A stretch of 44,264 nt of DNA. It comes from a virus. The notes below the pieces were generated by a model. It was not told the origin of the DNA, did not search any database, and saw only the letters and a program-made list of their open reading frames with translations. Made by a program: the position numbers and the translations under genes. Positions 1 to 44,264 of this stretch are shown here, in pieces. Positions within the stretch are counted from its first letter, which is position 1. Each line of letters starts with the position of its first letter. Where the stretch lies: the IMG/VR virus record IMGVR_UViG_3300049846_000087, positions 1 through 44,264 of that record. One strand, written 5' to 3'.

Positions 1-35
1 GGGGTATATTTTGCGAGACCCCCTCCCCCCTACAT
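1..35. other. Window end with G/C tracts, candidate genome terminus
   Basis: The window opens with GGGGT and, 12 bases later, ACCCC, followed by C-runs (CCCTCCCCCC). On the minus strand this is a G-rich run leading to TCGCAAAATATACCCC at the edge. If the two window ends are joined, this sequence lies just upstream of the small-terminase-like region at 43.5-44.2 kb, the usual place of a cos or pac site. This is an inference from position; no overhang can be read from the sequence. Confidence 0.3.
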
Positions 36-74
36 CGAAGGGCTGGAGATTCTGAAACCTCAAACAATTTAGCA

Positions 75-119
75 CCAAAAAATTTTGGCACGCGTTTTAT
101 ATTAAACAAATCATTGTTT
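75..119 (-). terminator. Possible terminator region after the last gene
   Basis: Two small AT-rich hairpins follow the stop of the last gene in transcription order: AAACAA/TTGTTT (104-109 with 114-119) and CCAAAA/TTTTGG (75-80 with 83-88), the second with a T-rich minus-strand side. The stretch 1-165 shows no credible gene. The stems are short and weak, so termination here is only suggested. Confidence 0.35.
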
Positions 120-165
120 GAAATCTACAGAAGATCCAACATTCTTTTTAAAAGTACCAGAAAAA

Positions 166-411
166 CTACGACGTTTCTCGTGAAACCTTCTGGTAGATGC
201 CAAGAATGTTCTCTTCAACAATCTCGTCAATCGCTCGCTCAATTGCAAGAAGTTGATCAGCTTCCGAAATGTCATATGAAGACTGAACGATCCTAGCAAG
301 GTAAGAAGTTGAATGATAACCTTGCGCCTCGTCGTACTGGTACCAGGAGTCAAACTCAACAAAAGGATCGTAGGGATTGTCAATAGTTGTAAGCATGTAC
401 TCTACAGCCAT
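166..411 (-). CDS. Conserved small phage protein, function unknown
   Basis: 81 residues from the ATG at 411. Its A is also the last base of the upstream TGA (TGATG), so it is probably translationally coupled to the RNA-polymerase-like gene. The site GGAGGGC lies 7 bases before the ATG. The protein is acidic and mixed alpha/beta in character, with an aromatic stretch (FDSWYQYDEAQGYH) and a helical second half (ADQLLAIERAIDEIVEENI). I see no membrane segment and no known catalytic motif. From memory, similar small proteins sit beside the same polymerase-like gene in other phages, so a role as partner or regulator is possible but unproven. It is the last gene before the window end. Confidence 0.75.
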   Translation of the reverse strand: MAVEYMLTTIDNPYDPFVEFDSWYQYDEAQGYHSTSYLARIVQSSYDISEADQLLAIERAIDEIVEENILGIYQKVSRETS

Positions 412-3038
412 CACTTGCCCTCCAATCCTCTCTGAAGAGTAGACACTGACATGCCTAGGGCAGAGGCTACTTCAGACAGGGTGTGTCCAGCAGCCAGCAT
501 TGACTGGGCACGACGCTTCTTTGTAGATGTCATAAGCACCTTGATCTTAGGCAATGCACGTTCCTTGACTAGATCTAGGTCTGTGTTGTTAAGAATCTGA
601 AGAAGCTTAGTATTAGTAATTGCACCTGCCTGAATGGCTTCCCATTCCTTGTCTGTGATGTCAACAAGAGTCTTCTTAGCACCTACTCTAGCACGGGCTT
701 CTTGAAGATCTCTGTATTGAATCTTCTTTAGCGTTTCCTTCTCCATGTCAGGATTAGCCTTGCGCTTTGCTTCTGATGTCGCATTGGCTATGACCTGGGC
801 TTGTCTTTCACGGGGGGCGTTCTCTAAAGCAATGGCGAGCTTTGCATTCAAAGACTCGACTTCCTTAGAGTAGACTCTCTTTGCAGAAGGGGAGGAAACT
901 AGACTTGGTGTGTTGGCTGCTTCTCTACGGGCTTCATTAGCAAGGGCCTTTAGTTTGTTACTGTGATCTGCATACACCTTCTCTACTGGGGTACCAGAAG
1001 AAAGCGTGTGGGCATCGTCAGTAACAGCGAGCTTCTTGCTCTTAGTGGTCTTAGCAACAAGCCTGCCCTTCTTGTCCACGTAGGTGTTACCAGTAGGAAG
1101 ATAGATCTTCTTTCCAGTTTCAGGATCCGTGCGGACAAGCATCTTTCTTTCAGGAACATCAGCCCTAGACTTAGCCCTAGAGATTAGCGTAGATGCGCCC
1201 GATCCATCGGCAGACTTCTGATAGCGTTCCTTTAGATTCTTGATGTTGTTCTCTTCATAAGAACGCTTGTAATCAAGCTTATGCTTGTATGCATCAATCA
1301 CTACCATGGAATGCCTGATAGCACGAGCAATCTCTTCATGAGAAGCACCCTTAATCTGCATGTCTGTGATCAGATTAGTGATGTTACCCATTTCAGGCTG
1401 AATGCGCTGCTTAGACATGGTCTGCATACCAGGATAGTACTTGTACTGCTGCTTAGGATCAAAGTTCTTAAGACCCTCTAGTGGAGGAGAAGTCTTAACA
1501 GAACCCTTGTTATTGGGAATTACTAGAACTGAATCGCCGTCAAAGTCTGCGCCAGAGAGACGCTCTGCTGTGCTAGGATGAATTCCAATAGCATCCTTTG
1601 AGTCAGTTGGAATCATCTTTCTAGCTTCGCGATTCCTATTATTGACAACAAGTTCTGGAATCTCAAAGGTTCCACCATGAGGGTGGCGAATCAGAACAAC
1701 CTTTTCTCCATCATTGTAGCCTGGAGCATAAACCTCGTTAGGCTTAAGGCTGCTGATTGGAAGAATCACTTTAGACGTAGTCCTAGGAAGACCGGCTGCC
1801 TTAAGGTGGACTGCAGAAGAATCTGCGCCCTCAGCAAAGGTTTCTAGAAGCTTCTTACGAACTGTCGGATTTGTAAGAGACATGATAGTCTCAAACTCAT
1901 TACGCTTAGACTCATACGTAAGATCAAGCTGCTGCTTAGCTAGAGTGTGAGGCTGCTTAGACAGCATCTGTGAAGAGAGCTGAGAGGCCCAGTTATTCCA
2001 ATCACCCTCTTCATTGACGATGTTCATAACGCCATGCTGCCTATCAATGGTAGAACCAAACGGGTTGTCTGGATCATCCTCACTGAATGGCTTCATAGCA
2101 TCAAGCTTGCTTTTAGCATCCTTCTTTGACTTAGTCGAGTTGTAGATGATGTCTACACCAGGAGGCATGTCATCCTTGTAAACCGCCATGCCCTTCATGT
2201 AGTGACTAGCATCTACAGCAATGCGAACCTGAGCATATCGACTAGAACCAAGAGAAATGTCGTCTACACCACGACGAACATAGATGACACCATCAGCGTT
2301 GCCACCACCATCTTCAGCCCAGTTAACCTTGACTCGCTTAGAACTGATCGAGGTCGGATACTGAATCTTTCTGGTGAATGTGACACCACCATCATCAGAT
2401 CCATCACGAACAATCTTGATCTTGTCTCGGTTAGCCATAACCTTGTTGTATGAGACGCCAGGAGCAGTAAGAACGGGAATGGTAGTCTCGAAACCTGTAC
2501 CGAGCTGAGGGACACGAACGTAGTGAACGACATAACCCTCATGCTTGAGCATTGCTACAGCAGTCTTGAACTTGTTTCGAGTAATCCCCATGTAACGCTC
2601 ATTGCCAGCACCAACGTCAATGTACTCCTTTTCACGAACAAGATCCTTGAGGAAGTTCGCAATGTTGTGGAGGACATCAAGCTTGTCCTTGGCTCCTGGA
2701 GCAAGCAGATTACGAATCGTGGATTCAGGGAGATTCATCTCACGGCCGATAGCCATGTTAGAAAGTCCCTTTTCCTTGAGCTTCATAGCTCTAGCAATTC
2801 GATATTGCTTCTCACGGTTAAGCTCGATAGATCGCATAGCACGGAATTCTGAAGTGTTCTTCAGACCCATGCCTTCTGCAATCTCTCTTTCAGTAAGCCC
2901 TTCCTTCTTCAGACGAGCAGCCATGTCAAGGAAAGACTCATTTCGACTATTCCCATCACCACCAGAACCCCACGGATAGCGACCAGAATGCCGTGGCGTA
3001 CCATAGTGGGAGAGAGCGTTTTGTTCGTCGATGATCAT
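411..3038 (-). CDS. Single-chain two-barrel RNA polymerase candidate with helix-turn-helix regions
   Basis: 875 residues. Residues 494-503 read LSGADFDGDS, the metal-binding loop of the beta-prime barrel of multisubunit RNA polymerases, preceded by an RxP (about 451-453) and an HPxxxxRL segment (487-494) as in beta-prime. Residues 281-299 (MKGMAVYKDDMPPGVDIIY) resemble the beta-subunit NKG...EDMP...GTPVDI segment that carries the second barrel lysine. Both barrels on one chain in this order is the arrangement of YonO-like and crAss-phage polymerases. Helix-turn-helix-like stretches lie near 49-60 and 90-112 and at the C terminus (about 840-873), possibly for promoter recognition. The N terminus carries LSHYGTPRHSGRYPWGSG. 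The start overlaps the upstream nuclease stop by 4 bases (ATGA). Activity is inferred from motifs; a different DFDGD-type enzyme is the main alternative. Confidence 0.72.
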   Translation of the reverse strand: MIIDEQNALSHYGTPRHSGRYPWGSGGDGNSRNESFLDMAARLKKEGLTEREIAEGMGLKNTSEFRAMRSIELNREKQYRIARAMKLKEKGLSNMAIGREMNLPESTIRNLLAPGAKDKLDVLHNIANFLKDLVREKEYIDVGAGNERYMGITRNKFKTAVAMLKHEGYVVHYVRVPQLGTGFETTIPVLTAPGVSYNKVMANRDKIKIVRDGSDDGGVTFTRKIQYPTSISSKRVKVNWAEDGGGNADGVIYVRRGVDDISLGSSRYAQVRIAVDASHYMKGMAVYKDDMPPGVDIIYNSTKSKKDAKSKLDAMKPFSEDDPDNPFGSTIDRQHGVMNIVNEEGDWNNWASQLSSQMLSKQPHTLAKQQLDLTYESKRNEFETIMSLTNPTVRKKLLETFAEGADSSAVHLKAAGLPRTTSKVILPISSLKPNEVYAPGYNDGEKVVLIRHPHGGTFEIPELVVNNRNREARKMIPTDSKDAIGIHPSTAERLSGADFDGDSVLVIPNNKGSVKTSPPLEGLKNFDPKQQYKYYPGMQTMSKQRIQPEMGNITNLITDMQIKGASHEEIARAIRHSMVVIDAYKHKLDYKRSYEENNIKNLKERYQKSADGSGASTLISRAKSRADVPERKMLVRTDPETGKKIYLPTGNTYVDKKGRLVAKTTKSKKLAVTDDAHTLSSGTPVEKVYADHSNKLKALANEARREAANTPSLVSSPSAKRVYSKEVESLNAKLAIALENAPRERQAQVIANATSEAKRKANPDMEKETLKKIQYRDLQEARARVGAKKTLVDITDKEWEAIQAGAITNTKLLQILNNTDLDLVKERALPKIKVLMTSTKKRRAQSMLAAGHTLSEVASALGMSVSTLQRGLEGK

Positions 3039-3595
3039 GACAACGCCTCAATCCTTAGCTCTTGGATACGCCGGTCAAAGACGACGATCTTATCCATGAT
3101 GTGAGCAATTTCTTCTGGATCACCGATTGTGACATCAACTTCATCGTTCTGGTAGATCCTGAATTCCATGGCAATATCAAAAGGCTTGAAGTGATACTCA
3201 AGACAGAACATAGCAGCATAAACCTTGAGCTGCGTTGGCTGTCTAGGAATCACGCCAGTCTTAAGATCATGAATTCTAAGGAAGTTTCCTCTAAACGAAA
3301 TACTGTCTGCAGTACCAAAACAGTTGTCCGAGTAGTAAAGAACCTGCTCAGAAGTCATACGGAAGCCAATAGCGTCGTTCACATACATGTTAAGAGACTT
3401 GTTACTACGTGGAAGCTTCTGACCGAGACGGATCAGATCATGTGCCAGAGCATGAAGTTCCGTTCCACGCTGTGCAGCGATGGATGAAAGGAACACTCGT
3501 TCAAGCTTCTCGTCATCGTAGTTAACCCAGTGGTACTTGCTAGCGCCGAGAAACGCGTGCTGACCTACGAGATTTGAATGCGTGTTGAAGAGCAT
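3035..3595 (-). CDS. PD-(D/E)XK nuclease, RecB/Cas4-like
   Basis: 186 residues from the ATG at 3595, chosen because GAGAGAGG lies about 6 bases upstream; ATGs at 3613 and 3649 are possible but less well placed. Motifs of the RecB/Cas4 nuclease fold appear in order: RGTELHALAH (43-52), GTADSI (94-99, acidic motif), HDLKTG (109-114, the D..K pair of the PD-(D/E)XK core) and QLKVYA (122-127). Such phage nucleases act in replication, recombination or DNA processing, usually with helicases. No cysteine cluster for an iron-sulfur site as in true Cas4 is evident. The gene overlaps the VRR-NUC gene by 56 bases and the polymerase-like gene by 4, forming one tight operon. Confidence 0.75.
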   Translation of the reverse strand: MLFNTHSNLVGQHAFLGASKYHWVNYDDEKLERVFLSSIAAQRGTELHALAHDLIRLGQKLPRSNKSLNMYVNDAIGFRMTSEQVLYYSDNCFGTADSISFRGNFLRIHDLKTGVIPRQPTQLKVYAAMFCLEYHFKPFDIAMEFRIYQNDEVDVTIGDPEEIAHIMDKIVVFDRRIQELRIEALS

Positions 3596-3869
3596 CCAGT
3601 ACCTCTCTCTCATTCTCTGGATAAATGAACGCAGCGAAAGACATCTCATCTAGCTTTTCAATGTAATACGCTTGGTTAGGCTGTTCAGGGGAATCCCAAG
3701 AAGCCTTAACCTCTAGCATCGCCCACTTATCACGATAGAAAATTGAAAGATCTGGAATACCCTGCAGGTACGCAGAGTCATTCTTCAAGACCAGACAACC
3801 GGGGAACATCTCGTTAAGAGTCTTGATCAGCGCACGCTGGTACTCTCTTTCAAGACGAGATTCTTGCAT
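3540..3869 (-). CDS. VRR-NUC domain nuclease
   Basis: 109 residues, about the size of a stand-alone phage VRR-NUC domain. The core reads QGIPDLSIF (36-44) and LEVKAS (52-57), giving the PD...ExK signature, followed by a Q/Y-rich helix (NQAYYIEKL). Stand-alone VRR-NUC proteins cut branched DNA, resembling Holliday junction resolvases, and in phages usually lie beside an SF2 helicase, as here. An AGGTG site precedes the ATG. The gene is first in a group with the RecB/Cas4-like nuclease and the polymerase-like gene. The last residues are basic (KSRRSARVSRR). Confidence 0.85.
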   Translation of the reverse strand: MQESRLEREYQRALIKTLNEMFPGCLVLKNDSAYLQGIPDLSIFYRDKWAMLEVKASWDSPEQPNQAYYIEKLDEMSFAAFIYPENEREVLDALQHAFKSRRSARVSRR

Positions 3870-3923
3870 TCTACACCTCCAAAATTAAAAAGAGGGTAAA
3901 ATGGCAAGGCATAACTTCACCCC

Positions 3924-3942
3924 TTCTATCATAAGCTGCGAT
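3924..3942 (-). promoter_or_regulatory. Weak promoter candidate upstream of the VRR-NUC gene
   Basis: In the 3870-3956 gap the minus strand reads TCGCAGCTTATGATAGAAG. It combines TCGCA with GCTTATGATAGAA, which resembles the right half of the nine-copy 32-bp element (AGCTTATAATGAGAA), but the spacer is lost. TATGAT is an acceptable -10 box, 55-60 bases before the ATG at 3869. It may be a degenerate copy of the element or an ordinary host promoter. Confidence 0.35.
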
Positions 3943-3956
3943 AATCTTACTAGTTG

Positions 3957-4466
3957 CTACTTATAACCGTGAACCAGGGCAAAATGCTGCCCGGTAGGGT
4001 AGACGCCTCCGCCATTTACCACCGAAAGAAGAACATACCTGTCCAGAAGACCGTTGACGATGCAAGCGTCCCACGAATCCTCATACTCCTCTCCAGTAGC
4101 CACATCTCGAATAGGAACAGGAATAGCTGGGCCAGACCTGTACTCGAACTGACGCTGATACTGCTTTGCAAACCACCAAGGACGCCACATAAGATTGGTG
4201 GCCTCACAATTGCTACGATCACCATCAAGATGAATCACATGCCGACAGTTCTCCATACGTGGCACAAACGCCTGAGCAACGAGTTGTGCTAGACTAAATG
4301 TATTCTGCCGGCGAGTACTAGCGTGAACCAGACCAATCTTGATTGTACCATTACCAGTCTTTGACGGACGCATAATACGCCCAGTAGACAGATTTTGTAC
4401 ACGACCAAGGTCGCTTACAGCATAATCGGGGTAGCCGAGGAACTCTAGACTCTCCCACCTCTCCAT
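3957..4466 (-). CDS. NUMOD4-HNH endonuclease, homing type
   Basis: 169 residues from the ATG at 4466, which follows TTGGAGGAGAA; an upstream in-frame ATG at 4490 lacks a site. The N terminus (ERWESLEFLGYPDYAVSDLG, residues 2-21) matches the NUMOD4 module of HNH homing endonucleases. The HNH core is HVIHLDGDRSNCEATNLMW, with the His pair and the Asn expected for a beta-beta-alpha metal site. These enzymes are usually mobile, intron-less free-standing genes that cut a homologous site and spread by repair. It sits between the SF2 helicase and the nuclease genes and has its own AT-rich upstream region. Confidence 0.85.
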   Translation of the reverse strand: MERWESLEFLGYPDYAVSDLGRVQNLSTGRIMRPSKTGNGTIKIGLVHASTRRQNTFSLAQLVAQAFVPRMENCRHVIHLDGDRSNCEATNLMWRPWWFAKQYQRQFEYRSGPAIPVPIRDVATGEEYEDSWDACIVNGLLDRYVLLSVVNGGGVYPTGQHFALVHGYK

Positions 4467-4480
4467 TTCTCCTCCAAGTT

Positions 4481-4578
4481 TAGGTATCAACTATTTGTAG
4501 GAAATCATGTAAAATACCGGGTTTCAAAAACTTTCTATATTTACATAGTTAATACCTATTACTACTTTAAGTATTAAC
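4481..4578 (-). promoter_or_regulatory. AT-rich intergenic region with repeated GTTRATACCTA motifs
   Basis: The 178-base gap between the helicase stop and the HNH start is AT-rich. The minus strand has GTTGATACCTA at 4491-4481, just before the HNH ribosome binding site. An inverted repeat GTTAATAC/GTATTAAC lies at 4548-4555 and 4571-4578, the first arm continuing as CCTA on the plus strand. The same motif precedes the helicase gene at 5815-5825. This could be a promoter/leader element or an operator. Farther up, at 4606-4625, a T-rich/A-rich stretch may end the helicase transcript. Confidence 0.45.
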
Positions 4579-4644
4579 TTTGCGCGTACAAGAAAGTCTT
4601 TATATAGGGTTTTTTACAAGAAAACCTACAAATCAAGCCTAAAA

Positions 4645-5799
4645 TCACCAGATTCGGCGGTTTTCAGTGAAGTTTCGCTTAGCTTTGAGGGCTGAAAGGA
4701 TCATTTTGTCAATGATGCTATTGCTAGTAAATACGTAATAGTGTAGGATCGTATACGGTGTATTCAGTCTATCGATGCGTCCTTGCGCCTGTTCGAAGTG
4801 TTTGTATGAGTAAGTCAACGCATAGAACACCATAGCATCAGTATCAATACAGTTCCATCCCTCACTACCCGCAGCATACTGTACGAAATACAACCATTTG
4901 TTAGCATTCGGAACAGGCTCGTGCTTATGACCATTCCATTCTGCAATGGTGATTTCGTCAGCCAGCGTCCTTAGAATCTCCAACTCATAGTTGAAGTTGT
5001 AGAATACGATGATTCTGTCATGTTCCTGCATCAGTTCACGGAGTTTGTTCAGACGTGCCGGGTCCTCGTTGACAACTCTCCGCGCTACTCGATACAGTTC
5101 AGCCACATCTTTCAGTGGCCGATTCTCGAATACGTTCCAACGCTTCTTCCAGACCCGGTCGAAAGTCTCACAGTCGAACTCGACGTCGACATAGTCCACC
5201 TCCCTAGTGGTATGCCGGTCCATCTCCATCGTTACAAGAACAGAATCGCGATGCTCAACAAGACGACGAACGCCGAGTATGCGATCCACTTTCGGAAATT
5301 TCGAGTACGAACTGTAGACGACGTGCTCTCGGATGAACGCGGTCCGGTTCTTATAGAAGCCATTTGCCACGAAAACGGGAATGTAATCCAGCCACGTGTC
5401 CCCAGGTGTAGCAGAAAGTAGAATCCACGCGTTCTGCTTCGCGATCTTGAGGAAGGACTTAACCCAAGCCCCACTGCCCACCAGCCGTTGCTCGTCGAGA
5501 ATGAAGAAAGCATCTTTGACTCCTACGTACTTGTGTAGGTTGTTCCAGGAATCGACAACTAGCAAGCCGGCAACAGTAGCCCCGACCTTCTTACCAATGG
5601 CGAATCGCGCCGCTTCTTTCTCCCAGTCGAGGCTGTCCCTCTTCTTTGCAGTTGTGATGACGTAGATGTCCTTAGGAGCCTCATTGTCCATGTAGTAGGC
5701 CAGGGCAGTGATCGTCTTACCCGTACCTACACCTCCAAATAGGATGCAGCCATTGTGCATCCGGTCGAGAGCATCTTCTTGGTGTGGCAGCAAAAGCAT
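4645..5799 (-). CDS. SF2 helicase, SNF2-like
   Basis: 384 residues from the ATG at 5799 with AAAAAGGAGG upstream. SF2 motifs in order: GGVGTGKT (Walker A, 22-29), LDEQR (motif II, a DExx box variant, 101-105), SATP (motif III, 129-132) and QAQGRIDR (motif VI, 337-344). Two RecA-like halves are present, though the protein is shorter than most SNF2 enzymes (about 450 residues in many phage homologues). It likely translocates on duplex DNA and helps phage replication or recombination. It lies upstream of VRR-NUC and RecB-like nucleases, a frequent phage pairing, with a homing endonuclease gene inserted between. GTTAATACCTA directly precedes its ribosome binding site. Confidence 0.88.
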
Positions 5800-5814
5800 G
5801 ATTCACCTCCTTTT

Positions 5815-5825
5815 TAGGTATTAAC
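5815..5825 (-). promoter_or_regulatory. GTTAATACCTA motif before the helicase start
   Basis: The minus strand reads GTTAATACCTA followed directly by AAAAAGGAGG and the helicase ATG. The HNH gene has GTTGATACCTA in the same place. It may be a -10-like or operator element shared by the two genes. Confidence 0.4.
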
Positions 5826-5850
5826 TGGCAAAAACAAAACAATAGACAAG

Positions 5851-5877
5851 CCTATAGACCTTGTTGGGGCCTATAGG
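5851..5877 (-). terminator. Hairpin terminator after the 42-residue membrane gene
   Basis: Minus-strand stem CCTATAGGCC/GGTCTATAGG (arms 5868-5877 and 5851-5860) with a 7-base loop. It is close in sequence to the hairpins at 6072, 17474 and 18713. The run of T after the stem is short. It lies 13 bases after the stop at 5890. Confidence 0.65.
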
Positions 5878-5889
5878 TGGGGATCTCAC

Positions 5890-6018
5890 TCAGAGAATGG
5901 TGAAGAGGTCACTGAGCAGATCGTAGCAGAAACTGAGGACGACCAGGGCCAGCACGGTGAATGCGATGGCGGTGAGTGCGTACACAGCGGCGAGGATCTG
6001 GAAGTTGCTGAACTTCAT
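5890..6018 (-). CDS. Small membrane protein, 42 residues
   Basis: Reads MKFSNFQILAAVYALTAIAF and on to a stop at 5890, with one long hydrophobic segment covering about residues 8-32 and a short acidic-aromatic tail (CYDLLSDLFTIL). GGAGACC precedes the ATG by 4 bases. The gene forms a single-gene unit: a 32-bp promoter-like element ends 20 bases upstream and a hairpin lies downstream. No family is recognised. Small phage membrane proteins of this kind can act in lysis control, superinfection exclusion or host takeover, but nothing here distinguishes these. Confidence 0.72.
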   Translation of the reverse strand: MKFSNFQILAAVYALTAIAFTVLALVVLSFCYDLLSDLFTIL

Positions 6019-6037
6019 GATGGTCTCCTTGTGTGAG

Positions 6038-6069
6038 GGTTCTCACTATAAGCTGTGTTTACGCTGCGA
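6038..6069 (-). promoter_or_regulatory. 32-bp promoter element, copy 1
   Basis: Minus strand: TCGCA, spacer with AAACACAGC, then TTATAGTGAGAACC. It is one of nine aligned copies. It lies 20 bases before the ATG at 6018 and abuts the preceding gene's terminator. The -10-like box is TATAGT. There is no TTGACA-like box at normal spacing. Confidence 0.75.
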
Positions 6070-6071
6070 AA

Positions 6072-6097
6072 CCTAAAGCCCTTGTAGGGGCCTTAGG
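6072..6097 (-). terminator. Hairpin terminator after the 73-residue gene
   Basis: Minus-strand stem CCTAAGGCCC/GGGCTTTAGG with loop CTACAA, followed by TTTCGC. It lies 7 bases after the stop at 6105 and its tail merges into the next promoter element. Confidence 0.7.
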
Positions 6098-6104
6098 CTG
6101 TGAG

Positions 6105-6326
6105 TTACCAGGTCTTCGGGTGATACTCGACCCAGAAGATCTTCTTCAGCGGCAAGCTGAGGATGATGTCGTTGTGGGGGTCGATGAACTCGAAGTTGTC
6201 GGTGAGGCGAACGATCATTCGATTGTCGATCTTCTCGATCGCAATGATCTGATACTTCTCCTTACCGATGAACATGAAGTCGTCGATCCTCAACGATTCA
6301 GCCGGCGATTGCACGGTGCGAAGCAT
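6105..6326 (-). CDS. Small soluble protein, 73 residues, function unknown
   Basis: MLRTVQSPAESLRIDDFMFI and onward; predicted mainly beta (KYQIIAIEKI, RMIVRLTDNFEFI, IILSLPLKKIFWVEY) with no membrane segment, so it resembles a small barrel or SH3-like fold. It is the one clearly non-membrane product among the neighbouring single-gene units. GGAGACC precedes the ATG. The unit has its own 32-bp promoter element upstream (6352-6383) and a hairpin downstream. No known family is recognised. Confidence 0.72.
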   Translation of the reverse strand: MLRTVQSPAESLRIDDFMFIGKEKYQIIAIEKIDNRMIVRLTDNFEFIDPHNDIILSLPLKKIFWVEYHPKTW

Positions 6327-6351
6327 TGGGGTCTCCTATAGTGAAGGGGGT

Positions 6352-6383
6352 GGTTCTCACTATAAGCTGTGATTTCCATGCGA
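6352..6383 (-). promoter_or_regulatory. 32-bp promoter element, copy 2
   Basis: Minus strand: TCGCA, then AAATCACAGC, then TTATAGTGAGAACC. It lies 26 bases before the ATG at 6326. The -10-like box is TATAGT, as in copy 1. Confidence 0.75.
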
Positions 6384-6387
6384 CAGA

Positions 6388-6413
6388 CCTAAAGCCCTTG
6401 TTAGGGGCTTTAA
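6388..6413 (-). terminator. Hairpin terminator after the 62-residue membrane gene
   Basis: Minus-strand stem CTTAAAGCCC/GGGCTTTAGG with loop CTAACA. It is nearly the same hairpin as at 6072-6097 and lies between the stop at 6425 and the next promoter element. Confidence 0.7.
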
Positions 6414-6424
6414 GCCTGAGTGGG

Positions 6425-6613
6425 TCACTCACCCGAGTAGTACTCGTTGGCGAGCTCGGGGGCGTTCTTCTCCATGTAGCTGGCGACGTCCAGCAGCTGA
6501 GTGCGCTGTGCCCACGCCACGCTGCCGAGGATGGCGATGGTGGTGTAGACGATGGGGCGCTCGTTGCGGACGAACCAGGCACGGGTCTTGGCGGCCATGA
6601 GCTTGGCGTTCAT
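6425..6613 (-). CDS. Small membrane protein, 62 residues
   Basis: MNAKLMAAKTRAWFVRNERP, then a hydrophobic stretch (IVYTTIAILGSVAWA, about residues 21-35), then an acidic amphipathic tail ending ELANEYYSGE. The basic N terminus suggests that it faces the cytoplasm. AAGGAGACACT precedes the ATG. It has its own 32-bp promoter element and terminator. It resembles the 62-residue product at 18749-18937 in size and layout but not clearly in sequence. Function is unknown. Confidence 0.75.
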   Translation of the reverse strand: MNAKLMAAKTRAWFVRNERPIVYTTIAILGSVAWAQRTQLLDVASYMEKNAPELANEYYSGE

Positions 6614-6635
6614 AGTGTCTCCTTGAGGGTGTGGG

Positions 6636-6667
6636 GGTTCTCATTATACCCTCTGTTTTTATTGCGA
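6636..6667 (-). promoter_or_regulatory. 32-bp promoter element, copy 3
   Basis: Minus strand: TCGCA, ATAAAAACAGAGGG, then TATAATGAGAACC. It lies 23 bases before the ATG at 6613. Confidence 0.78.
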
Positions 6668-6671
6668 ACGC

Positions 6672-6715
6672 AAAACCTAAAACCCCTGCTTTTTAGGCAG
6701 AGGTCTAGGTTTTTT
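6672..6715 (-). terminator. Strong bidirectional-looking hairpin terminator
   Basis: A long imperfect stem (about 16-18 bp; minus strand AACCTAGACCTCTGC with GCAGGGGTTTTAGGTT) flanked by T/A tracts on both sides. It lies 7 bases after the stop of the 43-residue gene at 6722. Confidence 0.75.
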
Positions 6716-6721
6716 GAAGCT

Positions 6722-6853
6722 CTACTGCTTCGAGGGGAGCGTGCCGAGGGCGGGCACGACCCGGTTGATCGTGGTGATGATCAGCGCCTTCGCGATGATG
6801 AAGGCGGCGATACCACCGACGACTGCCAGGGCGACGGACTCGTCCTTGTTCAT
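6722..6853 (-). CDS. Small membrane protein, 43 residues
   Basis: Starts MNKDESVALAVVGGIAAFII and ends NRVVPALGTLPSKQ. One hydrophobic segment (about residues 7-28) is flanked by charged ends. AGGAGAACCC precedes the ATG directly. It is a single-gene unit with promoter copy 4 upstream and a long hairpin downstream. The segment is rich in Ala, Val, Gly and Ile, like a pinholin or holin-type helix, but size alone does not prove a lysis role. Confidence 0.72.
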   Translation of the reverse strand: MNKDESVALAVVGGIAAFIIAKALIITTINRVVPALGTLPSKQ

Positions 6854-6876
6854 GGGTTCTCCTTGATGGTAGTAGG

Positions 6877-6908
6877 GATTCTCATTACAAGGCGTGTTTT
6901 CTATGCGA
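6877..6908 (-). promoter_or_regulatory. 32-bp promoter element, copy 4 (divergent)
   Basis: Minus strand: TCGCA, TAGAAAACACGCCT, then TGTAATGAGAATC. It is the most divergent in the -10 box. It begins 3 bases after the stop of the gene at 6911 and lies 24 bases before the ATG at 6853. Confidence 0.7.
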
Positions 6909-6910
6909 CC

Positions 6911-7093
6911 CTACCGGATTGCCTTAGCTGTGCGACGCCACGAGATGTCCGAGACGACGCGGCCCCCAACCAGACCAACCTGCTGCACCAACGACAGCAC
7001 GCTCATGCAGAGGAAGGTGGTAACGATGATCTTCTGGATGTTCAGAGTCGTCTCGTCATCGACCTTGACCTTGACGTCAACAGTGTGTTCCAT
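6911..7093 (-). CDS. Small membrane-associated protein, 60 residues
   Basis: MEHTVDVKVKVDDETTLNIQ, then a hydrophobic stretch (IIVTTFLCMSVLSLVQQVGLVGG, about residues 22-44) and a basic C terminus (WRRTAKAIR). It starts one base after the stop of the upstream 89-residue gene, with AGGAGAAG as binding site, so the two form a small operon. No terminator separates it from the next promoter element, 3 bases downstream. Function is unknown. Confidence 0.7.
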   Translation of the reverse strand: MEHTVDVKVKVDDETTLNIQKIIVTTFLCMSVLSLVQQVGLVGGRVVSDISWRRTAKAIR

Positions 7094-7094
7094 G

Positions 7095-7364
7095 TTACTT
7101 CTCCTTCTCCAGGTCGGACTTGATTTGGGTTTCTAGCTGCTTGAATAGATCTAGGATGTTGTCTTTGGCAGGAGTATCACTGCAAGTTGTGTGGTACAAG
7201 AACGTCATCCCACCAAAGTCCTCGAACGCATTGTAGCTGAAGATTTCGTGATTTGGAACATCTTGTAGCGACTCCCCGCAGACAGGGCACACGTTTACTG
7301 TATACCACATAGTTCCTTCGTCAGCCAAAGGAATAGGTTCTGCGGAATACTTAAACTTAGCCAT
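7095..7364 (-). CDS. Putative zinc-binding small protein, 89 residues
   Basis: Contains VCPVCGE (CxxC, near residues 25-31) and a later HTTCSD, giving a plausible C2-HC or C3H zinc site with H at about residue 58. The C terminus is a charged helix (LFKQLETQIKSDLEKEK). AAGGAGAACCCT precedes the ATG, the same leader seen before many of the small genes. It is upstream of and nearly touching the 60-residue gene. A TTAAACGAC motif lies 40 bases upstream. It may bind nucleic acid or protein; no family is recognised. Confidence 0.75.
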   Translation of the reverse strand: MAKFKYSAEPIPLADEGTMWYTVNVCPVCGESLQDVPNHEIFSYNAFEDFGGMTFLYHTTCSDTPAKDNILDLFKQLETQIKSDLEKEK

Positions 7365-7404
7365 AGGGTTCTCCTTGAATAGGTGATGGGCGCAGTTTTC
7401 TCTT

Positions 7405-7413
7405 GTCGTTTAA
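7405..7413 (-). promoter_or_regulatory. TTAAACGAC motif, copy 1
   Basis: The minus strand reads TTAAACGACAAGAG, with TGCGCCCA about 20 bases downstream. Two more copies occur in intergenic regions at 7858-7866 and 16963-16971, each again followed by GCGCC. It is a possible promoter or regulatory site for the 89-residue gene. Confidence 0.45.
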
Positions 7414-7445
7414 ATCCAAGCAAGCCACACATGCGCCAGTGATCT

Positions 7446-7469
7446 GGCCCTACTACTTGTAGGTGGACC
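7446..7469 (-). terminator. Hairpin after the 103-residue gene
   Basis: Minus-strand stem GGTCCACCTAC/GTAGGGCC with loop AAGTA and one small bulge, 10 bases after the stop at 7479. There is no T-run after the stem, so it may be a processing or pausing structure rather than a full terminator. Confidence 0.45.
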
Positions 7470-7478
7470 CCATCACAG

Positions 7479-7790
7479 TCAGTTCTTGTTCATCATCTCG
7501 CGGATGATCTTCTGCCTCTCGCCGAGGGTCTCGATCTTCCCGTCCAGCTGGTCGAGCCTGTGGGTGAGCGATGCCATCGCCTGCTCGTAGTCGTTGATCG
7601 TCTCGAAGTGGTTGTCGATGAAGCGCAGGAGCGCCTCGTTGACGATGATGTTCCCCTGGATGATGCTGTCGATCATCGCCAGCTCCCTGGGGTCGGTGGT
7701 CTCGAGAGTCCTGAGCTGCTCCAGGCCGGCCTTGAACGTGGCAAGCATGGTGTAGAAGCTCGTACGCACCTTGAGCTCGATCGGGTCCAT
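7479..7790 (-). CDS. Helical/coiled-coil small protein, 103 residues
   Basis: Entirely helical in character, with a C-terminal heptad-like stretch (SLTHRLDQLDGKIETLGERQ, about residues 74-93) suggesting a coiled coil. No membrane segment or catalytic motif is seen. The ribosome binding site is weak (CTGAAGAC). It appears to be a single-gene unit: a TTAAACGAC motif lies upstream in the 122-base gap and a hairpin downstream. Codons are more G/C-rich than in the left-end genes. Function is unknown; a structural or adaptor role is possible. Confidence 0.75.
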   Translation of the reverse strand: MDPIELKVRTSFYTMLATFKAGLEQLRTLETTDPRELAMIDSIIQGNIIVNEALLRFIDNHFETINDYEQAMASLTHRLDQLDGKIETLGERQKIIREMMNKN

Positions 7791-7857
7791 ATTGTCTTCA
7801 GCTTTCTAATAGTGGGGTGGGTGGTGGGCGCAACTCCGCGGGGGGTCGGAGAATGCT

Positions 7858-7866
7858 GTCGTTTAA
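7858..7866 (-). promoter_or_regulatory. TTAAACGAC motif, copy 2
   Basis: The minus strand reads GGTATTAAACGACAGC, followed about 25 bases later by TTGCGCCCACC. It is preceded by a direct repeat CCTGCGCT (two copies about 16 bases apart). The 7791-7912 gap otherwise shows only a short CTCCG/CGGAG stem. Confidence 0.45.
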
Positions 7867-7912
7867 TACCGAGCGCAGGTGTGGGGTTAGCGCAGGTACC
7901 CAATAGGCCTTG

Positions 7913-8089
7913 CTAGTGACTACGCTTTGCGAATCGGTTGTTGATCATGAGAGCAACCTCATCAGCAAAGAAGTAGTCAAGTTCATTTGGAGTTGGGTCT
8001 TTCACACCGCTGATATACGTAGCGATGACGGTTGCAAGCTGCTCGCGAACGTTGAGCTCCTTGTCTCTTTCGGCCCAGAGTTCGTCCAT
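7913..8089 (-). CDS. Small protein, 58 residues, function unknown
   Basis: Reads MDELWAERDKELNVREQLAT and ends ALMINNRFAKRSH, with a clear open frame of 59 codons. It starts one base after the stop of the upstream membrane gene (TAACATG), so it is probably coupled. Charged and helical at the N terminus, with no membrane segment. Short and below common size cut-offs, but placement, frame and codon use support it. Function is unknown. Confidence 0.7.
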   Translation of the reverse strand: MDELWAERDKELNVREQLATVIATYISGVKDPTPNELDYFFADEVALMINNRFAKRSH

Positions 8090-8090
8090 G

Positions 8091-8297
8091 TTACTTACCC
8101 CATCCGGGTTCGATTAGCACTACGTGGTCTTCAACGATGCATGTGTTTGTTCCGATGTACTCGCCACCGCGAGCCTTACAGAACCCATCGTTGTAGCTGT
8201 ACTCGATGGCATTCATAACACCAAGTACACCGAACAGAACGATGATAACTACACCAAGGATCGTGAAGCCGTAGATCTGGTTCGCTTCGAGCTTCAT
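8091..8297 (-). CDS. Small membrane protein with cysteine pair, 68 residues
   Basis: From the ATG at 8297, GAGG 8 bases upstream; a GTG at 8306 is the alternative start. MKLEANQIYG is followed by a hydrophobic segment (FTILGVVIIVLFGVLGVM, about residues 11-28) and a hydrophilic tail with two Cys (FCKARGGEYIGTNTC), which could form a disulfide outside the membrane. It has an N-in, C-out type layout. Partner and function are unknown. Confidence 0.75.
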   Translation of the reverse strand: MKLEANQIYGFTILGVVIIVLFGVLGVMNAIEYSYNDGFCKARGGEYIGTNTCIVEDHVVLIEPGWGK

Positions 8298-8340
8298 AAT
8301 GCTCACCTCTTCATATTGTGAGACCTGCGGATTCGTCGCT

Positions 8341-8694
8341 TCAGCCGCTGGTAAGCGAGCTCTTCAGCTTCTGTGCGTCCTCGGGAGACAGTGCCGGGTT
8401 CAGAGGAGGGACAAGCTCGAACCCCTTCGCGAAAGCCGCACCACTGTAGATCTTGAAGCCCTGATCACTCTTGAGGACCCAATCCCCGACGAATGCTCGC
8501 CGCTGACGCGCGTTCAGCGGGTGCACCACGGAGATCTCGATGTACTTGCGACTGGCAATCAGAGAACCGTCGACGCCCTGGCGGGTGGAGGTGATGTTGC
8601 CCTCGCACCACTTGGCGACGTCGTAGAAATTCTCCTCGGTGACCTGGACAGCGTCGACCTCGAGGGGCTTGCGGCGGTACTTCTGGGTATCCAT
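8341..8694 (-). CDS. Conserved phage protein, 117 residues, PGDYG-like
   Basis: N terminus MDTQKYRRKPLEVDAVQVTE and later FVGDWVLKSDQGFKIYSGAA are the signature pieces of a widespread small phage protein family (KYRRKPxxVxAxQ ... GDW ... G). The function of the family is not established. It is probably soluble. GGAGAACC lies before the ATG. The gene sits in the cluster of small accessory genes downstream of the replication gene and has no nearby terminator. Confidence 0.8.
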   Translation of the reverse strand: MDTQKYRRKPLEVDAVQVTEENFYDVAKWCEGNITSTRQGVDGSLIASRKYIEISVVHPLNARQRRAFVGDWVLKSDQGFKIYSGAAFAKGFELVPPLNPALSPEDAQKLKSSLTSG

Positions 8695-8709
8695 TATTGG
8701 TTCTCCTTG

Positions 8710-9189
8710 TCAGTCAGTAGGGTCGTCGTTCGGGTGAGCATACTTTCGCTCAAGCTCATCCTCATGGATCGTGACGTAGATCGACTTCAGGTAGGCCTTG
8801 CGTCCGGACGCGCCGTCATCACGCGACCAGTCAAATGCACGGATGATGAGGTCGACATTCTCGATGTCTGCAGTGTCGATGACAGCCACCGAATCCTCGT
8901 CGAGGAAGGTTCGGTTGTCGCCAGTGACCAGAACGACACGAGGCGCTCGCACATCGAAGCGGAGAGCAACTGGCAGATGCGGCTGATCCTGATCGCCCTC
9001 CTCACGGGCCTTCAGCCACTTGACATTCCAGCCATCCTCGATCAGGCGCTGGGCGAGCTTGTCATCAAGGACGACCGAGAAGTTTCGGTCACCCGCCTTG
9101 TTAAACTGCTTCTGCACGCCAGCGAAGTTCCTGAAGATGATTCGAGCATTCTCAATGAGAACAGTGATCTCTTCCTTCTGCCTTGCCAT
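8710..9189 (-). CDS. Putative ssDNA-binding protein
   Basis: 159 residues from the ATG at 9189 (GAGGAGGAGAGC upstream), in preference to an ATG at 9249 that would overlap the previous gene. Features: VLIENARIIFRNFAG near the N terminus, RNFSVVLDD, a WNVKWLK segment, a VVLVTGDNRTFLDEDSV block and an acidic tail (DDPTD). Mostly beta, as expected of an OB-like fold, and from memory it resembles small phage proteins thought to bind ssDNA. An acidic C-terminal tip is typical of SSB partners. Its place in the replication cluster fits. Without a search the assignment is moderate. Confidence 0.6.
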   Translation of the reverse strand: MARQKEEITVLIENARIIFRNFAGVQKQFNKAGDRNFSVVLDDKLAQRLIEDGWNVKWLKAREEGDQDQPHLPVALRFDVRAPRVVLVTGDNRTFLDEDSVAVIDTADIENVDLIIRAFDWSRDDGASGRKAYLKSIYVTIHEDELERKYAHPNDDPTD

Positions 9190-9190
9190 A

Positions 9191-9379
9191 TCAGCTCTCC
9201 TCCTCAATCTGCAGCATTCCGTTGTGGAACGTGACCTTGCCCAGATCACTCACAGGAATCACGTTCTTACGAGCGACCACAGTCTTCGTGGGGCACTTAC
9301 TACCATCCGACCGGTGGTAAGTGTTCCCGTTGAGAACCATGACTCGACGCTTGTGATCCGAACAAATAAGGTGGCTCAT
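9191..9379 (-). CDS. Small protein, 62 residues, function unknown
   Basis: MSHLICSDHKRRVMVLNGNT, ending NGMLQIEEES. It has two Cys (residues 6 and 29) and two N-terminal His, so a metal site is conceivable but not convincing. Mostly beta. GGAGCG lies before the ATG. It ends one base before the start of the putative ssDNA-binding gene, so they are probably co-translated. Confidence 0.72.
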   Translation of the reverse strand: MSHLICSDHKRRVMVLNGNTYHRSDGSKCPTKTVVARKNVIPVSDLGKVTFHNGMLQIEEES

Positions 9380-9394
9380 TGTCCACGCTCCAAT

Positions 9395-9577
9395 CTAGAC
9401 TCTATTGACGTACAGAATGTTTGCCTGGATGGGGTTGATGCCGAACACTTCTTCGATGTACTGCTCGGCTGCTTCAAGAGTATCGAACGGACCGAATAGA
9501 GTAGGCTCTTCGGCACCATCGATTCCAAGCCAGATGACTTCGAGGACGTAGCAGATTCGTTCCTCAGACTTCGGCAT
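9395..9577 (-). CDS. Small protein, 60 residues, function unknown
   Basis: Starts at the ATG at 9577 after AAGGAGATCGTCA. It reads MPKSEERICYVLEVIWLGID, with a GPFDTLEAAEQYIEEVFG segment in the middle that resembles the short beta-alpha modules of small phage proteins of the type TLxxAExYI. No membrane segment. It overlaps the end of the preceding 38-residue gene by 14 bases. Function is unknown. Confidence 0.72.
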   Translation of the reverse strand: MPKSEERICYVLEVIWLGIDGAEEPTLFGPFDTLEAAEQYIEEVFGINPIQANILYVNRV

Positions 9578-9680
9578 TGACGATCTCCTTATCGCGAATC
9601 TTGCGACAGATCTCGCTACAGACGCCACTACCCTTCATAATGGCGACCCTGATCTCGTTACCACAGATCTCACACCTCAC
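9564..9680 (-). CDS. Small zinc-finger-like protein, 38 residues
   Basis: GTG start at 9680, with GGAGG 9 bases upstream. The protein, VRCEICGNEIRVAIMKGSGV then CSEICRKIRDKEI, has CxxC and CxxxC pairs, the pattern of a small zinc ribbon. The longer open frame upstream is a shadow of the 91-residue gene. It overlaps both neighbours (11 and 14 bases), as in a dense operon. It may bind nucleic acid or another protein. Confidence 0.65.
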   Translation of the reverse strand: MRCEICGNEIRVAIMKGSGVCSEICRKIRDKEIVNAEV

Positions 9681-9945
9681 TTGGAGGAACCTCCCTCCGA
9701 ACCCCGTTGGAGTTGTCGAGCTTGTAGGTCCTGAGGAAATCGGCGTTCGCCAGAGAGGTGCAGTAGGAGTACTGGAAGAGGTAGAAGTCCAGCCCATCGA
9801 CAGAGATGTAGATCTTGGTGTATGGGTACTCGCCATCGAACCCGATCACGTGGATGTCGTCCATCGTTACGGGGATCGTGTGGTTCTTCTGGATGTGGTT
9901 GAGCACGGTGACTCTTGCGAGCTCCTGGATAGTGGTGTCGACCAT
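9670..9945 (-). CDS. Conserved small protein downstream of the polymerase, 91 residues
   Basis: The ATG shares its A with the stop of the large replication gene (TAATG), so translation is likely coupled. MVDTTIQELARVTVLNHIQK is followed by a beta-rich segment (IHVIGFDGEYPYTKIYISVD, GLDFYLFQYSYCT) and a charged tail. No known motif. Coupling suggests a subunit or accessory factor of the polymerase, but this is inference. Confidence 0.72.
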   Translation of the reverse strand: MVDTTIQELARVTVLNHIQKNHTIPVTMDDIHVIGFDGEYPYTKIYISVDGLDFYLFQYSYCTSLANADFLRTYKLDNSNGVRREVPPSEV

Positions 9946-12900
9946 TACTTCTCCATGTGGTGATAGGGGGTGGTGTTGACGAAGTCGTCGTAACTGCCGA
10001 ACTTCTCGATGGTGGCAATCGCATCGTCAGCGAGCTTGTTGAAGTACGTCATGTCGATTTCAGGCTTGTTCGTCATGTTGCTGTAGATCTCAGCCTCAAG
10101 CCAGTAGTGACCCTTTGTACCAGTCACTGCGTAATGCTTGTCGTCCTTGACTCTGTAGAGAATGCCTCCGTCCGTAAGCACCGGAACAAACCGCCCAGTC
10201 CTACCAACGAACACCATTCCTTCGGTGAGAACTACGGGTCGGTCATACTCGAAGTCGAGGTACATAGCACCCTGGACAACACTGCGGGTTTCGCAGAGGT
10301 CGTCGAACTCGATCGGTTCTCCACTGAACAACATCTTGTAAACGTATGGGTGGGAGAACTGGGCGCCGACAGTAGACCACTTATAGGTATTGCTGTCAGG
10401 CTGGTATTCAGCAGCGACGTAGACAGCGTCGTTCACCAAAGCGAGCTTGTCGTATGTAGCCTCATGCTCAAATGTATAACCGTACTTGTCACCGAAGTTT
10501 GTGATGAAATCGATGATCGGAGGATCTGCATTCGGGATCTTAATGGAGTCGGTCTTAATGTGGACGACCTGGTAGCCCTTCTCTTGCACAGCATGCTTCA
10601 GTTCGATCATGAACAGAGCACCACGCTTAGCAACAATGTTGTCGATGTTGCGCGGATCTCTGAACGGGTTGGAGAACTTAGCGCTGGTGAGACCATAGAC
10701 GATGTTGATTACGATCTTCAGCGCGTATGAAAGCGCTTCGGCCTGCTCCGGATTATCAAGATAAGGTCGGAGTCGTCCTCCCAGCATGGACCCGGCAGCG
10801 TCGTAATCTCGATGCTTGATGGCAAGACGAGCAGCTTTGAGCGCTGAGAAGTTCTCAGTGTACTCTCCAAAAAGGTTGAGTCGCTCAATCGTCGTAGGGT
10901 GCATGGATGCAACATCAAGGAGAGCCACATTCTCGTAAATGCCTGGTTCAGCATATACGTAGCCGCCTTCACCCGTGACTTCACCGCGGTATGTAGACGT
11001 TCCATGATCGAACTCATAGCCAGGGAACTCCTCACTGAGATCGGTATAGACAAAGCTCGCCTGAGGATTCTTGTCGCCCTCAAAGACAATGCGAGCAGTG
11101 TGGGCCTGCGTAGTAGAGTTAACCGGAAGACCGGACAGTTCGCTAAGGATCTGCCTAGCGACGAAGTCCTGCTTCCGCGCCTTGAACGTAGCTTCGGTCA
11201 GAAGCACATCATTGCAGCAGTACTCGACAACCTTCTCGACCATCTCTTCGGGAACGTCCTGGTCCCAAGGAAGATCGAGCTCCATGTGGTGCATACCCAA
11301 CTCAACACCGAACAACTTGAGACTCTGCTTCTTTGACGAGAAGTCGTAGATGTCGGCGTACGAGATGTTGTAGGCCTCACCAAACATGGCATTCCGGTTG
11401 TTGTTGATGATCTTCTGACTAAGTTCGAACAGCTGACGGTTGTCGTAGCCTAGGAACCTAGCCCATAGAATGTGGTTGTCGTACCTACGATTGTTGAAGC
11501 CGACGAGCCTCAACTTCATAATGTCTTCGATCTCATCTGCGGTTGGATTGATCATCTTGACGATGGACGGGGAATCCTCGTACTTCCAACAGACGACGAA
11601 CAGATTCGGATAGACCTCGACATCAAACAAAGTGACATGTGGATTGCCATCGTCAACTACAAGCTCTTCACCAGTATCCTCAGACTTGAACTTCATCTGT
11701 TGCACCATCTTGATGCAGGCGAGAGACTGATTGCTGCTTCGGTTGGCAAACGCGAGAATGGACGAACGCATATCACTGACGTCATAGATCAGATCCGAGT
11801 CATAAGCATCATCGAGAATCTTCTTGATGAAACTCACCGAAGACGCCGTGCTCGGGTGGACCTCCTTGCGCAGATTACGCTTGATCTGCTCACGAAGGCT
11901 CCGCTCACTCTTGATCACTGAGTCTGGGAGCATCTTCTTCTTCTCCTTCAGTGGGAGGCCGCTATTGATGGTGGCTACAGGGATGTTGTTGCACTTCGTC
12001 AACCTTCGCCGAAGTGAGGAATTCCCCGTATACACCTTAACCTCGATACCGTCGGAGTAGATATTATTGAGCTCCGTAACGTCTCCATCATAGATGTAAT
12101 GGAGATGCACTCCAGCGCCGCTCTTACTGAGTTCTGCATAGGTAGGAGGCCATGCGCTGGCTGCTTCGAGATTTCGCTCAAGATCCTTTCCGCCACGTGG
12201 ACCGCGAAGATCGAAGTCGATGACGATATGGTTCAAAGGAACTTGGACGAAGTGAGTCTCTCGGGTATCGATATCTGAAAGAAGAGTCTTTACTTTCTCC
12301 CACTTGAACTTAGGCGTACCCTCTTCATTAGCATACTGCGCCGGAAGGTTAGCGTAGTGGCTATCGAAGATGGACGTCGTTTCGTCAAGAACGAGAGAGA
12401 ACATTCCCTCTTCTTCAGTAGGTGCTTTGAACAATCCTGCCGCTTTGAACCCCTCGTAGTAGTTACTCTTCACCACGCCATCGACCATCTTTCGCTCGTG
12501 ATGGGAGTTGAAGTAACCACGAAGTTCTTCACGCACTTGGTGCTGCGGAAGGATCTTCGCGATGTTGCTCTCGGTGCAGTACTCCTTATACAGGGCGTAT
12601 GCCTGCTTCAGAGTCGTACCGTCCTGCGCCTTGAACAGATCGAAATTGGCCTCTACGAAGTTGAAGAACACGTTCGTCTTGAACAACATACGAGTTGGTA
12701 CGTAATCTTCGTAGAAATTCTTCCCCATGGACCAATAGACCTCTCGGCAGTGCCATGCAATAGCACCGAGTTCGAAGTCAATTCGGCTGATTAGGGTATT
12801 GTAGTGATTGGGCTTAAATCGAACACCCGTCGGCTCAACATCAATGAGACGCCGAATAAGACCAGAGTTGCGGTCTGAGATCTTGACCTCCGAGTTCGTA

Positions 12901-13709
12901 CCCATGAACAGGAAGGCGTTGATCTTAGCCGTGTACCCAGCCTTATACTTCTCGTTCATACGCATCTCTTCATGCGCAATGATCGAATTCAGCTTAGTGT
13001 TGTCGGTGAGTCTAGACAGATCACCGTCATGCTGGATAGCGACAAGGGGATTACCACTGAATGCTTCAGTAGCAAAGTCCTTGTTCACGTTAGCCAGCGC
13101 ACTAGCCTCGAACGTCGTCCAATAACCCTGAAAGAGCTTTTGGATGATGTTGAGAATTGTTGACTTGCCGGTACCAGCGGAACCATAAAGCACTAGGAAC
13201 TTCTGAATAGTCTTGGCGTCTCCAGCAACTAGCGCGCCAATGGCCCATTCGATCTTTGCACGTTCCTCAACAGAGTAGAGAACGCCAATGAGCTCATCCC
13301 AAGCACTATAATCGCCAGCCTCGAGAGCATAGGGGAGCCTCTTGCTGGCGTAGTCGGTTCGCTTCACCTCTGAATTAGCCCACGTAAACGTCTGATCCAG
13401 AGGCTTATTGTTGTCGCTGATGCTTGCACACAACTCTTTGAACTGCTTCCAGCTCCGAGTTGAGAACGACTGCATATCTTTTACTACTACCGGAACGCCG
13501 AGTGTATTAGCAAATGCATGCAACTCGGCATCAACGAGGGTCGCAACGTGGTATTCATCGGTAGACCAGAGACCCGCCTCTTCATCCCATACTGCATAGA
13601 AAGAGCGGCCACGAACCATAAGATCCTTGGTTCTGACTACCTTGAACTCGGGGTAGATTTCGACTAGTCCGCCTCGAGTTTCCTTTGTTGCAATCTTGAA
13701 GAAATCCAC
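9945..13709 (-). CDS. Fused SF3-like helicase, AEP-like primase and family B DNA polymerase
   Basis: 1254 residues, GTG start at 13709 with AAGGGGG before it. Domain 1 (about 1-440): SF3/D5-like helicase, Walker A GSAGTGKST (176-184), acidic Walker B-like IQHDGD (225-230), sensor FLFMGTNS (266-273). Domain 2 (about 480-590): AEP primase-like, IDFD (497-500), SKSGAGVHLHY (528-538), GIEVKVY (554-560). Domain 3 (about 690-1254): proofreading exonuclease FDVEVY (695-700), NNRRYD (739-744), YCCND (830-834); polymerase motif A DVASMHPT (932-939), motif B KIVINIVYG (998-1006), motif C KTDS (1052-1055), where Lys replaces the usual first Asp. The second Asp, the main metal ligand, is kept. One chain could unwind, prime and copy the genome. 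Primase function is the least certain. Confidence 0.85.
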   Translation of the reverse strand: MDFFKIATKETRGGLVEIYPEFKVVRTKDLMVRGRSFYAVWDEEAGLWSTDEYHVATLVDAELHAFANTLGVPVVVKDMQSFSTRSWKQFKELCASISDNNKPLDQTFTWANSEVKRTDYASKRLPYALEAGDYSAWDELIGVLYSVEERAKIEWAIGALVAGDAKTIQKFLVLYGSAGTGKSTILNIIQKLFQGYWTTFEASALANVNKDFATEAFSGNPLVAIQHDGDLSRLTDNTKLNSIIAHEEMRMNEKYKAGYTAKINAFLFMGTNSEVKISDRNSGLIRRLIDVEPTGVRFKPNHYNTLISRIDFELGAIAWHCREVYWSMGKNFYEDYVPTRMLFKTNVFFNFVEANFDLFKAQDGTTLKQAYALYKEYCTESNIAKILPQHQVREELRGYFNSHHERKMVDGVVKSNYYEGFKAAGLFKAPTEEEGMFSLVLDETTSIFDSHYANLPAQYANEEGTPKFKWEKVKTLLSDIDTRETHFVQVPLNHIVIDFDLRGPRGGKDLERNLEAASAWPPTYAELSKSGAGVHLHYIYDGDVTELNNIYSDGIEVKVYTGNSSLRRRLTKCNNIPVATINSGLPLKEKKKMLPDSVIKSERSLREQIKRNLRKEVHPSTASSVSFIKKILDDAYDSDLIYDVSDMRSSILAFANRSSNQSLACIKMVQQMKFKSEDTGEELVVDDGNPHVTLFDVEVYPNLFVVCWKYEDSPSIVKMINPTADEIEDIMKLRLVGFNNRRYDNHILWARFLGYDNRQLFELSQKIINNNRNAMFGEAYNISYADIYDFSSKKQSLKLFGVELGMHHMELDLPWDQDVPEEMVEKVVEYCCNDVLLTEATFKARKQDFVARQILSELSGLPVNSTTQAHTARIVFEGDKNPQASFVYTDLSEEFPGYEFDHGTSTYRGEVTGEGGYVYAEPGIYENVALLDVASMHPTTIERLNLFGEYTENFSALKAARLAIKHRDYDAAGSMLGGRLRPYLDNPEQAEALSYALKIVINIVYGLTSAKFSNPFRDPRNIDNIVAKRGALFMIELKHAVQEKGYQVVHIKTDSIKIPNADPPIIDFITNFGDKYGYTFEHEATYDKLALVNDAVYVAAEYQPDSNTYKWSTVGAQFSHPYVYKMLFSGEPIEFDDLCETRSVVQGAMYLDFEYDRPVVLTEGMVFVGRTGRFVPVLTDGGILYRVKDDKHYAVTGTKGHYWLEAEIYSNMTNKPEIDMTYFNKLADDAIATIEKFGSYDDFVNTTPYHHMEK

Positions 13710-13722
13710 CTTGCCCCCTTCC

Positions 13723-14250
13723 CTATTCGTTTTCTAGAATATATGCAGCCAGCTGATACCAGAGTTCCACCTTTGTCTGGTCTTTATCTGGCCGCTGCAG
13801 AGGGAAGAGACCACCAAACCCGTTTGGATCGTATTGCCTCCAGATAACCCGGTCAATGACTTCCGCCACTGCTTCAGGGTTATACTCGTAGGCGTCTGAG
13901 CATTCATGCAGTTCTATGTTTCCTAGCATGAGCCAGAAACAGGTATCTACGTTGCCGTCCGTTTCGAACGCTATACGCCGTGCAAGGGCGATAAGCATCT
14001 CCAAGAACGAGCACTCGAGATTCAACCATCGAGAGTCGACGTCTTCAATCGCATTCAGCAGGATGAACTCGTGACGAAGGTCCTTACCATCTTGAAGCCG
14101 GGCGTCATCATTAGGCACCAGCCAGATACATTCGGTCGAGTACATCTGCCGAAACAGGTTGAAGTACAACCTACGACGGTTTCTAGCGTTTGGGTTTGCT
14201 ACCTGTCCATAGAGCCACACGAAATATTCTTCATCCAGTGGCTCAAACAT
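13723..14250 (-). CDS. Conserved phage protein, 175 residues, function unknown
   Basis: MFEPLDEEYFVWLYGQVANP, aromatic and acidic, mostly helical, with no membrane segment. It ends GGLFPLQRPDKDQTKVELWY and a short helix. From memory it belongs to a phage family that travels with the two preceding genes. It starts 2 bases after the stop of the 248-residue gene and ends 13 bases before the polymerase start, so it is part of the same operon. No catalytic motif is recognised. Confidence 0.78.
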   Translation of the reverse strand: MFEPLDEEYFVWLYGQVANPNARNRRRLYFNLFRQMYSTECIWLVPNDDARLQDGKDLRHEFILLNAIEDVDSRWLNLECSFLEMLIALARRIAFETDGNVDTCFWLMLGNIELHECSDAYEYNPEAVAEVIDRVIWRQYDPNGFGGLFPLQRPDKDQTKVELWYQLAAYILENE

Positions 14251-14252
14251 CC

Positions 14253-14999
14253 TCAGTCGTCAGTCTCTCGGAACCGCCGAAGAGAAGGCTTGTCCTCGTG
14301 CTTGAATCCAAGAACCTCTTCGGAGTACTTCCCGTCGGCAAGAGTAACCTCGAAATCGATTTCGAGATTCTCATTCCGAATAAATACGACGCGAGGATCC
14401 TTAGAGCCGTGTCCGAATCGCTCGAGATTATCCTCTCCAACGATAAGGTCGACATCAGGAATGTGCTTGTTAGCCTCATCGACAAGAACTTCGTCGCCCT
14501 GGTAGTAGGTCAGGGCCTGAGACGTGTTAGCACTCTCGTAGAACTCATCGAACGAAATCACGTACGGACGATCCGGAGAACGCTCCTCAGCGTCAATGTC
14601 CAGATCGAGGTACTTGCTGTCCGTGAAAACGTTCTTGCTAATCTCTACCACCCCATCAGGCTCAGAAGGCTCCACAATATAGCCCTCTTCCCTTGCGATC
14701 TTTGCGGAATGATACTTAGCAATGCTCTTCTCGGGGTCCTCGTCAGCCTCGATCAGAGCCTCGACGGCGTCTTCAGGACTCTCATACTCCTTGTGCGAGA
14801 CCAGATGGGTGCCGTAGTACTTCTTTGTGGCAGCAATCTCGGCAGAGAGACGCTCGTCGTACTGAGCGTTAAGCTGCCTAATGGCTACGTAATAACCCGC
14901 AACGAACGCTGCATCCAGACCGATAAAGATCATCGCTCGGTCCAGAAGCTTCTTGTTGGTGGCAAGTGACTTCAGCGCAGAGACGTTGATGATGTTCAT
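14253..14999 (-). CDS. Membrane-anchored conserved phage protein, 248 residues
   Basis: N-terminal hydrophobic helix (LDRAMIFIGLDAAFVAGYYV, about residues 19-38), then a charged helical linker (about 60-105) and a globular, acidic C-terminal domain containing RPYVISFDEF, LTYYQGDEVLVDEA and ERFGHGSKDPRVVFIR. This layout fits a membrane-tethered protein with its domain in the cytoplasm or outside. It overlaps the preceding DUF6353-like gene by 4 bases. Function is unknown; the conserved gene order suggests that it works with its neighbours. Confidence 0.78.
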   Translation of the reverse strand: MNIINVSALKSLATNKKLLDRAMIFIGLDAAFVAGYYVAIRQLNAQYDERLSAEIAATKKYYGTHLVSHKEYESPEDAVEALIEADEDPEKSIAKYHSAKIAREEGYIVEPSEPDGVVEISKNVFTDSKYLDLDIDAEERSPDRPYVISFDEFYESANTSQALTYYQGDEVLVDEANKHIPDVDLIVGEDNLERFGHGSKDPRVVFIRNENLEIDFEVTLADGKYSEEVLGFKHEDKPSLRRFRETDD

Positions 15000-15913
15000 C
15001 GGCCGATCCCATACTGTCCACGGAACTTGTTGTACTGGTCAATCTTGTGGTTGATCACGCCATCGACGTTGAAGTCGAGGAGGACAGAAGACTCGAACCC
15101 GGTGACAAAGGCTCGAGCAGCGTCCGTACGACCCTCGAAAATCCCGAAGTCAATGTAAGCATCTCCACCAATCCCATCGAAGACCCAGCCGACGACAGAA
15201 CCGGCAGTGGTCTCAGGGAATCCGAGAGAATTGTACACCTCATTCAGAAGAACATAACCGCGTGCAGCAAGACGGTCATTGAAGTAGTTCTGCTGAGTCC
15301 TCAGGAAAATCTTGTTGTGCAGAGGGTCTGGCTTCCAGTTTGCGTTTGTCTCATCGAACCAGACACAGTACATCGAGTACTGCGAAGCCCCCTTCTTGCC
15401 CTTCGGACCTTCAACGCTGGTCTGTCGCTTGAGCTCGTTTTCCTGAGACCGATAGTGCAGGTTACGCTCAGCATCCTCACCGATCTCCTCTCGGACACGA
15501 CGGCGGTACGCGTTGTAGGAGCGCTCGAGACCAGCGTAAGCGGCCGTGAGAGCAGCATTGCGCTTGGTTAGCATGTTGTGGGAACCAGTAAGGCAGACAA
15601 CACCCACAGCACCCACCACAACGGCGGGACCGTAGAGACGCGTCAAGTCGATCGCGAGGTCACCATATGCGATAACCTTCTCACGAACGATCGCCTGGTT
15701 GGTGATGTCCTCTCGCTTCTCGATCTCGCGCAGATCATCGAGAACATCCTGAGTCTCTGCCAGAGTGGACTCGAGCTTGAGGGTTGCACGGCAAGCAAGA
15801 ACAGTACTTGCGCCCATCGCGGCAATGCCGACGACGAACATGAGGGTCGGGCTGTTGGTCTTGAGGGCGAGTACCTGCTTCGAGACCGTTCGAGTCAGCG
15901 AATTGAGAGCCAT
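14996..15913 (-). CDS. DUF6353-like membrane protein, longer paralogue
   Basis: 305 residues. Two membrane segments: SPTLMFVVGIAAMGASTVLA (about 21-40) and YGPAVVVGAVGVVCLTGS (about 113-130), with a charged helical region between them. Then RNAALTAAYAGLERSYNAYR, a charged helix, and a long C-terminal soluble region (about 185-305) containing the segment NYFNDRLAARGYVLLNEVYN. It shares layout and residues with the 258-residue product at 17809-18585 (NSPxxxxxxGxxG, RAxLK, ALxAAYxxxERxxxxY). AAGGAGATAG precedes the ATG. Function is unknown. Confidence 0.8.
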   Translation of the reverse strand: MALNSLTRTVSKQVLALKTNSPTLMFVVGIAAMGASTVLACRATLKLESTLAETQDVLDDLREIEKREDITNQAIVREKVIAYGDLAIDLTRLYGPAVVVGAVGVVCLTGSHNMLTKRNAALTAAYAGLERSYNAYRRRVREEIGEDAERNLHYRSQENELKRQTSVEGPKGKKGASQYSMYCVWFDETNANWKPDPLHNKIFLRTQQNYFNDRLAARGYVLLNEVYNSLGFPETTAGSVVGWVFDGIGGDAYIDFGIFEGRTDAARAFVTGFESSVLLDFNVDGVINHKIDQYNKFRGQYGIGR

Positions 15914-15924
15914 TTCTATCTCCT

Positions 15925-16566
15925 TCAGTCGGTCAGCTCTTCTGGACGGGGGAGCTTGAGCATATAGCCCCTGCGATCACGACGAACGCTGGAGCTACGG
16001 ATATCAGACCAGCCCCACTTCTCGTCGGTGAAGTCGCTGGTAATATCGAGCAGGTCGTACAGATCTGAAACAGTTACCACGCCGTACTTGTCGATAAGAT
16101 CATCCATTCGTTCAAGAACCTCATCGGCCTCAGCGCGGGTAGCAAGGATGATCTCGTCGAAGTTGTGCGAGGCTCGAGCCTGTCGGCTGAACTCGCGGCC
16201 AGAACTCTCTCGCCCACGGCCTCGTGACGACGGCTGCGAGAACTTCGAGTAGTTCGTATACCCAGGGCTGTAATCACGACTGCGATTACGGCGACCGGAA
16301 GAAATCCGGCCAGTACTGTCACCAAAGAGCATTCGCTCAACACCCTGACTGACTGCGTCAGAAAGCATATCCTTCGCTGCTGGGACCAGAACGTCAAAGG
16401 CTACGTAACTCCAGACGCTCTGCGCGTCCCCACCAATGAAAATATCGCCAATCCTGGACGACAGCGAACGCTTGCGGCGAATGACCTGACCAGTGACAAC
16501 GCTTTCAATGACCTTAGGCTCGTCCTTACGGGCCTTGTCCCTGTTACTATTACTGGGATAGTCCAT
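15925..16566 (-). CDS. Conserved phage protein with arginine/serine-rich linker, 213 residues
   Basis: An N-terminal domain (GQVIRRKRSLSSRIGDIFIG ... VWSYVAFDVLVPAAKDMLSD) that may associate with membranes, a low-complexity R/S/G-rich middle (about 87-130) and a C-terminal helical domain (EADEVLERMDDLIDKYGVVT ... KWGWSDIRSS). From memory it is found with DUF6353-type genes in other phages. The ribosome binding site is weak (GATTGGA). It starts 22 bases downstream of the terminator hairpin at 16588-16613. Function is unknown. Confidence 0.77.
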   Translation of the reverse strand: MDYPSNSNRDKARKDEPKVIESVVTGQVIRRKRSLSSRIGDIFIGGDAQSVWSYVAFDVLVPAAKDMLSDAVSQGVERMLFGDSTGRISSGRRNRSRDYSPGYTNYSKFSQPSSRGRGRESSGREFSRQARASHNFDEIILATRAEADEVLERMDDLIDKYGVVTVSDLYDLLDITSDFTDEKWGWSDIRSSSVRRDRRGYMLKLPRPEELTD

Positions 16567-16587
16567 AGTAGTCCAATCAAAGAGAAA

Positions 16588-16613
16588 CCTATAACCCGTG
16601 TTAGGGGTTATAG
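16588..16613 (-). terminator. Hairpin terminator after the 82-residue membrane gene
   Basis: Minus-strand stem CCTATAACCC/GGGTTATAGG with loop CTAACAC, followed by TTT. It lies 20 bases after the stop at 16633. The same architecture occurs at 6388-6413. Confidence 0.72.
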
Positions 16614-16632
16614 GCTGAGGGCCTCGTAGGGA

Positions 16633-16881
16633 TTACTCCTTGGGCTGAGCGGGGTCGAACACGTCGAAGATCTGGTCGATCTTCTCGTTCATCTTCTCCT
16701 CGATCATGTCAGCGACCATGGCGCTCACCAGACCAGCACCGACCGTCAGCTTCAGCGCCTCCAGGCGCTTAGTGGGGTGGGTGTTGGTGAGGATGAGGGT
16801 ACCAAGGGTGCTGCCGACCGTGAAGCCGACGACGAGCTTGCTGACCGTCTTCGTGCGGTTTCGGGCCTTCTCGTGCTTCAT
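16633..16881 (-). CDS. Small membrane protein, 82 residues
   Basis: A basic N terminus (MKHEKARNRTKTVSK) leads into two hydrophobic segments (LVVGFTVGSTLGTLILT, about 16-32, and LTVGAGLVSAMVADMI, about 45-60), followed by an acidic helical tail. Resembles a two-pass membrane protein with both ends inside. AGGAGAACCACCCC precedes the ATG. It has its own 32-bp promoter element upstream and hairpin downstream. No family is recognised. Confidence 0.76.
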   Translation of the reverse strand: MKHEKARNRTKTVSKLVVGFTVGSTLGTLILTNTHPTKRLEALKLTVGAGLVSAMVADMIEEKMNEKIDQIFDVFDPAQPKE

Positions 16882-16904
16882 GGGGTGGTTCTCCTTTCGT
16901 TGAG

Positions 16905-16936
16905 GGTTCTCATTATACGCTGTGATTTTAGTGCGA
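16905..16936 (-). promoter_or_regulatory. 32-bp promoter element, copy 5
   Basis: Minus strand: TCGCA, CTAAAATCACAGCG, TATAATGAGAACC. It lies 24 bases before the ATG at 16881. Confidence 0.8.
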
Positions 16937-16962
16937 GGGCGCCTGTTTCGCTGTCATCGGCG

Positions 16963-16971
16963 GTCGTTTAA
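16963..16971 (-). promoter_or_regulatory. TTAAACGAC motif, copy 3
   Basis: The minus strand reads CTTAAACGACCGCCG, followed about 25 bases later by AGGCGCCCTC. It lies just downstream of a long inverted repeat and upstream of promoter copy 5. Confidence 0.45.
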
Positions 16972-17022
16972 GATCAGCGTCCGGTGAAGGGAGGAGAACC
17001 CACTAAGAGCCCCTCGCTGATC
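16972..17022 (-). terminator. Inverted repeat after the 138-residue gene
   Basis: GATCAGCG (16972-16979) pairs with CGCTGATC (17015-17022) across a 35-base loop, just after the stop at 17034, and is followed on the minus strand by TTAAAC. It may be a weak terminator; the long loop makes it uncertain. Confidence 0.4.
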
Positions 17023-17033
17023 CCCTCTATTCA

Positions 17034-17450
17034 TCACTCAGGAAGAGACGACTCTTCGATCTGCTTCTTGGCAGCAGCAAGAGCCTCCTGCGGGAGAACC
17101 CCGTTCATGAAGTCTGCGATGGTGTCAGGCTTCTCCAGGAAACCGTCGATCAGAGCAGAATATGCCTCCGAGACGATAAAGTCTTCATAAAGCGGCTGAT
17201 TGTAGCGAACCTTGGCAAACTTCTGAGTCAGCTCATCGCGCTCACCGTAAGACCTCTTGATGAGGAACGTAAGGCCACGGAAGATGCCACGGTTATCGCC
17301 AGAGGCGAGTGAACGCTGGAAGTCGTTGATAAAACCGTCGCTGGTCTCAGACTCCATGGAAATGATCTCGGCCTTGGTGAGGTGGAAGAACAGATCTTCC
17401 TCACGAGGCGTACCATCATAGTCGACGTACTTAACAGTCTTCTTGAGCAT
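17034..17450 (-). CDS. Conserved phage protein, 138 residues
   Basis: From the ATG at 17450 (AAAGGAACCCAC upstream); the longer frame upstream runs through a terminator hairpin and is rejected. It begins MLKKTVKYVDYDGTPREEDL, a signature of a phage protein family known to me from gut phages. Then FHLTKAEIISME, a helical middle and ERDELTQKFAKVRYN. Soluble and alpha/beta. No 32-bp promoter element lies directly upstream, so it may depend on readthrough or on an unidentified promoter. Function is unknown. Confidence 0.78.
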   Translation of the reverse strand: MLKKTVKYVDYDGTPREEDLFFHLTKAEIISMESETSDGFINDFQRSLASGDNRGIFRGLTFLIKRSYGERDELTQKFAKVRYNQPLYEDFIVSEAYSALIDGFLEKPDTIADFMNGVLPQEALAAAKKQIEESSLPE

Positions 17451-17473
17451 GTGGGTTCCTTTACATAGACAAA

Positions 17474-17501
17474 CCCATAGACCTTGGTTAGGGCCTATGG
17501 G
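17474..17501 (-). terminator. Hairpin terminator after the 75-residue membrane gene
   Basis: Minus-strand stem CCCATAGGCC/GGTCTATGGG with a loop of 8 bases, followed by TTTG. It lies 22 bases after the stop at 17524. Confidence 0.72.
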
Positions 17502-17523
17502 CATGAGGGTCCTTCTCGTGGGG

Positions 17524-17751
17524 TCAGACGGTGTCGAGGTTGTCGTTGGTCTCGTCGACGGGGGCGCCGGTGAGGTCGGCCTCGTCCTCCTTGGAGGAGC
17601 GGCTCTTGACCCAGAGCACGGCGACCAGGGCGGCAGCGGAGGCTGCGCCGATGGCGACGTACTTCTTGATCTTCGAGGGCTTCTCCTGGGTGGGCTCGGT
17701 CGGGGTCTCGGGGGCGTCGGTGATGACGGTGACCTCGGGGGTCTCGGACAT
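17524..17751 (-). CDS. Small membrane protein, 75 residues
   Basis: A Pro/Thr/Glu-rich N-terminal tail (MSETPEVTVITDAPETPTEP), basic KIKK, one hydrophobic segment (YVAIGAASAAALVAVLWV, about 31-48), then a charged acidic tail ending DETNDNLDTV. The positive-inside rule is ambiguous because basic residues flank both sides. It has its own promoter element (17775-17806) and hairpin. The coding bias is strongly G/C-ending. Function is unknown. Confidence 0.75.
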   Translation of the reverse strand: MSETPEVTVITDAPETPTEPTQEKPSKIKKYVAIGAASAAALVAVLWVKSRSSKEDEADLTGAPVDETNDNLDTV

Positions 17752-17774
17752 GGTGGTTCCTTTCAGAGAGTAGG

Positions 17775-17806
17775 GGTTCTCATTATACGCTCTGTTTTTC
17801 TTGCGA
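17775..17806 (-). promoter_or_regulatory. 32-bp promoter element, copy 6
   Basis: Minus strand: TCGCA, AGAAAAACAGAGCG, TATAATGAGAACC, identical to copy 8. It starts 3 bases after the stop of the 258-residue gene, with no terminator between. It lies 24 bases before the ATG at 17751. Confidence 0.82.
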
Positions 17807-17808
17807 GT

Positions 17809-18585
17809 TTACACGAGCCGAGAATACCCTCTGATGGGCTGCAGGCGGTACATGATGACGACACAAGGCTTATCGTCCTCAGTAAGGGCTGTAGAGAACT
17901 CGACATCGAAGTTCACATCGAGATTCCAACCCATTTCATCCGAAATAGAGGTGTTTCGGAGACCGATCAGGTTGTAGAAGTCGCTCAAACTGGCGTAGTT
18001 GTCGTTCCTGATCTTGAAGTTGATGTCGTTGACGGCCTTTCGGATCGCCTCGACATTGCTGACGAAATATCGCCCACTGATAGAGTCCAGACAAAGCACG
18101 TCCGTACCAGTGATGATGATCTCTCGATCGCTCTTCTTGGTCGTTCGCACCTTATCTTGAGCGACCTCGTCGCGTACTGCAATAGCCTTCTTCTCACCGA
18201 TCTTCTCGACCACTTTGTCCTTGTAATCGGCGAAAGCACGCTCGGACAAAGTGTAAGCAGCCGCAAGAGCTGCTGCACGTCGGTTGCCGATCCTATTCGC
18301 CGCAATGATGCAGGTGATCGTGACTGCGCCGGTGGTGACTGGAGGAATATAGACAGGCCAGACCAGAAGCACCTTCTCCTTGAGCGTGGGCTGGTAGTCC
18401 AAATCTCCGGTCTGAGTGTAGCGCTCCTCAGTAGCCTCGTAGAGAATATCATCGGCCTTGAGCGCTGCGCGGCCAGTAAGGACGGCCGTCGTGATCGTAC
18501 CTACAACCCCAATCGCTGTACAGATCGCGGGGGAGTTGTCGACAGCGAGCTTCTCAACTCGCTTCAGGATCTCTGTCACGCTCAC
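17809..18585 (-). CDS. DUF6353-like membrane protein, shorter paralogue
   Basis: 258 residues from the GTG at 18585, with AGGAGG 7 bases upstream; the longer frame upstream would cross a promoter and lacks a site. Two hydrophobic segments (AICTAIGVVGTITTAVLTG, about 21-39, and YIPPVTTGAVTITCIIAA, about 78-95), then RRAALAAAYTLSERAFADYK and a soluble C-terminal region. It aligns in layout with the 305-residue product at 14996-15913. A leader of about 85 bases with a GCTGAT/ATCAGC hairpin separates it from its promoter element. Function is unknown. Confidence 0.8.
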   Translation of the reverse strand: MSVTEILKRVEKLAVDNSPAICTAIGVVGTITTAVLTGRAALKADDILYEATEERYTQTGDLDYQPTLKEKVLLVWPVYIPPVTTGAVTITCIIAANRIGNRRAAALAAAYTLSERAFADYKDKVVEKIGEKKAIAVRDEVAQDKVRTTKKSDREIIITGTDVLCLDSISGRYFVSNVEAIRKAVNDINFKIRNDNYASLSDFYNLIGLRNTSISDEMGWNLDVNFDVEFSTALTEDDKPCVVIMYRLQPIRGYSRLV

Positions 18586-18671
18586 AATATAACCTCCTGG
18601 ATGTGGTGAGCGGCAAAAAATAAGAAGGTGAGATTCTGCTGATGCGCAACTATCAGCTTGTAAATGCTCTT
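18586..18671 (-). promoter_or_regulatory. Long leader with hairpin upstream of the 258-residue gene
   Basis: All other genes behind a 32-bp element start within about 26 bases of it; this one starts 87 bases away. The leader holds a GCTGAT/ATCAGC stem (18652-18657 with 18638-18643) and a T-run (CTTATTTTTTGCC) shortly after, a possible pause or attenuator. An AGGAGG site follows. Confidence 0.4.
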
Positions 18672-18703
18672 TCCTCTCATTATAGGATGTGTTTTTCTTG
18701 CGA
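18672..18703 (-). promoter_or_regulatory. 32-bp promoter element, copy 7
   Basis: Minus strand: TCGCA, AGAAAAACACATCC, TATAATGAGAGGA. The last three bases differ from the GAGAACC of the other copies. Only this copy has a long leader behind it. Confidence 0.75.
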
Positions 18704-18712
18704 GTTGGCAAA

Positions 18713-18738
18713 CCCATAGACCTTGTGGGGTCTATGGG
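18713..18738 (-). terminator. Hairpin terminator after the 62-residue membrane gene
   Basis: Minus-strand perfect stem CCCATAGACC/GGTCTATGGG with loop CCACAA, followed by TTTG. It lies 10 bases after the stop at 18749 and next to promoter copy 7. Confidence 0.78.
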
Positions 18739-18748
18739 CTTGAGAGTC

Positions 18749-18937
18749 CTAGTAGCGGGACTTCCTGTCGCGACGCTCGACCTCCTTGGCCCAGGTACGG
18801 GCGTTGGAGCGCTCGGTGTTCGCCTGGATCACCTTCGCGACGACGCTGAGGGCGGTCGCTCCGATGAACACGGCGAGCAGCGGGTTCTCCTCGGCCTGCA
18901 CCTTGAGGCGCTGGACGAATCGGTTGTTCTGCAACAT
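18749..18937 (-). CDS. Small membrane protein, 62 residues
   Basis: A basic N terminus (MLQNNRFVQRLKVQAEENP) leads into a hydrophobic segment (LLAVFIGATALSVVAKVI, about 20-37) and a basic C terminus (NARTWAKEVERRDRKSRY). AAGGAGAACCCC precedes the ATG. It is a stand-alone unit with promoter copy 8 upstream and a hairpin downstream. It is the same size as the product at 6425-6613. Function is unknown. Confidence 0.75.
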   Translation of the reverse strand: MLQNNRFVQRLKVQAEENPLLAVFIGATALSVVAKVIQANTERSNARTWAKEVERRDRKSRY

Positions 18938-18959
18938 GGGGTTCTCCTTACAGAGTAGG

Positions 18960-18991
18960 GGTTCTCATTATACGCTCTGTTTTTCTTGCGA
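18960..18991 (-). promoter_or_regulatory. 32-bp promoter element, copy 8
   Basis: Minus strand: TCGCA, AGAAAAACAGAGCG, TATAATGAGAACC. It lies 23 bases before the ATG at 18937. The heptamer GAGAACC recurs in the ribosome binding site (AAGGAGAACCCC). Confidence 0.82.
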
Positions 18992-19021
18992 TCACAAATT
19001 TTATAAGCCGTGCAAAATCCA

Positions 19022-19073
19022 AAGCTTAGACGGCGTGTAAGTTTGGAATATCTCTTACACGCCGCCTAAGCTT
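19022..19073 (-). terminator. Very long hairpin, 20-bp stem
   Basis: Arms 19022-19041 and 19054-19073 pair over 20 bp with one mismatch-like position, loop of 12 bases, followed on the minus strand by TTTGGATTTTGC. It is far longer than the other hairpins and lies 26 bases after the stop at 19100. It acts most simply as a strong terminator, though an RNase III site or stable 3' end is possible. Confidence 0.75.
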
Positions 19074-19099
19074 CGGATGCCGACCAGTTGGAGGGGATG

Positions 19100-19384
19100 T
19101 TAGCGAAGCTTCAGCACGAAGCCGACGGCCTTCGAAGCGATGACGTGGGTCTGCTCGTATCCGATGATGATCAGGATTCCGGCGAGGTTCACTCCGGCGG
19201 TCACCCAGACGTCCTTGCTCACTCGATCGGGTCGTTCTGCGACCTTCATCTTGTGAAGCTTTTCGAGCTGGGTGAGCACCTGAGCGTAATCGTCGGAAGC
19301 CGGGTCATACGTACGGAGCTCGATCAGAGCCATGTCAATCGCGTCGTCGATTGCCGACTTGGGCTTGGGCTTTCGGATGGACAT
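19100..19384 (-). CDS. Small membrane protein, 94 residues
   Basis: MSIRKPKPKSAIDDAIDMAL, a helical soluble half (LIELRTYDPASDDYAQVLTQ, LEKLHKMKVAERPD), then a C-terminal hydrophobic segment (WVTAGVNLAGILIIIGYEQT, about 61-80) and a short basic end. This tail-anchored layout suggests a cytosolic domain tethered to the membrane. AAGGAGAACC precedes the ATG. Promoter copy 9 lies just upstream, immediately after the holin gene. Function is unknown. Confidence 0.76.
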   Translation of the reverse strand: MSIRKPKPKSAIDDAIDMALIELRTYDPASDDYAQVLTQLEKLHKMKVAERPDRVSKDVWVTAGVNLAGILIIIGYEQTHVIASKAVGFVLKLR

Positions 19385-19403
19385 GGTTCTCCTTAGTGGT
19401 AGG

Positions 19404-19435
19404 GGTTCTCATTATAAGCTGTGCTTATAGTGCGA
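19404..19435 (-). promoter_or_regulatory. 32-bp promoter element, copy 9
   Basis: Minus strand: TCGCA, CTATAAGCACAGCT, TATAATGAGAACC. It begins 8 bases after the stop of the holin-like gene and lies 20 bases before the ATG at 19384, so the late operon could read through into it. Confidence 0.8.
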
Positions 19436-19443
19436 ACGACCCT

Positions 19444-19803
19444 TTACTCAGGAGAATTAACCTTGAAGAGAACCTCGCTCTTAACGTCGATCTCGGAAGG
19501 ATCGCTGTTGAGATTGAGCATGTAGGACTTACCGCCATTAGCAGAGGTGGTAATATCGATAAAACCATCGTACTTAGAATCTGACCCGTCATAGGACTTC
19601 TGGGCAAATCGCAGAGCCACACCCAGGAAAGTGTCAACTGCGACGATGGTTCCGACAACCTCTTCGGCCGCCGGGAGGTGCCAGATACTTGCGATCGCAA
19701 AGTACAGAGTACCAATAGCGGGCAGGAGGACAAGAGCCACATACTTCAGAAAGTCATAAACCTCGTTTGACATGAACGGAGGCTTCTGGTTCTCATCAGC
19801 CAT
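19444..19803 (-). CDS. Probable holin, r1t-like
   Basis: 119 residues. MADENQKPPFMSNEVYDFLK, then VALVLLPAIGTLYFAIASIW (first membrane segment, about 23-42) and EEVVGTIVAVDTFLGVALRF (second, about 47-66), followed by a hydrophilic tail of about 50 residues. The pattern SNEVYDFLKYVALVLLPAIG with GTLYFAIA resembles r1t-type holins (two segments, charged tail). A holin forms membrane lesions that release the lysin at lysis time. GAGGTAATGTA precedes the ATG. The tail is longer than in the smallest family members. The lysin gene is 22 kb away in coordinates, at 42.3-43.0 kb. Confidence 0.78.
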   Translation of the reverse strand: MADENQKPPFMSNEVYDFLKYVALVLLPAIGTLYFAIASIWHLPAAEEVVGTIVAVDTFLGVALRFAQKSYDGSDSKYDGFIDITTSANGGKSYMLNLNSDPSEIDVKSEVLFKVNSPE

Positions 19804-19812
19804 TACATTACC

Positions 19813-20319
19813 TCACTTTACTGGAAGTACTACAAAAGGTGTAGACAGGAGGTCTACATAAACAGTCTTTACAGGGTTTGGCTTGTAGGAAATAACCTGC
19901 CTAAGCCTGAAACGACCTGCAGCGCCGTTTACTCCAATTACATAGTTTGGAAGAGTGAACGCGCTTACGGCCGGCTTTTGACAGTTGAGCCCTGTTCCCG
20001 CTCGGAAGAACTGAACCGAGAACATTTCGTACGATCCGATAGGCTTGTCATCCTTGTCCAGAACATCAACCCAGCGCTCCACAACGGTGTTCTGATTGTC
20101 ATTACAGAACCAAGGGTTCTCAACAAAGACAACTCCACCCTGCTTTACGACCGGATTCTGAACAACACTTGTAGGGCTGCCAAAACGGACGTCATTGTAC
20201 GGCCAAACAAGGGCCAGAATAACCATACACATAAGGATTGTGAGACCAAGGAGTACTCCTAGAGTCCCATATCTGGCTGCGTTCTTAAAATGCCCCGTAT
20301 AATGTGGCTTCAGGAGCAT
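19813..20319 (-). CDS. Membrane-anchored protein, 168 residues
   Basis: After 17 residues comes a hydrophobic segment (YGTLGVLLGLTILMCMVILA, about 17-36), then a soluble, beta-rich domain with two Cys (PWFCNDNQ ... GLNCQKP) that could be disulfide-linked outside the cell. GGAGGTTAATAA precedes the ATG. It lies between the XhlA-like gene and the holin, so a role in lysis or spanin-like function is possible, but no motif proves it. Confidence 0.7.
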   Translation of the reverse strand: MLLKPHYTGHFKNAARYGTLGVLLGLTILMCMVILALVWPYNDVRFGSPTSVVQNPVVKQGGVVFVENPWFCNDNQNTVVERWVDVLDKDDKPIGSYEMFSVQFFRAGTGLNCQKPAVSAFTLPNYVIGVNGAAGRFRLRQVISYKPNPVKTVYVDLLSTPFVVLPVK

Positions 20320-20322
20320 TTA

Positions 20323-20592
20323 TTAACCTCCAGACTTCGATGTAGTAATAACGTAGAAAATAGCACCGATGATGCTAGATCCAAGTGCACCAGCAACGAT
20401 CCAGAAAGCACGCTCATAGAAAGCGAAACTTTCCTTACGGACGTATGACTTCTGCTGTTCCTTGATCTCGGCGATATCCTCTTCCATACCACGAACTACC
20501 TGCGAGATTTTGATATCGTTCTTGTCGACCAATGAGTGAAGCTGCTCAATGCGGATCTCAAGATCGTGTACCGGGTTAGAATCGCCGACCAT
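20323..20592 (-). CDS. XhlA-like or lysis accessory membrane protein, 89 residues
   Basis: From the ATG at 20592 (AAGGGGGCATAT upstream). MVGDSNPVHDLEIRIEQLHS, a coiled-coil-like N-terminal half (IEQLHSLVDKNDIKISQVVR, EEDIAEIKEQQK), then a C-terminal hydrophobic segment (FWIVAGALGSSIIGAIFYVI, about 64-83) and a short SKSGG end. This is the layout of XhlA/hemolysin-type proteins that act with holins. It is next to the membrane gene and holin, so lysis fits. The 98-residue frame start at 20619 is less likely. Confidence 0.68.
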   Translation of the reverse strand: MVGDSNPVHDLEIRIEQLHSLVDKNDIKISQVVRGMEEDIAEIKEQQKSYVRKESFAFYERAFWIVAGALGSSIIGAIFYVITTSKSGG

Positions 20593-20602
20593 ATATGCCC
20601 CC

Positions 20603-21079
20603 TTACTGCTTCCACTCACCAGTATTTTGGTCAGCGTTTGCTACATGTTGTTTGTAATATACGGAGGCAATTTTCCAAACACCATTCACTTTGATGTAGA
20701 CGTCGTCGGCGAGCTTCCAAATACCATTCACCTTGATGTAGGTGTTACTGAGATCCGTAGCAGCAAGCGTTCGTACAGTCTTCCAGGCGCCCATTGGACC
20801 CCAACCATACGCAACGTTCTTGAGCCCGACTCGGTAGTAATACAGAGTTCCAGGCTGAAGATTACGAATGATCGGGACATGCTCTGGGGGATCCCATCGA
20901 CCTGCAGAACGCATCAAAGCGCCCGTAATACTCATCCTGGTGTTGTACTGCACCCGAATATCACACAATGGGCTGCCATTGGCTACCGCACCTGAGGTGA
21001 CATTCTTAGGCTGGAAGGATGTCTGAGTGATATCGCCAGCATAGTAACGACTAGACGAGTAGTACGGATCGCCAGCCAT
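20603..21079 (-). CDS. Tail tip or fibre-associated protein with repeated WK motif
   Basis: 158 residues. Includes a fibronectin III-like segment (PPEHVPIIRNLQPGTLYYYR ... YGWGPMGAWKTVRTLA) and, at the C terminus, two tandem repeats YIKVNGIWKLADD and YIKVNGVWKIASV. The KVNGxWK repeat is common in phage tail and baseplate proteins and may bind cell-wall sugars or a partner. It lies between the tail-tip genes and the lysis genes. TAGGTGACTT precedes the ATG. Confidence 0.72.
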   Translation of the reverse strand: MAGDPYYSSSRYYAGDITQTSFQPKNVTSGAVANGSPLCDIRVQYNTRMSITGALMRSAGRWDPPEHVPIIRNLQPGTLYYYRVGLKNVAYGWGPMGAWKTVRTLAATDLSNTYIKVNGIWKLADDVYIKVNGVWKIASVYYKQHVANADQNTGEWKQ

Positions 21080-21086
21080 AAGTCAC

Positions 21087-21368
21087 CTACGCTGTGTATC
21101 GAATATAGACGTCCCCGTCGTTTCCGTTGGCATTGCTAGGTGCAGCAGTGCCAGACAGAATCGTTGGAACGCCAAGATTCGTTCGTGCTGCCGCAGCGGT
21201 TGTAGCACCAGTTCCACCCTTGGCTACAGGTCTAGTTTCAAGCATTACCGCCGCAACCTGGTCTCGAGTTCGGTTAATCTCTCGAGCACCGTACTTAACC
21301 TTTCCCTCGGCACCACTACTAGGGACCAGGGGAAGTCCTGCTGATGTTGCAATATCGCCAATAGCCAT
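21087..21368 (-). CDS. Short tail-tip or fibre protein with KGGTGATT motif
   Basis: 93 residues. The motif RPVAKGGTGATTAAAARTNL (residues 46-65) is the phage tail-fibre repeat unit of the KGGTGATxxxxARxNLG type. The C terminus, SGTAAPSNANGNDGDVYIRY, resembles the ends of fibre/baseplate modules. GGAGGAGCT precedes the ATG. It is probably an accessory of the preceding tail protein. It could form trimers. Confidence 0.72.
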   Translation of the reverse strand: MAIGDIATSAGLPLVPSSGAEGKVKYGAREINRTRDQVAAVMLETRPVAKGGTGATTAAAARTNLGVPTILSGTAAPSNANGNDGDVYIRYTA

Positions 21369-21376
21369 AGCTCCTC

Positions 21377-22570
21377 CTATAGATCGTCCCAGACCTCAAG
21401 GTCGTAATCATCCCAAACCTTACTCGAAGAAACTGCGCCCCAAACATCCGGAGTGAGTGTTTCCTGAATAGTGAATGTTGGGTAGCTATTTTCGCCAGTC
21501 TCATCCACTGCAAAGATCTGCTCAGACACTCTAAGAATATTAACAACACCGTTCTTGCCCCGTTCCTCTACAAGATCCCCAAGGTAGTAATCTGAGCGAT
21601 ACTTGTAGTTAACATCTGTTGGGACAGAGCCGTCAAAACCAAGCAAGATGTTGTGCTTTGCAAGCTCTTCCAGACCTCTCTGCTCGAGAGCAGCGTCAAG
21701 ATCTGGGGCTGCTAGATCGATATCACTGGCATCTACAAGAAGCACTCGTCGCTCAAATCCTTCTGCATGTGCCGCATAAGAACTCTCATACGCAATATAC
21801 GTTCCTGCTGGGGAATATACATACGCAACGTTCTTATACTCTTCTGCAGACTTGATCGAGGAACTCTGCCCAAGCTGGATGAAATCGTCGCCAAATATGA
21901 TTGGATCACGATCCGTTTGGGCTGTAGTGCAGTCTCGACCCGGCCAAACTCCGAATGCAATACCGCCAACCTCGTTGGTTCTGAAGATACCAAACCCGAG
22001 TTGGTAAACGTCTGCAATATTCTTGAGCGTATCGAACAGACTACCAACCTCTACGCGAATATCAACCGGATCCGATGGTTCTGGCATCATACCATCCCAA
22101 ACAACAGGTCCTCCTGTATTAATCCCAGGAATGTTGTCTTCGGGATTGATAAGGTTGTTCTCACAGATTGCTGAGAAAAGGTTCCTCATGACATCCGCCG
22201 GAGGATTTGTCGGCAGTACGAACGGATCAATAGGATCTCCACCTGTAATGGATGGCGGAAGATAATAAGTCATCTCAAAAACCACATTAGGACGATCCTT
22301 CATGATGGCTTCGATAGACTCTCCGAGAACCTTAACTAGAGATCCACCTTGTTCGTCGTCAAAAGTCTCGATCCGCTTAACGCGCATGATTCTATCTGAC
22401 TCATCCAGGAATAGGAAAGTTCCTACCTGGAGTTCCTCCGGGGCATTTTCCGGGGAAATAACTAGTTCCAGATCTCCAATATCATTGAACCGCTCAGTCC
22501 AGATCATCGACTTATAGGTTGTGATGACCTGGGACCGAGCGAGTCCATCGTCAAGGATGTAGAGTTCCAT
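21377..22570 (-). CDS. Tail-tip protein, Gp37/ReqiPepy6-like
   Basis: 397 residues from the ATG at 22570, which overlaps the upstream stop (TGATG); a GTG at 22573 is an alternative. MELYILDDGLARSQVITTYK ... WTERFNDIGDLELVISPEN resembles the tail-associated family of Gp37-like siphovirus proteins, which form the hub or lysin-type tail tip. Mixed alpha/beta with a long beta stretch. Directly downstream of the distal-tail-like gene, in the usual place for a tail-associated protein. Confidence 0.75.
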   Translation of the reverse strand: MELYILDDGLARSQVITTYKSMIWTERFNDIGDLELVISPENAPEELQVGTFLFLDESDRIMRVKRIETFDDEQGGSLVKVLGESIEAIMKDRPNVVFEMTYYLPPSITGGDPIDPFVLPTNPPADVMRNLFSAICENNLINPEDNIPGINTGGPVVWDGMMPEPSDPVDIRVEVGSLFDTLKNIADVYQLGFGIFRTNEVGGIAFGVWPGRDCTTAQTDRDPIIFGDDFIQLGQSSSIKSAEEYKNVAYVYSPAGTYIAYESSYAAHAEGFERRVLLVDASDIDLAAPDLDAALEQRGLEELAKHNILLGFDGSVPTDVNYKYRSDYYLGDLVEERGKNGVVNILRVSEQIFAVDETGENSYPTFTIQETLTPDVWGAVSSSKVWDDYDLEVWDDL

Positions 22571-23427
22571 CACAGACCGCCATACTTGATCTCATAATCT
22601 AGCGACCACGGGATTCCAGATGCTGCGTTCGATTCGACTCGGAAATGATTAATCCCAGCAAGAAGCTGAGGCCAAGTCGACGTCCAGTCCATGGAGCCCA
22701 AGATGTTGTATTCCGTAGCGGCTCGATAGAGCTTAATGCTCTTGTCATTTGGATAGTCTCTAATCGTTACGACATCATCTGCGACAAGAGCATGAATAAC
22801 AGTGAGTCGAGCCTCATTTGTATCGGGTCCTGTCATGGAGAGAGTGAACCAGTCGGCGGCAACATCAACATTCATAGTGAAGTTGAAACCGACTGGAACA
22901 TCGCCATAGTTATCCAAAATATAATCAGCCTCACCATACCCGGGATTCCCCAGATAGTTGAGGTCGATTGTAGCGCCTGTTACAGTGTTGGTGTAGGCTT
23001 CAATGAAGTCGGGATCGAAGCAAAGAACTGAGATAGATACTTCCGGCTCATCAGTAAAGAAGTTCGACTCAAAACTCTCTACGATGCCTTCTGTGTAAGA
23101 ATGTTCATACCCATTCTTCCAGAATGTAAGCTTAACCTTCTGCTTAGGAAGAAAGTACCGGTAAAGCTCCAAGCGACGATCTTCGACCGAAGTACTCCCT
23201 GCGTATGGAGGAATCTCAATAGTAAACACGATGTTTCGAGAACCCCGGCGACTAGACTGGAACTTAACACCGTCAAACTTTGCATATGGGTATGTGGCAA
23301 GTTCGGCCTTAACTGGATCCAGACCAGTAATCTCAGACACAATGAAACTACTCTGGTTATTCTGATTCGAAAGATTCAGGGTAAGGATCTCGCCTTTAAA
23401 ATTCTCAACATAAATAGCCGTGATCAT
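22570..23427 (-). CDS. Distal tail protein, Dit-like
   Basis: 285 residues starting MITAIYVENFKGEILTLNLS with GGGGAGGTTAA before the ATG. It has the beta-rich N-terminal ring pattern (VSEITGLDPVKAELATYPYA, then GSRNIVFTIEIPPY) and a C-terminal galectin-like region (IHALVADDVVTIRDYPNDKS ... INHFRVESNA), as in siphovirus distal tail proteins that join tube to tip. It immediately follows the tape measure and precedes the tail-associated gene, the standard order. Only the order and pattern support the name. Confidence 0.72.
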   Translation of the reverse strand: MITAIYVENFKGEILTLNLSNQNNQSSFIVSEITGLDPVKAELATYPYAKFDGVKFQSSRRGSRNIVFTIEIPPYAGSTSVEDRRLELYRYFLPKQKVKLTFWKNGYEHSYTEGIVESFESNFFTDEPEVSISVLCFDPDFIEAYTNTVTGATIDLNYLGNPGYGEADYILDNYGDVPVGFNFTMNVDVAADWFTLSMTGPDTNEARLTVIHALVADDVVTIRDYPNDKSIKLYRAATEYNILGSMDWTSTWPQLLAGINHFRVESNAASGIPWSLDYEIKYGGL

Positions 23428-26400
23428 TTAACCTCCCCTCCGAATCTGAGACAACTGGTTCTTAGTCTGACGATAGATCTCAGTATCAGACAGAGCCTTC
23501 GGAGAGTTGTTATACTGGTTAAAGTTCACAACTCGAGCCGCTTCCTGCTCACTGATCTTTTCGTCAAGCTTAGCCATGAGGGCGTCCTGAGCATCGGTAG
23601 CAATAACCTTAGCATTATTCGCGGCGACGTCTACCGAAACGTTCTTACCAGACAGAACCTTATCAATGCCCATGGCGTTCTTACGGAACTCATCAAGGTC
23701 CAGAACGGGCGCAATGACAGGATTCACATCAAGGTCTCCGGAAATTACGCTGCCCATATTAGACAGCGAACTCCGCATACCATCGATAGCTTCGTCTCCC
23801 ACATTTTTTGCTGCCATTTTGACGACATTGGAGGAATCTCCAATACCCTTAGCAAACCCCTCATTGACGTTCCGTCCAATCTTGGCAAAGACCTTGGACG
23901 GCGACTTGATGCCCAGTTCCTTCTTAACGGCATCGGCAATTGCCTTACCAAGGGCCTTCATCTTCTTAGTAAGGGTCGCCATCTGGGCTTCGAGACCGTC
24001 AACCAAACCCTTAGCCGAGTCAACGCCAGCCTGGTAAAGCTCCCTGGCAGCGGTGGTACCAAGACCCTCTGCCGAAGTGGCAAGTTGTGCGTCGAGGTTG
24101 TTCAGTTCGGCAATAGCCTCTGCCCCGCCGGCAAGCAGCCGGTCGATAAAGGGCTGGGCATCTACACCAACCTCAAGGAGCTTCTTGTACGAGGCATCGT
24201 CAAGCCCAAGATCCCTGAGCTGGTCGAGGGAAGCCTTGAACTTGTTGTTTGCAGCAATCGTCTTACGCAGGTCATTGAAGTACTGCTTGACGCTGGTACC
24301 CTGAGAGATGTCAGGGAGCTTACTGTACTGGTCCTTGATCGACTTAGCAAAGTCGTCTCGTTCCTTGATCGCATCAGCAAGCTTCTGTCGAGCATCATTG
24401 AGCTTGACAGAAAGGCGTTCGTACTCCTTACCATGCACAAGAAGAGCCTGCTTCTGCTTAATAAGCCCCTTGTTGAAGACCTTGTTGGCTCGATTAGCCT
24501 GCTTGTTAGCCTTGACGGCCTCAGCAAGAGCCTTCTCAGTCTCTCGAATCTCCTTCTGGTTCGGCTTCTTTGCACTGCGAAGTCGAGAAAGCTTTTTCTT
24601 AAGCTTCTCAACATCGCTTGCAGACTTTGCCATCGCTGTCTTGATCGAGTTTCCAACGTTATCAAGAGACTTTCGAATGTTCTCTCGACTGTTGACAACA
24701 CCGATGATGAAACCCTCACCAACGGCCTTACCGATCTTGATAAACTCCTTCGACGGGGAGTTAATGCCAAGAATCTGCTTGAATGCGCCAAGAGCATCTG
24801 TAGCCATGTTGGCAAACTCCTGCGCAATGGCAGCACCAGCAGCACCCATACCATTGTGAAGACCCTTGACAATCGCAACAAGGATCTTTCCGCCAGCATC
24901 ACCGAACTCAGTTGAGTACTTGTCGATGGCAGGAGGAATCTGCCTAGCCATTTCAAGAGTAACATCTGCCATGGCGATAGCAACACGCCACATGGCTCGA
25001 GCAACACCCTTTAGAATCCCGACGAGAAGATTTGCACCCTCGGTAATGATAGCGGGCATCTTGTTCTTAAGGCCCTGAATAAGCTTAAGAACAATCGTTG
25101 CACCAGTTACAATGAACTTGGGAACGAAATCCTCGAGGAACTTGAGCACGTTGTTCAGAATCTTGCCCAGGGCAGTCCTAATCTTTGGCGCCATCTTAGC
25201 TACTGCTTCGAGGAACCTGAGGACAACTTCCATGCCAGCAGTGACAATTGCTGGGGCTGCCTGGAAAATGGCCTTAGCCAACTCAACCATAGCCTTATAG
25301 GCAAACTCACCAAGCTTGGGTAGGATGCCGATAGCCGTATCGACAACCTTACCGAGGGCTTCAACCCCAAGGTTTGCAATCTCGATGATGATTTGAATGG
25401 CCTTGGCGAAGAGAAGTGCGCCAAGCCCAAATGCCGCAAGACCAGCACCAAGAATTGCAATTGCGATAGCCAACCCGAGAACCAAAGGCGCAATATAACC
25501 GAACCCAATAGCAGCAGCGCCGATGATGACGAAGAGAAGCGCAAGCCCAACGAGACCCTTGATAAGGTCACCCCAAGAGATCTCAGAGAACTTAGCAAGC
25601 GCCTCTGCCATGATAAACACGGCGCCAGCAGCAGCAATCATCGCCATAGCGCCAGACTTAGCTGCGTCCATAACAACCATTGCTGCCACAACAAGAGCCA
25701 GAACAATACCCAGAGTAAGAAGACTCTTGATAAGTTCGCCAAGGTCGGTCTTACCGAGATCCGTGAGAACGTCCGCGATCTTACCGAGTGCAAAGGAAAT
25801 AAGGACGAGTCCTGCGGGACCCTTCAAACTCTTATCCGAGATCTTGTTCATCGCAAGTCGAAGAAGTGTAAGAACGGCTGCAATACTAACGATTCCCTTG
25901 ACGAGCTGGCCGAACTCGAGACTTCCAAGCTTCTCAACAGCACGAGCCATAAGAAGCATAGACACGGCAATAAGGTTGATTGCAATTCCGGCGCGAACCA
26001 TACCCTTGACGGGGATCTTAGACATCGCCTCGCCGAGAGCAACGAGGAGAACCGATACCGAAGCAAGACCCTTAAGCAGTTCCACCCATCCAATATCGCC
26101 CAATGCTCGGACAGCATTCGCCATGATACGGATGCCGATCGCGATGAGAATAATCCCAGCTCCGACTCCGATCATCTTCGGAAGGTCCTTGCTGAGCGAA
26201 CTCATAAACTTAGACAGGGCCAGAAGAATAACGGCTAGCGCAGCGAGCCCCTTAGTCATCTCTCCGAAATCGATCGTAGAGAGAATCTTTAGTGCTCCGG
26301 ACAGGATTGTAATGGCGAGCGCCATAAGCACAAGTCCAGCCGCAATTGACGTGAACTTGATCCCACCCATACCGAGCTTACCGATAACTGCCATAGATGC

Positions 26401-28584
26401 AACAAGCTCAGTAAGCATCACGGTGAGTCCACCAAGAGCCATAGCAAGCTTCTTGGGATCGACAAAGCTAAGCGCAACGACCGACGCAGCCAGAAGAGCA
26501 ACGGCGCTAGCAATCATGAGGATTGCCTTGGCCTTGATCTGCGTCTGCATGGCCTTAAGATTGCCGGTAAGAGCCTCGAACGTTCCGGTAATTGCCTTGA
26601 ACATGTCTTGCTGACCGAAATCGAACTTAAGCCCGTTCTTGACGAACTTGCCAATGATTACGACAAGCCCGCCAAAGAGACCCGTCTTGATCGCCGCAAG
26701 AGCCTTGTCGTAGTTGCCATTCTTAATGGCCTCGCCAATAGCCTCACCGATCTTGGAGAACTCTTCACCAATCTTACCGACGAACTCCTTGAACCCGGGC
26801 ATAGTGTTGTTGAAACTCTCAACAAACCCTTCCCAGAGACCCTTGATGTTCTCGATAAGAGTTGCAATAGGACTAAGAGTTTCCCCAACCTTCTCAAAAG
26901 CCCCCGCAGTATTTTCAGCTCCCTTGGCCTGGTCCTTGTTAAAGAGACCGGCCAGTGCTTCAGCAAGAGACCCGATAAGGTTGATCGGGACAGCAAGGTA
27001 CGAACCAAGCTTCTTGAAGAAGTCGGTGAGTGCCGTGCCTTCCTTGAGCGTCTTATCAAGCTTAACCAGGAAGTCTCCGATGTTTGCGGTAAGACTAAGG
27101 AAACCGCCACCCGCAGGAGCTGCTGCCTTGAAGAGAACACCGAAACCCTTTGCTACGGCAACTACCAGAGTCTTCGCGATAGAGAAGATCGCAAAGATTC
27201 CCTTAAATGTCCGCCGGAGCTTATCGCCAGTTTCTGCTCCCATTTTGAGCCCATGGAAGAAGTTTCTGACAGCTCGAGTCATATCAAACAATTGCTTCGA
27301 AGTAGTCCTCGGGAAGATCTCCCTAAAGGCCTTCTGGATCGGCCTGATAACCGTCATCAAGGAATCAAAAGCTTCCTTGAGGGCGGAGATGGCAACCTTA
27401 CGACCTCCAAGCTTAGACCACCCAGCAAGAAGCTTGTTTCGGGCATCGGCCTGGCGGTTGATGGCACCATTGAGGAAGTTGCTGAGGTTAGTGAACGTGG
27501 TTCGTGCCTGCTCGAAGTCGCCAAAGATGTAGCGCCAGGTCTGAGACCAGCCAGACTGGGCAGTTTCCTTAGCAACGTCGATCACCTGGCTGAGGGTCTT
27601 AACCTTAGTAGCTGCCTCGAGAGCAGTCTTGGCCTGGGCCTGAATTGCCTTGATCTGGGCCTTGCTGAACCCCTGAGCAGCAAGCTGTGCATCGGACAGA
27701 TCGCCCGTGAACTGCTTAAGGGTCTGCGTAAGGACGTCTGACGTGAGCCAGAACCTTTCGCCCTTGCCAGGACTTCCTGAGATAGACTCTCGGAACGATT
27801 CGCCATTGATGGAGACGTTCTTCATCGCCCCAGAAAGCTTAACAGAACCCTTTTCGAGCGTGCCCATTTTTTCAGCCGTCTGAGCAAGAGCACGCTGGAA
27901 GACAGTACCGCCCATACCAGCATTTACGACTGAGTTCCAGTCCATGAGACTGACCTTCCCAGACGAAATTGCCTGAGAAAGCTGGTACATAGCCGTTGCG
28001 GCCTGCTGGGAATTTGAGCCGGAGAGAGCAGCAAGGTTTGCAATACCCTTGATCGACTGAGTAGAAGTCTTGAGGTCTACACCAGCCGCCGTGAACGTTC
28101 CAATGTTTCGAGCCATCTCGGAGAAGTTGTAGATTGTCTTGTCCGAGTAAACGTTAAGCTCGTCGAGTGCTCCAGTAACATCCTTAAGTCCTGCGCCAGA
28201 CGCCTGCGTGTTTGCAAGAATCGTCTGAACAGAGTTAAGGTTAGTCTCGTATTCCTTTAGACCGGCGTTGATAGGGTCTACAGTAAGAGACTTAGCAAGC
28301 ATCGTACCAGTCTCGAACGCCTTAGTGGCAATGTTAGCTAGAGCTGTAACGCCAATGGTAGAAAGAGCCAAGAACTTAGCACTGACACCTTCGACGGTGG
28401 TAGCCAGTGGGCCAAGATTAAATCGACCCGCCGCGCTATGAAGATCGTCAAGACCACGCTTGGACGAAGAGAAGTCGAGGCTCTTCTTAAGCTTATCCAG
28501 CGTGCTAAGAGAAGCGCCCGCCTTCTGCTCGAACTGTGCGTTGTCGAACTTCATAGATACAATGCGTTCGTCGATGCTACTCAT
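23428..28584 (-). CDS. Tape measure protein
   Basis: 1718 residues. N-terminal coiled region (FEQKAGASLSTLDKLKKSLD), a long alpha-helical body, a central run of about ten hydrophobic helices (about residues 670-1110, e.g. IIGKLGMGGI-type and MIAAAGAVFIMAEALAKFSE) and two SPSKxFxxIGxxVxEGF repeats, GINSPSKEFIKIGKAVGEGF and GIKSPSKVFAKIGRNVNEGF. Length sets tail length; at about 1.5 angstrom per residue this suggests a tail near 250 nm. The hydrophobic core may insert in the membrane during DNA entry. It overlaps the gp10-like gene by 4 bases. Confidence 0.9.
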   Translation of the reverse strand: MSSIDERIVSMKFDNAQFEQKAGASLSTLDKLKKSLDFSSSKRGLDDLHSAAGRFNLGPLATTVEGVSAKFLALSTIGVTALANIATKAFETGTMLAKSLTVDPINAGLKEYETNLNSVQTILANTQASGAGLKDVTGALDELNVYSDKTIYNFSEMARNIGTFTAAGVDLKTSTQSIKGIANLAALSGSNSQQAATAMYQLSQAISSGKVSLMDWNSVVNAGMGGTVFQRALAQTAEKMGTLEKGSVKLSGAMKNVSINGESFRESISGSPGKGERFWLTSDVLTQTLKQFTGDLSDAQLAAQGFSKAQIKAIQAQAKTALEAATKVKTLSQVIDVAKETAQSGWSQTWRYIFGDFEQARTTFTNLSNFLNGAINRQADARNKLLAGWSKLGGRKVAISALKEAFDSLMTVIRPIQKAFREIFPRTTSKQLFDMTRAVRNFFHGLKMGAETGDKLRRTFKGIFAIFSIAKTLVVAVAKGFGVLFKAAAPAGGGFLSLTANIGDFLVKLDKTLKEGTALTDFFKKLGSYLAVPINLIGSLAEALAGLFNKDQAKGAENTAGAFEKVGETLSPIATLIENIKGLWEGFVESFNNTMPGFKEFVGKIGEEFSKIGEAIGEAIKNGNYDKALAAIKTGLFGGLVVIIGKFVKNGLKFDFGQQDMFKAITGTFEALTGNLKAMQTQIKAKAILMIASAVALLAASVVALSFVDPKKLAMALGGLTVMLTELVASMAVIGKLGMGGIKFTSIAAGLVLMALAITILSGALKILSTIDFGEMTKGLAALAVILLALSKFMSSLSKDLPKMIGVGAGIILIAIGIRIMANAVRALGDIGWVELLKGLASVSVLLVALGEAMSKIPVKGMVRAGIAINLIAVSMLLMARAVEKLGSLEFGQLVKGIVSIAAVLTLLRLAMNKISDKSLKGPAGLVLISFALGKIADVLTDLGKTDLGELIKSLLTLGIVLALVVAAMVVMDAAKSGAMAMIAAAGAVFIMAEALAKFSEISWGDLIKGLVGLALLFVIIGAAAIGFGYIAPLVLGLAIAIAILGAGLAAFGLGALLFAKAIQIIIEIANLGVEALGKVVDTAIGILPKLGEFAYKAMVELAKAIFQAAPAIVTAGMEVVLRFLEAVAKMAPKIRTALGKILNNVLKFLEDFVPKFIVTGATIVLKLIQGLKNKMPAIITEGANLLVGILKGVARAMWRVAIAMADVTLEMARQIPPAIDKYSTEFGDAGGKILVAIVKGLHNGMGAAGAAIAQEFANMATDALGAFKQILGINSPSKEFIKIGKAVGEGFIIGVVNSRENIRKSLDNVGNSIKTAMAKSASDVEKLKKKLSRLRSAKKPNQKEIRETEKALAEAVKANKQANRANKVFNKGLIKQKQALLVHGKEYERLSVKLNDARQKLADAIKERDDFAKSIKDQYSKLPDISQGTSVKQYFNDLRKTIAANNKFKASLDQLRDLGLDDASYKKLLEVGVDAQPFIDRLLAGGAEAIAELNNLDAQLATSAEGLGTTAARELYQAGVDSAKGLVDGLEAQMATLTKKMKALGKAIADAVKKELGIKSPSKVFAKIGRNVNEGFAKGIGDSSNVVKMAAKNVGDEAIDGMRSSLSNMGSVISGDLDVNPVIAPVLDLDEFRKNAMGIDKVLSGKNVSVDVAANNAKVIATDAQDALMAKLDEKISEQEAARVVNFNQYNNSPKALSDTEIYRQTKNQLSQIRRGG

Positions 28585-28958
28585 TGGCTAGTCACCACCT
28601 TCCACACGTCAGAGGAGATTCGGTCAAATATAGGTCGGACTGCTGGATTGATGTAATCACGTCCTTGAACATATCCACCAGTTCCAGTACCGTGCCCATA
28701 CTGAAGAAGAATTGCTACAGATACACCATTGTTGACGTGGCTGTTGTTCCATGAAATATAGTAGACACTTCCCTTTCTACCAACTTCATAGTACCAACCC
28801 TCTGCAGTTTCTCCAGATTCAACTGGAGTATTTGCTCTTAGAGCGTCAACACCAGAACGTCCATATTTCTCAAGTTGAGCCAAAATATCCTGGTGTCGAG
28901 ATCGCCTAAGAAAGGCCTCGGTCTTGTTGAATGAACCCTTGCTTTCAAAGCTGATCAC
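28581..28958 (-). CDS. HK97 gp10-like minor tail/head-tail connector protein
   Basis: 125 residues from the GTG at 28958, with GGAGG 4 bases upstream; the longer frame (ATG at 29054) would overlap the previous gene by about 85 bases. VISFESKGSFNKTEAFLRRS ... SGETAEGWYYEVG ... LLQYGHGTGTGGYVQGRDYI is characteristic of gp10-like tail completion proteins. It usually sits between the tail-tube and tape-measure genes. Its position here, before the tape measure, fits. Confidence 0.78.
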   Translation of the reverse strand: MISFESKGSFNKTEAFLRRSRHQDILAQLEKYGRSGVDALRANTPVESGETAEGWYYEVGRKGSVYYISWNNSHVNNGVSVAILLQYGHGTGTGGYVQGRDYINPAVRPIFDRISSDVWKVVTSQ

Positions 28959-28969
28959 AACACCTCCAT

Positions 28970-30706
28970 TCACCCAGCAGAGTTGAACAGAGCCATGAGT
29001 TCGGAAATCGTAGGAAGACGAGAATATGTATCTTGAACTGCTCCAGAGTGCCATAGACTCATATTAATGTAGCCAATCTGCCTTGGGTCTACGAAGTTAG
29101 AGGTTGAACCTGCGGCAAAAGCAAAGTACTTGTCCTCGGTGTCTTCAATAGCCCCAGGGAATGCTACAGTAATATCGAGTGGAGATCCGGTATGACGAAT
29201 AATATGAACACTAAGTTCATTGAACTTTGTCATCGTAAACTCAAGAGAATACTCTGCTGCAAAGTCAATGCTCTGACCGGTAGCCACTGTAGTGGTAAGG
29301 TTCTGTCCACCAGACTTGTTAACCAGCTTAATCGAACTTGTTGCGGTATCGAACCAAACACCGAATGGGTTAACTACAGATCCTGCGAAAAGATCTGACG
29401 CCGTACCAAGTCCAGTGTACGTATCCATGAACATAGCCGCAAAACCAGCAGTACCATGACCCTCTACACTGAAATATGCATAAAAGTCTTGCAGCCAACC
29501 ACGATTCTTGGAGACTGCTGCGCCAACACCATTAGAATTCTCAGTCCAAAACTGAACCTCAGGGTCTGGAATTGGGCTCTCAAAATAAGTACTGGCTGAT
29601 GTAGCTCGTTCAAACAGAATATCATCAAGATACATAATGGTCGTAGATGGATTTGTCACGCTCGAAAGATACATTTCGATCTTTGCTGTCACAGCATTGG
29701 CTGGCGCTACTCTAGTGTGGGAATTTCTAACCCAAGCACTTGTCGAGGAGTTAAGAGTTGTAGATGACGCCGGTGTAATAAAAGTACCATTGATATCGTA
29801 ATACTCGATCTCAATAGTAAACGGCTTAACAACGTTAGACTTAACATACGCTGACGCAGTATAAGTAGCACCAGCAGTGACTGGAATATGACCAGTTGAA
29901 ACACTTAGAACGCTCGTACCCTGAGTTGCTGCCAAAGAATACGAACCAGATCGATGTTCTGTTGCGGAAGCACTCATAGATCCATTGGAAGTGTAGCCCG
30001 AAAGAGAACCTTCAAACGATGGGTTTCCGATAAGATTGATCTTAGTCAGAGGATATGCGTTGCCATAGTACCACCAAGTAGTTGGATCGGAAATATCATC
30101 AAGAAAACCTTGAACCCTAGGTGCGTACGTAGACCCGTAAAGAATATCCTCAAGAACTTCCAGAATATTAGTCGGAGTCTCTCTTGAATCGACAATTAGA
30201 TGCGCACTAGATCCAAGACCATTAATTGATGCTGGAAGAGCCTTAATGTCCCAGGAAAGCTTAGCCGGCTCGGTACTGTCCTCCAGTGTCGCATAAGCGC
30301 GATCTGATGGTAGTGCCATAGCATTATACACTAGATGAAGTTTGTAGTCCAAGCCAAGATCACGAATATCGTTTCCAACAAACGTTCGATAACAGAGACC
30401 GAATTCCTTTCGAGGCTGAGCCGTTACATAAAGTCCATTATTAACAAAGGAAACGCCATCACACTGATCAAATTCCTTTGGGCTTGAGAATGCTTCAATA
30501 GTGGCCTCATAGCGCTCTCGTGCAGAACGAAGACCACTTACTTCGCCGTCCTGAAAGTATTCCTTAGTATCTCCCCCGGAGGACTTTTCAGACACCGCAA
30601 TGAGACCGTTCCAAGGAACCCCAACGCCATCGATATAGAGAACTCCTCTATCGACCCCTGTCTCGTATCGACGCTCCCCAACATCATCCCAGCTGATTCT
30701 AGGCAT
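28970..30706 (-). CDS. Second tail-tube paralogue fused to a carbohydrate-binding-like domain
   Basis: 578 residues. The first 200 residues align with the major tail protein: DDVGERRYETGVDRGVLYID, WNGLIAVSE, EATIEAFSSPKEFDQCDGVS, YKLHLVYNAMALPSDRAYAT, LEDILYG. Residues about 215-390 form a CBM4/9- or LamG-like region (LIGNPSFEGSLSGYTS ... IPVTAGATYTASAYVKSN), and the rest is a second beta-rich segment. This suggests a tail-tube-like subunit carrying a surface domain. It may decorate the tube or form part of the terminus. GAGGAGGCATTAA precedes the ATG. Confidence 0.8.
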   Translation of the reverse strand: MPRISWDDVGERRYETGVDRGVLYIDGVGVPWNGLIAVSEKSSGGDTKEYFQDGEVSGLRSARERYEATIEAFSSPKEFDQCDGVSFVNNGLYVTAQPRKEFGLCYRTFVGNDIRDLGLDYKLHLVYNAMALPSDRAYATLEDSTEPAKLSWDIKALPASINGLGSSAHLIVDSRETPTNILEVLEDILYGSTYAPRVQGFLDDISDPTTWWYYGNAYPLTKINLIGNPSFEGSLSGYTSNGSMSASATEHRSGSYSLAATQGTSVLSVSTGHIPVTAGATYTASAYVKSNVVKPFTIEIEYYDINGTFITPASSTTLNSSTSAWVRNSHTRVAPANAVTAKIEMYLSSVTNPSTTIMYLDDILFERATSASTYFESPIPDPEVQFWTENSNGVGAAVSKNRGWLQDFYAYFSVEGHGTAGFAAMFMDTYTGLGTASDLFAGSVVNPFGVWFDTATSSIKLVNKSGGQNLTTTVATGQSIDFAAEYSLEFTMTKFNELSVHIIRHTGSPLDITVAFPGAIEDTEDKYFAFAAGSTSNFVDPRQIGYINMSLWHSGAVQDTYSRLPTISELMALFNSAG

Positions 30707-30719
30707 TTAATGCCTCCTC

Positions 30720-31259
30720 TCAACCTCTAGTGCCGAGCTGAGAACGTCGTTGCGCATTCAGTTCTCGGTTTCGGGCTGCCATTTCACTTCTAGACATCTT
30801 CTTTGGAGGCGTGTTCTTAAGATTACACACCCTAATTAGTGTGAACAACCTGTTCAAGTGCCAGGTTTGAGTCTCAAACGGGATGTTCAAGCTAATCATC
30901 CAGTAGTAGATGAGCTCAGAAGTTACAACCTCTCGAGAAGTTCCCTTTCTGTCCTCAGCAAACCATGTTGCAGTCATCTTCTTATTGATATAGACGTTAA
31001 CTGCATTAAGATTTTCCCTTGTCAGCCTTGAAAAGACTTTCGGGGGAACCTCTCCGGAAATTACCATGGCCCTGACATAGCCGATCACTTCCTCATCAGT
31101 CTTTTCACCTGGCTTGAGGAACGGCTTCTCGAATTCTGACTCCCATTTTGACAGTGAGACCAGAGAATGCTCCAGCTCCAAAGTGTAATCATCCATCTTG
31201 TCGAACTCTTGTGTTTCTTCATTGAAAAGTTCGCCACCTGGAACCACAATAGTGAGCAT
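30720..31259 (-). CDS. Tail assembly chaperone-like protein
   Basis: 179 residues from the ATG at 31259 with AGGAGGTCAGAGA before it; the longer frame upstream is a shadow of the tail protein. [60 protein letters not shown] and [16 protein letters not shown] match a family found between the tail tube and tape measure in many gut and Gram-positive phages and considered tail assembly chaperones. No frameshift partner was found downstream. The C terminus is basic. Confidence 0.75.
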
Positions 31260-31282
31260 TCTCTGACCTCCTGTCGGTTTTA

Positions 31283-32167
31283 CTAGTAGGTGAACACCCA
31301 GTCGTCGTCGCTGTCCGCAGAAAGCTTGTAGCCAGAGGTCGGAACGGCCGTAACAGTGACGGTCTGACCAGACGTAAGGGCCGGCTGAGCACCAGGAGTC
31401 TTGTTGACCCCGTTGATCTTCCACTGCACACCAGTAACGGAGGGCAGGGTAATGACGTGAGTGCCGCTGTTGTAGGTGGGCGAGTTCGCACCGACGGTCG
31501 AGACCTCAGTGACGCCAGTCTCGAACAGAGCGATGACGGCATCGGGGAGCGGGAGCTGAGGGTCGACGCCCACAGCACCGTAGAGCAGCTCCTCGAGGTC
31601 GGCAAGCTTGGCGCTGTCCACCTTGGTCGAGTCGATTGTAACAATCGCGGTCGGCTTCAGACCGGTCACAGCCACAGGAGTAGTCGTGACCTCCCACGAG
31701 AACGTGATCGCCTCGGGAGAATCGTTGATGGTGGCAAAAGCCTTCTCCGACGGAGCGGCCTGAGCACCATAAACGAGGTGAAGCTTGTAGCCGTGGTCCT
31801 CACCATCGACATCGTTACCGAGCTTCGTCCGGTACGAAAGACCGAACACCTTGCGGGTCTGCTGGCCCACCGAAACACCTGCTACCGGAGTAGCAACACC
31901 ATCGAACTGAGCGAACTCGTCCGGGTAGGTGAAAGCCTCGATCGTGCAGCCGAACTCCTCGGCCGAGATGAGGTTCAGGTACTTGATGTTGTCAGCATAC
32001 TGAGGAGAAGCCTCCGCACCGGAAGGCGACTCGGTGACAGCGGTAAGACCATTCCAGGCCACACCGTTGTTGTACACGCCATCGACGTCCGGAATGTACA
32101 GAACGCCGTGGTCGACGCCGGTCTCGTAGAGCCGCTCACCGACCTGATCCCACACAAGCTGAGTCAT
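31283..32167 (-). CDS. Major tail protein
   Basis: 294 residues. N-terminal domain with the tail-tube pattern: [78 protein letters not shown]-terminal residues about 225-294 form an Ig-like beta domain ([13 protein letters not shown] ... [20 protein letters not shown]) that has a counterpart on the capsid protein. CTAAGGAGAAACTGTA precedes the ATG. Its abundance makes it the likely tube subunit. The 578-residue gene downstream is its paralogue. Confidence 0.87.
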
Positions 32168-32179
32168 TACAGTTTCTCC

Positions 32180-32485
32180 TTAGAAGAAGAGGTTGAAAAC
32201 GTCATGGTTGAGATTGTCCGCCGTGTAATGCCGATTAAATCGACACATGGGCAGAGCCGCAATACCATCAGGAATTGCGCTATCAGGATCTCGATCGATG
32301 ACGGTAACCATATACCGCTTCTTTGAGCGATAAGGGCTGTTGTCTGCGAAATCGGTATCCGCTTGATCACGCTTGTACACGATGCATGGATATACCATCT
32401 GAAGGCTGGGCGGCGGCTGAAAATATACATTGTCGCTACCGAGAACCTCAGTCAAGACCTCATGAAGATCAAGCCTTTGGCCCAT
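32180..32485 (-). CDS. Tail completion/head-tail connector protein, 101 residues
   Basis: From the ATG at 32485 (GGGAGGGTTTATA upstream); the 145-residue frame overlaps the previous gene and is rejected. MGQRLDLHEVLTEVLGSDNV, YPCIVYKRDQADTDFADNSP, YMVTVIDRDPDS and CRFNRHYTADNLNHDVFNLF resemble small gp10/minor-capsid-type connectors. It overlaps the preceding gene by 17 bases, consistent with tight coupling. The exact position in the connector stack is not determined. Confidence 0.75.
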   Translation of the reverse strand: MGQRLDLHEVLTEVLGSDNVYFQPPPSLQMVYPCIVYKRDQADTDFADNSPYRSKKRYMVTVIDRDPDSAIPDGIAALPMCRFNRHYTADNLNHDVFNLFF

Positions 32486-32792
32486 TATAAACCCTCCCAA
32501 GCCTAAGAAGCAGGCGAGGGCTCTGAACTTCGACGTCTGAGACAGTCCACAGAGCCCCCGCCCACTCAACATAGCGGATGGCAAAGAAATGCTCGTTGGC
32601 GTATGCATCGGCGACAATGCTAATAGAATTGCCTACCGTAAGGTCGTCATTAAGACCTTCACCCTCTTGCAGCCTACGGGTGTTGCGAACAACATCGCCG
32701 AAATATGATCTCTCGACAATGGTGTCTTCCCAGACTCCGAGGGCGGTCTCTTCAGACACACCATATCCGATCTTGCCTGAGAACTTTGCCAC
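32469..32792 (-). CDS. Head closure/connector protein, 107 residues
   Basis: GTG start at 32792; the binding site is weak. MAKFSGKIGYGVSEETALGV, WEDTIVERSYFGDVVRNTRR, NSISIVADAYANEHFFAIRY and VEVQSPRLLLRLGRVYNG are typical of small head-tail connectors encoded between capsid and tail genes. Position directly after the capsid gene and before another connector supports this. Which connector (gp6, gp7 or gp15/16 type) is not resolved. Confidence 0.75.
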   Translation of the reverse strand: MAKFSGKIGYGVSEETALGVWEDTIVERSYFGDVVRNTRRLQEGEGLNDDLTVGNSISIVADAYANEHFFAIRYVEWAGALWTVSDVEVQSPRLLLRLGRVYNGPKA

Positions 32793-32804
32793 CTAGGTAT
32801 TACC

Positions 32805-34781
32805 TCACGCGTCGCGCGTGAAGGTCCACTCGTCGTTCTCGTTGTTAGCGAAGTAGTAGCTCGCAGACGTCGGGACCGCGTAGATGCGCAGCGAAGCGCC
32901 GGCCGCAAGAGCGGACATAGCGCCAGCGGAGACAGTAGCGTCAGTGTCGCCACGCTTGTAGGTCACACCAGTAACGCTCGGAATGGTGATGACACCGGTC
33001 GAGGCCACGAAGCTAGGCTCCGTCGGAACCACGAGAGTCGCCGAAGCACCAACCTCACGCATGATGAGAGCAGACTGCAGCTTGGTGAGAGCGCCCGAGA
33101 GACGCGTCTCGATCAGGTACTTGTACTGGTTGTAGTCGATGTCGAAGTCGTCGAACATCGAGACCTCGCCACCCTTGTCCGAGCCGATGGTGTAGTCGAC
33201 CAGGTTGACGAAGACGCCGAGAAGGTCGCTCTCAGACTCCATCGCCTCAACCTCGACAATCCGGTCCACGCGAAGCTCGGCAGCCAGCTCGTCCACCGTA
33301 CGCCAGATTCGGCGGTTCAGGGTGTCACGAGCAGTGATGAGCTTGGTGAGGAACGGGGTCGTGGTGTAGAAGGTAGGAGTGCCAGTGCCCTTGTAGAAAC
33401 GACGCTGCTCGAGAACGGTGTCCACCAGGTCCCAGGCAGTGATGTCGGCCTCGACGTAGAACGTCGTGGTGTAAGGCTCAGCCTCGAGGGCAATAGCGCG
33501 AATAGCCGCGTCAGAAACACGACCGTCAGGGATCTTGTCCTCGTCGTCAGCAGCGCGGCCGTCGCCAAAGAGGATCGCACGCGCGAGCTCCTCCTCGAGC
33601 ATAAGACGCATCTCACCCTTGAGCCACGACACGACGTCGAGGTCAGTGATGTCGATGATGTCGTCCCGGTCGAGCTTCTGCTTCTTGTAGATGGTGACAG
33701 GGGTGGTGACTCGCTTCGAGAGACCGAACCACTCCTCCTTCTTCATGTTGCCCTTGATGTAACCCTTCGCACGAGCCTCCTCGACGGTGATGTCGGCGCT
33801 CATGGTCTTGATGCGAGAGAAGGGCGAGTGGCGGGTGCCGCTGAGAACGCCGGCGACCCACTCAGTGCGACGCTTGTCCCACTCGGGGGTGTTGCTGAGA
33901 GCCTTGGCGTCGGGGAACAGAAGGTCGATGTCCTCGATGCCGTGCTGCAGAGCATAGTCCTCGAACGCAGCCTTGAGAGAGCCACCGCGCTTGGCGGCCT
34001 CAACAATGCTCTTAAGGTCGTCGTGAGAAAGCGTCGCAGCAGGAGCCTTGCTCCCATCGGCGTCACTCTCGAAGACGTTGCGCTTGCCCATGTCGTCAGT
34101 TCCTTCCTTGTGCTCGAGGGTGTCCTCGTCGCTGTTGTCGGTGGTCGTGCTGCTATCTCCGCCAGCATCGGCGGACGAGTCGTCCTCAATATCGTCGTGC
34201 TGAAGAGCCTCATTCACAAGATAGTGGACAAGATTCTTCTGCGCCTCGTTCAGGGAGTCATAAACTTCCTGAACCGTGGGGCCGTCCTCGCCATCGGCGT
34301 GGTCAACGACCTCCTCATCCGACTCAATGAACTCGAGACCGGTGTGGATGATCGCCTCATCGTCGATAACCTCGATCTCACCGTCAGCGTGCCGAAGAGC
34401 CACGTTATCGATGATCGCACCAGGGTTGGCACCCGCAAGAACAAGACTGACTTCACGAATCATACCATGAAGGACCTGCTTGCCCTTCTCCACGAGCTGA
34501 TTAGCGTGGATGGAGAGCCTGGTAATGTCTCGGTGCTGAACAAGAGTCTTGGCGCTCTGACCCTTAGGGGTGCTGTTGAAGAACGCCTCAGCCCGGACAC
34601 CCTCAGGAGTCCACTTAAGAACGGCGTGCCCCAGAACGTTGTCGGGGTCGTTGTGACCATGCTGCCAGACCAGAGGAACGGTAACGCCGTCCTGGTGCTG
34701 GAAAGCAGTCGGCATGATCACTCGGCCGTCGGAACACTTGAGCCCAGCCTTGGTTGCCCAGCCGCTAAAATCAGGCTCCAT
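32805..34781 (-). CDS. Fused prohead protease, scaffold and major capsid protein
   Basis: 658 residues. Protease domain (1-about 130): WQHGH (39-43), RDITRLSIHAN (84-94) and IREVSLVLAGANPGA (108-122), the His/Ser features of HK97-type proteases. A linker with acidic low-complexity sequence (about 195-230) acts as scaffold-like region. Capsid domain from about residue 231, MGKRNVFESDADG, to about 580, with ADITVEEARAKGYIKGNMKK and FDDFDIDYNQYKYLIETRLS. Residues about 585-658 form an Ig-like domain. The ATG at 34091 inside the gene has AAGGAAGGAA upstream and may give a separate capsid product of 428 residues. Overlaps the portal gene by 11 bases. Confidence 0.85.
   Translation of the reverse strand: MEPDFSGWATKAGLKCSDGRVIMPTAFQHQDGVTVPLVWQHGHNDPDNVLGHAVLKWTPEGVRAEAFFNSTPKGQSAKTLVQHRDITRLSIHANQLVEKGKQVLHGMIREVSLVLAGANPGAIIDNVALRHADGEIEVIDDEAIIHTGLEFIESDEEVVDHADGEDGPTVQEVYDSLNEAQKNLVHYLVNEALQHDDIEDDSSADAGGDSSTTTDNSDEDTLEHKEGTDDMGKRNVFESDADGSKAPAATLSHDDLKSIVEAAKRGGSLKAAFEDYALQHGIEDIDLLFPDAKALSNTPEWDKRRTEWVAGVLSGTRHSPFSRIKTMSADITVEEARAKGYIKGNMKKEEWFGLSKRVTTPVTIYKKQKLDRDDIIDITDLDVVSWLKGEMRLMLEEELARAILFGDGRAADDEDKIPDGRVSDAAIRAIALEAEPYTTTFYVEADITAWDLVDTVLEQRRFYKGTGTPTFYTTTPFLTKLITARDTLNRRIWRTVDELAAELRVDRIVEVEAMESESDLLGVFVNLVDYTIGSDKGGEVSMFDDFDIDYNQYKYLIETRLSGALTKLQSALIMREVGASATLVVPTEPSFVASTGVITIPSVTGVTYKRGDTDATVSAGAMSALAAGASLRIYAVPTSASYYFANNENDEWTFTRDA
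34091..34110 (-). promoter_or_regulatory. Internal ribosome binding site before the capsid part
   Basis: Within the fused gene, the minus strand reads AAGGAAGGAACTGACGACATG, giving a ribosome binding site 9 bases before the in-frame ATG of MGKRNVFESD. It could allow extra, protease-free capsid synthesis. The ATG is at codon 231. Confidence 0.45.
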
Positions 34782-36054
34782 TTTGACTGTCTCCCTTCTG
34801 ATTCATTGACGACGGCCCATTGCCGCCATTGTTACTAGGGTCATTGACATTCTGAGGCTCCTTCTGAACTGGCATGTTGCTGTTCTGGAGCTTGTCAGCC
34901 TTCGCATCCTTCACAGGACGACGTCCAACGATGGAACGAACCTCGTTCGACGTAAGAATCTCGTTTCTAGTGAACTTGTCCGCGATCTCAGCGATCGTAT
35001 TGATTGGAGCAAGCTTGAACGGGTCTCGAAGGTAGGTGATGGACTGCTTCTGGGTACGAGCAGTCTTTGTAAGGAGCACTCGTCGCATACCCTCGGTGAT
35101 GGCGGTGAGAATCGGCTCGATGGTTCGGTTGTAGTAGTTAACCATCGTTGCTTCGTCGGCACTGCCCTTCATGATTTCGTCCGTGAGACCAAGCTGGCTG
35201 TAGAGTAGAGTGGTAAGGTACTCCACCTGAGCCATGAGGTTGTTCTCGGCAGGACGATTCAGCTGAGTGATCTTCTCAGTTGCGTCGGTGTATGCAATTC
35301 CATACTGGCTGTTCTTAAGCTGGAACTCGATGTCATCCTTGCGCTGCTGTGCCTGCATCCTACGAGTCTCGTTCTTGACAACGTAAGGAAGCTGAATGAT
35401 AAGGTCCAGCTTTCCCGATCCACTTTGCTCATCGATGGAATCGAGAAGATTGAGCTTTCGAATAAGCCGCTGAAGCGTCGAGTTAGGCTCGTTCATAACT
35501 GAGTAAAACGGATTTTCAACGATAACAACGGTCTTTTTCGGAAGAGTTACCTCTTCACGCTTACCAGTCTTCTCGTTGTACAGTCTAACTCGAACGTGTT
35601 CAGGATGCCACTTGACAATCTGACCGACACGCATTGTCTTAACGTCAAATGAACCAGACTCAGTAGGACTGATCGTGGTATCGACCGGAACAATTGCAAC
35701 TACACCGTCGTCAAACAGCGAGTATGCAATGTCCTGCTTGAATGCCAATGGACTTTGATCGATGTTGGCCTCAACCTTAAGACAGTTGTTGAGTCCGCTG
35801 TCGATCTCCTCCAAATATCGATCATCATCGTCAAGACGAACATGCCGAAGATCTGCCTGAGCTACATCCAGACTGAGGCGAGTGTAAATTGAGGAGATGA
35901 TTGAGCGTTCGTTGGAGAACCTTCGATACGCCTGATCAGGACGTCGACCATAACTGGTTCCTGGAGAATATAGAACCGTGGCTTCCTGGTTCTCTTCCTG
36001 CTGGTTCGAGAACGCATTCCACGCATGCTTCAAACGGTCACGAATCTTTGCCAT
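34771..36054 (-). CDS. Portal protein, HK97-like
   Basis: 427 residues. FSNERSIISSIYTRLSLDVA, SLFDDGVVAIVPVDTTISPT, YNEKTGKREEVTLPKKTVVI and LDSIDEQSGSGKLDLIIQLP run into the crown/wing region, with LGLTDEIMKGSADEATMVNY and RRVLLTKTARTQKQSITYLR toward the end. A Q/N-rich disordered tail follows (QNVNDPSNNGGNGPSSMNQ). Portals of this type form the dodecamer through which DNA is packed. GAGGAGGTGACGT precedes the ATG. Downstream it overlaps the capsid fusion by 11 bases. Confidence 0.87.
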   Translation of the reverse strand: MAKIRDRLKHAWNAFSNQQEENQEATVLYSPGTSYGRRPDQAYRRFSNERSIISSIYTRLSLDVAQADLRHVRLDDDDRYLEEIDSGLNNCLKVEANIDQSPLAFKQDIAYSLFDDGVVAIVPVDTTISPTESGSFDVKTMRVGQIVKWHPEHVRVRLYNEKTGKREEVTLPKKTVVIVENPFYSVMNEPNSTLQRLIRKLNLLDSIDEQSGSGKLDLIIQLPYVVKNETRRMQAQQRKDDIEFQLKNSQYGIAYTDATEKITQLNRPAENNLMAQVEYLTTLLYSQLGLTDEIMKGSADEATMVNYYNRTIEPILTAITEGMRRVLLTKTARTQKQSITYLRDPFKLAPINTIAEIADKFTRNEILTSNEVRSIVGRRPVKDAKADKLQNSNMPVQKEPQNVNDPSNNGGNGPSSMNQKGDSQNGA

Positions 36055-36067
36055 ACGTCACCTCCTC

Positions 36068-37813
36068 TCATTCGAATGCCTCCTTGTTGAGCTTGTATGC
36101 AACCCAGGCGTCCATCAGAGCCGCAACGTTGTCGATTTTCTCTTCCTGCCTACGCTTCAAGAGCTTTCGGTTACCATTAGTATCTTCGAGAGTGATGGCA
36201 TTGCCCATTGCGAATGACATAAGCGACTGATCAAATAGAAGAAGTCTCTCTTCGCTCAGCTTCTTAAGCTCGCCTAGGGGCACGGACTCAGTCCGAGCGC
36301 CCTGAATCACCTTCTCAATACCAAATGGTCCGTTTTCCTGCTCCCAACGAGTTACAAATTCCTTAGCGTTGTACGGGTCAAACCCGAACGAGCGAACGTC
36401 GTACTTTGACCTCTCGATGAACGCGTCGAGATCGTCATAGACTTCCATCATATCCAGGACAGTCCCCTCCAAAACATGGAGACTTCCTTCCTTGATGAAC
36501 TCGTCATACTTCATTCGCATAGCGCCAGGAAGCTTCATCAGGGTCAGCGTTGAAATATAACTTCGAGTCTTCACTCCGAACTTCCCGTTAGAAAGAGGGA
36601 ATAGGAATGTGAAGGCGCAGAAGTCGTCGCCCTGTGAAAGGTCGGCACCAAGAGAACACGGGAGTTCCCAGAATTCTCGACTACGGTGCGGAAGAGTTTC
36701 CTCGTAAGTGAAGAAATACGTGTATCCCTCCATCGGGATCCCAAACCGCTTAGCGAGGATGTCGTTCCTAGCAGCAGGAGCCTTCTCTGCTCGCTCAACG
36801 TCCAACTGGTACGTCTCGTACGTTACTGTGAACCCTAGATTTGGGTTGGCCTTGACCCACATGTCTGGGTTACCGACCTCTTCGAGTTCATCGAGCTTGT
36901 AGTGCCAGATGGAAATATGAGGAGCGAGATACTCTCCCTTCAAGATGTCCTGGAGCTCCATCTTGATCGTGTCTCCGGAACCATTACGAACAGTTCCCTC
37001 AGAACTGATGGCTACAATCAAGTAGTCGTCAAGTTTAGAGGCTCCCTGCTCAATAGCACCGATGACATCCTCTCTAAGATCTCCAGACAACCATTCGTCA
37101 ACAGTAGACACCTTACATCGAAGACCCTGAAGCTTGTTGATAGCCATCGGACGGATCTCCAGGAGTGATCCAGTAAGAAAGTTCTCAACGCCCTTCTTGG
37201 TTGATGCAAGCTTCACACGATTTGCACGAGACCCAGTCGTGTTCTGCAGAGATCCATCTGTCAGGAATTTGAACAAAGGCCCGCGTGCGCGCGTGATAGC
37301 AGTACGAAAAGGCGACATGACCTCTTCGGCCTGTTTCATCGTAGGCGCTGTCGTAATCTGATGCGTCGTTGCTGTATCGACATTCAGGAAGAACGCCTGA
37401 AGACAGAACGCATACATAGACTTGGCTGCACCGCGAGCGACGATAAGGTACTGCTTGGTCGTCAGTCGCTTCTTGATGGTCTTGTTGACGTACCGACCTG
37501 GCTGTCCATCTTGACCTGGCTCCCAGACACTTCTATCGACGAAGTAATACCAACAGAAAATCTGTTCAGCCCAGAGTTTGAACGTATCGAGCAAATATAG
37601 GTCAGATCCATCAGTAAGTGTCAGTTCTTGCTCACAATACTTGACAAATCCATCCATCGCTCGGTCGTCATAGTAAATCTTAGGGTTGGCGATGAGCCAG
37701 TCAATGCGATTCATCTCCATAGCGATCTCACGGTTTACCGGAATTTCGCCGCGGATAACTTGCTCGCGAAATCGACCATAATACAGCGGTACTGCTGTAT
37801 TAGAAAGACCCAT
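36068..37813 (-). CDS. Terminase large subunit
   Basis: 581 residues. ATPase: Walker A-like ARGAAKS (126-132), DEAD-like VSTVDEWLSG (235-244) and ISSEGTVRNG (269-278). Nuclease: LGADLSQGDDFCAFTF (388-403), RSFGFDPYNA (474-483) and EEKIDNVAALMDAW (557-570) with acidic residues for two-metal catalysis. It pumps DNA into proheads and cuts the concatemer. AAGGAGGGTTGGT precedes the ATG. The small-terminase-like gene is 5.7 kb away, not adjacent as is usual. Confidence 0.93.
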   Translation of the reverse strand: MGLSNTAVPLYYGRFREQVIRGEIPVNREIAMEMNRIDWLIANPKIYYDDRAMDGFVKYCEQELTLTDGSDLYLLDTFKLWAEQIFCWYYFVDRSVWEPGQDGQPGRYVNKTIKKRLTTKQYLIVARGAAKSMYAFCLQAFFLNVDTATTHQITTAPTMKQAEEVMSPFRTAITRARGPLFKFLTDGSLQNTTGSRANRVKLASTKKGVENFLTGSLLEIRPMAINKLQGLRCKVSTVDEWLSGDLREDVIGAIEQGASKLDDYLIVAISSEGTVRNGSGDTIKMELQDILKGEYLAPHISIWHYKLDELEEVGNPDMWVKANPNLGFTVTYETYQLDVERAEKAPAARNDILAKRFGIPMEGYTYFFTYEETLPHRSREFWELPCSLGADLSQGDDFCAFTFLFPLSNGKFGVKTRSYISTLTLMKLPGAMRMKYDEFIKEGSLHVLEGTVLDMMEVYDDLDAFIERSKYDVRSFGFDPYNAKEFVTRWEQENGPFGIEKVIQGARTESVPLGELKKLSEERLLLFDQSLMSFAMGNAITLEDTNGNRKLLKRRQEEKIDNVAALMDAWVAYKLNKEAFE

Positions 37814-37827
37814 ACCAACCCTCCTTT

Positions 37828-38205
37828 CTACTTCTTACGATGGCGACCCTTACTTGCGCCAAGAGCATTTGCAATCTGCTTAGTAGCTACCTCATTACCA
37901 AGAGAACTGATCTGCTTCTTAGCGATGTTCTCAATAATATCGACGGTAAACTTCTTCCCATCGAAGTACTTCTTCTTCTCGGTGCCCGTAAGTCGAGCGT
38001 AATTCTGCTCGAGGTTCATCCTAGTCACCAGATCCTGCAGGTCCTTGTTGCTGACTGCACTGGTTCCATGCTTCTTGACGATCTTAAGCGTCTCCTTAGC
38101 CTTAGACGCATCGTCAGAGGTAGGACTAGAACTAGGATTCTTTCGGCGAACACCCCACTTCATACCCTTGATTCCGAAGTGCTCAAGGGAACCCTTCCCA
38201 GACAC
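37828..38205 (-). CDS. GMKWG-motif protein encoded next to the terminase
   Basis: 125 residues, GTG start at 38205 overlapping the previous stop (TAGTG). The N terminus MSGKGSLEHFGIKGMKWGVR contains the HFGxxGMKWG motif seen at the ends of many phage proteins, then a flexible P/S/K segment (RRKNPSSSPTSDDASKAKET) and a basic helical domain (KKKYFDGKKFTVDIIENIAK). The motif, shared in outline with the polymerase-like protein (LSHYGTPRHSGRYPWGSG), may be a packaging or assembly tag. Probable minor head component; function not known. Confidence 0.7.
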   Translation of the reverse strand: MSGKGSLEHFGIKGMKWGVRRKNPSSSPTSDDASKAKETLKIVKKHGTSAVSNKDLQDLVTRMNLEQNYARLTGTEKKKYFDGKKFTVDIIENIAKKQISSLGNEVATKQIANALGASKGRHRKK

Positions 38206-38651
38206 TAGACCTTACCTGCATCCCAACCATTGACGCCGGCCAGATCGTCCCAAACAGTAGCGACGGTCCAGTCGATGTCATTGTCCTGAATCTCACGAGT
38301 AGCGTTGGCGACCTGCTCCTGCAGGATCTTCTCGAAGTCAGGATCATCGGTGTCAGCAGTGATCGTGGTGGCATACTTAGTCACGATGCCTGGCATCACG
38401 GAGAGAACCGTGGTGAACTGCTCGAGAACCGAGTTGGAACTACTGAGAACCCTATCTGCAAGAATAGACCGCTTACGACTACGCTCAGTCGGAACAGTTC
38501 GCGACCCAGTTGGGGTCTCTTCGGTAGTCGTGTCGTATGCTTCGCCCTTGACATCGAGCGCGGCACGGACGATGGATCCCTTAACCCTAGACTGGAAACC
38601 AGAATCGGCAAGGATTCGACTAGCCTTTTCAAAATCGGTAAGCTGTGCCAT
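38205..38651 (-). CDS. Structural-module protein, 148 residues, function unknown
   Basis: MAQLTDFEKASRILADSGFQ and on, helical at the start, then charged S/T/R-rich (TTTEETPTGSRTVPTERSRK) and again helical (VLEQFTTVLSVMPGIVTKYA). No membrane segment and no known domain. AGGAGGAAAAC precedes the ATG. It is encoded between the fibre genes and the GMKWG-motif gene. It may be a minor head or assembly protein. Confidence 0.72.
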   Translation of the reverse strand: MAQLTDFEKASRILADSGFQSRVKGSIVRAALDVKGEAYDTTTEETPTGSRTVPTERSRKRSILADRVLSSSNSVLEQFTTVLSVMPGIVTKYATTITADTDDPDFEKILQEQVANATREIQDNDIDWTVATVWDDLAGVNGWDAGKV

Positions 38652-38660
38652 GTTTTCCTC

Positions 38661-39416
38661 CTAACCCTTAATGATTCCGAAGCCCTTTAGAGAAGTTGGA
38701 GATCCTCCTCCACCCCCACCACCTTGTGAAATTGGTCCAGGCCAACCCAAACTAATAGCCTGAACAATAGCGCCATCGACACTAAAATCTCGATTTCCAG
38801 ACAATGGAGAACCGAGTTCGCCTAGTATATTACGACAGTTGCCAAAAGTAATACTTCCGGTTCGATCAATATTGTCGTGCGATGCAGCAGCCGTTGTAAA
38901 GTCTGGTGTTGTGCCATTTACATTTGCTTTTGTAAAGATTCTTTGATACAGCCCGCCAATAGCGAACCCAGCCGGTCCGGTTGATTCAAACCGAATAACA
39001 TCGCCTTGCGAAATACCTGCATTATACTCTGCCATCCAACTCTGATAGGCATCGGCAGCGTAACCATATCTAAGCCACCCATCTGAACAAATATACCAAC
39101 CCTGCTCTTCCCATGGGTTACATCCATAGATCATAATAGACCAACCAGAGGTTGGCATGGCATTAATTTTTACATAAGCTCTGGCTGCAAATGGTTCGCC
39201 CAGGTTATTCTCGTCGTCATATCTTACACCGCCCGATGTATTATTATTTCCAGCCCCGCATCTTACTGCCGTTGTTCCTTCGACGACACCGACCGAAGAC
39301 CATACAATATTATCGTTTGTTGCCGAATTATATCGATTAACAGTTCCGACACTAGTGGTGGCATTAAGCTCTTGACCAAGAACTCCGTCCGGCCAGGTTT
39401 TTGTAGGATGCGTCAT
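38661..39416 (-). CDS. Receptor-binding or fibre protein, lectin-like, with Gly-rich linker
   Basis: 251 residues from the ATG at 39416 (GGGGTGACATA upstream). Beta-rich central region resembling a concanavalin A/LamG fold (PFAARAYVKINAMPTSGWSI ... WYICSDGWLRYGYAADAYQS ... FAIGGLYQRIF) and a C-terminal run of glycines (QGGGGGGGSPTSLKGFGIIK). Its DNA is visibly more AT-rich than its neighbours (e.g. around 39230-39340), consistent with transfer. It probably binds host surface sugars. No catalytic motif is seen. Confidence 0.68.
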   Translation of the reverse strand: MTHPTKTWPDGVLGQELNATTSVGTVNRYNSATNDNIVWSSVGVVEGTTAVRCGAGNNNTSGGVRYDDENNLGEPFAARAYVKINAMPTSGWSIMIYGCNPWEEQGWYICSDGWLRYGYAADAYQSWMAEYNAGISQGDVIRFESTGPAGFAIGGLYQRIFTKANVNGTTPDFTTAAASHDNIDRTGSITFGNCRNILGELGSPLSGNRDFSVDGAIVQAISLGWPGPISQGGGGGGGSPTSLKGFGIIKG

Positions 39417-39420
39417 TATG

Positions 39421-39912
39421 TCACCCCGCAACCTCAATCGTCACCACGAGGTCTGATCCAGCAACCGTTGATCCAACCTGATCCACGTCAACGGTAAGAT
39501 ATGCCCCGTCCTCAAGAGTGGTGACATTCATGTTAGTTACTTTACCCGACGAATTTGTAGATACACCGATCGTTGGCCGATTACCCTGCGTAGTGAAGAT
39601 TGTTGCACCATTCTTATTGACATCTACGATGAGAGACGCCCCCGTTGGGCCAGTTCCAACCGTAGCTCTAACCGCCATGATAGTTAGCGTGTTGCCTGTA
39701 TCGTTGGTAAAACGATGTGCTCCTGCTGCAGCAGCGACCGCACCACTAACAGAATATGTGATAACTCTCTTATTAACCAGAGTCCAGATTCCTGGGGTGC
39801 CCGCAGTGATGCACCTCCAAAGTCGACCAGAACTGTCAAGAACCTCATCCCCGGGGTTCCAAGCACCAACAGTAGGAGCACCCGTATAACGCTTAGAATA
39901 ATTGAATCCCAT
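39421..39912 (-). CDS. Minor tail/fibre protein, 163 residues
   Basis: MGFNYSKRYTGAPTVGAWNP begins a beta-rich N-terminal module (VGAWNPGDEVLDSSGRLWRC) of the type seen in phage fibre proteins. Then AAAAGAHRFTNDTGNTLTIM and a beta domain with LTVDVDQVGSTVAGSDLVVT. Its start overlaps the stop of the gene upstream; GGAGGTG lies about 8 bases before the ATG. Likely a tail fibre or decoration subunit; the exact role is unresolved. Confidence 0.7.
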   Translation of the reverse strand: MGFNYSKRYTGAPTVGAWNPGDEVLDSSGRLWRCITAGTPGIWTLVNKRVITYSVSGAVAAAAGAHRFTNDTGNTLTIMAVRATVGTGPTGASLIVDVNKNGATIFTTQGNRPTIGVSTNSSGKVTNMNVTTLEDGAYLTVDVDQVGSTVAGSDLVVTIEVAG

Positions 39913-40664
39913 TACAGATGCACCTCCAACCCACTAATTCGTGCAGAACGCGTCCCACTAACACCAAACGTATACGAGGTTCTACCATACCCCATGTAGT
40001 TTGTATAGTAGGAGGAAGAAATTACCTTCTTTTCGGCGACAATTGTTGAAGTGCCTGTGGACCCTTGAATCCAAAACTGACTGATTCGGCCAACGATGGT
40101 TTCGTTGGGCTCCATCTGAAATTCAAACAGGTCGTTAACTGCAGGAATTCCGATTTCCGTTTGAGTACCAGCTGACTCGACGAGGTACACTCTAGTGGAT
40201 GTAATTCGAACACCCATAAAGACCCCGCCGGTGCCGATACCAACCGAAACAACATCACTACCAGTAGGAAGCACAGACAGCTTAACGGCCATGTATGCGT
40301 TAAGACCGGCAGCATACTCCAGGTTTGGGCCATTGCCACTTGAGTTGTACATGCCATTGGCATCTTCAACTAGCGTATTGTAGTTGGTCCAATCAGCAAG
40401 CAGAGCCAAATTACCAGTCTGATATGTAAGTCTTGCTCTGTTAGAAGGATAAACCTCGGCGCTATTAGCTACTCGTCCAACGGCATCTGAATAAGAGCCG
40501 GAAAGAGGGCGCCAAAGGCCGTTTCTAAACTGCTGCAATTCTCCAGTAGTGCTAATACGAACGATAGTTCCTTCTACAGCCTTGACCGGGGTAGCCGTTA
40601 CTGTAGGAATCTCAGAAGCACCCTTAAGGAGTCTACTCTTATCCCCAAGAAGAGTATTAGTCAT
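39912..40664 (-). CDS. Minor tail/fibre protein, 250 residues, LamG-like
   Basis: MTNTLLGDKSRLLKGASEIP, a flexible head, then a ConA-like beta region (LSVLPTGSDVVSVGIGTGGV, FMGVRITSTRVYLVESAGTQ, YYTNYMGYGRTSYTFGVSG). The aromatic/Gly pattern and location suggest a sugar-binding fibre domain. GGAGGCGACCTA precedes the ATG. It overlaps the next gene by one base. No enzymatic motif. Confidence 0.68.
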   Translation of the reverse strand: MTNTLLGDKSRLLKGASEIPTVTATPVKAVEGTIVRISTTGELQQFRNGLWRPLSGSYSDAVGRVANSAEVYPSNRARLTYQTGNLALLADWTNYNTLVEDANGMYNSSGNGPNLEYAAGLNAYMAVKLSVLPTGSDVVSVGIGTGGVFMGVRITSTRVYLVESAGTQTEIGIPAVNDLFEFQMEPNETIVGRISQFWIQGSTGTSTIVAEKKVISSSYYTNYMGYGRTSYTFGVSGTRSARISGLEVHL

Positions 40665-41032
40665 TAGGTCGCCTCCGCTCCTGTAAGAGTGATGTTAATA
40701 ACGTTGGCGGTCGCAGCCTTAGCCGCAATAAAATCACCTTCGCCAAGCATCATACCCTGCAGAATCCCATTAAGCGAAAGCGTATCTCCAGCAGCCAACG
40801 AATATGTGGCAATGATCTTATGCTCAGCCCCCAATGAAGCTCCAGAAGGCGCGACATAAATATCTACGTTGACTGCTGCAGAGTGACGGTTGCAAACCGT
40901 TCCAGTAGCAATCTTCACACCCTTTCCAGCACCAACCGTGTAAATTGTAGTATCATTTGTCGTTGTGAGCTGGTTGGAGTAGAGCAACTTCTCGACCAGA
41001 GAGGTCGCAGTAATAAGATTTGGCGTAGCCAT
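40664..41032 (-). CDS. Small structural protein, 122 residues
   Basis: MATPNLITATSLVEKLLYSN, DTTIYTVGAGKGVKIATGTV and VNVDIYVAPSGASLGAEHKI show a compact all-beta fold of the type found in small phage decoration or fibre-accessory proteins. It overlaps the following gene by one base. GGGAGGTTAACAA precedes the ATG. It lies just after the collagen-like gene, so fibre assembly or capping is possible. Confidence 0.7.
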   Translation of the reverse strand: MATPNLITATSLVEKLLYSNQLTTTNDTTIYTVGAGKGVKIATGTVCNRHSAAVNVDIYVAPSGASLGAEHKIIATYSLAAGDTLSLNGILQGMMLGEGDFIAAKAATANVINITLTGAEAT

Positions 41033-41035
41033 TTG

Positions 41036-41875
41036 TTAACCTCCCAGTACGAGTGCGATTGCTACCGATGAACCGCCAGATCCACTTGGACCGGCTGGTC
41101 CCTGAGGACCGGTTGCGCCAGTCGGGCCTTGTGGTCCCTGAGGACCGGTGGCACCAGTTGTACCCTGAGGTCCTTGCGCGCCCGTAGCGCCTGCGGGACC
41201 TTGCGGACCAGTGGCACCAACAAGAGAAGCAAGCCAAGCAGTCAGGTTCCCAACAAATCCCTGAGATACTGCAAGCTCATAAGCACTAAGACCATTACTA
41301 CCAGCAGACCCTGCGGGGCCCTGGGGACCGGTTGCGCCTGTGGCACCAGTAGAGCCTGTGTCACCCTTCAGACCCTGTGGGCCCTGAGGACCGGTAGCAC
41401 CATCAGCACCAGGAATACCCTGAGGACCCTGAGCTCCTGTCGAGCCGGTGTCGCCCTTTAGACCCTGTGGCCCCTGAGGTCCGGTAGCACCTGTAGATCC
41501 CGTGTCGCCCTTTAGACCCTGAGGGCCCTGAGGACCGGTTGCGCCAGTAAAACCAGCGGGACCCTGAGGGCCGGTAGCGCCCGCAGCACCATCAGCACCA
41601 GGAAGACCCTGAGGACCTTGAGGCCCGGCAGGACCAGGCGGACCCTGTGCGCCCTCAACGCCATCAAGAACCGCGTCCACTAGTGCATCATGAATAAGAG
41701 CCGCAATTGCAACCTGGTCCACGAAATAGTCAAGGTCCGTCCAAAGACCGTAGCCGTTACCGACCTTGAATCTATTAGTATCGGACTCCCACCCGATCTC
41801 TCCAGAGCGGAGAGTAGGATTCTTCTCGGTCCACTCAGCGGCAGTACCGCGACGGACCTGGATCCTGTACCTCAC
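41036..41875 (-). CDS. Collagen-like tail fibre protein
   Basis: 279 residues, GTG start at 41875 with GGAGG 6 bases upstream. N-terminal domain ([20 protein letters not shown] ... [20 protein letters not shown]), seen in phage fibre N termini, then a collagen region of GXY triplets (about residues 72-270) with recurring [10 protein letters not shown] and [10 protein letters not shown] units, interrupted once by [20 protein letters not shown] (about 197-216). Such rods form triple helices and hold distal receptor-binding domains. The C terminus is short ([15 protein letters not shown]), so adjacent genes may supply the tip. Confidence 0.87.
41080..41660 (-). repeat. DNA repeats encoding collagen-type GXY triplets
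   Basis: Tandem near-identical blocks of CCCTGAGGACCGGT, TTTAGACCCTGTGGGCCCTG and similar, with a period of 9-18 bases on the coding frame, from the GXY repeats of the fibre gene. Three copies of an 18-residue unit with KGDTGSTG are visible. They are prone to slippage and recombination. They are not CRISPR. Confidence 0.85.
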
Positions 41876-42267
41876 GGAGAACCTCCATCCAGAATTCCGT
41901 CCTCGATCTCCACCTCTTCAGGTTCCCAAAGAAGCTCTTCACGAGTGATACTGAGACGCCCAAACAGCTCCTCAGCGTTCTTCTCGAAGGCTGCAATGAG
42001 ATATGATGTCGCCGGAGGATCGAACAGGAGCCTCACACGAATATAGACGTAGGACTGGACCATCTTGAACTTCGGATTGTTGCCAACGAAGTCGAACCAG
42101 GTCTCAGTAGCACCCGTAATAGCGTATCCGCCCTCAGGACCGATGCCGATCTGGGTAAGAGTCCCAAGGATGCTGTTAATATGCATCGTGACGTCAGCAT
42201 CAAACTCGGTATAGTCCTCAGCAATACCAAGAACCTTCTTAACGCTTGTAAGGATGCTTTCGCTCAT
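41872..42267 (-). CDS. gp6-like head-tail connector family protein
   Basis: 131 residues. [60 protein letters not shown] and [20 protein letters not shown] match a family known as gp6-like DNA packaging/connector proteins. It is not next to the portal but between the lysin and the collagen-like gene, and similar proteins occur beside fibre genes in other phages. Thus a connector function is plausible but unproven. AAGGAGGTGAGCA precedes the ATG. Confidence 0.68.
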
Positions 42268-42297
42268 TGCTCACCTCCTTAAGATCGAGAGAATGTG

Positions 42298-43017
42298 TCA
42301 GTTAGACTGGCGATTGCCAGCAAAGATCGCGTCGACATGCAGAGGGACAACAACCGGAGTTCCCGGGTTGTGGAACCCAGGGCCGATGTGCGGGTTCTTT
42401 CGGTTGAAGTAGTCCCAAGACATGCGAGACTGGTTCTTGATGTTCAGGCGGGAGAGCGGAGTACGGCCACCAATCTTGATAACATGCGTCCCCTTGGGGT
42501 TCGCCGTGAACTCGAAGCCACAGGCGCGAGCGAACTTAGTTGCGGAGACAGTCATGACAAGTCGCTTACCTCCATGACCATAAACGCCAGGAGGAACCAC
42601 CGGAGAAACGATGACGCCATACGCAGTACCGGCTGCATGAACAACCTTGTTGTCTCCGATATAGAGCGTAACATGCTTCTGTCCACTCGACGGGTGATCG
42701 TAGTAGAGACGATCCCCAGGCTTGCGCTCAGAGAAGTGGACTGTTGCACCAAGACGCTCTGCAGCAGCCTTCTGATTTCCAGTGTAGCCTCGGAACTTGT
42801 GCCAGGGGTTCGGCTCAGGCTCAGGCCAGGAAACCTCGACCAGCTTTCCGAGATCACAGTCGATTCCCCACTTGTGATTCAGCCAGTTGACAAACACCGA
42901 ACAATCGAACTGCTCCGGAGGCCAGTTGGTAGGAACCGAACTGTCGCGATAGTCACGACCAACCTGTCGAAGACCCGTTCGGACGAGGTCTGCGCGGAAC
43001 TGAGCTTCAGTCGTCAT
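42298..43017 (-). CDS. NlpC/P60 endopeptidase, lysin or tail-associated hydrolase
   Basis: 239 residues from the ATG at 43017, the third in a run of ATGs, with GGAGG 6 bases upstream. Catalytic Cys in FDCSVFVNW (Cys39) and His in QKHVTLYIGD (His115), the NlpC/P60 pattern, which cuts peptides in cell-wall peptidoglycan. A C-terminal region of about 100 residues (GGRTPLSRLNIKNQSRMSWD) may bind the wall. No signal peptide is visible, consistent with holin-dependent release. The holin-like gene lies 22 kb away. A structural role in the tail cannot be excluded. Confidence 0.8.
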   Translation of the reverse strand: MTTEAQFRADLVRTGLRQVGRDYRDSSVPTNWPPEQFDCSVFVNWLNHKWGIDCDLGKLVEVSWPEPEPNPWHKFRGYTGNQKAAAERLGATVHFSERKPGDRLYYDHPSSGQKHVTLYIGDNKVVHAAGTAYGVIVSPVVPPGVYGHGGKRLVMTVSATKFARACGFEFTANPKGTHVIKIGGRTPLSRLNIKNQSRMSWDYFNRKNPHIGPGFHNPGTPVVVPLHVDAIFAGNRQSN

Positions 43018-43120
43018 CATCATCCTCCGTGTCCTCAGGGACCTCGACGCTATACGCGTCAAGCTCGACCTCGTCGTCATGCGTGGGAACTTCGTCAGCG
43101 ATCGTCTCGTCAGGCTCCAT
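43007..43120 (-). CDS. Small acidic protein, 37 residues
   Basis: From the ATG at 43120 with AAGGAGACGGTA upstream: MEPDETIADEVPTHDDEVEL ending in a run of five Asp. Highly acidic, no hydrophobic stretch. It overlaps the lysin start by 11 bases. Because the frame is short it could be spurious, but the binding site and coupling support it. Function is unknown. Confidence 0.55.
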   Translation of the reverse strand: MEPDETIADEVPTHDDEVELDAYSVEVPEDTEDDDDD

Positions 43121-43130
43121 TACCGTCTCC

Positions 43131-43547
43131 TTACCAAAGTTTTGTATCACCGCGCTGGCGAGGAACGTACTTCTTCGGAAGCAGGCTCTCGTCTCCGTAG
43201 TGAATAGCATTGTGAGTGCGATGAGTGGTTGTGATCAGGAAGTCTGGGTTGAGAATATCCTCTTCACCATGAACAAGGTCCTCAACTGTCATAGGATTCA
43301 TGTGATGAATCAAAAGACCAGACCCAATCTCGTAACCTGGAACTCCAAGATCACAACCCTCATCTCTAGCAATGACATGATTCCGAATACGACGCCATTC
43401 GGTCGAACGGTAGAAGGACTGGTTCATGTGACGATCAAACCCGAAGGTAGACACACCAACTTCGCCCTTCAATGCCAAATAACGGAACCGCTCTTCGAAA
43501 GTTTCAAGTCTTCGAAGGTCGCGGTACGTTCTAATCTTCGTCGTCAT
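43131..43547 (-). CDS. HNH endonuclease next to the terminase
   Basis: 138 residues from the ATG at 43547 (GAGGAT upstream). RDEGCDLGVPGYEIG ... LLIHHMNPM ... THNAIHYGDESLL form the HNH metal-binding core (HH, N, H). The N terminus MTTKIRTYRDLRRLETFEER resembles phage HNH proteins encoded beside terminases, which in other phages (HK97-type) help cos cutting during packaging. It overlaps the small-terminase-like gene by 17 bases. Confidence 0.83.
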   Translation of the reverse strand: MTTKIRTYRDLRRLETFEERFRYLALKGEVGVSTFGFDRHMNQSFYRSTEWRRIRNHVIARDEGCDLGVPGYEIGSGLLIHHMNPMTVEDLVHGEEDILNPDFLITTTHRTHNAIHYGDESLLPKKYVPRQRGDTKLW

Positions 43548-43881
43548 CACTAGTGCTATCCTCTTGTCCAGAATATGCACGCATGGCTCGAAGCGCTTGC
43601 CCGAACAACTCCTCAGTTCTAGCCTGAGATTCGATCTGATCCACTCGGCTTCTAAGAAGTTCGTTCTCACGCTCAAGCTTCTGCTGTTCTAGGCGCTCTC
43701 GAGTTGTGCCTAGACGCAGATAGTGATTGATCACCATTGCGGACGCTGTGCCTTCACGAAGTTGCTTCTCAGCGAGATCAACAGCCAGTGCAACCATCTG
43801 CTTCTCTCGAGATTCGAGGGTCGTGGCTGGTTTGCGTCTCCTTGATGGCTCCGGAGCATTAGACTTAGGCTTTCCAGCCAC
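43531..43881 (-). CDS. Terminase small subunit-like protein
   Basis: 116 residues from the GTG at 43881 (GGGGAGG 4 bases upstream); a TTG at 43896 lacks a site. A basic N terminus (KPKSNAPEPSRRRKPATTLE) leads to a helical DNA-binding-type region (QMVALAVDLAEKQLREGTAS, AMVINHYLRLGTTRERLEQQ) and a coiled coil (ENELLRSRVDQIESQART), ending acidic (SDDDED). From memory this matches a family annotated as small terminase. It lies near the proposed genome end. Other DNA-binding roles are possible. Confidence 0.65.
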   Translation of the reverse strand: MAGKPKSNAPEPSRRRKPATTLESREKQMVALAVDLAEKQLREGTASAMVINHYLRLGTTRERLEQQKLERENELLRSRVDQIESQARTEELFGQALRAMRAYSGQEDSTSDDDED

Positions 43882-43923
43882 GATTCCTCCCCTCAAGTCT
43901 AGCTTCGACTGATACTACACTTG

Positions 43924-44199
43924 TTAGACAGGCGAGTGAGCAGTAGAAGCTGCAGCATCCTTCCACACATCTGCCGCAGCAGAACCAACGGCCCAGACCG
44001 GCTTGTTGGTGGTGGTGTTGAAGACGCACGTGCCAGCATGCTTGTTGGCCGTGTTAATGGCGTGACCCACATCAGCAAGCTGCGCAGTGGTAGCAGTCAC
44101 AGGAACAGCAGCGACATCGACGTACTCGGTGTCAACGAGATCGCGAACAACCTCCTCAACGTCATCCTGATGCAGAATCGTGTCGTCGGGGTTCGACAT
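43924..44199 (-). CDS. First gene of the module, 91 residues, function unknown
   Basis: From the ATG at 44199 with GGGAG 8 bases upstream; a GTG at 44208 is an alternative. MSNPDDTILHQDDVEEVVRD ... AVPVTATTAQLADVGHAINT ... CVFNTTTNKPVWAVGSAAAD. Acidic at first, then A/T/V-rich. No known domain. It precedes the small-terminase-like gene and follows the proposed genome end, so a packaging-related or early role is possible. Confidence 0.68.
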   Translation of the reverse strand: MSNPDDTILHQDDVEEVVRDLVDTEYVDVAAVPVTATTAQLADVGHAINTANKHAGTCVFNTTTNKPVWAVGSAAADVWKDAAASTAHSPV

Positions 44200-44264
44200 T
44201 TGAAACACTCCCTTTCAGTTGTTAGGCGCTTTCCAGGGGTATGGTTCTAGAATGTCTCCACTAT
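44200..44264. other. Window end upstream of the first gene
   Basis: Short leader holding the ribosome binding site of the 91-residue gene. No 32-bp element and no convincing -10/-35 pair is seen. If the ends are joined it forms the DNA between the proposed genome end and the first gene. Confidence 0.4.

Follow-up and report, generated by a model that had tools for sequence, protein, structure and literature searches.

A single-chain two-barrel RNA polymerase candidate of phage family PHROG 4291 and a promoter-like element linked to it

Gene content of the window and family assignment

The window analysed here is an entire virus record of IMG/VR, 44,264 bp long and classed as linear; all features whose coordinates are given below lie on its minus strand. 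The layout of that strand is siphophage-like, with genes for terminase, portal, protease-capsid and tail, a block of small genes next, and after it the genes for a DNA primase/polymerase, a single-strand annealing protein, a helicase, an HNH protein, a VRR-Nuc protein, a Cas4 exonuclease, the protein P0001 and PHROG 4303. The operon of interest opens with an endonuclease gene (3540..3869; phrog_93, 6e-13; annotated as VRR-Nuc in relatives), followed by a Cas4/RecB-type exonuclease gene (3035..3649; phrog_3953, 3e-79) and the gene of P0001 (411..3038), which is assigned to a single-chain two-barrel RNA polymerase on the basis of its open reading frame and of profile and fold matches. Directly after it comes the gene for the small conserved protein PHROG 4303 (166..414), and the same gene occupies the same place in six phages. 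The first-pass annotation had described an open reading frame of 875 residues at 411-3038 and named no strand; the reading frame is real and runs on the minus strand. The gene order of the window matches the annotation of the Streptomyces phages RosaAsantewaa and Moozy, and is kept, with insertions, in Gordonia phage Tanis and Arthrobacter phage Mudcat.

The PHROG 4291 profile matches P0001 over its full length (1223 bits, residues 3-873 on positions 6-906 of 909). The protein family is not new, as it is already catalogued under this number, where it carries the label "RNA-dependent RNA polymerase". A tblastn search found relatives in 250 phage records, with identities reaching 56%, which name them mostly as HTH protein or RNA-dependent RNA polymerase and once, in FP_oengus, as "putative RNA polymerase". 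Relatives are also encoded in contigs of IMG/VR and GTDB, numbering at least 518 and 156, and among the 80 GTDB contigs listed most belong to Firmicutes. No experimental characterisation of any PHROG 4291 member was found in the papers searched.

Active-site residues and predicted fold

Two polymerase-like motifs had been read from the sequence at the outset, and both are where they were placed: LSGADFDGDS occupies residues 494-503, and the beta-like segment MKGMAVYKDDMPPGVDIIY residues 281-299. They are not chance resemblances, because Q270, R272, K282, R451, P453, H454, D498, D500, D502 and K585, the catalytic residues among them, are identical in all 38 aligned homologues. The catalytic triad motif DFDGD itself (residues 498-502; 1533..1547) is located by sequence, conservation and model in the loop before strand 503-508. 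The HPxxxxRL that had been noted upstream of it is present in P0001 but is not a feature of the family (H487 is found in 15, P488 in 14 and R493 in 24 of the 38 sequences), and the conserved element upstream of DFDGD is R451-x-P453-H454. P0001 contains no cysteines.

An AlphaFold2 model of P0001, built with 37 relatives, has a mean pLDDT of 84.3 and a pTM of 0.67. Its best PDB matches in Foldseek are all two-barrel polymerases, namely QDE-1 (2j7n_B, E 3.6e-9), P74-26 gp62, a Thermus phage gp64 and RDR2 (E < 1e-3 for 8f5m, 8f72 and RDR2), with crAss gp66 as a weak match (E 6e-3). VIA-align places residues 226-712 of the model on residues 680-1197 of QDE-1 (374 residues, rmsd 4.7, Z 19.0), a match which spans both barrels, since those of QDE-1 lie at 680-792 and 916-1018 (PMC1750930), inside the aligned range. 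The score is equally Z 19.0 for RDR2, about 14.5 for the Thermus phage nvRNAPs and about 11.5 for the large subunits of Pol I-III, the latter aligning mainly on the beta'-type part, from about residue 412. These whole-protein comparisons bear on residues 226-712, and hardly on residues 1-225 and 713-875. From the QDE-1 alignment, which starts at 226, and from conservation, a beta-type double-psi barrel is predicted at about residues 228-345 (2004..2357), with the invariant Q270, R272 and K282. The beta'-type double-psi barrel is placed at about residues 417-510 (1509..1790) by the YonO profile match, by hhalign and by the msRNAP large subunits aligning from about residue 412. The earlier reading of a single chain in beta-then-beta' order agrees with the matches to QDE-1, RDR2 and nvRNAPs of the P74-26 and P23-45 type over residues ~226-712; the predicted fold has double-psi barrels, and the alignments do not put DFDGD outside a barrel loop.

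At the sequence level, the phrog_8308 profile, which corresponds to YonO (1220 bits for YonO itself), matches residues 427-510 of P0001 (E 1.2e-5, 25 bits). An hhalign comparison with YonO covers 122 columns and pairs DFDGD with the YonO DNDGD, and the sub-profile of this barrel scores 30.7 against YonO, compared with at most 22.2 for 12 shuffles. The homology of the DFDGD barrel to this proven polymerase is weak but real. For the beta-type barrel, the alignment of K282-G283 with K271-G272 of YonO is no better than shuffled controls, and the support for this barrel comes from the predicted fold, with no significant contribution from sequence. A full-length match to the YonO family (PHROG 8308) and the YonO-type four-cysteine C-terminus are both absent. 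The msRNAP domains RNA_pol_Rpb1 and RNA_pol_Rpb2 of Pfam gave no match in P0001 up to E 10, and among the sequences of solved structures the family profile found only a weak beta' match, in the correct place (E ~0.5). The identity of P0001 as a polymerase is well supported.

Many records imply a different template, with the enzyme copying phage or host RNA as an RNA-dependent RNA polymerase. Besides these record names, QDE-1 and RDR2 come closest among the solved folds, and the Pfam RdRP model matches 12 of 38 members weakly at E ≤ 0.01 (for P0001, the eukaryotic-type PF05183 reaches 13.8 bits, below its gathering score of 23.8). However, QDE-1 copies DNA too, and there are PDB entries with DNA templates; the detectable phage relative, YonO, is strictly DNA-dependent (PMC5467207); and DNA is also indicated by the HTH modules and by the linked promoter element in duplex DNA described below. 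An RNA template is accordingly most improbable in our view, and P0001 would synthesise RNA from DNA.

Terminal DNA-binding regions

The chain begins with a helical, HTH-like segment at residues 36-60 (2859..2933; model helices 36-45 and 50-56; phrog_11457 at 32-60, 3e-5). It is followed by an HTH resembling sigma region 4 at residues 84-113 (2700..2789), for which the Sigma70_r4_2 model matches residues 89-113 of P0001 with 23.0 bits, just under its cut-off of 25.7. The same model matches 34 of the 38 family members at E ≤ 0.01 (best 4.8e-12) and, when N-terminal fragments alone are searched, 32 of 48 (best 1.1e-9); in both sets generic HTH models match too. At the other end, a C-terminal HTH occupies residues 838-872 (423..527; model helices 838-849, 854-861 and 865-872), where Pfam HTH_23 matches residues 840-870 with 35.9 bits (5.9e-9), above its cut-off. 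The first-pass annotation had described HTH-like regions at both ends, which these matches bear out, and had suggested that they replace a sigma factor. The latter part is a hypothesis that has gained support from the sigma-region-4 matches in most of the family, from the family-linked promoter-like element and from a scan of 20 other proteins of the window, almost all of them non-structural, which turned up no further HTH or sigma domain.

A repeated promoter-like element in the window

A search for repeats in the window picked out a 40-nt element with nine copies, all of them intergenic and on the coding strand. The pattern CGCR-N6-ACA-N5-TATAATGA has nine matches on this strand and one weak match on the opposite one, where shuffling gives an expectation of 1.3; with one N too many it has no match, the window included. 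Copies 3 (6641..6666), 6 (17780..17805), 7 (18677..18702) and 8 (18965..18990) have no mismatches, copies 1 (6043..6068), 4 (6882..6907, hexamer TGTAAT), 5 (16910..16935) and 9 (19409..19434) have one, and copy 2 (6357..6382) has two. In eight of the nine, a ribosome site and a start codon follow at 26-32 nt after the G, the start codon lying at 26 nt for copies 1 and 9, 29 nt for copies 3 and 8, 30 nt for copies 4, 5 and 6, and 32 nt for copy 2; copy 7 has a longer leader and no near start codon. The sites stand before small genes that lie upstream of two regions, the one for replication and the one from helicase to polymerase, and none of the nine precedes a structural gene. A leader hairpin with a U-run lies before the polymerase operon (3884..3930; -13.4 kcal/mol, z -2.3), and is itself preceded by a promoter-like copy, TATGATAGAAGGG; that the copy at this operon is diverged is a point against the proposal made below.

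The element across phages and sequence collections

De novo EM was run on intergenic sequence from six cultured phages that belong to the family and represent two phyla. The element emerged again in the phages of Streptomyces, Gordonia, Arthrobacter and Lactococcus, and FP_oengus yielded a variant of it within a broader set. In all six phages the motif scores at least 34 log units above shuffles, and it takes the form CGCAGAAAATACACGTCCTATAATGAGACCCC in Tanis, CGCGTAAATTACA.GGGCTATAATGA in Mudcat, TTTTAAGTTTTACATACCCTATAATGAA in P118 and CGCGAAAAATACAGCCTCCTTTATGGA in FP_oengus. Its spacing is invariant across the family phages. The hexamer is TATAAT in actinophages and TTTTAT in Firmicutes phages, often TTAAAT in Rosa and CTTTAT in FP_oengus, and conservation runs on past it as GA, GAGACC or GAAGAG. 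The perfect TATAAT of the actinophage hexamer could be used by the host sigma-A holoenzyme.

In a scan of 2.9 million viral contigs, exact matches to the actinophage form occur in at least 120 stretches, against 3 for a control with the ACA slid by one base, and the Firmicutes form, CGCR-N6-ACA-N4-CTTTTATGAAG, likewise in at least 120, against 1 for the control slid by one base. A full-length or nearly full-length PHROG 4291 protein is encoded by 30 of 50 motif contigs with the actinophage form and by 23 of the 24 whose length is 40 kb or more; for the Firmicutes form the gene is found in 28 of 31 motif contigs of at least 40 kb. With both forms pooled, 51 of 55 such contigs carry the gene and 4 do not. 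In the one exception with the actinophage form (G066), the DNA polymerase of the lineage is present about 11.5 kb from a contig end, and the RNA polymerase gene may have been cut off there. Six control contigs contained no motif, and none was found in the SPbeta, phi14:2 and P23-45 pieces or in 637 kb of YonO loci. Among bacterial contigs with the gene, 65 of 78 have a relaxed core of the element within 2 kb upstream of the polymerase, typically at about 950 nt, compared with 4-12 loci for slid versions.

The leader at the bacterial loci folds as a hairpin, the paired fraction being 0.42 before the G that follows the hexamer and 0.71 from there on. This suggests that transcripts start at this G, since the leader hairpin begins there (compare the phiKZ transcripts discussed below). 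A quite different function would be that of a site for a repressor or another phage regulator, similar to a stoperator, and conserved intergenic sites in many copies are indeed typical of actinophage operators. Yet the orientation of the motif strictly follows the genes (109 sites, versus 12 on the opposite strand), its distance to start codons is short and constant, the hexamer is AT-rich and of the melting type, and the leader hairpins start at the G of the element, so that we give very little credence to a regulator site. The 30-base signal, which is found almost only in phages bearing the family, is probably the transcription start site of the polymerase. No published description of this promoter was found in the open-access literature, and a matching promoter candidate seems undescribed.

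Which polymerase reads the element

The element could also be a middle promoter of the host polymerase, with a phage activator on the CGCR...ACA half and sigma-A on TATAAT, while the phage polymerase would read some other promoter that has gone unrecognised. T4 MotA binds the -30 box of middle promoters, and an upstream box at a fixed distance from a -10 hexamer is an arrangement known for activators. In actinophages the hexamer matches the sigma-A consensus, and the element is tied to the whole phage lineage and not to the polymerase alone. On the other hand, host sigma-A requires A at position 2 of the hexamer, which is T in 67% of Firmicutes sites. The element is probably not a host promoter, judging from its sequence, because of these TTTTAT hexamers and those of Rosa and FP_oengus, because its conservation extends beyond the hexamer, and because TTGACA at 15-19 nt is not enriched above random. 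The scan of 20 window proteins also offered no further HTH protein as an activator. We therefore hold an activated host promoter to be unlikely.

The link between promoter and polymerase is correlative and confounded by lineage. PHROG 4291 shares its phage genera, and its numbers in them, with the DNA polymerase PHROG 4210, and both are present together in the same 28 motif contigs. Any factor of the lineage could for this reason read the motif, be it an unrecognised one or an activator of the host polymerase. A genetic separation of the polymerase from its lineage was not possible, owing to this co-occurrence. The near-perfect association with PHROG 4210, and the position of the polymerase gene among recombination and replication genes, would also suit an enzyme that makes primers or replication transcripts, and not mRNA, together with this primase/polymerase. 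That DNA polymerase, however, has a primase/helicase-like N-terminus of its own (PHROG primase matches at ~114-425), and the motif is followed, 26-32 nt on, by start codons that have a ribosome site, in the manner of mRNA promoters; a role in priming thus appears very unlikely.

Proposed mechanism

In our judgement, P0001 is likely to be a self-contained, DNA-dependent phage RNA polymerase for early and middle genes, with two barrels in a single chain and a promoter class of its own. In the predicted fold, the beta-type barrel (Q270, R272 and K282) and the beta'-type barrel with its metal-binding DFDGD would form the active cleft, and catalysis is inferred by analogy with YonO. The sigma-region-4-like N-terminal HTH and the C-terminal HTH would stand in for a sigma factor and direct the enzyme to one promoter class, CGCR-N6-ACA-N5-TATAATG in actinophages and CGCR-N6-ACA-N5-TTTTATG in Firmicutes phages, where the G is the likely first transcribed base in view of where the hairpins start. 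The enzyme would most likely transcribe early and middle genes, because the small genes that the motif sites precede lie in front of the replication and polymerase regions and no structural gene has such a site before it, and late genes would be left to the host polymerase, as for P23-45 gp64 (PMC10770324). A polymerase made in the cell cannot begin its own first transcript. The first polymerase could come from the host enzyme acting at TATAAT-type sites, or could be carried in the virion.

For PHROG 4291 as a whole, we lean towards a sigma-free transcription system in one protein. In phages from two or more bacterial phyla, a two-barrel RNA polymerase that carries a sigma-4-like HTH as a fusion, together with another HTH, would recognise a promoter of 30 bp with rigid spacing, CGCR-N6-ACA-N5-TWTWATG, and start at its G; the operon of the enzyme itself would bear the element and a leader hairpin at the extreme 5' end of the transcript.

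Comparison with known systems

The nearest relatives are the PHROG 4291 phages of Arthrobacter, Gordonia, Streptomyces, Curtobacterium, Lactococcus (P118 and 1706) and Faecalibacterium (FP_oengus), whose proteins are 36-57% identical to P0001, in most of which the order Cas4 exonuclease, polymerase, PHROG 4303 is the same as in the window, and which have the promoter-like element in common with it. YonO of SPbeta is a DNA-dependent RNA polymerase that transcribes late genes, and its triad has been shown to be catalytic (PMC5467207). Like P0001 it is a single chain of similar length, the DNDGD and DFDGD barrels are homologous by profile, and an exonuclease gene is near (yonJ in SPbeta). There is however no full-length homology; YonO ends in four cysteines, invariant in 22 YonO relatives, whereas P0001 is cysteine-free; the searched SPbeta pieces and YonO loci lack the motif, which PHROG 4291 phages have; and the early/middle role proposed for P0001 differs from the late-gene transcription by YonO (PMC5467207). 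P23-45 gp64 and P74-26 gp62 (8f72 and 8f5m) are likewise single-chain two-barrel phage RNA polymerases (Z ~14.5), and the P23-45 gp64 nvRNAP transcribes early and some middle genes from a promoter motif of its own (PMC10770324). The Thermus phage nvRNAPs are however shorter, at ~600 residues compared with 875, and the promoter motif of P23-45 gp64 is GC-rich. QDE-1 and RDR2, from eukaryotic RNA silencing, are the best fold match (Z 19) and have the same barrel order, but differ in their RNA-dependent function and in their N- and C-terminal domains.

On the promoter side, the phiKZ nvRNAP promoter is TATG, with transcripts beginning at the G (PMC12809450), and that of AR9 is AACA-6N-TA/G (PMC5312081). 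Both resemble the element in being short and T/A-rich and in ending in a G at the proposed start, and there is an ACA box. Their enzymes are multisubunit with a sigma-like subunit, unlike P0001, their promoters have no CGCR box, and the spacing differs, with 11 nt from ACA to G in the element and 7 nt from AACA to the start in AR9. The polymerases with two barrels in a single chain are seen as possible relics of the enzyme from which the RNA polymerases of all cells descend, and how they find promoters is an open question; for YonO, the promoter sequence and the need for helper factors were left undetermined (PMC5467207). For the widespread PHROG 4291 family, which has culturable members among the phages of Streptomyces, Gordonia, Arthrobacter and Lactococcus, there is now a promoter hypothesis at base level and a candidate recognition domain, so that a single protein and a single DNA of 40 bp would be enough to test this question.

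The small gene adjoining the polymerase gene

Directly 3' of the polymerase gene lies a gene (window 166-414, minus strand) of the PHROG 4303 family, whose members are small proteins of 76-90 amino acids with an invariant D-N-P motif. The polymerase gene is immediately followed by this gene in each of the six cultured phages compared, which range from Streptomyces to Lactococcus phages, as at the phage loci L304 (42276-42548), L324 (49582-49830), L326 (49651-49881) and L327 (31391-31660). The protein is a candidate partner subunit or factor.

Exact copies of the Firmicutes-type motif (hexamer TTTTAT) are also present in three viral contigs of 41-113 kb (G097, G101 and G102, the contigs of loci L497, L511 and L512) in which a full-length PHROG 4291 (polymerase) match was not found. 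The motif matches could be due to chance, or the contigs could be incomplete pieces or encode a polymerase that has diverged.

Other genes of the window

The motif-containing block includes two DUF6353/PHROG 2152 paralogues without assigned function (14996-15913 and 17809-18717, minus strand; 222 and 279 bits). A protein resembling the tail assembly chaperone Phage_TAC_17 (4e-22) is encoded at 17037-17504 (minus strand), in a non-structural block distant from the tape measure gene. A tail/fibre-type protein (41073-41680) carries 12 overlapping copies of the collagen-like repeat GPQGPQG.

Leader structures

The leader of the polymerase operon contains a hairpin followed by a U-run (window 3884-3930, minus strand), the hairpin starting where transcription is proposed to begin. 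It was found again in most Firmicutes loci; in the bacterial loci L068, L072, L075 and L081 it precedes the polymerase gene by about 950 nt. The motif copy at 18677-18702 (minus strand) is the only one without a start codon close by; the 100 nt after it hold a purine-rich/pyrimidine-rich pair and a T-run, ahead of a DUF6353 gene, and this is perhaps a second leader terminator. The polymerase-operon hairpin itself looks like an attenuator or a protective stem at the 5' end.

Follow-up and report, generated by a model that had tools for sequence, protein, structure and literature searches.

The window that we analysed is the whole 44,264-nucleotide stretch of IMG/VR virus record IMGVR_UViG_3300049846_000087 (positions 1 to 44,264). 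It encodes a single-chain RNA polymerase and, beside the terminase gene, a small protein, both of which carry a short tag near the N-terminus (Table 1). Pfam and PHROG profile searches also identified tail genes, a primase/polymerase, a helicase and a Cas4-like nuclease, and a collagen-like repeat tail fibre protein is encoded upstream of the terminase block (41036-41875). In this linear genome the polymerase gene comes after the replication genes and overlaps the exonuclease gene, the end of which shares four bases with the polymerase start. The fusion of prohead protease and capsid protein in one ORF characterises the tag-bearing phages as a group and is present in 47 of 48 tag-bearing contigs.

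Table 1. Features of the window that bear on the tag and its two carriers.
Feature	Position	Strand	Details
Two-barrel RNA polymerase, single-chain, 875 aa	411..3038	-	phrog_4291, E=0
Polymerase C-terminal HTH	429..521	-	Residues 840-870; Pfam HTH_23, HTH_38
DFDGD active-site motif of polymerase	1533..1547	-	Residues 498-502; invariant in 89 aligned homologues
Polymerase N-terminal helical HTH region	2700..2933	-	Residues 36-113; Pfam HTH and sigma-70 region 4; model helices
Tag form 2, LSHYGTPRHSGRYPWGSG	2961..3014	-	Residues 9-26 of the 875-aa polymerase; translation
Cas4/RecB-like exonuclease	3035..3649	-	phrog_3953, E=3e-79
Fused prohead protease and major capsid protein	32805..34781	-	phrog_3270, E=6e-228; 658-aa ORF
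Portal protein	34771..36054	-	PF04860, E=4e-15
Terminase large subunit	36068..37813	-	PF20441, E=4.6e-31
125-aa tagged protein adjoining terminase	37828..38205	-	Tag and C-terminal helical module
Tag form 1, LEHFGIKGMKWGVRR	38143..38187	-	Residues 7-21 of the 125-aa protein; DUF7211, E=1e-10

The phrog_4291 profile ('RNA-dependent RNA polymerase') spans residues 3-873 of the polymerase, whose family has previously been annotated either as 'HTH DNA-binding protein' or as 'RdRP'; Pfam places HTH regions at both ends of the protein, which has a net charge of +0.035 per residue. Sequence profiles returned HTH-like and weak matches only among solved structures, the best relevant one being a tape tail measure protein (8h2n, E=0.69), and a fold search was therefore used instead, with an AlphaFold model built on an 85-sequence alignment (mean pLDDT 87.7). 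The best solved folds were QDE-1 (Z 15.8 over 378 residues) and plant RDR2 (Z 15.6), while the phage enzymes 8f5m and 8f72 fit at Z 13.2 and 13.1. The model has the double-psi-barrel fold and the protein the DxDGD motif that define QDE-1-like polymerases; RNA synthesis itself is predicted. The motif is also found in YonO of Bacillus phage SPbeta, a single-chain phage RNA polymerase; YonO has no profile-level sequence similarity to the window polymerase family, and neither YonO nor the 49 kb of SPbeta around it contains the tag. The closest solved phage folds, 8f5m and 8f72, are those of gp64-type enzymes. Since gp64 of phage P23-45 is a non-virion RNA polymerase (PMC10770324), the fold by itself is no argument for a virion enzyme.

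Translation of the polymerase gene begins MIIDEQNALSHYGTPRHSGRYPWGSG. The sequence-only reading had the protein starting with the tag; the true start is MIIDEQNA, and the tag is near-terminal rather than terminal, with HYGTPRHSGRYPWGSG at residues 11-26. We refer to the corresponding pattern, HYG..RHSGRYPWGSG, as form 2. Residues 1-4 and 6-31 have pLDDT values below 50 in the model, that is, they are predicted to be disordered, and the tag would form a floppy tail ahead of a QDE-1-like two-barrel enzyme. Among solved chains the tag itself found no match.

Most rows of the 89-sequence polymerase alignment had been chosen by the tag pattern, so we judged tag conservation on an unbiased set of 71 homologues with complete N-termini, fetched by catalytic-core patterns alone. 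The tag is present in 69 of these, as the exact pattern in 61 and as a near variant in eight (GRYPYGSG, GRYEWGSG and GRYPKGSG among them); the remaining two show an apparent frameshift within it. Such a frameshift is seen at the polymerase ORF starts of contigs L287 and L303, in genes that are otherwise full-length, and may be a sequencing error or a real change. Conservation is low in the residues preceding the tag. The stretch covering the tag itself ranks 43rd of 860 for conservation in a smaller core-selected subset, and to call it as conserved as the active site would be an overstatement. Neither the form 2 pattern nor that of the second form described below arises in 5.8 million shuffled residues. 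The earlier claim that the polymerase and the 125-residue protein have a tag in common thus holds: the tag is real.

A position near start codons is also what one would expect of a DNA or RNA element, such as a translation or promoter signal, that is coding by chance. However, SGRYPWGSG, with 234 copies, is encoded by 204 distinct DNA sequences, all synonymous codons being in use, and internal copies of the tag lie far from any start. The variety of codons indicates that the constraint acts on the protein, and we rejected the nucleic-acid reading, which we regard as having next to no chance of being correct. A peptide that is disordered yet conserved is, in turn, one that is presumably recognised by another molecule.

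The 125-residue protein begins (V/M)SGKGSLEHFGIKGMKWGVRR and matches the 25-residue Pfam family DUF7211 (PF23847) at 41.2 bits against a cut-off of 27. Its pattern, HxG[VI]KGMKWGV[RK]R, is referred to as form 1. The 875-residue polymerase has no DUF7211 match at E<=1; we are therefore dealing with two tag forms rather than with one sequence. Some longer tagged proteins of other phages end in the C-terminal helical module of the 125-residue protein. Scanned for the GMKWG pattern, IMG/VR yielded 249 tagged ORFs at 117 loci, with up to eight matches in 5.5 kb; for 86% of the tags the distance to the N-terminus is at most 60 residues, 24 ORFs have two tags, and some tags, frequently second copies, are internal. 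Of 238 tags, none comes within 40 residues of the C-terminus. The suggestion that GMKWG motifs recur at the ends of unrelated phage proteins is accordingly correct for N-termini and wrong for C-termini.

The proteins behind the tag, to which we refer as cargo, are diverse, and the phenomenon extends far beyond the pair first noticed. With the tags masked, the 303 tagged non-polymerase ORFs of the fetched loci fall into 112 similarity groups, the largest of which reaches 160 members because modules are shared. Six tagged genes surround the terminase of Gordonia phage Mossy, with annotations that include RNA ligase and acetyltransferase, and Rhodococcus phage ReqiPepy6 has eight tagged genes. 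Among 122 tagged proteins scanned with Pfam, nine contain papain-fold glutamine deamidase domains, and others contain GNAT acetyltransferase, 2H phosphoesterase or P-loop ATPase domains. Tagged glutamine-deamidase-like domains of the papain fold (PF15644), a host-modifying type, are encoded in contigs L334 (3066-3809) and L188 (4209-5225). Tagged 2H phosphoesterases of the 2'-5' RNA ligase family are found in contigs L123 (6619-8340) and L124 (2163-3269) and, by analogy, could be enzymes that are delivered and whose targets are cyclic nucleotide defence signals or RNA.

The two forms are connected by the cargo itself. The terminase-adjacent arrays of some phages carry form 2, for example MHYGVGHDKGGHSGRYPWGSGK, and homologous cargo proteins are found with either form. 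Form 1 and form 2 homologues of a P-loop cargo protein are 40% identical over 188 amino acids, papain-fold deamidase homologues with different forms match at E=6e-21, and a 251-residue protein is homologous to the N-terminal half of a GNAT-bearing protein, with different forms at the equivalent place. In contig L341 a form 2 polymerase and a form 2 cargo protein occur together. These cases are the strongest evidence that the polymerase tag and the GMKWG tag are interchangeable and serve one function. An array in contig L025 contains, along with three form 2 genes, a third-looking variant of the tag, LYIMHYNKNHDPSTGRFTWGSK (720-1211).

The tag and the polymerase co-occur closely. Among 50,697 phage records, the polymerase and a 20-residue GMKWG query gave equal record counts in each of five genera (Arthrobacter 95, Gordonia 55, Streptomyces 54, Curtobacterium 7 and Microbacterium 4), these being totals per genus rather than matches accession by accession. 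The polymerase is present on 19 of 20 long GMKWG contigs, DUF7211 on 21 of 23 long polymerase contigs, and the polymerase in 22 of 28 bacterial genomes retrieved by the GMKWG pattern. Of 200 Lachnospiraceae genomes (Hungatella family), the same four contain polymerase and tag, and a full match to just one of the two occurs in no genome; in the four, the tagged genes follow the polymerase on its strand, 2-10 kb downstream, which places the polymerase just before the packaging block in an unbroken genome. Twelve 'Siphovirus' records have the polymerase and lack GMKWG, and the one of them that we examined has no annotated terminase or head genes. Record KY053532 ('Siphovirus 29632, complete genome'; our L399) has a tagged polymerase-family gene and no annotated terminase, portal or capsid gene, and is probably partial. 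Co-occurrence is partly due to shared descent, as the carriers are one related phage group. Together with the exchange of forms between cargo homologues, the near-perfect co-occurrence supports the proposal of one portable tag in two versions.

What the tag does was approached through the position and composition of its carriers. On 21 long contigs all 61 DUF7211 matches share the strand of the capsid gene, and 58 are located upstream of that gene at a distance of no more than 15 kb (median 3.7 kb). With tags masked, the median net charge per residue is +0.063 for the tagged proteins and -0.024 for 132 untagged CDS of the same phages (p=2e-9). The charge bias and the terminase, portal and capsid neighbourhood are both consistent with the idea that the tag is a packaging signal. 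The place of the polymerase gene by the replication and exonuclease genes would, taken alone, suggest early synthesis, which counts against loading into the virion. That junction is what might be expected if the tag were an interaction motif that gathers proteins on an intracellular phage factor (DNA, a membrane or a hub protein) and had nothing to do with the virion, and a disordered conserved peptide would suit any such hub. On the other hand, the tagged non-polymerase genes are nearly all confined to the packaging and head block, and basic cargo fits a DNA-filled capsid. Both tagged proteins of Lactococcus phage 1706, considered next, are moreover labelled structural. We regard gathering inside the cell as improbable.

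In phage 1706 (EU081845, original GenBank record) exactly two proteins have tags. One is orf7, which adjoins the terminase and has two form 1 tags, and the other is orf75, the polymerase, with the tag LQHYGTKRHSGRYPWGSG. The depositors labelled both 'structural protein', a bare label given to 11 of the 76 ORFs of this phage with 'major structural protein' counted in; the chance of both tagged ORFs bearing it is p=0.019. RefSeq later renamed orf75 'RNA-dependent RNA polymerase'. The labels also appear in non-structural regions (orf62, orf71 and orf75), which suggests that they came from virion proteomics. The group behind the 2008 work on this phage (Garneau, Tremblay and Moineau) reportedly used LC-MS/MS, and we assume that mass spectrometry was the basis of the labels. 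A literature search found no virion proteomics of tag-bearing phages; the proteome of Thermobifida phage P318 was set aside, as this phage has separate scaffold and capsid genes and its table contains no such polymerase. Presence of the tagged proteins in virions, backed as it is by the database label of one phage, is probable. As for the packaging signal that had been proposed, labels, neighbourhood and basic cargo all speak for it, and packaging of the tagged proteins into virions is well supported, if indirectly.

The same labels would also fit a scheme in which the tag serves as a contact in particle assembly and its other carriers are normal parts of the head or connector, the polymerase having captured the motif for another use: the name structural protein is given to orf7 and to its relatives, and many tagged proteins are small and of unassigned fold. 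Yet the number of tagged genes varies (one in this window beside the polymerase, eight in ReqiPepy6), as does their identity, many are enzymes, and the polymerase retains its tag in nearly every homologue of the core-fetched set. Such a structural role seems to us less probable still than gathering inside the cell.

We therefore consider it likely that forms 1 and 2 are interchangeable versions of one portable virion-loading tag, which loads the polymerase and effectors that would then be ejected with the DNA. The short disordered tag, usually N-terminal, would be read by a conserved part of the prohead, for which the portal or the fused protease-capsid/scaffold protein is a candidate. The polymerase, together with basic cargo proteins that differ from phage to phage, would become trapped in the capsid during assembly, stay with the DNA and, as in the capsid targeting of T4 and P1, leave through the tail on ejection. 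The injected polymerase would then begin to transcribe the phage genome ahead of all phage protein synthesis, and the remaining cargo may modify the host or counter its defences, as polyvalent injected effectors are predicted to do. That the polymerase transcribes the entering genome is suggested by analogy with the virion RNA polymerases of N4, crAss-like phages and P23-45.

Parts of this scheme have precedents. Capsid-targeting sequences are known from T4 IPIII (10 amino acids) and P1 DarB (within the N-terminal 30 amino acids) (PMC10229621, PMC9024508), where a short N-terminal peptide directs proteins to the inside of the head, to be delivered along with the DNA; the tag, likewise short and N-terminal, is borne by proteins encoded in the head region (86% within 60 residues; 58 of 61 within 15 kb). 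The T4 sequence is cleaved by the prohead protease. The P1 Dar proteins share no sequence consensus (PMC9024508), whereas here one conserved tag with two swappable forms is found on scores of unrelated cargos and a polymerase. The virion RNA polymerases of N4, crAss-like phages and P23-45 (gp96) are thought to enter with the DNA, and those of the latter two are two-barrel enzymes like the window polymerase (PMC10770324). Unlike them, fused as they are to giant virion or tape-measure proteins, the window polymerase is a stand-alone protein of 875 residues with a disordered tag. Polyvalent and MuF-fused effectors are host-modifying phage proteins predicted to be packaged and injected (PMC5512222); their carrier is a MuF or portal domain rather than a short tag, and no MuF family was among the Pfam matches of the 122 tagged proteins at E<=0.001. 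In full-text literature searches no paper names DUF7211, and GMKWG returned one unrelated match and nothing relevant. While capsid-targeting peptides and virion polymerases are already known, one conserved tag on a polymerase and scores of unrelated proteins is undescribed in the literature that we searched.

Collectively, we lean towards the view that a large group of siphophages, with hosts among Actinobacteria and Firmicutes, relies on one portable addressing peptide, in either of two swappable forms, for the loading of its own polymerase and of an open-ended arsenal of effectors into virions. This would amount to a general delivery code, with some 16 residues being enough to recruit new cargo. 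If this is true, a sequence rule would predict which proteins enter the host with the DNA in hundreds of sequenced phages and many metagenomic ones, the polymerase family would gain a virion role and DUF7211 would become a loading signal. The short swappable tag would, moreover, lend itself to functional tests in phages grown in the laboratory on Lactococcus, Gordonia, Arthrobacter or Streptomyces.
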